Origin: Anaerolineae bacterium
GTDB lineage: Bacteria; Chloroflexota; Anaerolineae; JAAYZQ01
Direction of reading: 5' to 3'
Assembly: GCA_023544525.1 (NCBI GenBank)
Contig: JAMJFU010000010.1
Location: 1-40,670, forward strand
DNA length: 40,670 nt
Numbering within the stretch: the first letter of the stretch is position 1; every line of letters starts with the position of its first letter. The position numbers and the translations under genes were made by a program. Below the pieces are notes generated by a model. The model was not told where the DNA came from, did not search any database, and saw only the letters and a list, made by a program, of their open reading frames with translations. Positions 1 through 40,670 of this stretch are shown here, one piece after another.

Positions 1-654
1 GTCAAAGCGCTTCATGTCGATGCGGCGGATCACTACGTTTTCGCGGCTCCGAGCCTGTTCGGCCACGCGGAGGAACTTGCGCGGGAGGCGCTGCACGTCC
101 TTGTCAAAGATGTCCGTAGGGAGGATCCAGGCGTACAGATCCTGGGCCTTGTCAAAGCCGGCACCTTCCACAAAATCCAGATAGTAGGGAGGATTGTAGG
201 TCATCAGGATGACGGGAGGGCTGTCATATGAATCGATGAGCAGCCCTACTTCTTCGTTTTGAGAGGGATTCTCCGGACCACGGATGGCCTCCATTCCCCG
301 CTCTCTGAGCCAATCTGCGGCGGTGTCGAGCAGGGCCTCGGCGGCGGCCTGGTCCTGGAAAACCTCAAAGAAGCCAAAGAACCCGACCTTGTCTTGATAG
401 ACCTCATTATGGCGGTGGTTGATGTGGGCGCTGATGGTACCGACGATCTCCTGCCCACGCCGGGCCAAAAACAGCTGTTGTTCTGCGTGCTCCCAGAAAG
501 GGTGGCCCTTTGGGTCCAGCAGCTTGAGCCTGTCGCCAAAGATCGGCGGAACCCAATTTGGGTTGTCACGGTACACACGCCAGGGGAATCTGGCAAATGC
601 GCGCCGTTGTTCTTCCGTGGTCACCGGTATGATCTCAACGCCCGATGATGTCAT
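1..654 (-). CDS. GNAT-family N-acetyltransferase-like protein, partial (C-terminus beyond left edge)
   Basis: This reading frame is open for 218 codons from an ATG at 654 to the window edge and is absent from the ORF track because it has no stop here. It starts MTSSGVEIIPV and continues with FPWRVYRDNPNWVPP and later RGPENPSQNEEVGLLI. These blocks are typical of a family of roughly 370-residue proteins annotated as GNAT-fold acetyltransferases in Chloroflexi and other bacteria; their substrate is unknown. The start is supported by AAGGAGGAG about 7 nt upstream and by a strong promoter at 700-728, giving a short leader. It is divergent from the ABC ATPase gene to its right. The family assignment is by recognition of the sequence pattern; acetyl-CoA binding was not demonstrable in the visible part. 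Confidence 0.8.
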   Translation of the reverse strand, partial: MTSSGVEIIPVTTEEQRRAFARFPWRVYRDNPNWVPPIFGDRLKLLDPKGHPFWEHAEQQLFLARRGQEIVGTISAHINHRHNEVYQDKVGFFGFFEVFQDQAAAEALLDTAADWLRERGMEAIRGPENPSQNEEVGLLIDSYDSPPVILMTYNPPYYLDFVEGAGFDKAQDLYAWILPTDIFDKDVQRLPRKFLRVAEQARSRENVVIRRIDMKRFD

Positions 655-699
655 GGCTTGTCTCCTCCTTGATTTGGGTGCCCGCCTTCGGGCGTTCCC

Positions 700-728
700 A
701 TTATACGCACGAGTTCGCAAAATGGCAA
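700..728 (-). promoter_or_regulatory. Sigma70-type promoter for the GNAT gene
   Basis: On the minus strand TTGCCA (723-728) is followed after exactly 17 nt by TATAAT (700-705). Transcription would start near 693, about 40 nt before the ATG at 654. Confidence 0.7.
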
Positions 729-841
729 ACTGTCTCTTCCACCCTCTTGGTGGTGCCAGGTGCGGGACACACTTTCCCCGGAGTCCGCTCACCGCTGGAG
801 AAGCGCCGCCAGTTCCAATAACGGGCACGCAGAATGCCGGC

Positions 842-870
842 TTGTCTTTCTGGGCAAGATCGGGTATAAT
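842..870 (+). promoter_or_regulatory. Sigma70-type promoter upstream of the sugar ABC ATPase
   Basis: TTGTCT (842-847), a 17-nt spacer and TATAAT (865-870) form a near-consensus promoter. The next gene starts at 1157, so the transcript would carry a leader of about 280 nt. Confidence 0.65.
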
Positions 871-876
871 CATTGT

Positions 877-1156
877 ACCCCTGGAAGTGATTCTGGCCAG
901 GAGCACAGGGGGCGCTGTGGTTCGAGGCTTCACGGGCCATGATGGGGAGGTGGAGGGGAAGAGAAAACCGCGCACAGCCTGACACCTGTTCAGGCGGCTA
1001 TGCTCCCGTAGCCTTTACTTGCATCAAGACTTTGCCAGGGATTTTGGGGAGCGGTTTTGGCAATGAGCCCACGCCGGAATGGTACGCCATGCCACACGGC
1101 GTGACCGAAAAGTTCTGTCTCCAGGGTCCCGCCTCATCTCTAAGGAGCATAACTCA
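877..1156 (+). other. Long untranslated leader of the ABC ATPase gene, function unknown
   Basis: No credible coding frame is seen between the predicted transcription start and the ATG at 1157. The stretch is G-rich and contains small possible hairpins, for example GGCTA/TAGCC near 995-1013. I do not recognise a known riboswitch in it. Confidence 0.3.
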
Positions 1157-2257
1157 ATGGCAAGCATTACCTTCGAGCACGTATGGAAACGCTTCGGCGA
1201 CGTTATCGCCGTCCAGGACCTGGATATCTTTATCGAAGACCAAGAGTTCCTGGTGTTTGTCGGCCCCTCGGGCTGTGGCAAGTCCACCAGCCTGCGCATG
1301 TTGGCTGGTCTGGACGAGATCACCGAAGGCACGATCAAGATTGGCGACCGTGTGGTGAACGATGTCCCGCCCAAGGATCGGAACATCGCCATGGTGTTCC
1401 AGAGCTACGCCCTCTATCCCCATATGTCAGTCTATGACAACATGGCCTTTGGCCTGAAGCTGCGCAAGACCCCGAAACAGGAAATCGACAAGCGGGTCAA
1501 GGAGGCAGGTTCCCTCCTGGGCATCGAGAACCTGCTGGATCGCAAGCCCAAACAGCTTTCAGGTGGCCAGCGGCAGCGTGTGGCCCTGGGACGGGCCATC
1601 GTCCGTGATCCGGCTGTGTTCCTCATGGACGAGCCCCTGTCGAACCTCGACGCGAAGCTTCGCGTCCAGACCCGGTCCGAGATCTCCAAGTTGCATCAGC
1701 GACTGGCGACGACGTTCATCTATGTCACCCACGACCAGACTGAGGCCATGACCATGGGCAGCCGCATCTGCGTGCTCAAAGACGGCATCATGATGCAGAT
1801 CGATACGCCGCAGGGCCTCTACGATTACCCGGACAATGTCTTTGTCGCCGGCTTTATCGGTAGCCCGGCCATGAACTTCTTTGATGTGACCATGGTTGAG
1901 CAGGATGGGGACCTGTATGTCGACAGCGGCACGTTCCGCCTCAAGCTGCCACCCGAAAAGGCCCAGGCGGCCAAGCCTTATGCTGGCCAAGAGGTCGTCT
2001 GTGGGGTGCGCCCCGAGGACATACACGACCGTGAGTTTACCCCGCCTGGCATCCGCGCCGAACCGATGACCGCCGAGGTGGATGTGACAGAGCTGATGGG
2101 CAACGAGGTCTTTGTCTACCTGCTCACGGGCAAGAAGCAGTTCATCGCCCGGGTGGACCCGCGGACCAAGGCCAAAGTTGGCAAGGAGATGGATGTGGTG
2201 TTCAACATGGAGAACGTCCACCTCTTTGACCGCAAGACGGAGGATGTCATCCGCTAG
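1157..2257 (+). CDS. ugpC: Sugar ABC transporter ATP-binding protein (MalK/UgpC/MsmX family)
   Basis: The 366-residue product is the cytoplasmic ATPase of a carbohydrate-type (CUT1) ABC importer. It shows Walker A GPSGCGKST near residue 36, the Q-loop in VFQSYALYPHMSV, the signature LSGGQRQR, Walker B VFLMDEP followed by LSNLDAKLR, and the H-loop in THDQTEAMT. A C-terminal TOBE/OB-fold part (about 235-366) is characteristic of MalK-type subunits. The track starts 26 codons upstream at 1079; I prefer the ATG at 1157 because AAGGAG lies about 9 nt before it and the protein then begins with the family-typical MASITFEHV. No permease or binding-protein gene adjoins it, so it probably energises importers encoded elsewhere, as MsmX does in Bacillus. 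The gene symbol follows common naming and does not prove glycerol-3-phosphate as substrate. Confidence 0.93.
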   Translation: MASITFEHVWKRFGDVIAVQDLDIFIEDQEFLVFVGPSGCGKSTSLRMLAGLDEITEGTIKIGDRVVNDVPPKDRNIAMVFQSYALYPHMSVYDNMAFGLKLRKTPKQEIDKRVKEAGSLLGIENLLDRKPKQLSGGQRQRVALGRAIVRDPAVFLMDEPLSNLDAKLRVQTRSEISKLHQRLATTFIYVTHDQTEAMTMGSRICVLKDGIMMQIDTPQGLYDYPDNVFVAGFIGSPAMNFFDVTMVEQDGDLYVDSGTFRLKLPPEKAQAAKPYAGQEVVCGVRPEDIHDREFTPPGIRAEPMTAEVDVTELMGNEVFVYLLTGKKQFIARVDPRTKAKVGKEMDVVFNMENVHLFDRKTEDVIR

Positions 2258-2275
2258 GCAGCGGTTGAACGCAAC

Positions 2276-2327
2276 ACACAATGCACAGTTCCCATGCCTC
2301 TTGTGAAGTGGGGATTGTGCATTGTGT
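2276..2327 (+). terminator. 18-bp intergenic hairpin between ugpC and apgM (possible terminator or attenuator)
   Basis: ACACAATGCACAGTTCCC (2276-2293) can pair along its whole length with GGGGATTGTGCATTGTGT (2310-2327), using two G-U pairs and a 16-nt loop. It is followed by CTTTTC and then directly by the apgM ribosome-binding site GGAGG. It could partly terminate the ugpC transcript or modulate apgM translation. The weak T-run makes full termination uncertain. Confidence 0.4.
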
Positions 2328-2345
2328 CTTTTCGGAGGTCCAAAA

Positions 2346-3581
2346 ATGGCGAACTTCAAGTTGACTCGAGACCTGCAAATACAGGCGCAGACCAAGATCA
2401 TCCATCTCGTCATGGACGGGCTCGGAGGCTTGCCCAGGGCCGAGGACGGCAAAACAGAACTGGAGGCGGCACACACGCCCAACCTCGATGCCCTCGCGGG
2501 CCGCTCCCAGCTAGGCCTGGCTGTGCCGGTCGCTCCGGGCATCACACCCGGCAGCGGTCCGGCTCACCTGTCCCTCTTTGGCTACGATCCACTCGAATAC
2601 GACATCGGCCGTGGGGTCCTGGAAGCCCTGGGCATCGGCTTCGACTTGCAGCCTGAAGACGTGGCCGCTCGCGGCAACTTTTGCACCGTCGACGAGGAAG
2701 GGCGTATCACCGACCGGCGAGCAGGGCGGATCCCTACCGAGTTCAACGAGAAGTTGGTAGTCCTGCTCCGCGACATCAAGGTGCCGGGGGTGCAGACCTT
2801 TGTCGAACCGGTCAAAGAGTACCGGTTCGTGCTGGTCCTGCGTCCCACAGAGGGCCAGACCCTCTACGCCAATATCGCCGACACCGATCCACAAAAGCTG
2901 GGCGTGCCGCCTCTGCCGGCGGAGCCGCAAGATGAAGCCTCGAAGGCAACGGCCGAGTTGGTTAACGGCTGGATAGCGGCTGCCCGCGAGATCCTGAAGG
3001 ACCATCACCCCGCCAACTCGCTCAACCTGCGGGGCCTGGCCAAAGATCCAGGCCTGCCCAAGTTTGGAGAGGTCTTTGGATTGCGGGCAGCGGCCATCGC
3101 CACCTATCCTATGTACAAGGGCGTGGCCAAGTTGATCGGCATGGATGTCCTGCCAGTGGCTGGTGAGGACGTGGAAGACGAGGTCGAGGCGCTGCGCGGC
3201 CACTGGGCGGACTATGACTATTTCTTCTTCCACGTGAAAAAGACCGACTCGGCGGGGGAGGATGGGGACTTTGACCGCAAGGCGGCCGTCATCGAGCATG
3301 TGGACGAAGCTGTGGTCCCGGCCCTGCTTCAGATGGAGCCGGATGTACTGATCGTCACGGGTGACCACTCGACGCCCTCCGCCCTGAAGAGCCATTCCTG
3401 GCATCCGGTGCCTACGCTCTTGTGGAGTCACTACTGCCGGCCAGACGGCGCGCTCGGTGCCGGGGGTGCCGAGTTTGGCGAGCGGGCCTGCGGCAGGGGC
3501 AGCCTGGGCGTGTTTCCGGCCACGGACGAAATGGCGTTGGCCTTGGGGCACGCGCTGCGCCTGACAAAGTATGGCGCCTGA
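2346..3581 (+). CDS. apgM: 2,3-bisphosphoglycerate-independent phosphoglycerate mutase, archaeal type
   Basis: The 411-residue protein interconverts 3- and 2-phosphoglycerate in glycolysis and gluconeogenesis without a 2,3-bisphosphoglycerate cofactor. It belongs to the alkaline-phosphatase superfamily. Recognisable blocks are IIHLVMDGLGGLP at the N-terminus (metal-binding Asp), TPGSGPAHLSLFGYDP containing the catalytic Ser region, GRGVLEALG, the FHVKKTDSAGEDGD block and VTGDHSTP (metal ligands). These place it in the ApgM family, which is shorter than the roughly 510-residue GpmI type. The ATG at 2346 has GGAGG about 8 nt upstream; the track start at 2322 is an upstream TTG inside the intergenic hairpin. 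It follows ugpC by 88 nt on the same strand and is followed by a two-component pair, so co-transcription is possible. Confidence 0.92.
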   Translation: MANFKLTRDLQIQAQTKIIHLVMDGLGGLPRAEDGKTELEAAHTPNLDALAGRSQLGLAVPVAPGITPGSGPAHLSLFGYDPLEYDIGRGVLEALGIGFDLQPEDVAARGNFCTVDEEGRITDRRAGRIPTEFNEKLVVLLRDIKVPGVQTFVEPVKEYRFVLVLRPTEGQTLYANIADTDPQKLGVPPLPAEPQDEASKATAELVNGWIAAAREILKDHHPANSLNLRGLAKDPGLPKFGEVFGLRAAAIATYPMYKGVAKLIGMDVLPVAGEDVEDEVEALRGHWADYDYFFFHVKKTDSAGEDGDFDRKAAVIEHVDEAVVPALLQMEPDVLIVTGDHSTPSALKSHSWHPVPTLLWSHYCRPDGALGAGGAEFGERACGRGSLGVFPATDEMALALGHALRLTKYGA

Positions 3582-3645
3582 GCTAGACCTGGCAACAGCC
3601 ACCAATGCCGCTTAATAAGCATCGTCGTGCACCACTAGTTCTCCG

Positions 3646-5217
3646 ATGCAAGATTATCAACTAAGACAGCGAGACTATCTACTCCGAATCAGCCGGGCAA
3701 TGACCGCCCGTCTGGACCTACCTTCGCTCCTGGAGCTCACGCTGCGCAGTGCGGTGGAGATTGTGCGCGGCCAGGTAGGCCTCATCGTGCTGCGTGGACG
3801 CGATGGGGTGATGCGCGTCCAGGCCAGCTACGGTCTGCCTGAGCGCCTGGTGCGCTTTTTCCAGCCGTTGTGGGCTGATCTGCCCGGAGTTGGTTCAGAC
3901 GAACTGGAGGGCATCGTCTCGCGCTGGCACATCCCTGACCTGCAGATGCGCCTGGGGATGGTGGCGGCGGCGGCGGGGTTGGCGTTGAGCCAGGTGGTGG
4001 CTCTGCCGTTGGTGATCGAAGGCGAGCTCATCGGCGTCGTCTATGTGTTTCGCACACGGGGGAGTGCCTTCTCAGCCGGTGACAGGGCTCTGTTGGCGGC
4101 CTTTGCCGATCAGGCGGCCATTGCTGTGCGCAACGCTGAACTCTACCAGCGCGTGATCGAGGAACAGCAGGCCCTGTCGGCCATGATCGAAAACAGTGCC
4201 GAAGGGGTGATGATCCTCGATGCGAGCGGTCGCATTGAAGTCTTTAATCGGGCCCTGAGCCGCATCACCGGCTGGGAGGCAACCGAAGCCATCGGCCGGC
4301 ATGCCACAGAGGTATTGGTGCTCCGTGATCGACAAGGCCAGCCGATGTCCCTGCCCGAGCCGCCGCGGCAGCGTACCTCGGCAGCGGAGAGCCGGGCGTA
4401 CGTGGAGGGGGACGTCGAACGCCGCGTTGGCCCACCGCTGACGGTGGGGGTGACAGCCACACCTCTCTATGGGGAACAAGGCGACCTGGTCCGTGAGATC
4501 TATAACGTGGTGGATATTACGCGCTTCCGCCAGGCTGAAGAGCTCAAGTCCACCTTTGTATCGGTGGTTTCGCACGAACTCAAGACACCGGTGGCCCTGA
4601 TCAAGGGCTATGCCGAGACGCTGCGGCGGGAGGATGCCGATTGGGATCGGCATACGATCCGGGAGAGCCTGGATGTCATCGCCGAGGAGGCCGACCACCT
4701 GACCCACCTCATCGATAGCCTGCTGGAGGCCAGCCGCATTCAGGCCGGCGGCCTGAAGCTGCAGCCAACAGATGTTCACCTTCCGCGCCTGGCGGCCAAA
4801 GTGGTGGATGCCTTTCGCACCCAGACCGGCATCCATACCTTTGACCTGGACTTTCCAGAGGACTTTCCGCCGGTGTGGGGAGATCCTGAACGGCTTCAAG
4901 AGGTGTTGTCCAACCTGGTAAGCAACGCGGTCAAGTACTCACCCAAGGGGGGCATGGTCTGGGTCGGCGGGCGTGTGGACCAGGGTGGGGTCACCGTATA
5001 CGTCGCGGATCAAGGCATCGGCATCCCGCCGGAGGAGCAAGGCCGCATCTTTGATCGCTTTCACCGCATAGAAACGGGGCTGCATCGTGGTACAGAGGGT
5101 ACCGGCCTGGGGCTATACCTGGTGAAGGCGATCGTCGAGGCCCACGGGGGGCGAGTATGGGTCGAAAGCGCGCCGGATCGGGGCTCGATCTTTATGTTCA
5201 ACCTACCCGTGAGGTAG
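3646..5217 (+). CDS. Soluble sensor histidine kinase with GAF and PAS domains
   Basis: This 523-residue protein has no transmembrane segment, so it should sense a cytoplasmic signal. A GAF domain occupies about residues 20-170 (LELTLRSAVEIVRGQVG to AAIAVRNAELYQR), a PAS domain about 175-300 (MIENSAEGVMILDASGRIEVFN), then HisKA with the phospho-acceptor in VVSHELKTPVALIKG. HATPase_c carries the N-box LSNLVSNAVKYSP, G1 ADQGIGIP and G2 GTGLGLYLVKAIV. All catalytic motifs are intact. The response regulator begins 77 nt downstream and is the obvious partner. No clear Shine-Dalgarno sequence precedes the ATG at 3646, so the exact start is less certain. The ligand of the GAF or PAS domain cannot be deduced. 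Confidence 0.93.
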   Translation: MQDYQLRQRDYLLRISRAMTARLDLPSLLELTLRSAVEIVRGQVGLIVLRGRDGVMRVQASYGLPERLVRFFQPLWADLPGVGSDELEGIVSRWHIPDLQMRLGMVAAAAGLALSQVVALPLVIEGELIGVVYVFRTRGSAFSAGDRALLAAFADQAAIAVRNAELYQRVIEEQQALSAMIENSAEGVMILDASGRIEVFNRALSRITGWEATEAIGRHATEVLVLRDRQGQPMSLPEPPRQRTSAAESRAYVEGDVERRVGPPLTVGVTATPLYGEQGDLVREIYNVVDITRFRQAEELKSTFVSVVSHELKTPVALIKGYAETLRREDADWDRHTIRESLDVIAEEADHLTHLIDSLLEASRIQAGGLKLQPTDVHLPRLAAKVVDAFRTQTGIHTFDLDFPEDFPPVWGDPERLQEVLSNLVSNAVKYSPKGGMVWVGGRVDQGGVTVYVADQGIGIPPEEQGRIFDRFHRIETGLHRGTEGTGLGLYLVKAIVEAHGGRVWVESAPDRGSIFMFNLPVR

Positions 5218-5294
5218 GGATTAAAGTCTTGAGGTTCAAGACAGGTGAGTCCAATCTCTAATCCCCAATCTCCAGTATCCCAAATGGAGGAAGT

Positions 5295-6017
5295 GTGATC
5301 GATACAGACGAGAAGCTGATCCTGGTTGTAGACGACGAGTCACGCATGGTGCGTTTTGTGCGGATGAACCTGGAGCTTGAGGGCTTCCGGGTGAGCGAAG
5401 CAGGCAGTGGCATCGAAGCGTTGGAAAAGGTGCGGGACGAGTTGCCCGACCTGGTCCTGCTCGATGTCATGATGCCCACGATGGATGGGTTCGAGACGCT
5501 GGAGCACATCCGGGAGATTTCGAACGTGCCGGTGATCATGCTGACGGTCAAGGGCTACGAAGAGGATCGCATCCGCGGCCTGGAGCTGGGGGCGGACGAT
5601 TACGTGACCAAGCCCTTCAGCCCGCGAGAGCTGGCGAGCCGCATCCGGGCGGTACTACGCCGGGCAGAGATGCCGTCGCCGGTGGCCAAGACGGCCATCC
5701 GCATCGACGACCGGCTCGAGGTCGATTTTCGCAAGCGGGAGGTGATCGTGGACGGCGAGCGGGTCAGCTTGCGGCCGACCGAGTACCGCCTGCTGTATCA
5801 CCTGGTGAACAACGCTGGCTGGGTGATGACCCACGAGATGCTCCTGTCCAAGGTTTGGGGCTACGAGTACCGGGAGGAGGCTGGGCTGCTGAGGCTCTAT
5901 ATCACCTACCTGCGCAAAAAGATCGAGCCGGACCCGAGCAATCCACGCTATATCTTTACCGAGCGGGGTGTGGGCTACCGCTTCGTGGACTTTGAGCGTT
6001 ATGCGGGTGAGGGTTGA
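5295..6017 (+). CDS. OmpR/PhoB-family response regulator
   Basis: The 240-residue protein has a receiver domain (about 8-120) with the acidic pair in VVDDES, phospho-acceptor Asp57 in LVLLDVMMP, and the conserved Lys in [10 protein letters not shown] winged-helix DNA-binding domain (about 140-235) ends with [12 protein letters not shown]. Start is GTG at 5295, supported by GGAGG immediately upstream. It lies 77 nt after the histidine kinase; that gap contains a small hairpin (GTCTTGA/TCAAGAC near 5225-5245) that does not look like a terminator. Together the two genes form an orthodox two-component system whose target genes are not evident. Confidence 0.93.
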
Positions 6018-6065
6018 GGCCAAGGCTGAGGGCGATGTCGGTGGTAACCGCCTCAGCAGTACCGT

Positions 6066-6094
6066 TTGCCCAAAAGGCCGGGGGGTGGTACAAT
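6066..6094 (+). promoter_or_regulatory. Promoter of tRNA-Lys
   Basis: TTGCCC (6066-6071), a 17-nt spacer and TACAAT (6089-6094) sit directly in front of the tRNA, so transcription would start within a few bases of its 5' end. Confidence 0.7.
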
Positions 6095-6102
6095 GTAAGC
6101 GT

Positions 6103-6176
6103 GGGCCGTTAGCTCAGTCAGGCAGAGCAGCTGCCTTTTAAGCAGCGGGTCGAAGGTTCGAATCCTTCACGGCTCA
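6103..6176 (+). tRNA. tRNA-Lys (anticodon UUU)
   Basis: A complete cloverleaf can be drawn. The acceptor is GGGCCGT/ACGGCTC with one G-U pair, the D stem GCTC/GAGC, and the anticodon stem GCTGC/GCAGC with loop CTTTTAA giving anticodon TTT. The T stem is GAAGG/CCTTC with loop TTCGAAT. The discriminator base is A6176. The 3' CCA is not encoded (genomic ACCT follows) and must be added by nucleotidyltransferase. It is a single-gene unit with its own promoter and terminator. Confidence 0.96.
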
Positions 6177-6182
6177 CCTGGG

Positions 6183-6209
6183 AAAGCCACCTTCATGGGT
6201 GGCTTTTTT
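6183..6209 (+). terminator. Rho-independent terminator of tRNA-Lys
   Basis: AAAGCCACC and GGTGGCTTT form a 9-bp stem with a 6-nt loop, followed by a run of six T residues that overlaps the end of the stem. Confidence 0.85.
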
Positions 6210-6258
6210 CGTGCCAGGTCGACGGGTGACCCCGGAATGTGTAGCGCTGGCTGTAGGG

Positions 6259-7212
6259 CTAGGCCTCAGACACTTTGCAACGACAGCCCCTCTCGTGGCT
6301 GCAGCCCTCGTACGGCAGCTCAGGTACTTCGCTGAGGCGGTATGTTTGCTGCGTGATGGCCTCGCAGGCAGGGCACGGGTTGTGCCTTCTCTGGATAGCC
6401 ACCATCTCTATGCCGGCTGCCAGCAGGGAGGCCATGTTGCAGTGGTGATAGGCGGAGAGGAGAACCATCCTGGCGGCTGCCTCGCTGTCGATCCTTGAGG
6501 GGACCTGGAATCCATCTGGCAGCCAGGACCGGCACTCTTCCGTTCCGCACAGATGCATCATGGCCGCCGCGAGACGCAAACATTGCAGCTGGCTCTCACC
6601 CAGGTTGCTCAGGATGCCTGGCTTTGCGTGGGAGATCGCCTTGAGCACTGCGAAATCGGTCGCAGTGTCATAGCGTTGCCATGGCCCGTCGACCGTCCGG
6701 GGCAGCGCCTGTTGGGCTTCAAATGCGGCAACGCGCTGAGTGGCCTCCCGAAATCTGCTACGCAAGAGCGCAGTCAGCACCTCACTGTCGACGCCAGCCC
6801 GGCGCTCCTTCTTCTCGGCCAGGAATTGCTCGGCCAGGGCCTGACCCCGCTCGCTGCAGCGCAGCAATCTCAAGCCGCGCAGGCACCCGCGCATGCCGGC
6901 GGGATCAGCTGCTACGAGCCTGTCGATCAACTCTGGCTTGGGGCCGTCCGTGCCCAATCCCCGCTGCTCGAGCAGCGATCTGAGCTGCGCAGGGCGGTAC
7001 TTGTAATCGAGGCATTCGTGGAGACTGGGCTCTGCCAGCAGACCCTGGCGCAGGTAACGCTTGATTGCCTTGCGGGGAGCCTCTTCGAGGACAGCCTTCC
7101 AGCACTCAGACTGCACAAAGTCGTCGGGCACGCGTGGTCGTAGGAAGTTGCTCAGGAGTAGCAGGTGAGCGGGCGATTTCCTCCAATCAGGGCCGAAGCC
7201 GAAGGGTGACAT
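6259..7212 (-). CDS. SAP-domain protein with C-terminal cysteine cluster
   Basis: The 317-residue product has no signal peptide or membrane segment. A SAP-like motif (roughly residues 65-105, YRPAQLRSLLEQRG...KPELIDRLVA) suggests nucleic-acid or chromatin-type binding. The C-terminus carries CPAC, then a YRLSEVPELP stretch and CSHERGCRC. This spacing resembles the zinc-binding tail of phage minor-head (MuF-type) proteins, but no phage genes are nearby, so the similarity may only reflect a metal-binding fold. I place the start at ATG 7212 (MSPFGFGPDW), with GGAGG 7 nt upstream and a strong promoter at 7277-7305. The track ORF extends a further 104 codons through that promoter. The specific function is unknown. 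Confidence 0.75.
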   Translation of the reverse strand: MSPFGFGPDWRKSPAHLLLLSNFLRPRVPDDFVQSECWKAVLEEAPRKAIKRYLRQGLLAEPSLHECLDYKYRPAQLRSLLEQRGLGTDGPKPELIDRLVAADPAGMRGCLRGLRLLRCSERGQALAEQFLAEKKERRAGVDSEVLTALLRSRFREATQRVAAFEAQQALPRTVDGPWQRYDTATDFAVLKAISHAKPGILSNLGESQLQCLRLAAAMMHLCGTEECRSWLPDGFQVPSRIDSEAAARMVLLSAYHHCNMASLLAAGIEMVAIQRRHNPCPACEAITQQTYRLSEVPELPYEGCSHERGCRCKVSEA

Positions 7213-7276
7213 CGTATTCCCTCCGATGCAGCGTAAACCATCCTCGCCGGCCAGGAACGCCTCTTTCCCTGATAAC

Positions 7277-7305
7277 ATTATACCACGGTCCGAGCCGCCT
7301 GACAA
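7277..7305 (-). promoter_or_regulatory. Promoter of the SAP-domain gene
   Basis: On the minus strand TTGTCA (7300-7305), 17 nt, TATAAT (7277-7282). It is back-to-back with the + strand promoter at 7360-7388, making a compact divergent promoter region. Confidence 0.75.
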
Positions 7306-7359
7306 GAGTTCTGCTGGCTCGTCACCCGCAGTTTGAGCGTCGCCCGGGACAATGCATCT

Positions 7360-7388
7360 TTGCCGCTGCCAGCAGGGCATGCTATAAT
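7360..7388 (+). promoter_or_regulatory. Promoter of the UspA-family gene
   Basis: TTGCCG (7360-7365), 17 nt, TATAAT (7383-7388). The transcript would start near 7395, about 50 nt before the ATG at 7445. Confidence 0.75.
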
Positions 7389-7444
7389 GGCTATGGTGCA
7401 CTGCCGGCTGGACGCCGGTCAGGAGGATCTTGAAGGGAGAGCCG

Positions 7445-7927
7445 ATGACAGAAGACAGACCGCGGCACATCATCTGTGCTGTACGGGGCAGCCCCCAGAG
7501 CCGAGCCACGGTCACCCGGGCCATTGAGCTGGCTCTGGTGAGCCAGGCACGGCTGACCTTTTTCTACGTAGTCGATGCCGAATTCAAGGGCCGGGCGACC
7601 GTCGGCGTGGCGTTGAGCAGAGTCTACCGCGAGCTGGTCCAGATGGCCGAGTTCAGCATGCTGATCCTCTGCGACCGGGCCGAGCGCAAAGGCGTGCGGG
7701 AGGTGGACTATCGCATCCGAGAGGGAAACGTGCGCAAACAACTGCTCAAGCTCGCCTCCGAGACAGGGGCCGACACGCTGGTGATGGGCTGGCCCGTGCG
7801 TGGCCCCGGCCGGCCCACGTTCAAGCGGGAGAAGTTTGAGTCATTTGTCGAGGAGTTGAGAGAAGTGGCCAATCCGCGCCTCGTGCTGGTGCCGCCGCCA
7901 GGCGAGCAGCAAGGTGCGGCGTTGTAG
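7445..7927 (+). CDS. UspA-family universal stress protein
   Basis: This 160-residue cytoplasmic protein has the single-domain universal-stress fold pattern. It has an N-terminal beta strand IICAVRGSPQSRATVTRAIELA, a middle strand LTFFYVVDAE, and a C-terminal strand GADTLVMGWPV. The last strand normally leads into a G-x2-G-x9-G-[ST] nucleotide loop; here it reads GWPVRGPGRPTFKREKF, which departs from that pattern, so ATP binding is uncertain. The start is the ATG at 7445, preceded by AAGGGAGA; the track start at 7430 is an upstream TTG. It is transcribed from its own promoter and divergent from the SAP-domain gene. Confidence 0.82.
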   Translation: MTEDRPRHIICAVRGSPQSRATVTRAIELALVSQARLTFFYVVDAEFKGRATVGVALSRVYRELVQMAEFSMLILCDRAERKGVREVDYRIREGNVRKQLLKLASETGADTLVMGWPVRGPGRPTFKREKFESFVEELREVANPRLVLVPPPGEQQGAAL

Positions 7928-8136
7928 ATTATTCAGCATCGCCCTGCTATGGGCCTGGTCCTTCCCCGTAACCTTTTGACCCCAGGTTCCGTCTAAGTAG
8001 TGGATAGTCTGTGCCTGCACCTGCTGCCCCGCGTCGAAACCGCAAGCGCTGGCGTCCTCGCGCAGTGAGAGGAGTTCTTCCACCCCGCCCCCTGGCATTG
8101 GCCAGGGCGGCACCACACACAAAAAAGGAGAAAGCG

Positions 8137-8525
8137 ATGAGGAAAGCGACGGTTGTGGTCGCAGCGCTCTTGGCGCTGCTGCTGATGGCCCTGCCGGTGG
8201 GCTGGATGGAGAAGGGCACCCTAACGTAGGCCTGGTGTACGTCTACAAGGATGGTGTCCGGCCATGGCGCTGTACGGGCACGCTGGTCGCGCCGAGGGTG
8301 TTTCTCACGGCGGGCCACTGCGTCGAAGATGGAGTCGAGAAGGCTCGCGTCTGGTTCGACAGCGACATGACAGACAATCCGAACTACGAAGGAGGTCTTG
8401 TGGGGACACCTATCCTCCATCCGGGCTGTTTTTGGGGCGGCTCTAATCCCCACGACGTGGGCGTGGCGATCCTGGACGAGGCGGTCATGGACATCGATCC
8501 GGCGCCCCTGCCGCGCCCTCTTTGA
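8137..8525 (+). pseudogene. Broken trypsin-like serine protease (frameshift and 3' truncation)
   Basis: AAGGAG precedes an ATG at 8137 that starts a signal peptide (MRKATVVVAALLALLLMALPV). This frame stops at TAG 8227-8229, but a neighbouring frame continues the expected mature protease: GLDGEGHPNVGLVYVYKDG, CTGTLVAPRVFLTAGHC with the catalytic His, and HDVGVAILD with the catalytic Asp. The homology then ends at PLPRPL and a stop, so the catalytic Ser half is missing. Two separate lesions, a frameshift near 8197-8202 and loss of the C-terminal half, argue for a decayed gene. A sequencing error could explain the first lesion but not the second. The track splits it into ORFs at 8011-8229 and 8235-8525. 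Confidence 0.75.
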
Positions 8526-8650
8526 TTGCCACAGGTATGCCGGCATTTCGTCACCTCCTCATCCGTCTTAACCGCAGATTTCCCTTCCCCTGCCGCTCGT
8601 GGTAAAATCCCTGCATTCCGGGTCCAGAAACCAGGAGGGAAAACGACGAC

Positions 8651-10033
8651 GTGACCACAGGAGAGCGCCGGGCACCGAGCGGCATGACCGCCTTCTGGAT
8701 CGTGTGGGCGGGGCAACTGGTTTCGCTGTTGGGCAGCGGATTGACCCAATTCGCGCTGACCATCTGGCTTTTCCGGGAGACGGGCCAGGCGACCCAGTTG
8801 GCACTCATGGGCGTCTATTTCATGGTCCCCCTGTTGGTCATGAGCCCCGTCGTAGGGGTGATGGTCGACCGCTACGACCGTAAACTGATGATGATGCTCA
8901 GCGACCTGGCTGCTGGCGTGACGACGGTCTTTATCTTTGTCCTCTATGTGACCGGCGGTCTGGAGATCTGGCATCTCTACGTCAATGCCGCCATCAACGG
9001 CCTGTTCCAGGGCTTTCAATGGCCCGCCTACTCGGCCGCGCTGGCGCTGATGGTCCCCAAGAAGGACTATGTGCGGGTCAGCAGCCTGCTAGAGATCGTG
9101 GGGCCGGCCTCGGGCATCGTGTCACCCATCCTGGGTGGAGCGATCATAGGCCTGGGCGATACGGCTGGGTTCGACGGTGTCGCACTCATCATGGTCATCG
9201 ACATTGTAACCTTTGTCGCCGCCATCGGCACGCTGCTGCTCATCTATATCCCCAAGCCGGAGCGCACCACCCCTGTGGGGACTGGGGCAGGTGGCTTTTT
9301 CAAAGAAGCCATCTATGGTTTTCGCTACATCCTCGACCGGCCACCGCTGCTGGCCCTGCAGGGGGTCTTTTTGGTGGGCAATCTCTTCTACACGATAGCC
9401 GCCGGCACCCTGCTGGCGCCGATGATCCTGGCCCGCACCGGCAGCAACGCCCTGATCTTTGGCAGCATGGAGACTGTCGGCGCGGTAGGCATGGTCATTG
9501 GCGGCCTGGTGATTGGGGCCTGGGGTGGGTTCAAGCGGCGCATACACGGCGTGCTGGCAGGCTGGGCGCTGTCGTTCCTCGGGATCTTGATCATAGGCCT
9601 GGGCCGTCCCGAGCCGCCCTGGATGCTGGGCGTGTGGACGGCCGGCATCCTCATCAGTACGCTGGTTGTATCGCTGATCAACGGCTCGAACCAGGCGATC
9701 TGGATGGCCAAGGTCGCCCCTGATGTGCAGGGCCGAGTCTTTTCGACGCGGCGGCTCATTGCCTGGTTCGCCAACCCCCTGGCCAGCCTGATTGCCGGTC
9801 CGCTGGCGGACTATGTGATGGAGCCAGCCATGAGCGAGGGCGGCGCGCTGGTGGGGGTGTTCGGCGGGCTGGTTGGCACAGGCGCGGGCTCGGGCATGTC
9901 GCTGTTGTTTGTGTTCTCGGCGCTGGTGGGCCTCAGCTTCGTCCTCGGTGCATACCTGATCCCCATCGTGCGCGACGTCGAGGACCTGTTGCCCGATCAC
10001 GAGGGTGCCGTCGAGGTTGCGGCTGCCAGCTAG
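8651..10033 (+). CDS. MFS transporter (drug-efflux-like)
   Basis: The 460-residue protein is strongly hydrophobic with about 12 predicted membrane helices. The signature loop between helices 2 and 3 reads VVGVMVDRYDRKLMMM, matching the MFS motif GxxxDRxxRR. An uncharged cytoplasmic half-turn separates two six-helix halves around residue 210. The N-terminal half resembles bacterial macrolide/enterobactin exporter-type MFS proteins, but the substrate cannot be assigned. Start is GTG at 8651 with AGGAGGG 11 nt upstream. A TAAAAT at 8603-8608 could be the -10 element, though no good -35 is seen. It is followed at 152 nt by the nitrilase gene on the same strand. Confidence 0.88.
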   Translation: MTTGERRAPSGMTAFWIVWAGQLVSLLGSGLTQFALTIWLFRETGQATQLALMGVYFMVPLLVMSPVVGVMVDRYDRKLMMMLSDLAAGVTTVFIFVLYVTGGLEIWHLYVNAAINGLFQGFQWPAYSAALALMVPKKDYVRVSSLLEIVGPASGIVSPILGGAIIGLGDTAGFDGVALIMVIDIVTFVAAIGTLLLIYIPKPERTTPVGTGAGGFFKEAIYGFRYILDRPPLLALQGVFLVGNLFYTIAAGTLLAPMILARTGSNALIFGSMETVGAVGMVIGGLVIGAWGGFKRRIHGVLAGWALSFLGILIIGLGRPEPPWMLGVWTAGILISTLVVSLINGSNQAIWMAKVAPDVQGRVFSTRRLIAWFANPLASLIAGPLADYVMEPAMSEGGALVGVFGGLVGTGAGSGMSLLFVFSALVGLSFVLGAYLIPIVRDVEDLLPDHEGAVEVAAAS

Positions 10034-10185
10034 CGCCGCGAAGCGCCCTTACAAGTGGAGGCGGTACAGGCGTCATTGCGGGGGTAGTCCGGCCATCGCG
10101 GCATGGGCCGCCTGAGTGACGGGAATGTGCTTGCAGGTCGCGGACGGTTTACGCCGCACATGTAGGGGAGATCAGGTGGAGGCCC

Positions 10186-11127
10186 ATGGACGTCTCGAAG
10201 CTGAAGGTGGCAGTGGTACAGGCGGCACCGGTGCTCTTTGACCGCGATGCTACTTTGGACAAAGCCCGGGAGCTGGTAGCCGGAGCACAGGGCGCGCAAC
10301 TGATCTTGTTCCCCGAGGCCTTTGTGCCTGCCTATCCGCGAGGCCTGAGCTTTGGCACGGTGGTGGGTGGTCGCACCGATGCCGGTCGCCGCCTGTGGCA
10401 GCGCTATTGGGCCAACGCCGTCGATGTGCCTGGACCGGCGACCAAGGCTCTCGGCGAGGCCGCGCGCCAGGTAGCGGCCTACCTGGCCGTAGGCGTAGTG
10501 GAGCGTGACCAGGACTATGGCGGGGGGACGCTGTACTGCACGCTGCTCTACTTTGGTCCCGACGGCCGGCTGCTGGCCAAACACCGCAAGCTCAAGCCGA
10601 CAGGTGCCGAGCGGCTTATCTGGGGCGAAGGCGATGGCAGCACGCTCGCGACGGTGGACACGGCCTTTGGCACCGTGGGTGGCCTGATCTGTTGGGAAAA
10701 CATGATGCCGCTGGCGCGGGCGGCGATGTACGCCAAGGGGGTAGCCATCTATCTGGCGCCCACAGCCGATGCCCGTGACTCCTGGCAGGCCACGCTGCGA
10801 CACATTGCCTGTGAGGGGCGCTGCTTTGTGCTGGGCTGCAACCAGTTCGTGACCAAGGCGATGTATCCTGAGGATTTGGAGGGGCTCGAAGACCTCGCGG
10901 ACCAGCCCGAGATCATATGCCGGGGTGGGAGTGCCATTGTTTCGCCTCTGGGCGAGGTGCTGGCCGGCCCCCTGTGGGATCAAGAGGGCACCCTCTACGC
11001 CGAGCTAGACCTGGGAGCTGTGGTGCGGGCCCGCTTCGATTTCGATCCCATGGGGCACTATGCCCGGCCTGATGTGTTCCGTCTGGTAGTGGACGAGCGG
11101 CCCAAGCCCTCGGTCACGGCCGGGTGA
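10186..11127 (+). CDS. Nitrilase / carbon-nitrogen hydrolase
   Basis: The 313-residue enzyme hydrolyses a C-N bond, probably a nitrile to the acid. The catalytic triad is visible: Glu in LILFPEAFVPAYPRG, Lys in AKHRKLKPTGAER, and Cys in GGLICWENMMPLAR. The CWEN-x-MP block and the FPEAF...YPRG context are those of true nitrilases (branch 1) rather than amidases. Start ATG 10186 has GGTGGAGG just upstream. The preceding MFS gene is co-oriented but 152 nt away, so a functional link is not established. The protein is cytoplasmic, with no signal peptide. Confidence 0.9.
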   Translation: MDVSKLKVAVVQAAPVLFDRDATLDKARELVAGAQGAQLILFPEAFVPAYPRGLSFGTVVGGRTDAGRRLWQRYWANAVDVPGPATKALGEAARQVAAYLAVGVVERDQDYGGGTLYCTLLYFGPDGRLLAKHRKLKPTGAERLIWGEGDGSTLATVDTAFGTVGGLICWENMMPLARAAMYAKGVAIYLAPTADARDSWQATLRHIACEGRCFVLGCNQFVTKAMYPEDLEGLEDLADQPEIICRGGSAIVSPLGEVLAGPLWDQEGTLYAELDLGAVVRARFDFDPMGHYARPDVFRLVVDERPKPSVTAG

Positions 11128-11141
11128 TCGTACCAACCCAA

Positions 11142-11172
11142 GGCCCCGAGGATCGTTAAGACCCTCGGGGCC
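11142..11172. terminator. Hairpin between convergent nitrilase and M28 peptidase genes
   Basis: GGCCCCGAGG (11142-11151) pairs perfectly with CCTCGGGGCC (11163-11172) across an 11-nt loop. It lies between two convergent genes and could serve both, although neither side has a good T-run. Confidence 0.5.
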
Positions 11173-11225
11173 GTTGACTTGGGCAGGTCGAGGACCTGCC
11201 CTCTTATAGGGGTCGCTCGTGCTCC

Positions 11226-13388
11226 CTACTTTGCCCTGGCAGCCGTCTGGCTGGTGTTGGTGGCGGTTGTCAGCGAGTTATGCAGCAAGGCCTTGTAGTT
11301 GCGGACCTTGGGCCACTCGCCCATGACCAGCGAGTCCTCCAGTGCCGAGAGATACTGGACTGCGTATCCCGTGTACAGCCCGGGTGCATAGATGACGTGT
11401 TTGAACCAGGAGCGATCCGGCAGGCCCTTTGCCTGGGTCAGATCCCTCTCCAGGCGGATGAACTTGTCGTTGATTAAGACCACCGTCCCTTCCAGGTCCT
11501 GCGGGAGGGAGGGGTTGCTGTCCAGAATCTCCGCTGCCCTGGCTTCCGCCTCCGTGGCTGTCGCCTGCCATGCCTGAGCCTGCTGCATCTCCCGGCCAAA
11601 GTCGACCATCACCTCCCCGTACAGGTCGATCTGCAGGTTATTCAGGCGGTCGAGGTAGCCAGAGATCTCGCCTGCATACTTGCTGTACTCGAAAGGCAGG
11701 ATGTTTGCATTGGCCAGGCGGAGCGCCGCCAGGCCGGCCACCCGCGCAGCAGCCGCGTGGTGCAGGTAGCCGGGATCACCCCAGTTCTCCATGAAGTAAA
11801 GGTCGTCGTAGGCACTGTGATACACGCCGCCCGGTGAGCCAAAGCCCATGCTGATGGACGGGACCCCGAGAAAGTCGAGAAAGACCGAGTAGTCGGAGCC
11901 ACCGCCCAACCGGCCGATGCGCGGCACGTTTCCTCCCTGGCGGGCAGACCAGTCATCATAGACCGAGGCACCCGGGGTGCGTGGCTCTTCGACTTCTTTG
12001 GTCACATCGTAGAGGAGTTGGTCCAGGGCTGGTACGGCCGAGGCACTGAAGTACTGGCCGCCCCCCGCGCCATCCAGGTTGATGTAGGCCACGGCATTCT
12101 TGCGTAGCTCTTGCTGGAACTCCTCGCCCCACTCGGTGGAGCCCAGGAGACCGTACTCCTCGCCGTCCCAGCCGGCCAGCACGATGGTGCGCTCGGGCTG
12201 CCAGCCCTCTTGCATGAGCTGAGACAGGGCGCGGGCCATCTCCATGACTACGATGTAGCCGCTGTTGCTGTCATTGGTGCCGTAGGTCCATCCGTCGCGG
12301 TGGGCACCGGCGATGACCCATTGGTCAGGATACTTGGTCCCCGGGATCTTGACCACGATATCCCAGATGGGTGCGATCTCGTAGTCGATCTCCAGGTTCA
12401 GGTGGACCGTGGCCGGGCCAGGTCCCAGGTGGTAGGTGAAGGGCAGGGCTCCCTGCCACTCGGCTGGTGCCTCGGGTCCGCCCATGGCCTCCAACAGCGG
12501 TGCGGCCTGGCCGTAGGCCAGCGGCGTGGTGGGCACCCCCTGCGGCAGGTTGCTCGCCCTCTCTGGGGGCAGGCGACGTGCGTTCTCAGTGGAGGCCCAG
12601 CCTGGGGTCAGTGGATCGCCGACGTAGTCAAAGATGTAAAGGATGCTGCCGCGCTGGATCGCATCGTCCGGGCGCCAGGGACCGTCCGGGTAGACCGGCC
12701 CGCGCACAAAGCCGTCGTCGGCCGGATCGGAGAAGAGGATCAGCCCGGCTGCGCCATGCTCGTAGGCTACCTTGGCCTTGACGCCGCGAAAAACGCCTCC
12801 ATAGCGGGCGATGGCGATCTTGCCCTCTACGTCGATCCCCAGGCCCTCGAGGAGCGCGTAATCTTCGGGCACGCCATAGTTGACGTATACCAGCTCGGCC
12901 GTCACCTCTCCCGCCGGGGAGTAGGCATTGTAGCCGACGACGACGTCGTCAAAGTTCTCGTGCCACGGCCAGCCGTTTTCCTTGACCTTGGCCGTGTACG
13001 CGCTGGGTGCCACCATTTCTACCGAAATGTTCCTGGGAACAGAGAGGTAGACATAGTAGGTCACCAACTCGGGTTCGAGGCCGTATTCGCGCAGTTTGTC
13101 CATCGAGTACTGCACATTCTGCCAGTCACCGTCCGTGCTGACCAGCGTGGGGTGTGAAGTCAAGGCGATGCTGTGCTCGCTTGCTACGTTGGGATCGGGA
13201 ATGGCTTGGAACAGGCTCTCATATTCACGTTCCCAGGTGGACTGTTCCATCGTAAAGCCCGGCAAGCGCGGCGGATCTTGCGCCATAACCGGGCTGATGG
13301 TTACCGGCTGCCACAACAGTGCGAGCAGCACGGCGATTGTCAGGACCAGAGCGGGAATCGTCCCGCGGCGTTTCGTTTGGTTGTGCAT
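11226..13388 (-). CDS. Secreted M28-family metallopeptidase with PA domain (PSMA/glutamate carboxypeptidase II-like)
   Basis: The 720-residue protein begins with a signal peptide (LVLTIAVLLALLWQP to SPVMAQ). A protease-associated domain (about 165-240) is inserted before the M28 catalytic domain. Zinc ligands can be followed: His in GAHRDGW, Asp in GTNDSNSG, the Glu pair in GWDGEEYGLLGS, Asp in INLDGAGGG, and His in GVYHSAYD. Length and order match the glutamate carboxypeptidase II/transferrin-receptor-like dimeric peptidases, including a C-terminal helical dimerisation part. It should act outside the cell on small peptides. AGGAGAGG stands 3 nt before the ATG at 13388, which is tight. It has no C-terminal Y-L-P motif, unlike other secreted proteins here. 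Confidence 0.92.
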   Translation of the reverse strand: MHNQTKRRGTIPALVLTIAVLLALLWQPVTISPVMAQDPPRLPGFTMEQSTWEREYESLFQAIPDPNVASEHSIALTSHPTLVSTDGDWQNVQYSMDKLREYGLEPELVTYYVYLSVPRNISVEMVAPSAYTAKVKENGWPWHENFDDVVVGYNAYSPAGEVTAELVYVNYGVPEDYALLEGLGIDVEGKIAIARYGGVFRGVKAKVAYEHGAAGLILFSDPADDGFVRGPVYPDGPWRPDDAIQRGSILYIFDYVGDPLTPGWASTENARRLPPERASNLPQGVPTTPLAYGQAAPLLEAMGGPEAPAEWQGALPFTYHLGPGPATVHLNLEIDYEIAPIWDIVVKIPGTKYPDQWVIAGAHRDGWTYGTNDSNSGYIVVMEMARALSQLMQEGWQPERTIVLAGWDGEEYGLLGSTEWGEEFQQELRKNAVAYINLDGAGGGQYFSASAVPALDQLLYDVTKEVEEPRTPGASVYDDWSARQGGNVPRIGRLGGGSDYSVFLDFLGVPSISMGFGSPGGVYHSAYDDLYFMENWGDPGYLHHAAAARVAGLAALRLANANILPFEYSKYAGEISGYLDRLNNLQIDLYGEVMVDFGREMQQAQAWQATATEAEARAAEILDSNPSLPQDLEGTVVLINDKFIRLERDLTQAKGLPDRSWFKHVIYAPGLYTGYAVQYLSALEDSLVMGEWPKVRNYKALLHNSLTTATNTSQTAARAK

Positions 13389-13878
13389 GTTCCTCTCCTT
13401 TTCTGAAAAGGGTTAGGACTTTGTCGAGCCAAAGCTGCAGGGTAGATACACGTTCGGAGACTGCAAGATGCACTCGTCTCCAGCCAAGGACCGTGCTATC
13501 CGGGGTTCAACCTCCTTTCTAGCCAATGTCGGCCGGCCCATCTTGTCCATGGGCAGAGGTGCCATCGGGACGGGTGCTATGGAGGATACGGGTGACAGGG
13601 TCTGGAAAGTGGGGAGGCCGCCGATATCCTGTAGGATTCGAGCCGGCTTTGTGACAGTTGCGCAAGCAGCAGATGCGTTGCTGCCAGGAAGCAGAATAGG
13701 AGTTCTGCCTCGGGAACCATTCTACCGCCACCTTGACCGGAAGTCAATAGCTCGTCTTGTAGTCATAGGGCAAGCGTCGCCCTTTCGTCAGATAAGGACC
13801 CCTGATATTGGGATCCGGCGCGATCCGGCTCACGCAGGCCGGGTTCATCGGCACAAATACGGCCAGCGAGGGACGATT
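13389..13878. other. Intergenic region without a recognisable gene
   Basis: About 490 nt lie between the divergent M28 peptidase and the iorA promoter. The 145-residue + frame (13468-13905) in the track has no family resemblance, no ribosome-binding site and low-complexity Arg/Gly composition. I see no repeat or RNA family here. Confidence 0.4.
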
Positions 13879-13906
13879 TTGAGGGCGCTTGCCCTCGTGG
13901 TATAAT
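13879..13906 (+). promoter_or_regulatory. Promoter of iorAB with an inverted repeat in the spacer
   Basis: TTGAGG (13879-13884), 16 nt, TATAAT (13901-13906). GAGGGC GCTT GCCCTC (13881-13896), a 6-bp inverted repeat, covers the end of the -35 element and most of the spacer and could be an operator. Confidence 0.65.
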
Positions 13907-13938
13907 CCACCCTACAGCACCAACGGAGGTGAATGCCC

Positions 13939-15744
13939 ATGAGACGATTGTTATCAGGAAACGAAGCAGTGGCCCGGGGGGCTTGGGAGGCAGGCGTTGC
14001 CGTTGCCTCGGCCTATCCCGGCACCCCCAGCACCGAAATCCTGGAGAATTTCGCCCGCTATCCCAACGTCTATGCCGAGTGGGCACCCAACGAGAAGGTG
14101 GCCGTCGACGTGGCGGTGGGTGCCGCCTATGCAGGCCGGCGGTCGCTGGCGACCATGAAGCATGTGGGCGTCAACGTGGCGGCCGACTCTGTCTTTTACG
14201 CCTCCATGACCGGCATGGAAGCAGGCATGGTGATCGTCACAGCCGACGATCCGGATATGCATTCCTCGCAGAATGAACAGGACAACCGCCGCTACGCCAA
14301 GTTCGCCCGCATCCCGTGCCTAGAGCCGTCCGACAGCCAGGAGGCCAAGGACATGGTGGCCGCGGCACTGGCCATCAGTGAGCAGTTCGATACCCCGGTC
14401 TTTTTGCGGCTTACGACCCGCATCTGCCACTCCAGCACCGCCGTGGAGCTGGGGGAGCAGGTCCCCCAGGCGCCAGCCAGCGCCAGGTTCCCCCGCAACC
14501 CAACCAAGTATGTCATGGTCCCGGGCAATGCCCGCAAAAAGCACCCGGTGATCGAAGAGCGGATGGAGCTGGTAGCCCAGTTTGCCGAGACCTTCCCCTT
14601 CAACCGCATCGAGTGGGGCGACATGGAGGGTGGCGAGGGGAAACTTGGGATTGTGACCTGCGGTGTGTCCTACCAGTATGCCAAGGAAGTCTTTCCCAAT
14701 GCCTCTGTACTACGCCTGGGCCTGACTTATCCCCTGCCGCCCGAGCTTGTGAGGGAGTTTGCCTCCAGGGTGGACCGGCTGATCGTAATCGAAGAGCTAG
14801 ATCCCTTCCTGGAAGAAGAGATCAAGCTGATGGGCATCCACTGCGAGGGCAAGAGCATCTTCCCCATGCTGGGCGAGTTCGATCCGCGGGTGGTCCGCGA
14901 GAGTGCCATCGAGGCCGGGCTGCTGCCCGCGTCGGCCCACGTGCCCGTGGCCGAGCTGGACAAGCCCGAGATCCCGCCGCGGCCACCTGTCCTCTGCCCC
15001 GGCTGTCCCCACCGTGCAGTGTTTCACGTGCTCAACAAGCGCAAGGTGCCGGTGACGGGCGACATTGGCTGCTATACGCTGGGCCTGCTGCCACCCCTGT
15101 CAGCCATCCATACCTGCGGTTGCATGGGCGCTGGCATTGGCCAGGCACATGGCGCCGACAAGGCCGGCATCGGCGAGCGGATGGTAGCCGTGATCGGCGA
15201 CTCGACCTTTTTCCATACCGGCATGCCAGCGCTGGCCAACGTCGCCTATAACCGCAGCAACGTGGTCACCATTATCCTGGACAACCGTATCACCGGTATG
15301 ACGGGACACCAGCAGAACCCCGGCACGGGCTACACCCTGCAGATGGAAGAGGTGCCTCCTCTGGAGCTGGAGCCGCTGGTGCGGGCCCTGGGCATTGAGC
15401 GGGTCAAGACGGTCCCGGCCTTTGATGTCAAGGCGCTGGACGAGACCATAAAGGAATATCTGAAAGCCGAGGGACCCAGCGTACTGATCGCCCGCGACGA
15501 GTGTGCCCTGTTGCCCAGCGCCCGGCGCAGGTGGCTGCCACTGCGGGTGGTGGCCGACAAGTGCAACGGCTGCACCATGTGCTTCCGCATCGGCTGCCCG
15601 GCCATCCTCAAGAGCGACGAGCTGGACGGTAAGACGCAGCGACCCAAGGCCCGCATCGACCCCTCATTGTGTACCGGCTGCGAGGTCTGCGCCCAGGTCT
15701 GCCCTCGGGATGCGATCCTGTTCCGGGCTCAGGTTGAGGCTTAG
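13939..15744 (+). CDS. iorA: Indolepyruvate ferredoxin oxidoreductase, alpha subunit
   Basis: The 601-residue subunit oxidatively decarboxylates aryl-2-oxoacids (from Trp, Phe or Tyr) to acyl-CoA with ferredoxin as acceptor. The N-terminal pyrimidine-binding region begins LSGNEAVARGAWEAG and includes AYPGTPSTEI. The TPP-binding part has CPGCPHRAVFHVL, GDIGCYTLG and IGDSTFFHTG...NRITGMTGHQ. The C-terminus carries two 4Fe-4S motifs, CNGCTMCFRIGCP and CTGCEVCAQVCP. ATG 13939 is preferred over 13933 because GGAGG then lies 9 nt upstream rather than 3. iorB follows after 9 nt, so the two are one operon from the promoter at 13879. Confidence 0.96.
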   Translation: MRRLLSGNEAVARGAWEAGVAVASAYPGTPSTEILENFARYPNVYAEWAPNEKVAVDVAVGAAYAGRRSLATMKHVGVNVAADSVFYASMTGMEAGMVIVTADDPDMHSSQNEQDNRRYAKFARIPCLEPSDSQEAKDMVAAALAISEQFDTPVFLRLTTRICHSSTAVELGEQVPQAPASARFPRNPTKYVMVPGNARKKHPVIEERMELVAQFAETFPFNRIEWGDMEGGEGKLGIVTCGVSYQYAKEVFPNASVLRLGLTYPLPPELVREFASRVDRLIVIEELDPFLEEEIKLMGIHCEGKSIFPMLGEFDPRVVRESAIEAGLLPASAHVPVAELDKPEIPPRPPVLCPGCPHRAVFHVLNKRKVPVTGDIGCYTLGLLPPLSAIHTCGCMGAGIGQAHGADKAGIGERMVAVIGDSTFFHTGMPALANVAYNRSNVVTIILDNRITGMTGHQQNPGTGYTLQMEEVPPLELEPLVRALGIERVKTVPAFDVKALDETIKEYLKAEGPSVLIARDECALLPSARRRWLPLRVVADKCNGCTMCFRIGCPAILKSDELDGKTQRPKARIDPSLCTGCEVCAQVCPRDAILFRAQVEA

Positions 15745-15753
15745 GAGACTGGC

Positions 15754-16344
15754 ATGAACAAGAGCTACAATTTCCTGCTCGCCGGCGTTGGCGGCCAGGG
15801 CACGATCCTGGCCAGCGATGTACTGTCGGAAGTGGCGCTGGCGGCAGGCTATGACGTCAAAAAGTCGGAGGTCCACGGCATGGCCCAGCGGGGTGGCAGT
15901 GTCAACACCCACGTACGCTGGGATGCAGAGCGCGTGTACTCGCCGCTCATCGGCCTGGGAGAAGCGGATGTACTCTTGGTTTTCGAAGAGGCCGAGGCGC
16001 TGCGCTATGCCGAATATCTGAAGCCTGGCGGCGCGGCCATCGTCAACCGCGAGACCATCGAGCCGATCACTGTTACCTCCGGCGGGGCGCGCTATCCAAC
16101 GGAGGACGAGGTACGGGCCTTGTACCGTGACCTCGCCGGACGCTTTCACCTCATCCCCGGCTCGGCCCTCGCCGAAGAGATGGGCAACGCCCGGGCGGGC
16201 AACGTGGTGCTGCTCGGGGCGCTTTCGACGCTGCTAGACGTACCGGCCGAGACCTGGCTGGAGGTGATCGAAGGGCGGGTGCCACCAAAGTATGTAGAGC
16301 TTAACCGGCAGGCCTTTCTCAAGGGCCGTCAGGCGATGGAGTAG
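15754..16344 (+). CDS. iorB: Indolepyruvate ferredoxin oxidoreductase, beta subunit
   Basis: The 196-residue protein is the pyruvate-ferredoxin-oxidoreductase gamma-like subunit that pairs with IorA. It starts with the characteristic FLLAGVGGQGTILASDVLSEVA nucleotide-binding-like loop and contains KKSEVHGMAQRGGSV, both conserved in IorB. The length is normal for the family. It begins 9 nt after iorA, indicating translational coupling. A dicluster ferredoxin gene lies convergently 128 nt downstream and may supply the electron carrier. Confidence 0.95.
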   Translation: MNKSYNFLLAGVGGQGTILASDVLSEVALAAGYDVKKSEVHGMAQRGGSVNTHVRWDAERVYSPLIGLGEADVLLVFEEAEALRYAEYLKPGGAAIVNRETIEPITVTSGGARYPTEDEVRALYRDLAGRFHLIPGSALAEEMGNARAGNVVLLGALSTLLDVPAETWLEVIEGRVPPKYVELNRQAFLKGRQAME

Positions 16345-16400
16345 CTGGCATCGAGGAACCGCGCTGAAGGTCTGGGAGATGCCCTGCTGAGGGGCTGTTG

Positions 16401-16458
16401 GTAAAAAGAAAACCCCCAGAAGGTGTGTGAACCTCTGGTTCACGTGCCTTCCGGGGGT
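16401..16458 (-). terminator. Rho-independent terminator of the ferredoxin gene
   Basis: On the minus strand ACCCCCGGAAGGCACGTGAACC pairs with GGTTCACACACCTTCTGGGGGT with three imperfect positions, followed by TTTTCTTTTT. The hairpin can also form on the + strand after iorB, where two of those positions become G-U pairs, but no T-run follows on that side. Confidence 0.8.
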
Positions 16459-16471
16459 CGTTCGCTAGGGC

Positions 16472-16639
16472 TTATTGCTCGACGATGGCCTCGCTGGGGC
16501 ACTCGTCGAGGCAGCTCAGGCACTCGATGCAGATCTCCTGGTCGATGACGTACTTGCCATCGCCTTCGTGGATGGCACCCTCCGGGCAGACCTCCGCGCA
16601 GGAGCCGCATTCGATGCATTCGTCAGTGATGATCACCAT
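16472..16639 (-). CDS. 2[4Fe-4S] ferredoxin (55 residues)
   Basis: This gene is too short for the ORF track. From ATG 16639 it encodes MVIITDECIECGSCAEVCPE and a second cluster motif CIECLSCLDECP, ending IVEQ. Both C-x2-C-x2-C-x3-C-P motifs are intact, as in clostridial-type dicluster ferredoxins. AAGGAGG lies 10 nt upstream of the ATG, a consensus promoter is at 16696-16723 and a strong terminator is at 16401-16458, so it is a complete monocistronic unit. It is convergent with iorAB, whose product transfers electrons to ferredoxin; a functional pairing is likely but inferred. Confidence 0.95.
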   Translation of the reverse strand: MVIITDECIECGSCAEVCPEGAIHEGDGKYVIDQEICIECLSCLDECPSEAIVEQ

Positions 16640-16695
16640 GGCTCAGAAACCTCCTTGTTTCCTCTAGAATACTCGCCAGCGGTGGCGGTGGCTCA

Positions 16696-16723
16696 ATTAT
16701 ACCTCGATCTCTGCCAGCGTCAA
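16696..16723 (-). promoter_or_regulatory. Promoter of the ferredoxin gene
   Basis: On the minus strand TTGACG (16718-16723), 16 nt, TATAAT (16696-16701). This is one of the closest matches to consensus in the window. Confidence 0.75.
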
Positions 16724-16782
16724 CTCGGTGGACGGCCTCTGTAGCACGGGCGCAGGCGCCAAGGCTTGGCCTGCTCCCGATT

Positions 16783-17172
16783 ATGGCTGCTTCAGGGTCT
16801 GTCATAATGGCCAAGCCCCTCGAGCTCGGAGTGGCCCAGGTCCATTCGTTCGACAGCAACCCGGCCGTCTATGCCGCCGACAAGGACTTTTTGTCGCTGG
16901 ATCTGACAGCGGGTGAGCGGGTTATGGTGCGGGTGACAAGCCTGACCAACACATTGACCCTGCTGGAGCTGTACGATGGGCAGGGGCATCTCCTCAGCCC
17001 GGTGGGCGAGACCCAACTGAGCTGGAAGCCAACGGAGGACGCGACCTATATCGTGGGCATCAGCCCGCTTACATCAACCTTTGGCTGCGCCGCCGACGTT
17101 GGCTATGTGGTTGTGGCCGAAATACCAGAGATCCGGACGGTCTATCTGCCGCTTACGATGAGGAACTACTGA
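16783..17172 (+). pseudogene. C-terminal remnant of a secreted protein (PPC-like domain plus Y-L-P-L tail)
   Basis: The 129-residue frame has no signal peptide and no convincing ribosome-binding site. Its body (HSFDSNPAVYAADKDF, LTAGERVMVRVTSL, LTLLELYDGQGHLL) resembles the bacterial pre-peptidase C-terminal domain found near the end of secreted enzymes. It ends RTVYLPLTMRNY, the C-terminal tail shared by exported proteins in this genome. A protein consisting only of an export tail and an accessory domain, with nothing to export it, looks like the 3' remnant of a larger gene whose 5' part has been lost. An intact small protein is possible but less likely. Confidence 0.5.
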
Positions 17173-17179
17173 TCCTCTC

Positions 17180-17279
17180 ATACTGGACCAGTCTTGATCA
17201 GATGCAGAGGTCTTTCTAGCAGCTCTAACGCACATGGTATAGCGCAGTATCTGGCATCGGACAAAGACTGGTCCAGTAT
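17180..17279. repeat. 100-bp element bounded by 16-bp perfect inverted repeats
   Basis: ATACTGGACCAGTCTT (17180-17195) is repeated in exact inverse as AAGACTGGTCCAGTAT (17264-17279). Each end also contains an internal near-palindrome, ACTGG-W-CCAGT. No target-site duplication is seen, so it may be either a small non-autonomous mobile element or a pair of operator sites 84 bp apart. It ends 45 bp upstream of the glmS promoter. Confidence 0.7.
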
Positions 17280-17324
17280 CGCAGTATGCACCGGCTCGGC
17301 GTTCTGGTGTGCTGTGCGGCTAGC

Positions 17325-17353
17325 TTGTCTTTTGGGCCCGATTCGTTTATAAT
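17325..17353 (+). promoter_or_regulatory. Promoter of the glmS ribozyme-glmS transcript
   Basis: TTGTCT (17325-17330), 17 nt, TATAAT (17348-17353). Transcription from about 17360 gives a leader of roughly 435 nt that contains the whole ribozyme. Confidence 0.8.
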
Positions 17354-17454
17354 GGTCCCACTGAGACGCAAGCTGGGCGCTCGCCCGCACCTGGGGAAAG
17401 GAGGTCACCAGCCAGGAGAGACACCCACTTACAGGTACATCACCTGGGGAAGAC

Positions 17455-17681
17455 AGCGCCAGGACCTGGTCGCCACTACAGGCGGCGAGGTTGACGAGGA
17501 GGAGGTTCCCCGTCTCACGGCGGGGCTAACGCCGGCCATCCCCCGATGGCCGGGCGGAAAATCGACAGATCGGCGGATGCCTCCCGGGCCAGACCATAGC
17601 CCGTATCTTTCCCTCCAGAAGACACACGCGCCGTACAAAACCGCCGGGTGACCGGCGGCACAAAGGGCCGCGCTGATGGTC
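17455..17681 (+). ncRNA. glmS self-cleaving ribozyme (glucosamine-6-phosphate responsive)
   Basis: The leader of glmS carries the conserved core of the glmS ribozyme in the right order. AGCGCC begins at 17455, with predicted cleavage between A17455 and G17456. It is followed by AGGAC and a P2 hairpin (CCTGGTCGCC/GGCGGCGAGG, one mismatch). Next are GTTGACGAGGAGGAGGTT, then ATCGAC...ATCGGCGGATGCCTCCCGG closing P3, and the hairpin GGGC...GCCC followed by GTA. The P4.1-like element is AAAACCGCCGG-GTGA-CCGGCGGCACAAAG. The blocks agree with my memory of the Bacillus subtilis and B. anthracis ribozymes. In that family glucosamine-6-phosphate acts as a cofactor for self-cleavage, which triggers mRNA decay and so gives feedback control of GlmS. 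A 53-nt insertion (17508-17560) forms two extra hairpins. The 3' boundary is approximate. Confidence 0.93.
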
Positions 17682-17795
17682 ACGATGGCCAGCGTTACGC
17701 TGGCAGCAGAACGCAAGCCGCCTATCTCCCCTTCCTCACTGCGACTCCCCGGGCCGGGCTTGCGACGCACCTATCTTCCGCAAGGAGGGAAGCCC

Positions 17796-19655
<1,860 letters not shown>

Positions 19656-19704
19656 GCGGCCTCCGAATAGGGTACGGGCGCACGGCTGCGCACCCCACAA
19701 AGAC

Positions 19705-19747
19705 TCAGGGCAGACGGCGTATCACGCCGTCTGCCCTGATATTTTAA
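19705..19747 (+). terminator. Rho-independent terminator of glmS
   Basis: A perfect 15-bp stem TCAGGGCAGACGGCG/CGCCGTCTGCCCTGA with a 5-nt loop is followed by TATTTTAA. Confidence 0.88.
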
Positions 19748-19854
19748 CGGTGAGTGGCCACCGTGCCACGACTACTCCTGACTCCTCACTTCTACCTTCA
19801 GGATATCACAAAAATCCCTTTCCTACCGCAGGGGATGGTTGGAATTGCCTACGA

Positions 19855-19881
19855 GAAGAGTTGGAAGAGTTGGAGCTGGGA
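19855..19881. repeat. Short 9-mer tandem repeat (GAAGAGTTG)
   Basis: GAAGAGTTG occurs twice in tandem (19855-19872), followed by a degenerate third unit GAGCTGGGA. It lies in the 350-bp gene-free region between glmS and the cytochrome gene and resembles the GTTGG-containing 9-mers at 39191-39226. Confidence 0.45.
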
Positions 19882-19904
19882 CGCAACGGGGCAGGCGCAC
19901 GGCA

Positions 19905-19941
19905 AGGGAAAAGGGGAGAGACCTGGCGGGCCTCTCCCCTT
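19905..19941 (-). terminator. Terminator of the DUF4418-ABC-cytochrome operon
   Basis: AAGGGGAGAG (19911-19920) and CTCTCCCCTT (19932-19941) form a 10-bp stem. Read on the minus strand it is followed by TTTTCCCTT. It lies about 65 nt after the stop codon of the multiheme cytochrome gene. Confidence 0.7.
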
Positions 19942-20007
19942 CTGACGTCAGACCGGGACCCTATAGAGATTGTGGTAAAGCCTCAGCAACGTACCCGCTT
20001 TCCGCTG

Positions 20008-22389
20008 TCAGCGCAGGATCACGGGCAAGTAGATATGGTATGGATAGCCCGCTACCACGCATAGCATATTACTCAACCCCGATTCGCATTCGGTGTACGT
20101 TGAGGTAACATAGTAGCAGTACTGCTCACCTGGTGTAAGGCCGGAATCGGTATAGGTGGTGACGGTGCCCGTTTCTGCGATGAACTGGTATTTTCCCGCC
20201 TGGTCGTAGTACAGCCGGTAGCCGGTGACTTGACTGTCTGCTGTGTGTTCATCGCTCCAGGCCAGGGTGGCTTCGGCCGGTCCGGCCTGTGCCGACAGCA
20301 GGTTCGGGACGGGTGGCTGGCAGACGGGTGGGACTACTTCGATGGCGGCCTGGGCCATCAGATAGGGCGCAGCTCCGGGGACGTCCTTGTTGTGGGTCCA
20401 CAGATCCCAGATGGTGTCGCCCCAGGCCCGGAGTTGCTCGAAGAAGGCATCGGTCTGCACCACATAGGCCTCAGGGGGCAGGGTCAGCTGGCCCGGCGTG
20501 GCATTGATCTCGTGCCGCAGGAACTGGATATACTCGCGGCTGGTGGTCTGGTAGTAGAGGTTGACCTCGATGGCGTCTGGATTCAGCCCGGCGGGCAGCG
20601 AGACGCTGACGTCGTCGTATCCCCCGGCATACTCGGCTGCTGAGAAATAGTCGGGACGTGAAACCCCTTCCCAGACCGGATCGACCAGCCGTTCGTCGGC
20701 CTCGTCGATGAGGAAGCCCTTAGGCGGGATGCGGTTGTCCTTGTAGCGGCCAGTCGACAGCACAAAGTGGAACGTCGTCTCACCCAGAGCGGGGTCCAGC
20801 GAGGTCTTGGCCTCGTAGACCAGCGCATCCACGTGCTCCTCGTTGATGCCCAAAGGTGCTCCTGGTAACCCCTTGAGGGTGCCGACGGCCGCGTCGTAGG
20901 GATTGATCTCGTAAATGAGCGCACCGAGGGCGTAGGCGCGGATGTTGACAAACATACGCCTGCCCTCGGGATAGCCACTGATCAGTTTGTGACCTGTCTG
21001 GTTCTGGATCCGGAAGTGCAGCGTATCGGTGCCAGAATCATAGGCGGCGTTCTGGATGGTGGCCGCCAGGTCCAGCTGCTGTTTGGCCCGATCTGAACCG
21101 GCCAACAGCATCGTCGGGGTAATGCCCACGCCCTGCTCCAGGTCCAGTGTCAGGGTCAACGCCCCCTGGTACAGCAGATCATGGTTCGTCTGGTCATAGT
21201 TCGGCGAACCGGGAATGGCACTGGCCAGCACCCACGAGACCCAGGCGTTGCCGCCGGTCAGGTCATGGAGCGGCTGGCCGCTGAGGGGGTGCTCTACGCT
21301 CCCGTCGGGGCGCAGGATGGCATTGTTGCTGTCCGAACCCTGCCCGACCACGTCACGCATGTGGCAGTCCTGGCACTTGGCGATGTAGTCGTTGGCGTAG
21401 GAGGTTTCGAACTGGTCCGGCGCAAAGGGCCCCAGGCCGGGGGCCCCAGCCTGCTGGCCGTAGGCCGAGATGGCAAATTCGGACCAGGTGCGCTCGACGT
21501 GAAAGTAAGAGTAGGCAGGGTCCAGCTCCGTGGGGAGCGGATCCGTCGGATCGGCGCCCAGGTTGTGGAGGGCAGGGTTCGACACGTCGTGGCAGCTATT
21601 GCAGAAGTAGCGGCTCTTGTGGTAGCGGCTGTAGAGCCGGTCGTGTCCCTCCTGCGCATCGGCAAAGGAGGCACGCCTCGGTTCTAGCTCGCTCACAAAG
21701 TACTGACCGCCCGCGTTTTCGACGTAGGCTGGGCTCACGGGCCGGTTGTCGGGGCCAAAGAAGGGATCGCCGTTGAACAGCAGCGTACCCTGCGCCTGGA
21801 TGACGTCTTCATTATAGGTCAGCAGGGCTTCATCCGCCGACGGCCAGTCGCTGAGATTGGTCTCATCCCAGTAGTTGAGCCAGTCGTTCCCCTCCCGCAT
21901 GCCGGCGTAGGTGTCCTCGAAGAATGGGTCGTACATGCGGTGACAGAAGTCGCAGGTCAACCCGTCAAAGTCGTCGAGGCGCATGGCCGAGGCGTTGGCC
22001 GGGTCCGACCGCCCCCCCAGCCACCCAGCCGGGAAGTGGCAGCGCTCGCAGATGTCCCCCGCATTGGGGTTGCCGTCGAGCGCATACATCGAGTCCTGGA
22101 TGGCGACGGTCATGGCCGGCCACAGCAAAAAGTCGCGAGCGGCCTGGGCCATCATCGAGCCGTTCCAGTTGAAACCCGGCTCCACTGCCGAGTTGTAGCC
22201 CTGGTGGCAACGAAGGCAAACGTCGGCCTCGTTGATGTCCACATTGTTCTCAGGATTGGGTTGCGTGCCCGGCATCCTCACCAGCGGGTCGTCCTGCACA
22301 GCCGGCGGAGGCTGGGCCAACACTGCCGTGCTGACGAGCGCAAGCGCCGCCAGCACCGCGGCCAGCATGAGACTCCTTTTTCCAAGCAT
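20008..22389 (-). CDS. Secreted five-heme cytochrome c with fibronectin type III domain and Y-L-P-V tail
   Basis: The 793-residue product starts with a signal peptide (MLGKRSLMLAAVLAALALVSTAVLAQ). Five CxxCH heme motifs are visible: CLRCH (58-62), CERCH (114-118), CDFCH (146-150), CNSCH and CQDCH (both between roughly 260 and 350). A long beta-rich region follows, then a fibronectin-III-like domain (about 695-780: GPAEATLAWSDEH, GYRLYYDQAG, YTDSGLTPGEQYCYYV). The protein ends YPYHIYLPVILR, the export or anchoring tail seen elsewhere in this window. It should carry electrons outside the membrane; the partner is unknown. ATG 22389 has AAGGAGGAGG upstream; the track start 27 nt earlier is a TTG. 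It lies 40 nt after the ABC ATPase and is the last gene of that operon. Confidence 0.88.
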   Translation of the reverse strand: MLGKRSLMLAAVLAALALVSTAVLAQPPPAVQDDPLVRMPGTQPNPENNVDINEADVCLRCHQGYNSAVEPGFNWNGSMMAQAARDFLLWPAMTVAIQDSMYALDGNPNAGDICERCHFPAGWLGGRSDPANASAMRLDDFDGLTCDFCHRMYDPFFEDTYAGMREGNDWLNYWDETNLSDWPSADEALLTYNEDVIQAQGTLLFNGDPFFGPDNRPVSPAYVENAGGQYFVSELEPRRASFADAQEGHDRLYSRYHKSRYFCNSCHDVSNPALHNLGADPTDPLPTELDPAYSYFHVERTWSEFAISAYGQQAGAPGLGPFAPDQFETSYANDYIAKCQDCHMRDVVGQGSDSNNAILRPDGSVEHPLSGQPLHDLTGGNAWVSWVLASAIPGSPNYDQTNHDLLYQGALTLTLDLEQGVGITPTMLLAGSDRAKQQLDLAATIQNAAYDSGTDTLHFRIQNQTGHKLISGYPEGRRMFVNIRAYALGALIYEINPYDAAVGTLKGLPGAPLGINEEHVDALVYEAKTSLDPALGETTFHFVLSTGRYKDNRIPPKGFLIDEADERLVDPVWEGVSRPDYFSAAEYAGGYDDVSVSLPAGLNPDAIEVNLYYQTTSREYIQFLRHEINATPGQLTLPPEAYVVQTDAFFEQLRAWGDTIWDLWTHNKDVPGAAPYLMAQAAIEVVPPVCQPPVPNLLSAQAGPAEATLAWSDEHTADSQVTGYRLYYDQAGKYQFIAETGTVTTYTDSGLTPGEQYCYYVTSTYTECESGLSNMLCVVAGYPYHIYLPVILR

Positions 22390-22429
22390 TTGTCCTCCTC
22401 CTTGTGTAGCCTGCAAAGTGGAAAACGGG

Positions 22430-23104
22430 TTACGGACTCACTATCTCTCCTTCAGCCATCTGGATCGAGCGCGTCCCGTAGCTGGCCAGATCGATGGAGT
22501 GGGTCACCAGCAGGGCCGTCACGCCGGTCTCGGTGTGGATGCCGCGGAATAGCTCCATGATTTCGTGTTCGGTGGCCTCGTCCAGATCGCTGGTCGGCTC
22601 GTCGGCCAGAAGCAGTTCCGGCTCGTTCATCAGGGCTCGGGCAATGACCACCCGCTGTTGCTGCCCGCCGGAGAGCTGGCGCGGGAACGATTTGAACTTG
22701 TCGGCCAGGCCCACCTGCTCCAGAAGCTGGGTCGCCCGCTCGTACACGCGCTCCTGGTTCTGCTCGCCGCCAAACATCTTGGGCAGCATGACGTTCTCCA
22801 CGGCGGTCAGCGTCGGCAGCAGGCTGGCAAACTGAAAGACAAAGCCGATCTTTTGGTTGCGCAGCAGGGACTGCTCCTTGTCGGGCAGCTTCCACACCTC
22901 GATGTTGTCCAGGAGGACCTGGCCTGAGGTCGGCCGGGTCAGCCCGGCGACCAGGTTGAGCAGCGTCGTCTTGCCTGAACCTGAGCGTCCGGTGATGACC
23001 ACGAACTCTCCGCGCTCAACGTGCAAGGAGACGTCCCTTACCGCGGGGACGACGACCTCTTTGCTCACCGGATAGATCTTGGAAACTCTATTCAGAGATA
23101 TCAT
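22430..23104 (-). CDS. ABC transporter ATP-binding protein (MacB/LolD-type)
   Basis: This 224-residue ATPase has Walker [13 protein letters not shown] near 39, the Q-loop in [17 protein letters not shown], signature [15 protein letters not shown], Walker [14 protein letters not shown] and the H-loop in [10 protein letters not shown]. The [10 protein letters not shown]...P and ADEPTSDLD blocks are those of the MacB/LolD/FtsE group, which works with FtsX-like permeases as a mechanotransmission machine instead of a classical channel importer. The two permease genes lie directly upstream (4-nt gap to the nearer one), so it is certainly their partner. GAGGGAG precedes ATG 23104. Confidence 0.94.
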
Positions 23105-23108
23105 GGGC

Positions 23109-24302
23109 TCACTCCCTCATCGAGATGGCCGGATCCTGGAGGCTGATCCTCACGGCCGGGATCAAGGCGGCGACGACGACACCAGCCAGGGCCAGTGCCA
23201 GGGCGCCCAGCCCCAGGGCAGCCAGGCCCAGCGGAGCCGGGATGAGGAAGGGTGTCCCCATCAGGCCGACGATCAGCGTCCGGAACAGGTAGATGGCCAG
23301 GATGGCCACGGCGATGCCGGTGACGCCACCGGCCAGGGCCAGGAGGACGGCCTCGAGTATCAATGACTTTAGGACGGTGGTGCGCCGTGCGCCCAGGGCG
23401 CGCATGACGCCGATGTGCCGCCGCCGCTCGTTGACGACCAACGAAAACACGACGGCGATGAGGGCCATGGCCAGCAGCCAGATGATGCCCAGCAGGGCCA
23501 CCACGCTGTTCAGCAAGCTCAGGAGCTGCTCACGCTGGCCCTTGAACAGCTTGTTGGTCTCCAGAGGCGTCACGCCTGGGATGGCCGCATCGATCTCTGC
23601 AGCTACCTGCTCGACGTTAGCGTCCGTGCTGACTTTGACCATGACCGAGGATATCGTGCGGGGCGGGATGTCCATGACCTTGACTGCCTCCGTGACCGAC
23701 GCGCGCGCGATCTCGAACGCTGTGTCAAAGGTAAAGAACATGCTCTGGTCCAGTCCTGTGCCTGTCGGGTCGAGGCTGCCTGCCAGATCCAGGGCATACC
23801 CGTAGACCAGCAGCACGCCTTCGTCCCTGGGCACGTACACCAGGCTGCCGCCGACCGCCTCCCCCACCTCGAGACCACCGTCGAGGTTCTTCTCCAGCCA
23901 AGGTGTCAGGGTAAAGTCGGTCTCTGGCTCGTAGGCGATGAGGAACATCTCGGGCACGGAGCAGCAGGTCGCCCCGCGCAGTGTGGATAGGTAGAGCTGG
24001 GGTGAGGTCGCTACCACGCCGGGCACGGCCGCAACCTGGTCCTTGATGGTGTCGGGCATCCAGCAGTGGACGGGGATGCCCATCAGCAGCGCGCTCTCCA
24101 GGCGTTGCTCGTGCCCTTCCGGGATGACGATGATGTCCGCGCCCAGCCGCTCCAAGGCCAGCTGCAGGCTGGTATTGGCGCCGCGGATGACCAGCGTGGA
24201 CGAGATGACGAAACCGGCCATCAGCGCCGCGCAGAAAAAGACAACCCAACCACGGAAAGAGTTGCCTGTCGCGTTGCGGATGGCAAGGCGGATCATTTGC
24301 AC
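23109..24302 (-). CDS. ABC transporter permease, FtsX/MacB type (second of a pair)
   Basis: The 397-residue membrane protein has one N-terminal helix (about 16-36, VVFFCAALMAGFVISSTLVI), an extracytoplasmic MacB-type core (about 40-270), and three C-terminal helices of the FtsX domain (VVALLGIIWLLAMALIAVVF, VLLALAGGVTGIAVAILAIY, LGALALALAGVVVAALIPAV). It ends SLQDPAISMRE, closely matching the end of its neighbour (SQQEPALSMRE). The core contains adjacent cysteines in GATCCSVPEMFLIAYEP. AGGAGG is placed 7 nt before a GTG at 24302, the chosen start; an ATG two codons later is the alternative. It is clearly a tandem duplicate of the upstream permease. Confidence 0.92.
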   Translation of the reverse strand: MQMIRLAIRNATGNSFRGWVVFFCAALMAGFVISSTLVIRGANTSLQLALERLGADIIVIPEGHEQRLESALLMGIPVHCWMPDTIKDQVAAVPGVVATSPQLYLSTLRGATCCSVPEMFLIAYEPETDFTLTPWLEKNLDGGLEVGEAVGGSLVYVPRDEGVLLVYGYALDLAGSLDPTGTGLDQSMFFTFDTAFEIARASVTEAVKVMDIPPRTISSVMVKVSTDANVEQVAAEIDAAIPGVTPLETNKLFKGQREQLLSLLNSVVALLGIIWLLAMALIAVVFSLVVNERRRHIGVMRALGARRTTVLKSLILEAVLLALAGGVTGIAVAILAIYLFRTLIVGLMGTPFLIPAPLGLAALGLGALALALAGVVVAALIPAVRISLQDPAISMRE

Positions 24303-24347
24303 AGAATTGCCTCCTGTACGGAAACTGTGATACCGGCCATGACGATG

Positions 24348-25544
24348 CTATTCTCGCATGGACAATGCCGGTTCTTGCTGGCTGAGCCTCGATGCCGGGA
24401 TCCAGGCTGCCACCGTGACACTCAGCACAGCTAGCGCCAACCCCGCCACGATCAGCCCGGCGAGTATAGGCGCAGGTGGCAGCGTGATCAGGATGCCAGC
24501 GGCTCGGGCGATCTGCTTCTGAAAGAGCCCCGCGGCAAGCACGGCCAGGCCGATGCCGGCCAGGCCCCCTGACAGGGCCAGCACGATCCCTTCGGCCAGC
24601 AGGGTCTGGAGGACCAATCTGCTGGTCGCGCCCAGCGCCCGCAGCGTCCCGATCTCCCGTTGCCGCGCGTTGGCGGCCAGCGAAAAGACCAGGCCCATGA
24701 AGAGCGTCGACAGCAGCCAGGTCAGGCCGGCCAGGGCCAGCACTGTGCGCAACAGGCCGACCATCTGGGCCCGCTGCGTTTGGAAAAAGCCGGTACTCTC
24801 GATCGGTACCACGCCGGGCACCTGTTCCAGGATCCGAACCGCCACCTCGTGGGGGTCGCTGCCCAGCCGGACCTTGACCATGGCGCTGGAGATGCTCTCG
24901 GGCGCTATCTGAAACGGCGGCCGGGGTTGGTTCTGCACCTGCTCCAGGATGGCCAGCGCGGTGTCAAAGCTGACAAACAGGGTTTGGTCGACGTCGCCGC
25001 CCGTCTCCTGCAGGGTCCGCACCAACTTGAGCGGATAACCATAAACCTGCATCTTGTCGCCGCCATCCGGGATCGACACGGCTGCACCGCCAATCGCCTC
25101 GCCCAGGCGCAGGTTGCCAACGGGATCGTGGTCCAGCCAGGGTTTGAGCACAAAGTCGGAGCGCGGATCATAGGCTACCAGGTACATTTCGGGCAAGGCG
25201 CAGTAGGGGCTGTCGGTCAGGGTCGAAAGATAGAGCTGAGGCGTGATGGCCTCCACCCCTTCCACGGCCCTGACCCGATCCATATAGGCCCGGGGCATCC
25301 AGCGAGCGGTGATCATGCCCACCAGGTGCGCACCGTCAAAGTCCTGAGACATCGTGCCCCAGGGGATGACCATGATGTCGGCGCCCATGCGGCTCAGATT
25401 CTGCCTCAGGCCACTCTCTGCGCCGCGCACGACCAGCGTCGCCGACAGGCTCAGGCCGGCCACCAGCGCGGCGCAGACCAGGATGGCCCCGCTCCTGAAC
25501 AGGTTGCCCAGGATGTTTCTCCAGACCAACCTGGCTCTGGTCAA
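24348..25544 (-). CDS. ABC transporter permease, FtsX/MacB type (first of a pair)
   Basis: The 398-residue protein has the same layout as its neighbour: an N-terminal helix (AILVCAALVAGLSLSATLVV), a periplasmic-type core and three C-terminal helices. The core motif YCALPEMYLVAYDPRSDF aligns with CCSVPEMFLIAYEPETDF in the second permease, so one Cys is shared and one is unique. The start is unusual: TTG at 25544, overlapping the DUF4418 stop codon as TTGA, with GAGG about 5 nt upstream. The pair probably forms a heterodimer served by the ATPase at 22430-23104. A substrate is not evident; lipoprotein, peptide or metal-chelate handling are all possible for this class. Confidence 0.92.
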   Translation of the reverse strand: MTRARLVWRNILGNLFRSGAILVCAALVAGLSLSATLVVRGAESGLRQNLSRMGADIMVIPWGTMSQDFDGAHLVGMITARWMPRAYMDRVRAVEGVEAITPQLYLSTLTDSPYCALPEMYLVAYDPRSDFVLKPWLDHDPVGNLRLGEAIGGAAVSIPDGGDKMQVYGYPLKLVRTLQETGGDVDQTLFVSFDTALAILEQVQNQPRPPFQIAPESISSAMVKVRLGSDPHEVAVRILEQVPGVVPIESTGFFQTQRAQMVGLLRTVLALAGLTWLLSTLFMGLVFSLAANARQREIGTLRALGATSRLVLQTLLAEGIVLALSGGLAGIGLAVLAAGLFQKQIARAAGILITLPPAPILAGLIVAGLALAVLSVTVAAWIPASRLSQQEPALSMRE

Positions 25545-25960
25545 ACGACCTCGGCCTCCCGGCCCCAGGAAAAGACAACGGTCACCAGGCTGATGCCTAT
25601 GACCAGTGCCCCCATAAAGATGAGCGCTGGTTTCATCGTCGAGACGCAGGGCATGTCAGGGTTCATGCACACGCCGATGAGGCTCGTGGGCAAGAGGATG
25701 GCCAAGGCACCCAGCGTTGTGCCGGTGATGCCCAGGATGCGGCGAGATTCTTTGCGCTGGCTAAAGCCCATCATCAGCCCCACAGCCAGCAGGGGCAAGC
25801 CCAGGCCCAGCTCAGCGCGGCCGGTCCAGTGGCACTTCATAGAGATCTGCCGGCCGTCGGCCAGGGTCAACATGCGCCCGGCCGACTCACAGTCGGTGAA
25901 CATGGGTACGACGGCGATGGCGATGGCCAGGATGGCGATTGCGGCAGCTGCAAGTTTCAT
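25541..25960 (-). CDS. DUF4418-family membrane protein
   Basis: The 139-residue protein has about four hydrophobic segments (AAAAIAILAIAIAVVPMFTDC, LGLGLPLLAVGLMMGF, ILGITGTTLGALAILLP, ALIFMGALVIGISLVTVVF). Cysteines lie near the outer ends of the segments: MFTDCES, MKCHWTGRAE, VCMNPDMPCVSTMKPAL. This pattern and the K-C-H-W-T-G-x-A motif are those of DUF4418 as I know it, whose function is unknown and which is often next to FtsX-type permeases. ATG 25960 follows GGGAGGG and a promoter at 25992-26020, so it is the first gene of the operon; the track start 20 codons upstream falls inside the promoter. It overlaps the next gene by 4 nt. Confidence 0.85.
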   Translation of the reverse strand: MKLAAAAIAILAIAIAVVPMFTDCESAGRMLTLADGRQISMKCHWTGRAELGLGLPLLAVGLMMGFSQRKESRRILGITGTTLGALAILLPTSLIGVCMNPDMPCVSTMKPALIFMGALVIGISLVTVVFSWGREAEVV

Positions 25961-25991
25961 TCTTTTTCCCTCCCTTGATTGTGCTTGGTTG

Positions 25992-26020
25992 ATTGTATCG
26001 TGCTTTGGTTCCGAAAGCAA
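25992..26020 (-). promoter_or_regulatory. Promoter of the DUF4418-ABC-cytochrome operon
   Basis: On the minus strand TTGCTT (26015-26020), 17 nt, TACAAT (25992-25997), giving a leader of about 25 nt before ATG 25960. Confidence 0.7.
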
Positions 26021-26060
26021 GTACGATGATTGACGTAAGCCAGATAATTACATTTTGCCT

Positions 26061-26590
26061 TTGAGACAGGGCAGGGAAACCCAACCCCTACCACGAGGTC
26101 ACTCGTAGGGGCGCGGTCATCGCGCCTGGGATGGTCCAGTTGGCCAAATGCAATTATCCCAATGACATAGGTCCGGCTCTTGCAGGGGCGTCATTGCCAG
26201 GGAGGGGATCGGGTGCGGCGACCTTGCACCCGCAGAGGGCCATAGCTTCGGCCGAGGGACAGGCCCAGGAGGGACAGGATCCTGTCACTGCAACCGGTGA
26301 ACGGGTCTCCGGTGAGCAAGGGAAAGATCGCTTGCCCTCGGTTGCCCTCGGGGCGGGCATCGCTCGCAAACGGCACCTGCCGCTCGCGACGACAAGCGTG
26401 TCTTCTCCTGCATAGTTGACACCGTGGGCCACGTACTATGGGCACTGAGGCTGGACGGGAGGTTGGGCGACCTGGCGCCAAGCCTGGTGGCTGGCGCAAG
26501 GCACCTATCCTCCACTGCTGAGAGCCTGCCCGTCTCTTCCCGATGGTCACGGCGCTTACTCTGGAGACAATGGCTTTCTGTAGCCCGCTG
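26061..26590. other. Gene-free spacer of about 530 nt with hairpins
   Basis: No frame here resembles a protein or has a ribosome-binding site. Two adjacent hairpins occur: CCCCTAC...GTAGGGG (26085-26111, with an inner CGAG/CTCG stem) and GGCGCG-GTCAT-CGCGCC (26111-26127). They could end the transcript of the upstream membrane-protein gene. TTGCCCTCGG is repeated in tandem at 26332-26351. Confidence 0.4.
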
Positions 26591-27085
26591 CTACCAGGCT
26601 ACCACGTGTTCCAGTTTGAGGTCGCCGACGGCGATGGTGACCGGCCGGTGCGACTGGATGGCGTTGCTCGTGTTGCGGTAGAGCACGTAGTACGTGCGCC
26701 CGGGCTCCACGCGATGGTTGTGAAGCCCCATGATGGTCACGTCCACGATCTCGCCCGTGTCTTCGGCGATGAGCATTGGTGCCGTCTCGGAATAGTGCCC
26801 AAAGTTGGCCGCTTTGCCCTCGTCGACGACCCGGTAGCGCAGCTCGACCATGCCGCCGTCAGCGGTCACGGCCAGGAAGGCAAAACGCACGCCGAACTTT
26901 TCCTCGATCTCGCTGTTGACCGGCATGTTGCCCGGCTCCCATTGCGGCTCGGGTCTGAAGGCTTGCCATCCCCAAAGGGAACCACCTACGAGCAGCACCA
27001 GACCCAGAGCCAGGGCAAAGTGGTTGATGTTGAGCCCCATTGGCCCGCGCCAGGCCTTGACTGTAGCTACCGATTTGTTCATCAT
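26591..27085 (-). CDS. Membrane-anchored protein of unknown function
   Basis: The 164-residue protein has a single N-terminal membrane helix (about 24-43, FALALGLVLLVGGSLWGW) and a soluble extracytoplasmic domain. The domain contains MVELRYRVVDEGKA, then APMLIAEDTGEIVDV, GLHNHRVEPGRTYYVLYRN and VTIAVGDLKLEHV. I recall similar 'LRYRV.D..KA ... G.TY..L..N ... V.IGD.....' proteins in many bacteria without assigned function. HNHRVEPG could bind metal, but this is speculative. GAGGGGG precedes the ATG at 27085 by 5 nt. It follows the third cupredoxin gene after a strong hairpin (27124-27158) and may be the last gene of the oxidase cluster. Confidence 0.75.
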   Translation of the reverse strand: MMNKSVATVKAWRGPMGLNINHFALALGLVLLVGGSLWGWQAFRPEPQWEPGNMPVNSEIEEKFGVRFAFLAVTADGGMVELRYRVVDEGKAANFGHYSETAPMLIAEDTGEIVDVTIMGLHNHRVEPGRTYYVLYRNTSNAIQSHRPVTIAVGDLKLEHVVAW

Positions 27086-27123
27086 GAGTTCCCCCTCATG
27101 CTCTCGTATCAGTGTTTTGGTAG

Positions 27124-27158
27124 GGCCAGGGCTTGCGAGCTTAGCGCAAGCCCTGGCC
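27124..27158 (-). terminator. 14-bp perfect hairpin downstream of the third cupredoxin gene
   Basis: GGCCAGGGCTTGCG (27124-27137) pairs perfectly with CGCAAGCCCTGGCC (27145-27158), loop 7 nt. There is no T-run on either strand (minus side continues CTACCAAAAC), so it may reduce rather than abolish read-through into the membrane-protein gene. Confidence 0.45.
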
Positions 27159-27175
27159 GCTTACTAGTAGCGCTC

Positions 27176-29515
27176 TTATGGGTTGCGCGAGATGACGGGC
27201 AGGTAGATGGTGAACGTAGCAGCTTGCGCGTCTATCTCTACCGTGGCCGACGCTGTGGGTCCCCAGAAGCCCAAGCTGTCCAGGGCCCGTGCGTAGAAGG
27301 TGTACTCCCCGGTAGGCCAGGCACTGACGTCGACCGTGCCGACCAGCACCTCGTTCGGGGTATCGAATACCCCATCCGCTGCCTCCAGTGGCGTGCCCAT
27401 TCCCTCTCCGGGATCGGCATCGACGAACCATTCCGCTCCAACGACGTTGGACAGGAGGTTGGGATCGCCTGCCGCGCCCGAGATCTCAACGGTCGGCACC
27501 CCGGCGACTGCGATCTCGGCCGTCGCCGTCCTGGCGGCCACGTTGAAGGTGACCGTCAGCGTGGCGATGACGGGTCCTTCGGTGTCTACCAGGCCGCGGT
27601 CGATGGTGATGATTGCCTCACCAAAGGTGGTTCCCCAGTTGCCGGCCGCGTCCAGGCCGTGCACGTACACGGTGTGGTCGCCCTGGGCCAGGTATAGGAA
27701 ACTGGCGACGGGGATGTCAAAGTAGACGCCCTCTGTGATCTCGTCGAACAGGCCGTCCGAGGGGAAGAGATCAAAGCCGCTGCCGTCGGGCCCTATCGTG
27801 TCGATGAACGCTTCGGCATTGGCCAGCAGCGATTGCGCCTCGGCCACCAGGGGATCGGAGATCGTGCCTTCCAGGCGTACGGAAGTCACCGGTGGCGCAC
27901 CAGACAGGTCGAGCAGTGCCGGCGTGAGACTGGCCGCGGAAACTACGGGCCCGCTCTGGTCCAGGGTCAGGGTGATGACGCCCGCTGGCGCGCTCAGGTT
28001 ACCCAGCGCGTCCTCGGCCACGATGGCGATGGGGTGCAGGCCCTCGGCCAGGGTGCTCAGGTCTGTGATGGTCAGCGTGGCGGTCATGGCCGTGATGGGA
28101 TTGTCGATCCGGGCCAGGAGCATCGCTCGCGCGGTAGTGGTGATGGAGTACGTGGCAGCCACGACGTTGTTGCGGCCCGTGCTGTGGTCGTCGCCGGTGG
28201 CCCGCAGGAGCACCGGCTTCGTGCCGTTGCTGGGCTCAGGCGACAGGCTCATGCCCGTTACCCTTGGGCCAGCGTAGTCCAGATTGAGCACTGCCGAGCC
28301 CACCGGCCCCCAACCGTTGGCATCCAGGCCGCGTACGTAGAACACGAGGAAGCCGCTTGGCCAGCTTGCCGGCAGTTCGCCGGCTGCGAACGAGTACGTT
28401 GCTCCACCGCCGCCCATTGTCATGGGAGTTCCACTGCCTGGCGAGCCCACCGTGTTGATAAAGAACTCAGCACTAGTCGCCGCTGGAGTAAAGCCAGCGC
28501 TTAGGGTCACGGGTTCATCGCCCTGCGTCGGGTTGGGACCGACCAGCACGTTGCTGGCCACCGGGCCGGCCGTGGCCGTTGCCGTCGAGACAGCGTTTAG
28601 GAAGGTCATCATGCCGCGGTGCAGGAGCAGGTTCGTGTCATACAGCGCGTAGCGCTGGTCCTGCACAGCCGCAATCGGGATGGTCGCCAGGGCGTCCACC
28701 GTCTGGCCGGCGGCGATGGTGTCGGCCACCACCCCGTAGCCGGCCGGGAGCGGCTGGCCGTCGGAGGCGATGATCTGCTGCTCCAGGCCGAGGAGCCCCA
28801 TCCAGTGGCTCTCCAACCCGGCGTTGACGTAGCGCAGCAGGATCGTCTGGCCAGGGATGACGTCGATGGCGGGCACGGCCGGATAGGCTTGGCCGTTGAT
28901 CAGCCCGTAGCGCGGCGCATACTCGTACAGATTGAAGTTGAGTGGGTCGAGGTTCAAGAGCGGGTCGACTTCACCCAGCACCAGCAGCCATTCGTCGTCG
29001 TAGGTGCCCGGGGCCAGCGTAGGACTCACGACCAGGGCGCCGTAGAGACCCATGGCCACCTGGCGCGGGCCCTCTGCCGTCAGGCCTGCCTCGTAGAGGA
29101 AGGTGCCGCTGTAGGCGAGGGTAAAGCTGTAGGTCGCTGTCCCGCCCGGTGGCACGCCGTCCAGGTCGGGCAGCAGGTCCTGCCCGGGGAAGGCCAGCGC
29201 GACCGTGAAGGGCAGCGAGTTGGTCAGCGTCACCACCATCGTCTCGCCCTCGTTGCCAAGCAGCAGCGGCCCCGGCACCGTGGCCGAGATACCTGCACTG
29301 CTGGCGAAACCCCAGGTGTGGACGAGTGCGCTGTCCGGCATGCTGAGCTCACCGTGCGTGGCCCACAGCTCGCAGGTTGTAGTGCCAAGGCCGTCCGAAG
29401 TGCAACTGCTAGGCGGTAGGTCGGCCATGGCCGGAGCGGCGAAGAGCAGGGATGCCACCGCCAGCAGCAGGAACAGACCGCCCAGGAGAGCCAGGGAACG
29501 GATTCTTGTTCTCAT
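27176..29515 (-). CDS. Secreted cupredoxin/multicopper-oxidase-like protein without copper ligands, with Ig-like repeats and Y-L-P-V tail
   Basis: The 779-residue protein has a signal peptide (RIRSLALLGGLFLLLAVASLLF...AMA) and two N-terminal cupredoxin-like domains that align with the next two genes. The family blocks are TVALAFPGQDLLPDL, GTFLYEAGLTAEGPRQVAMGLYGALVV and RYVNAGLESHWMGLLGLEQQIIASDG. The positions that hold Cys/His/Met ligands in the first paralogue are Glu, Ala, Gln and Leu here, so it should not bind type-1 copper. The rest is a series of Ig-like beta domains, ending FTIYLPVISRNP. I place the start at ATG 29515 (GGAGA 8 nt upstream). The frame is open to ATG 29590, which overlaps the previous stop as ATGA and is a real alternative. 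A structural or scaffold role is inferred. Confidence 0.82.
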   Translation of the reverse strand: MRTRIRSLALLGGLFLLLAVASLLFAAPAMADLPPSSCTSDGLGTTTCELWATHGELSMPDSALVHTWGFASSAGISATVPGPLLLGNEGETMVVTLTNSLPFTVALAFPGQDLLPDLDGVPPGGTATYSFTLAYSGTFLYEAGLTAEGPRQVAMGLYGALVVSPTLAPGTYDDEWLLVLGEVDPLLNLDPLNFNLYEYAPRYGLINGQAYPAVPAIDVIPGQTILLRYVNAGLESHWMGLLGLEQQIIASDGQPLPAGYGVVADTIAAGQTVDALATIPIAAVQDQRYALYDTNLLLHRGMMTFLNAVSTATATAGPVASNVLVGPNPTQGDEPVTLSAGFTPAATSAEFFINTVGSPGSGTPMTMGGGGATYSFAAGELPASWPSGFLVFYVRGLDANGWGPVGSAVLNLDYAGPRVTGMSLSPEPSNGTKPVLLRATGDDHSTGRNNVVAATYSITTTARAMLLARIDNPITAMTATLTITDLSTLAEGLHPIAIVAEDALGNLSAPAGVITLTLDQSGPVVSAASLTPALLDLSGAPPVTSVRLEGTISDPLVAEAQSLLANAEAFIDTIGPDGSGFDLFPSDGLFDEITEGVYFDIPVASFLYLAQGDHTVYVHGLDAAGNWGTTFGEAIITIDRGLVDTEGPVIATLTVTFNVAARTATAEIAVAGVPTVEISGAAGDPNLLSNVVGAEWFVDADPGEGMGTPLEAADGVFDTPNEVLVGTVDVSAWPTGEYTFYARALDSLGFWGPTASATVEIDAQAATFTIYLPVISRNP

Positions 29516-29586
29516 GTCAGTGTTCTCCATTCTCTGTGGACTGCCGAGAGAAAGTCCGTTAGTTCTTTTCGTCTTCATTGGGCACC

Positions 29587-30948
29587 TCATGGGCAGTCGT
29601 TGGGCAGCGGCGGGTCGATGCGGGTGAAGGTGATGTGGCCGCTGAGCACCACGCCCCAGGCGGTGATCTGCTGCAGGGCATGGTTATGGCTGATGTGATA
29701 GTATTCGCCGCAGGCGTTCAGAGCCTGGTGACCTACCGGCAGCAGGTCGGTGGCGCCCAGGTAGGGGCTACCGCTGTAGAAGGTGCCGAAGGTCAGGTTC
29801 TGAAGCTGCGGGATGGTCACCGGGATGGGATTCTCTGTCGGATGCCAGCCCTCCACGTCGGTCCAGGCGAACATCTCGTCGGTGGTCTGGCCCGGGCCGA
29901 GGGTGATGGTGAACCGTTCATAGGACAGGTCCTGGCCTGCGCCGTCGATGAGCACGTTGCCGTCCCGGGCGATGATCCGCCCGTGGTTGCCGTGGGGATG
30001 GTGGGGATAGTTCTCGGTGCCCACGCTCAGGTAGCGGATCAAGGCCGGATGGGGATGGTAGGCGTCTCCGGCGGCCGGATCGTCGTTGAAGGGGTTGATG
30101 TGGATCAACGAGCCGTAGGGCTGGTCCGGCAGCCATTCGGCGCCATTGGGTGCGATGGTGTCGGGGAAGCTGCGGCCGTTGATGTTCCAGTAGCGCGAGG
30201 TATAGTTGTTCATGTCGTAGGGCAGGCCTTGCTCTACGGCCATGTGCAGCATGGGGTCGATCTCGGAAAAGATCAGCAGGAACTCCTCATCCGGCATGAA
30301 CTCGGTGGTGTAGGTCACTGTCCCGCTGACCACAACCTCGTTGTAGGCAAAGTTGGGACCAGCCAGCGGCCGGACGACCAGCGCGCCAAAGAGGCCCATG
30401 TTGACCTGGATGCCCGGCTCGGTGCCGCTCTCGTAGAGGTAGGTGCCTGGTTGGGAAGCGACAAAGCTGTAGGTCATGCTGCCGCCGTTGGCCGTTGCCA
30501 CGGGCGCCAGGGAGATGAGTTCTCCCGTCCCAGCGTCTACCACCGGCGTGGATGGCACGCCGTTGGCCAGCACGTCCTCCTGCCCAGGGAAGATGAGCGA
30601 CACGTCGTGGTCCAGCGTGTTGTTCACGACGATGGTCACCGTCATCCCTTCCGTGACGCACAGGGTCGGGCTCGGATGCTGGAACGGATCGCCGCCGGCG
30701 CTAAAGCCCCACATGTACACCCTGTTGCCATCCGGCAGGCTGATCGTGCCTGTCATAGTGCTCAGGCTAAAGATGGCGGATTTGCCATCCGGGGATGCAT
30801 TCTCAGTGCACACGATGCCGTGGGGCGGCATGTCTTCGTGCCCGGCCGTTACGATCCCACCGCTGCCAACGATGACCAGCAGCACAGCCGCCAGCACCAG
30901 GGGCAGGGACAGCAGTAGGACGTTCCTTCTAAGGCTTGAGGATTTCAT
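29587..30948 (-). CDS. Secreted multicopper-oxidase-like protein with ligands only in domain 2
   Basis: The 453-residue protein has an N-terminal hydrophobic export segment (MKSSSLRRNVLLLSLPLVLAAVLLVIVGSGG). In domain 1 the ligand positions are lost (SLIFPGQ instead of LHFHGFR; GTYLYESGTEPG instead of GTYMFHCHFEET). In domain 2, by contrast, His-rich blocks are present: YPHHPHGNHGRII (314-326) and EYYHISHNHALQQ (415-427). It could therefore supply the second half of a trinuclear copper site to a partner. Start ATG 30948 follows GAGGTGAG and gives a normal signal sequence; a GTG at 30972 overlapping the previous stop is the alternative. It lies 20 nt after the Tat-dependent paralogue. Confidence 0.85.
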   Translation of the reverse strand: MKSSSLRRNVLLLSLPLVLAAVLLVIVGSGGIVTAGHEDMPPHGIVCTENASPDGKSAIFSLSTMTGTISLPDGNRVYMWGFSAGGDPFQHPSPTLCVTEGMTVTIVVNNTLDHDVSLIFPGQEDVLANGVPSTPVVDAGTGELISLAPVATANGGSMTYSFVASQPGTYLYESGTEPGIQVNMGLFGALVVRPLAGPNFAYNEVVVSGTVTYTTEFMPDEEFLLIFSEIDPMLHMAVEQGLPYDMNNYTSRYWNINGRSFPDTIAPNGAEWLPDQPYGSLIHINPFNDDPAAGDAYHPHPALIRYLSVGTENYPHHPHGNHGRIIARDGNVLIDGAGQDLSYERFTITLGPGQTTDEMFAWTDVEGWHPTENPIPVTIPQLQNLTFGTFYSGSPYLGATDLLPVGHQALNACGEYYHISHNHALQQITAWGVVLSGHITFTRIDPPLPNDCP

Positions 30949-30968
30949 TGGTCTCACCTCACTCTTCA

Positions 30969-32360
30969 TCACGCACCCCCCCAGTCATTGGCCGCGGCCT
31001 GGTCGCCCAGCGTGCCGGCGGGGTAGATGTGGACTTCGGTCATGGGTCCGCCGAGGCCGGGCATGCCCGGATTGCTCAGGTGGGCCAGGTTGCGGCTGAA
31101 CAGCTTCAGCACGGTCTTCTCTGTCACGTCCGGCGCGACAAAGATGGCGTCGACACTCTGTCCCGCACCGATGTGTACGCTATCGGTCAGGAAGCTCAGG
31201 TCGTTTCCGCCCCGGCCGCGCAGGAAGGTGGCGTCGCGGCCCACGACCCGCATCTTGATGCCGGTCAGGCGCATCGACTGCTCGACGTAACCCAGGTTGA
31301 TGAAACGGATCAGCACCCGGTCGCCTGAATTGCAGGTGATCAGCGACGACAGTGGCTGGTACTTCAGCTCCGGCCGGCCGGCAGGCGGGATCAAGTCACC
31401 GGTAGCGGAATCTGTACCACCGCCATTCGGAGCGATGGTATCAGGATAGGCCCGGCCGTTCATCAGGTAGAGGTCGGGATTGTAGTCGCTCCACTCGGGC
31501 AACTGCACGTGCGAGTCGCACCAGTGGGCGAGGGACCAGACCTCGTTCATGACCAGGGCAAACTCGCGGTCGTAGGCCGTCGAACCATCGCCGTCATTGT
31601 AGACGTAGCCCATGGGTGCTGCGGCGTCTAGGCTGCCGCCCAGGCGCGCTATGGGCGCCGAGGCTCCTCCCAGGAAGTTCTGCTTGGGCCGGATGTAGAC
31701 CCCGCCGACCATGCCCATGTGCACGTGCTCCGTCTCCTCAAAGTGGCAGTGGAACATATAGGTGCCTGGGTCCCGGGCCCGGTAGAAGTAGGTCAGGTCG
31801 CGGGCGATGGGCACCCCCACCGACGAGTGCGGCTCGCCGTCAAAGATGGGGATGGCGTTGCGGAAGCCATGGAAGTGGAGCGTGTGGGCGTCGATCAGGT
31901 CTGGCCGGATCTGCAAGCCCAGGTTGGTCAGCTTCAGCGTAAAGTCCGTCGTATTGTCATGCGGATCCAGTGGGTTCTCGTTGCGCCACTCGTCCAGCCA
32001 GAACATGGGCGACGTGAGTTGGCACTTCATCTTCTGACTAAAGATCAGGTCGCGGTTGCCCTCTATCGAGGTCACGTCGCGGAAGCCAAAGATGTAGGTC
32101 GTCAGCCCGGGGGGCGCCAGGTTGTCGGGGTGGTAGGGCGGGTTTGCCCCCGGCAGGTAGATCCAGCCGTCGGTGGCGGCAAAGTGCCGGTAGACACCTA
32201 TGATGGGATCCTGGGCGGCGGGCGACGCTTCCACGACTCTGTCCGGTTTGAGCAGGGCCTTGGGCACCACTGCACCGGCCGCCGTGACGCCCACCAGGCC
32301 GGCACCCAGTTTGAGTAGTTGCCTCCGGCTGAGTTCTCGCGTCAGGTTCTCTTTTCTCAT
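30969..32360 (-). CDS. Tat-exported multicopper oxidase with type-1 copper motif
   Basis: The 463-residue protein begins with a twin-arginine signal, SRRQLLKLGAGLVGVTAAGA (11-30). Domain 1 contains HTLHFHGF (His162, His164) and GTYMFHCHFEETEHVHMGM (His204-Cys205-His206, His212/214, Met215/217). This is the spacing of a type-1 copper site plus type-2/3 ligands, as in two-domain copper oxidases and nitrite reductases. Domain 2 aligns with the paralogues, but its ligand block is RLTGIKMRVVGRD, without histidine. The protein alone therefore lacks half of a trinuclear cluster. Export in folded, possibly copper-loaded form fits the Tat signal. Start ATG 32360 has GAGGAG about 7 nt upstream; the track frame starts 24 codons earlier inside a hairpin. 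Substrate unknown; metal oxidation is a guess. Confidence 0.9.
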   Translation of the reverse strand: MRKENLTRELSRRQLLKLGAGLVGVTAAGAVVPKALLKPDRVVEASPAAQDPIIGVYRHFAATDGWIYLPGANPPYHPDNLAPPGLTTYIFGFRDVTSIEGNRDLIFSQKMKCQLTSPMFWLDEWRNENPLDPHDNTTDFTLKLTNLGLQIRPDLIDAHTLHFHGFRNAIPIFDGEPHSSVGVPIARDLTYFYRARDPGTYMFHCHFEETEHVHMGMVGGVYIRPKQNFLGGASAPIARLGGSLDAAAPMGYVYNDGDGSTAYDREFALVMNEVWSLAHWCDSHVQLPEWSDYNPDLYLMNGRAYPDTIAPNGGGTDSATGDLIPPAGRPELKYQPLSSLITCNSGDRVLIRFINLGYVEQSMRLTGIKMRVVGRDATFLRGRGGNDLSFLTDSVHIGAGQSVDAIFVAPDVTEKTVLKLFSRNLAHLSNPGMPGLGGPMTEVHIYPAGTLGDQAAANDWGGA

Positions 32361-32390
32361 TTTGTATCTCCTCGTTGTTCTTTCGGAGGG

Positions 32391-32428
32391 GTGGGGGCCC
32401 GCTGCGCGGAGCGCAGCGGGTCCCCCAC
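32391..32428 (-). other. Strong intercistronic hairpin between the giant gene and the multicopper oxidase
   Basis: GTGGGGGCCCGCTGCGC and GCGCAGCGGGTCCCCCAC form a 17-bp stem with one bulged base and a GGA loop. No T-run follows on the minus strand, so it may protect an mRNA end or lower expression of downstream genes relative to the giant gene. Confidence 0.6.
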
Positions 32429-32438
32429 GCAACTCGTC

Positions 32439-35400
32439 CTACCAGGGCATCGTACCGCCGCCAAAGCCGGTAATGCTCGCCCCGTCCGGTGTCGTCAGAA
32501 CAGGCCATTCGAACCACAGGCCGATGCGGCCAAACCCCGAGTAGTACGGCCAGGGGTTATCCCCGGCGCTGAGGTCGGTCCGGCCGATGAGCAGGCCGTT
32601 TTGATAGACCTCGACCAGGCCTCCCCGCGTCGCCCGCGCGCCCAAGGCGTCGCCGGCGGCGAGGCTCAGCCCGCCAAAGGTCGCGTGGACCTGCCACACG
32701 TTGCCGGGCGACAGGGTCGCGACCTGTATCGTCCCGGCGGTGGCATCGTACCCGACGTCGATCAGGTAGGTGTCCATGCCACGCAGTTCGCCCGCATCCA
32801 GGCCGCCCACTTTGAGCAGCAGGTCCTGGCGCGTGGCGGTCTCGCTGGCAGCGCCAAAGATAAAGTAGGCCTCTTGGTCGACGCTGAAGAGGTCCGCGTT
32901 CCAGTAGATGCTGCCACTGTCCAGCACCTCGATGCCGGTTGCTTCGTCAAGGACAAAGCTCTCTGTCTCGCCGCCCCACTCGACCACGGTTCCCGTACCG
33001 CCGTGGGAGATGATGGGCAGCCAGACGGTAAAGTCAGCCTGGATCGGCGCCGCAGGTTGCACCGCTTCCGCGGCCTGGACAACCGCCGCCGTGGGGAAGA
33101 GGATGGGCGTGTTGGGGAAGTTGGCGCCGGTCTCGTCAGCACCTATCTCGAAACTGCCCTGCGACGGACGCGGCTGGCGGTCATAGTCCTGGTTGGGGGC
33201 TAGGATGCCGCCCTCCTCGTCGATGCCCATGTTGATGGCCGGAGAGCCGTCCTGCAGGTGGTAGTCACCCAGCAGCGTGACAGGCAGCTCCACGGCCACC
33301 ATGTCGGCGCCGACAAAGTTGGGGTTGCCCCGCCAGGGGAAGACCCGCACGGTAGAGTCATACTCCGCCATGACCAGGGGATCGACGCCTACCATGTTCG
33401 AGGCATCGGGCACGCCGTTCAGGACCTGCATCAGCGTGTAGGTGGGGCTTAGCTGGCCAGCGTTGCCCGCGACACCCAGATCCCAATAGAGAATGGGGCT
33501 GGGGTCTCCGTCGAGGCCGATGCCGGCCACGCCGTCGCCGGTCCAGGTGCCGGCCCGGTTGTCCCAGAAGATGTTGTTGAACATCAGCGCGTCGCCAAAG
33601 ATGGGTGCGTCGGCTGGCAGCGTTGCCTGCAGCAGATCGCTGTTCCTGCTGCTGCTAAAGCCGGCGGGTGCCGCCAGACCGTTGCTGGTCATAGCCGTGG
33701 CCGTGGTCAGGTTGTTCATGACCGTATTGTTGTAGAAACGCACGTCGGGCGCGTCGTTGAGTGAGACACCACCGCCTTCGTGGGTCGAGACGTTGTTGGC
33801 GATGATGTTGTTGTAGACGTTGAAGGGAAAGTTGCCGGCCATCAGGAAGCGCAGGCCGCCACCGTCGTCGTTGGCCAGGTTGCCCTGGAGCAGGTTGGCA
33901 TAGACGTCCACCGGCCCCGCGCCGGGCGAGAGTAGCGCCGGATCGGCCGGCAGCTCGCCGGCGATCATGACGCCGCCGCCCTCGTCGTAGGAGCGGTTAA
34001 AGTAGATGCGGTTGTGGTGGATGCTGCCACCGGGGCTTTCGCCATAGTGGCTGATGCCACCGCCGTACTCTGCGGAAAAGTTGCCGCAGATGTCGTTGGC
34101 CGCAATCTCATAGTTGTCGGTACCGGCAAAGACGCCGATGGCGCCGGCCAGGTTCGTCCCGCCGTTGCCCACGATGCGGTTGTGGGCGATGAGGATGTCG
34201 TCGTTATGGTTGTCCTTAAAGGGCACGTCCCGATCGGGTGTCCCTAGGCGGATGGCGCCGGCGTAGGCGCCGCCGTTGTTCTCGATCTGGTTGTTGGTGA
34301 TGCGCAGGAAGTTGGCATAGCCGTTGACAAAGATGCCGCCACCCTGGATCACCACCTCGGCGGGCACGCCTGGGATCGGCTCCCCGCCGACCTGGTTGAG
34401 GTTGTTGGGGAAGCCCTGCTGGTCGCCACCCTGGATCTTGAAGCCGTCGATAGAGACGGCAAAGTCATTGCTGAACTCGAGGTCCTCGGCAAAGACGGTC
34501 ACGACTGGCCCCTCGTAGATGCGCGGGTTGCCGTCGCCGTCTTCCGGGCTGCCGTCCCAGCCAGGGTAGCCGTCGAAGCCGCGGTTGAGCCAGATGTCGC
34601 CCACGTTCAAGCGCCACTCTTCAGCATAGGCCTCGTTGCCGCCTACGCCACGGCCGTCCAGGATGGTGCCCTGGATGCCGGTGCCGTCGGTGTAGACCCC
34701 ACCTGGGCCGACACCCTGCAGCTTGACCGGCGAGTAGATGACCGGGTTCTCCAGGTAGAAGCCCAGCGGGTTGGTGAACGGTATCACCGCACCGGGATAC
34801 ACCACGACCAGGTCATCCCCGTCCGATGCCCAGGCATCGTCGAGGGCGGCCTGAATCGGCCCAAGGCCGGGCCGGGGATAGGCCGCTTGGTCATAGGTAT
34901 GACCTGGCCCTACCTCGTAGAGGTTGGGCAGGTAGGCGGGTCGCTGGCCCACGCGTCCACGCAAGACGTGGATCGTCAGGCCGTTGACCGTGGTCTGGTT
35001 GTTGCCGGCTACGATGTTGAGCTGGCGTGGGCCGGCATCGACGTTACGGCCGACAGTAGCCACGATCTCGCGATCGGTCCAGCTCACGACGTCCAGCCTG
35101 TTGTCGTCCAGCCAGACGGCGGAGCGCGTATTGTCAGGATCGTAGACGCCAAAGCCCAGCCCGTAGATGGTCAGGTTGCCCTGATCCTCGATGTAGGGCT
35201 TGTCCACGGCAAAGATCTGGGGCGTCGTGTCCTCCAGTTTGCAGGCTGCGATCTGGCTCACATTGGACGCGGGGTTCCAGATGAGGGCCCCGTTCTGCGT
35301 CGGCGCCAGGTCAGACGGCACGAGCACGCCGGGATAGCTCTCGAAGGTGGTGCCGATGGAGCGGTAGCCGGGATGGTATCTTTCGTTGAAGGCGCCGGGC

Positions 35401-38294
35401 TGGCCCGGGTCGTTGCCATAGATATAATACATGCTGGCGTTCATGCCAGAGGGCGTCGGCGTGTTGTAGGTTGCGGCCGAGGGCAGGAGCACCTCGTACA
35501 CCCCGTGGAAGTCGGAGTGGACCGTGTGCACCAGCCGCCCGGTAAAGTCATAGATGCCCATGGGCATGTTGGCCATTCCGCCTTTTTCGCCAAAGAAGAG
35601 CTCAAAGGGGTTGGTCGAGACATTCAGGTCGTCGATGATGTAACCGCGCCAGCGGCCGGGAGGTGGTACCCTGGTCCACAGCGTAAAGATGGGCGCCACA
35701 CCCTTTTGATCGCGGACCTCGACCAACTTGACATTGCACAGAGGCATCTCCTGGCCCTCGAAGCGGCTGCCGCCCACCTCGACGTAACCCGGGTTCTCGA
35801 CAGCATCGAGGCCATCAGGCTCGATCCCGGCCACGTCGACGACGTGGAGCGGCCCTGCGCAGGCCGGCGGTGGGATCTCGGGATAGAACACGTCGCCATC
35901 ATAGATGTTGACGTCTTCCTCCTTGGTCACCTCGTACAGCGGCCGGCCCGTGTACGGGTCGTCCGGGATGACCACCTCTACCAGGTAGTCGCCCACGGGG
36001 AGGGGTATTGGCGCAGGCAGTGAAATGCCGTCGGTACCGGTAAAGATCTCGCCAAAGCCCCAGTTGCCGGGCAGCTCCTGCTGTCCCTGGCTGAACTGGA
36101 CGCCCATGGGTGGCCCTTCCAGGCAGTCGTAATCGCCGGTTGCCGGCGGGAAGGACGGAAAGTCCACCGGCTCGCCGTAGACGTCCAGCGGCTGGCAGTT
36201 CTTGGGCCGCACAAAATCCTCGGTGGTTGTGGTGGCCAGCAGAGGGCCCTTTGCATATGAGCCATCTGCATCGAACACAAAGCTGCCGTCGGGGTTCTTC
36301 ACCGTGGCATAGAGCCGCATCTGCAGGTTGGGGATGCCCGGCTGCCAGGGTTCGGCACCGGCGTAGCGGGCGTCGTCTTCGGCCCGCACGGTGTCAAAGA
36401 ACACTGTGCCGGCGATATCGCCGTGGGTCCCCGGCTCGTAGGGATGCACGCCCCAGTCCACGCGGCCCCACTGGCTAAAGATGGGCAGCACGCCCAGGTC
36501 GACGATATTGCCCAGGACCGTCGTCTCCTCTGTGGCGTTGCTGGCCTGGTAGGTCACGCCCGTGGTGTGGTAGAGGTCGCTGTAGGCCTCCAGCACCATC
36601 CAGGAGCTCATGGGGTAGCCCTTTTCCAGGGCCCAGTTGCCATTTGCGTCGGTCACCGAGGCGATGGACATGCGATCGATCTCGGTATTGTCCCGGTCGC
36701 GCAGCACGACGACATAGTCGGGCACGCCCGGCTCGCCGGGATCCTGCCGGCCGTTCTCATTGAGGTCCCTGAAGACCGTGCCATACCACTTGGTGAACCA
36801 GTTGGTCATGGTCCGCACGCCGATGTCGGTCGTCTCACCCGCCTGTACCGTGACCTGCACAAAGTCCAGGATATAGTGCTGGTTCAGGTCCCAGTAAGAC
36901 AGGAAATAGTCGCCGGGCGGCACGTTGTCGATCTGGAAGCTGCCGTCGGCCTCTCCCATCCCGACCCAGACCGCTGTATCCCCGCCTTGCAGGCTGTTCA
37001 GCGACAGCCAGGGGTAGGCGATCGGTTCGTCCAGCTTGGCGCCCATGAGCCCGCCCCAGATGTCGGCATTGTGGGGTAACCCGCCCTGGGAGGGCGTGTA
37101 GGTGGTGATGCCCATGATCACGCCCTTGATGCTGCCGTAGGTGGCGTCTGTTACCGTCAGCGTGTCCGTGGGCCGGACAAAACCAAAGATGGTCCAGGGG
37201 AAGGGCTCACCGGCCACGATGAACTCGTTGTCCAGGCCGGTGCCGGCCTCCTGCAGCCAGGTGTCCCAGCCGTGGGAGCCCTCCAGCGTCGTAGTCTGGA
37301 CCCAGTCCGTCCCGTCGGGTGGGGTCACCAGCACGTCGTAGCGGATGGTGCCGATGTTGGGGATGTTGATGATGCCATAATCGTCGCTCAGGCACTCACC
37401 GCCGATCTTGGTGATATTCAGCGGCATGCCGTCGGCGTCGACCAGGACCTCGCCGGTGTCCGGGTCCTTCTCATACTCGGTGCACAGCGGGTTGCCAAAG
37501 AGGTCGGCCGTGATCTCGCCGGCGATGTCGTTGAGGCTGACCCGGAAGCCGGCCATGCTCGTCGGACCGGGTGCCGGCTGCTCGACAGGTGCGTCGAACT
37601 GGCTGTTGGTCATCGAGTTGTCGTTAAAGACCTTGATGACCATCGAGGCCGGCGGCAGCGGGTGGGGATGCACGGCGACTGTGACCAGGCCCGGGTCCAC
37701 CAGGGGCACGGTAAAGTGCTCGCCGTCGACCTTGTAGCCGTCGGCCAGGACCGAGATCAGGTACTTGCCGGGCGGGAGGGTGATGCCCGTCGTCTCGTTC
37801 AACTCGTCCTGGGTGCCCTGGGTGACGATGGGCGCCCAGCCAGGGGTGGTATGCACCCCGGGCCACTCGCAGCCCTCGGGATAGTTCAGGTTGCGGTCGA
37901 TCGGGTTGGTATTGGTCGGGTAGTCTGTGTAGGCCCAGCAGTCAGTGGTGTCGAAGGGGTCGCCGGTGTTGTCCTCCACGATCTGGAACTCGTACTCGGT
38001 CACCAGATCCCCTGCGTACACCGCGCCACCCAAAGCCTTGAGCTCGGTGCGTGCGGCGACCACCCGCAGGGTGAGGGTGTTCGTCTGGGCTGGGGCCTGG
38101 ATGGCCGCAGCCTCGATGGGAGTCCTGGCCAGCATCTCGCCTGCCTCTGCCCCTGGCACCGCGGCCACAGCGCGTGGCATGGTCAACAGCAGCGGTATCA
38201 ATAACAACACTGGCAGTAGGGTCAGCAGAATGGCCCAGGCTGGGTGCCTTGGCCGGCTCTCGGAGCCGGCGTCGGCTTGCACTTTTCGCATCAT
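32439..38294 (-). CDS. Giant secreted multidomain beta-helix protein (1951 residues)
   Basis: A signal peptide (WAILLTLLPVLLLIPLLLTM...AVAA, about 19-45) leads into several beta-sandwich or carboxypeptidase-regulatory-like segments. An SdrD B-like repeat lies near 510-590 (GTVFRDLNENGRQDPGEPGVPD) and an IPT/TIG-like domain near 1060-1140 (NLTIYGLGFGVYDP). A long right-handed parallel beta-helix covers about 1150-1700 (repeated N-N-x-I/V units such as ITNNQIENNGG, VYNNIIANNVS, FYNNTVMNN). FTVWLPIISHGG lies near 1770, followed by a final concanavalin/LamG-like domain of about 180 residues. It must be surface-exposed or released; adhesion, matrix or scaffold functions are plausible. GAGGAGGAG precedes the double ATG at 38294. 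It is co-directional with the three cupredoxin genes (78 nt to the next). Confidence 0.88.
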   Translation of the reverse strand: MMRKVQADAGSESRPRHPAWAILLTLLPVLLLIPLLLTMPRAVAAVPGAEAGEMLARTPIEAAAIQAPAQTNTLTLRVVAARTELKALGGAVYAGDLVTEYEFQIVEDNTGDPFDTTDCWAYTDYPTNTNPIDRNLNYPEGCEWPGVHTTPGWAPIVTQGTQDELNETTGITLPPGKYLISVLADGYKVDGEHFTVPLVDPGLVTVAVHPHPLPPASMVIKVFNDNSMTNSQFDAPVEQPAPGPTSMAGFRVSLNDIAGEITADLFGNPLCTEYEKDPDTGEVLVDADGMPLNITKIGGECLSDDYGIINIPNIGTIRYDVLVTPPDGTDWVQTTTLEGSHGWDTWLQEAGTGLDNEFIVAGEPFPWTIFGFVRPTDTLTVTDATYGSIKGVIMGITTYTPSQGGLPHNADIWGGLMGAKLDEPIAYPWLSLNSLQGGDTAVWVGMGEADGSFQIDNVPPGDYFLSYWDLNQHYILDFVQVTVQAGETTDIGVRTMTNWFTKWYGTVFRDLNENGRQDPGEPGVPDYVVVLRDRDNTEIDRMSIASVTDANGNWALEKGYPMSSWMVLEAYSDLYHTTGVTYQASNATEETTVLGNIVDLGVLPIFSQWGRVDWGVHPYEPGTHGDIAGTVFFDTVRAEDDARYAGAEPWQPGIPNLQMRLYATVKNPDGSFVFDADGSYAKGPLLATTTTEDFVRPKNCQPLDVYGEPVDFPSFPPATGDYDCLEGPPMGVQFSQGQQELPGNWGFGEIFTGTDGISLPAPIPLPVGDYLVEVVIPDDPYTGRPLYEVTKEEDVNIYDGDVFYPEIPPPACAGPLHVVDVAGIEPDGLDAVENPGYVEVGGSRFEGQEMPLCNVKLVEVRDQKGVAPIFTLWTRVPPPGRWRGYIIDDLNVSTNPFELFFGEKGGMANMPMGIYDFTGRLVHTVHSDFHGVYEVLLPSAATYNTPTPSGMNASMYYIYGNDPGQPGAFNERYHPGYRSIGTTFESYPGVLVPSDLAPTQNGALIWNPASNVSQIAACKLEDTTPQIFAVDKPYIEDQGNLTIYGLGFGVYDPDNTRSAVWLDDNRLDVVSWTDREIVATVGRNVDAGPRQLNIVAGNNQTTVNGLTIHVLRGRVGQRPAYLPNLYEVGPGHTYDQAAYPRPGLGPIQAALDDAWASDGDDLVVVYPGAVIPFTNPLGFYLENPVIYSPVKLQGVGPGGVYTDGTGIQGTILDGRGVGGNEAYAEEWRLNVGDIWLNRGFDGYPGWDGSPEDGDGNPRIYEGPVVTVFAEDLEFSNDFAVSIDGFKIQGGDQQGFPNNLNQVGGEPIPGVPAEVVIQGGGIFVNGYANFLRITNNQIENNGGAYAGAIRLGTPDRDVPFKDNHNDDILIAHNRIVGNGGTNLAGAIGVFAGTDNYEIAANDICGNFSAEYGGGISHYGESPGGSIHHNRIYFNRSYDEGGGVMIAGELPADPALLSPGAGPVDVYANLLQGNLANDDGGGLRFLMAGNFPFNVYNNIIANNVSTHEGGGVSLNDAPDVRFYNNTVMNNLTTATAMTSNGLAAPAGFSSSRNSDLLQATLPADAPIFGDALMFNNIFWDNRAGTWTGDGVAGIGLDGDPSPILYWDLGVAGNAGQLSPTYTLMQVLNGVPDASNMVGVDPLVMAEYDSTVRVFPWRGNPNFVGADMVAVELPVTLLGDYHLQDGSPAINMGIDEEGGILAPNQDYDRQPRPSQGSFEIGADETGANFPNTPILFPTAAVVQAAEAVQPAAPIQADFTVWLPIISHGGTGTVVEWGGETESFVLDEATGIEVLDSGSIYWNADLFSVDQEAYFIFGAASETATRQDLLLKVGGLDAGELRGMDTYLIDVGYDATAGTIQVATLSPGNVWQVHATFGGLSLAAGDALGARATRGGLVEVYQNGLLIGRTDLSAGDNPWPYYSGFGRIGLWFEWPVLTTPDGASITGFGGGTMPW

Positions 38295-38402
38295 TTGTGC
38301 TCCTCCTCAGTAGAAATGTGCCGGGGGCATGGCAATCCGCCACTTACGACTTCGATCGGACCTGTCGTCTGTACACTGGACTTCAGGCCAAATGCAGCGG
38401 TT

Positions 38403-38424
38403 GCTGGGAGGTGATTCTCCCAGC
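38403..38424 (-). promoter_or_regulatory. Hairpin immediately after the small cysteine-rich leader frame
   Basis: GCTGGGAG and CTCCCAGC form a perfect 8-bp stem with a 6-nt loop, starting 2 nt after the stop codon of the 31-codon frame. Its placement suits control by ribosome position, as in attenuators; no T-run follows. Confidence 0.4.
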
Positions 38425-38426
38425 GC

Positions 38427-38522
38427 TCAACGGCTGGCATGACGTTCACCAGCCGCACAGGTGGGGCTGCAAAGCCGGCAGGGGCAGTGCACCGGCCCCA
38501 ACGTAAACCCAAAAAGGCTCAT
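38427..38522 (-). CDS. Possible 31-residue cysteine-rich leader peptide upstream of the giant gene
   Basis: This small frame is below the track cut-off. ATG 38522 is preceded at the ideal 6-nt distance by AAGGAG. It encodes MSLFGFTLGP followed by VHCPCRLCSPTCAAGERH and ends at TGA 38427-38429. Four cysteines fall within ten residues (C-x-C-x2-C-x3-C), a metal-binding type of pattern. It lies 64 nt after the receiver gene and 132 nt before the giant gene, with a hairpin directly behind its stop. Support for translation is only the ribosome-binding site and position; similar small frames arise by chance. Confidence 0.4.
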   Translation of the reverse strand: MSLFGFTLGPVHCPCRLCSPTCAAGERHASR

Positions 38523-38586
38523 AGGCGACTCCTTTCTATCACTGGTACGGTGTCTCATTCTCGTTGAAGCCATCGATGGATGCCCT

Positions 38587-39000
38587 CTATATGGCTGCTG
38601 CATTGGCTGCAGAGCTGCTGCGGTGGTCCAAGCCCAGGGCTTTGGGCACGATGCGCCGCATCTGGGCTGCGCGTACTGGTTTCTCCAGGCAGCAGTAGAC
38701 GGCCAGCCGTTGGGCGGCCAGATCGGTCTCCTGGCCGCGAAAGGCGGTGATCCAGATTACTACAGTCTCCTGGTTTGTCTTTCTGATCATCTCGGTGAGT
38801 TCCTGGCCGTCGATCCCAGGCATTCGCAGATCGGTGATCACCAGCGCATAGGGGGTCTCTGTAAGCAAACCCGCGGCCTCCAGGCCGTTGCGGGCGATGT
38901 GCACTTTGCACCAAGGCCCCAACGCTTGCAGGGTCTCTTGGAGGAAAAAGAGCACTTGCTCGTCATCGTCAACCACCAGGATACATTTTTGTTCAGCCAC
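38587..39000 (-). CDS. Single-domain response regulator (receiver only)
   Basis: From a GTG at 39000 the protein has 137 residues, essentially one CheY-like receiver: acidic pair in VVDDDE, phospho-acceptor Asp57 in YALVITDLRMPGIDG, and conserved Lys in CLEKPVRAAQ. No output domain follows, so it acts by protein contact or in a phosphorelay. GAGGAG lies 13 nt or more before the GTG, so the start is approximate; the track start at 39075 has less support. An extended -10 promoter is at 39131-39139. KPVRAA is also present in the winged-helix regulator upstream (LLKPVRAAEVRQAV), suggesting that the two receivers are related and may be served by the same kinase. Confidence 0.88.
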   Translation of the reverse strand: MAEQKCILVVDDDEQVLFFLQETLQALGPWCKVHIARNGLEAAGLLTETPYALVITDLRMPGIDGQELTEMIRKTNQETVVIWITAFRGQETDLAAQRLAVYCCLEKPVRAAQMRRIVPKALGLDHRSSSAANAAAI

Positions 39001-39130
39001 AGCAACGTACCATCTCCTCGGAGATAGGCCAAAATGCGAGGCATGGCAGCATCGCTGCCATTGTACCCGTGCCATTGGGTTGGCACATACCCGGACCAGC
39101 AGAGCTACCTACACGTATCGCTCAAGTATG

Positions 39131-39139
39131 ATTATAGCA
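39131..39139 (-). promoter_or_regulatory. Extended -10 promoter for the receiver gene and possibly the oxidase cluster
   Basis: On the minus strand TGCTATAAT is a perfect extended -10 element (TGnTATAAT), which can work without a good -35. Transcription would start near 39124. No stronger promoter is visible before the giant gene. Confidence 0.5.
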
Positions 39140-39190
39140 GGGGAAGTACTTGCCAACCGCCGGGGAAGGGGTGGATTGTCTCCGGATCCG

Positions 39191-39226
39191 GTTGGAAGGG
39201 TTGGGAAAGTTGGTTAAGTTGGAAGG
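39191..39226. repeat. Four tandem 9-mers (GTTGGNNNN)
   Basis: GTTGGAAGG, GTTGGGAAA, GTTGGTTAA and GTTGGAAGG follow each other without gaps and end one base before the stop codon of the winged-helix regulator. Related units occur at 19855-19881. Confidence 0.7.
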
Positions 39227-39227
39227 C

Positions 39228-39953
39228 CTAGGCTTTGAACGTATAGCCGACGCCGCGCACATTCAAGATGTGGCGCGGTCGCGAGGGGTTCTCCTCCACC
39301 TTGTGGCGGAGGCGATAGATGTACCACTTGATGATATCCCTGGCTTCCTGGAGGTGGTCGCATTCATAGCTGCGCACCACTTCGACCAGTTCTGGAGGCG
39401 GCACCACCCGCTGGGCATTCTGCATGAGATGGACCAGCAGTTCGAACTCGCATACCGTCAGGTCGAGGGGTTCCTCGCGGCAGAATGCCTGGCGATCCGT
39501 AAGGTTGACAGTGAAGATCCCTTGCTGCAACAGGTCCCCAGTTGTCATGGCCTGCTCTGCCTCGACGTCATGTGCCCTGTGCCGTTTGCTGAGGACCTCG
39601 TCCACTGCCTGGCGCACTTCTGCGGCCCGTACCGGTTTGAGCAGGTAGGCGTCGATGCCTTCGCTAATAGCGGTCCGGGCCGAATCGAGGGAGCCGTGGC
39701 CCGTCAGGATGATCCGTGCGGTCTGTGGCCAACGCCAACTGATGGCCTCCAGGACACGGAGGCCGTCTACGCGGCCGCCCAGTCTCAGGTCTAGGACCGC
39801 CAGGTCAAAGGACCGGTCGCGCAAGCAGTCCAGGGCTTCTTCGCCACTGCAAACCAGTGTGACATCATGCCCTTCGTTCTCGAGGGTCTCGCCCAGGAAG
39901 AAGCGTATCCCTTCGTCGTCGTCTACGATCAGGGTCCGGATAGGCTTGGTCAT
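39228..39953 (-). CDS. Response regulator with receiver and winged-helix DNA-binding domains
   Basis: The 241-residue protein has a receiver (about 5-120) with acidic residues in LIVDDDEG, phospho-acceptor Asp55 in LAVLDLRLGG and Lys in AYLLKPVRAAE. Its OmpR-type winged helix (about 140-240) includes LTVCEFELLVHLM and ends HILNVRGVGYTFKA. The domain between receiver and winged helix carries an unusual acidic insert (HDVEAEQAMTTGDLL). GGAG lies 8 nt before ATG 39953. The histidine kinase gene ends 45 nt upstream, so the two form one operon, and the regulator is a good candidate to control the oxidase cluster downstream. Confidence 0.93.
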   Translation of the reverse strand: MTKPIRTLIVDDDEGIRFFLGETLENEGHDVTLVCSGEEALDCLRDRSFDLAVLDLRLGGRVDGLRVLEAISWRWPQTARIILTGHGSLDSARTAISEGIDAYLLKPVRAAEVRQAVDEVLSKRHRAHDVEAEQAMTTGDLLQQGIFTVNLTDRQAFCREEPLDLTVCEFELLVHLMQNAQRVVPPPELVEVVRSYECDHLQEARDIIKWYIYRLRHKVEENPSRPRHILNVRGVGYTFKA

Positions 39954-39998
39954 CGATGAATCTCCATGGTTTTCCTGTGTCTCGGAGGGCCCGGCCAG

Positions 39999-40670
39999 CT
40001 AGGCAGGAAGCCACACCTTGAATGTGGTGCCCTCTCCAACACGGCTCTGGACCTCGATGAGGCCGCCGTGTTGTTGGGCGATGTTCTGGCTGATAAACAG
40101 ACCCAAACCCAGGCCATCAGGCTTGGTAGTATGGAACGGTTCAAAGAGGCGCTCCAGCGCCTCAGGCGACATCCCTGTGCCTGTATCGGCGAAGGAGATG
40201 CTCACCCCCGAGGGCTGCCGAGTCCTCTGGGCGGAAACCATTAGCCGGCCGCCATGGGGCATGGCGTCGATGGCGTTGGTGACCAGGTTCATAAAGATCT
40301 GCTGCATGGCGTCGGGCATCAGCTCCAACCGTGGCAGCTCCGAATCTTGCTCCCAAACCACTTCGATGGCGCCGGTTTCACAGCGCTTTTGACAGAGGAC
40401 CAGCACGTGGTCCAACAGCATGTTGATATCGGTAAGCTGCTTTGCCTCCAAGCGTGAGCGGCGGTGCAGTTCCCGCAACTGGGACACTACCCTGGCCGCG
40501 CGCCCTGATGCGGAGGAAGCCACTTTGATGTACTTGCGTGGCTCCCGGCCGGCGTCCAGGGCCTCGAGGGCCAGGTCGAGGCAGCCGACGACCGACTGCA
40601 GCGGATTGTTGATCTCGTGGGCCAGCGATGCTGCCAGTTGGGCGGCCATGGCCAGCCGCTCGGCCTGGAC
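39999..40670 (-). CDS. Sensor histidine kinase, partial (N-terminus beyond right edge)
   Basis: The visible 223 codons encode the kinase core. HisKA has the phospho-acceptor in SLAHEINNPLQSVVGCLDL, and HATPase_c has N-box MNLVTNAIDAMPHGG, G1 FADTGTGMSP and G2 GLGLGLFISQNIAQQHGG. The HEINNPL motif is of the NtrB/HPK4 type. The reading frame stays open through 40670, so the sensory part is missing; the track's start at 40649 is an internal Met. It is transcribed with the winged-helix regulator downstream. Signal and membrane topology cannot be judged here. Confidence 0.93.
   Translation of the reverse strand, partial: VQAERLAMAAQLAASLAHEINNPLQSVVGCLDLALEALDAGREPRKYIKVASSASGRAARVVSQLRELHRRSRLEAKQLTDINMLLDHVLVLCQKRCETGAIEVVWEQDSELPRLELMPDAMQQIFMNLVTNAIDAMPHGGRLMVSAQRTRQPSGVSISFADTGTGMSPEALERLFEPFHTTKPDGLGLGLFISQNIAQQHGGLIEVQSRVGEGTTFKVWLPA

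Follow-up and report, generated by a model that had tools for sequence, protein, structure and literature searches.

A glmS ribozyme of the Anaerolineae with inserted core hairpins, a helix at the cleavage site and a candidate anti-Shine-Dalgarno strand

The glmS leader of an uncultured bacterium of the class Anaerolineae (Chloroflexota) resembles a self-cleaving ribozyme best known from Gram-positive bacteria, which raises the question of whether it is a true member of this family, whether it was acquired or inherited, and how it might control glmS. Here we address this question in a window of 40,670 nt (the whole stretch of DNA that was analysed) and in related genomes. We consider it probable that the locus encodes a glucosamine-6-phosphate (GlcN6P)-activated self-cleaving ribozyme of an Anaerolineae-type architecture, in which release of a strand upstream of the cleavage site would let an anti-Shine-Dalgarno (anti-SD) sequence block the Shine-Dalgarno (SD) stretch, perhaps together with decay by RNase J.

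Identification of the ribozyme

A cmscan search against all of Rfam, covering the covariance search proposed in a preliminary description of this DNA, returned RF00234 at 17444-17683 on the plus strand with 50.7 bits (E 5.3e-9; gathering cut-off 37 bits). The match spans the full model length (positions 1-167 of 167), and no second copy occurs in the 4.5 Mb genome. The core blocks that had been claimed for the glmS leader (17360-17795) are all found on the plus strand and in order, namely AGCGCC (17455-17460), GTTGACGAGGAGGAGGTT (17490-17507), ATCGGCGGATGCCTCCCGG (17569-17587), a GTGA-capped stem (17641-17658) and CACAAAG (17659-17665). The preliminary description was also right in placing the element between a promoter and the glmS start (Table 1), in a non-Firmicutes genome and in DNA of native base composition, the GC content around the ribozyme being 0.62 within a window range of 0.58-0.66. 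The end that it had given, 17681, coincides with the last base of the P3.1 3' strand (17676-17681); it did not mention the double-hairpin insertion in P2, the P0 helix or the complementarity between J3/4 and the SD that are described below.

The locus is like RF00234 members of the Bacillus and Thermoanaerobacter type in its position ahead of glmS, its cleavage-site sequence, its helices P1, P2, P2.1, P2.2, P3, P3.1 and P4 with a GNRA-type cap, and its conserved blocks GACGAGG, AUCGA and GCGG. The double pseudoknot P2.1/P2.2 is indicated by the complementarity of CGA with UCG and of CGCC with GGCG, and the inner hairpin of P4 is tetraloop-capped (CCGCCGG-GUGA-CCGGCGG). Score, leader position, A/G site, P2.1/P2.2, P3.1 and P4 all agree with the family. 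Judged from its sequence, the canonical catalytic core (P1, P2, P2.1, P2.2, P3, P3.1, P4) is present and the locus is a genuine glmS ribozyme by every testable feature, with GlcN6P-activated cleavage as the predicted activity.

The downstream gene starts at ATG 17796 with the N-terminus MCGIVGYVG, which places the catalytic cysteine at residue 2, and the RF00234 match lies 113 nt to its 5' side. An in-frame ATG at 17676, within the P3.1 3' strand, opens a 659-aa frame that could lead gene callers to place the glmS start within the ribozyme, burying the catalytic cysteine. The leader 5' of P0 (17370-17445) contains repeats of CACCTGGGGAA and an SD-like AGGAGG near 17400. Elsewhere in the window, the minus strand encodes an 802-aa, multihaem cytochrome-like protein with several CxxCH motifs (20008-22416) and a 1951-aa open frame (32439-38294).

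Table 1 Features of the glmS leader and gene in the window.
Feature	Positions	Strand	Basis
Sigma-70-type promoter, TTGTCT-17-TATAAT	17325..17353	+	10/12 matches; 0.0 expected in shuffles
P0 5' strand GGGGAAGA, 5' of the cleavage site and expected on the upstream fragment once the RNA is cut	17446..17453	+	class covariation
Cleavage site A(-1)/G1, predicted (A17455, G17456)	17455..17456	+	RF00234 alignment
P2.2 5' strand CGCC, partner GGCG 17572-17575	17457..17460	+	sequence; core numbering of PMC7125110
P1 hairpin	17462..17492	+	RF00234 match, 22-sequence alignment
P2.1 5' strand CGA, partner UCG 17562-17564	17495..17497	+	sequence; core numbering of PMC7125110
P2, GGAGG 17501-17505 with CCUCC 17580-17584	17501..17584	+	RF00234 match, 22-sequence alignment
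Inserted stem A, 7 bp, loop UCAC (GNRA in most relatives)	17508..17525	+	7/7 pairs with compensatory changes
Linker CUAA between inserted stems, conserved	17526..17529	+	81/102 parsed relatives
Inserted stem B, 11 bp and one bulged G (length variable elsewhere)	17530..17556	+	alignment
P3 hairpin	17585..17603	+	sequence, RF00234 alignment
P3.1, P3 loop GACCAU with AUGGUC	17592-17597 with 17676-17681	+	sequence, RF00234 alignment
P0 3' strand UCUUUCCC in J3/4, predicted to pair with 17446-17453	17606..17613	+	class covariation
Candidate anti-SD UUUCCCUCC in J3/4	17608..17616	+	complementary to 17784-17792; class-level covariation
P4, inner hairpin 17641-17658, GUGA cap 17648-17651	17628..17673	+	RF00234 match
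glmS SD stretch GGAGGGAAG	17784..17792	+	sequence
glmS, 619 aa	17796..19655	+	TIGR01135 equivalog, 791 bits (cut-off 418)

Distribution and origin

RF00234 matched 140 of the 298 Anaerolineae genomes searched and, in a sample of the Chloroflexota, 91 of 301, about 70 of these 91 lying outside the Anaerolineae. The Rfam model exceeded its cut-off in only 89 of the 298 class genomes, compared with 177 matched by R1, a model made from P1-P2 with the insertion whose 22 source sequences also come from Anaerolineae. Leaders were gathered via RF00234 or GlmS matches and motif patterns were used to parse them, a procedure that misses divergent copies. The closest GlmS proteins come almost entirely from Chloroflexota, led by 'Chloroflexi bacterium TumbabinsA95' (80%) and followed mostly by Anaerolineae, whereas plasmid-borne Bacillota GlmS are less than 50% identical. 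Because of this wide distribution in class and phylum and the relatedness of GlmS, we conclude that the ribozyme is an old resident of the phylum, native to Anaerolineae and common in Chloroflexota.

The preliminary suggestion that this copy either extends the range of the family or records a transfer is contradicted by these counts, which fit neither a stray transfer nor an extension by a single genome. Gram-positive bacteria are the best-known hosts of the family (PMC10907184), which would favour a recent introduction from Firmicutes; however, the ribozyme is so widespread in the class and phylum samples that transfer is unneeded, its class-type architecture is absent from both Bacillota controls, the closest GlmS relatives point to Chloroflexota and the GC content is native. 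We rejected this scenario as highly improbable, since both the distribution and the GlmS relatedness contradict it. Separately, a contig labelled Desulfovibrio sp. DeMMO6_25 (L039, JAGUZX010000095.1) encodes a GlmS of the Chloroflexota kind (62% identical) behind a glmS ribozyme like those of Anaerolineae, and is possibly mislabelled or misbinned.

Two hairpins within the catalytic core

The Anaerolineae type has two inserted hairpins at a place where canonical RF00234 members have approximately UUUA, after the P2 5' strand and before the P2.1 3' strand. In the window leader they are arranged as stem A of 18 nt, the linker CUAA, stem B and then GAAAA. An alignment of 22 sequences shows compensatory changes at 13 of 13 pairs of stems A and B, and 97.2% of the cells of the whole structure are paired, compared with 72.2 +/- 1.3 after shuffling and about 45% after sliding. 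Stem A is exactly 18 nt long in 76 of 102 parsed relatives, and its loop is GCGA, GCAA or GUGA in 34 of 58 distinct 18-nt stems. The two covarying hairpins inside the catalytic core, at the joint of P2 and P2.1, are thus a solid prediction from the alignment. Some Anaerolineae ribozymes lack the insertion, and several sequences of other Chloroflexota families have it without P0 (L277-L281, L296). The CUAA and GAAA flanks of stem B may resemble a UAA/GAN motif.

In McCown et al. 2011, glmS ribozymes of Deinococcus-Thermus reportedly include variants whose catalytic core has additional stems; the Anaerolineae type would be like them in this respect. A literature search on Chloroflexota glmS ribozymes and additional stems, which did not extend to the McCown 2011 and 2012 distribution papers, found nothing on point, and an earlier description of the inserted hairpins is possible.

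A helix at the cleavage site

The bases 5' of the cleavage site are unpaired in the Rfam RF00234 model. In the window leader they can form a helix with J3/4, here termed P0, which ends 2 nt 5' of G1; J3/4 is itself enlarged, to about 24 nt compared with about 4-5 nt in the canonical type. Among 50 relatives, the best contiguous helix scored 7.05 with a leader's own partner and 5.72 +/- 0.15 with permuted partners, a statistic that favours pairing, equally so for the permuted partners; the maximum over 5000 permutations was 6.26, and none reached the observed value. The contrast persisted when clustering reduced the set to 33 leaders that are dissimilar (7.14 vs 5.53 +/- 0.18), in permutation tests that remove shared ancestry only partly and do not fully model the tree. 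P0 could be formed in 67 of 93 leaders, in 55 of which its 3' end is 2-3 nt away from G1, and its pairs change in concert, as in AGGACAAU/AUUGUCCU, GAAGACG/CGUCUUU and CCAUGACG/CGUCAUGG. J3/4 is about 4-5 nt long and P0 is absent in both Bacillota controls and in most of the other Chloroflexota sequences that were inspected, with one exception among the non-class genomes, L282, which has both the enlarged J3/4 and P0.

A first duplex-energy test over an over-wide region was noisy, and nested folding of the window leader, unconstrained or core-constrained, which ignores pseudoknots and co-transcriptional order, did not reliably recover P0. Alignment A1, in which P0, J3/4 and P4 are misaligned, served for viewing conservation only. 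The strong covariation nevertheless gives solid comparative grounds for predicting a P0 helix between the bases 5' of the cleavage site and the enlarged J3/4 of Anaerolineae. A literature search on glmS ribozyme leaders upstream of the cleavage site returned nothing on point.

A candidate anti-Shine-Dalgarno strand

J3/4 of the window leader is also complementary to the glmS SD over 9 bp, 6 nt being common with P0. Along with the insertion and P0, this candidate anti-SD sets the RNA apart from the Bacillus and Thermoanaerobacter type. Across 33 leaders, the SD scored 6.61 with its own J3/4 and 5.70 +/- 0.16 with those of others, and it pairs better with J3/4 than with P1, P2, P3, P4 or shuffled J3/4. 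Covariation extends to the flanks beyond the GGAG/CUCC core (3.28 vs 2.39 +/- 0.17, n=36; p 0.0026, n=16), as illustrated by TTTGGAGG/CCTCCAAA, CAGGAGGG/CCCTCCTG and TGGGGAGAGT/ATTCTCCCCA; on the 5' side of the SD, opposite J3/4 bases that lie outside P0, it reaches significance with n=36 and is marginal with n=16 (p 0.04). In the 36 leaders with both helices, bases are shared in 30 and a 3' toehold is present in 27, and the mean helix energies in the comparison of P0 with SD-J3/4 are alike (-11.5 and -12.0 kcal/mol).

Since in many leaders the same J3/4 strand could pair in P0 or with the SD, cleavage could release the anti-SD and switch off translation. We propose that GlcN6P bound in the core would activate cleavage between A17455 and G17456, as in the family. 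The P0 5' strand would then sit on the upstream product, held by only about 8 bp, and its loss would free the J3/4 strand to pair with the SD via a short toehold beyond P0, blocking ribosomes and turning off glmS translation. The 5'-OH product would probably be degraded by RNase J as well. Either route would reduce the amount of GlmS once its product is abundant. That the Anaerolineae ribozyme is a true translational riboswitch, in which cleavage unmasks an anti-SD covered by P0 and toehold exchange shuts the ribosome-binding site, is a tentative proposal, argued from comparison of the leaders, that falls somewhat short of an even chance.

For the Bacillus glmS cleavage product, the literature consulted describes only decay mediated by RNase J1 (PMC3997798, PMC10907184), from which the candidate switch would differ. 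Action of the plain Bacillus type may also suffice here, with RNase J degrading the mRNA from its 5'-OH end, P0 and the inserted hairpins only stabilising the fold and the J3/4-SD complementarity being unused. We regard this as quite possible, though it too falls below an even chance: the mechanism is known from B. subtilis, the host genome has two RNase J-family matches over the curated cut-off, and P0 also occurs in leaders without an anti-SD (for example L219 and L243, which carry the CCAUGACG/CGUCAUGG helix), so that its primary role need not be translational. However, decay by RNase J leaves the SD-J3/4 flank covariation unexplained, above all that of the SD 5' flank facing J3/4 bases outside P0.

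Folding predictions bear on whether the exchange of helices would follow cleavage. When the 5' fragment was removed in nested folding of 46 leaders, SD-J3/4 pairing was predicted to rise by over 0.2 in 11, to fall in two and to change little in the others. L101, L261 and L015 are leaders with a predicted rise. At the window locus, core-constrained nested folding, which ignores pseudoknots and kinetics, gave an SD-J3/4 probability of 0.00 both before and after cleavage, a local hairpin CUUCC-GCAA-GGAGG occupying the SD instead; unconstrained folding did not recover the helix either. Because nested folding prefers this hairpin, the switch at this locus is only a candidate, and we have not classified the locus as an anti-SD riboswitch since no change in SD pairing between the two states is predicted there. 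These predictions count against the switch at the locus, with limited weight given that pseudoknots and co-transcriptional order are ignored. Nor is the anti-SD universal, since about 37% of 59 class members have a J3/4 without CUCC.

In many leaders (for example L104, L047 and L037) the SD-J3/4 helix is predicted to be as strong in the uncleaved RNA as after cleavage, as would be expected if it formed before cleavage too and acted as a constitutive or co-transcriptional brake, with P0 mainly positioning the cleavage site. We consider such a brake unlikely: P0 can form while the SD has yet to be transcribed, an order that the equilibrium model ignores, and the two helices share bases in most leaders that have both. 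Release of the anti-SD by cleavage, as proposed above, would resemble translational anti-SD riboswitches in having a pair of helices that exclude each other, one of them occluding the ribosome-binding site. Unlike in those riboswitches, it would not be ligand-stabilised folding that drives the exchange but ligand-activated cleavage of the chain, through which the competing strand is lost.

Ribozymes ahead of other genes

Some Anaerolineae have a second ribozyme ahead of genes other than glmS. Four of these precede glnA (L304, L306, L310 and L329, at G262:C14, G242:C1, G201:C4 and G163:C3; TIGR00653 checked on L306) and have an altered cleavage-site core, AGCGGCUGA, the exact pattern of which occurs four times in 297 class genomes, each time ahead of glnA. 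A further set (family f27: L335-L338, L340, L341, L343-L345, L348) precedes an ada/ogt-like gene combining an AraC-HTH with an O6-methylguanine-DNA methyltransferase (TIGR00589, 103 bits on L336, the only member checked), with the core variants AGCGGCUGG, UCACGAGG and AAAAUCGGAU. In the glnA set and in ada-set members with a readable 5' end, the cleavage site reads AGCGGCUG in place of AGCGC[CA][UA]G. The core is normal in ribozymes found ahead of a glutamate-synthase-like (gltB-like) gene (L307, G191:C114; L315, G287:C388; family checked on L315) and of a glycolate-oxidase-like gene (L317, G034:C134). The altered core may reflect a changed ligand or changed catalysis, and the glnA-associated ribozymes are possibly a ligand-switched variant or part of a wider GlcN6P regulon.

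Implications

With the predicted P0 helix, nucleotides 5' of the cleavage site would belong to the ribozyme structure itself across a bacterial class. If the proposed switch is true, an anti-SD released by cleavage would be a new way of coupling RNA catalysis to translation.
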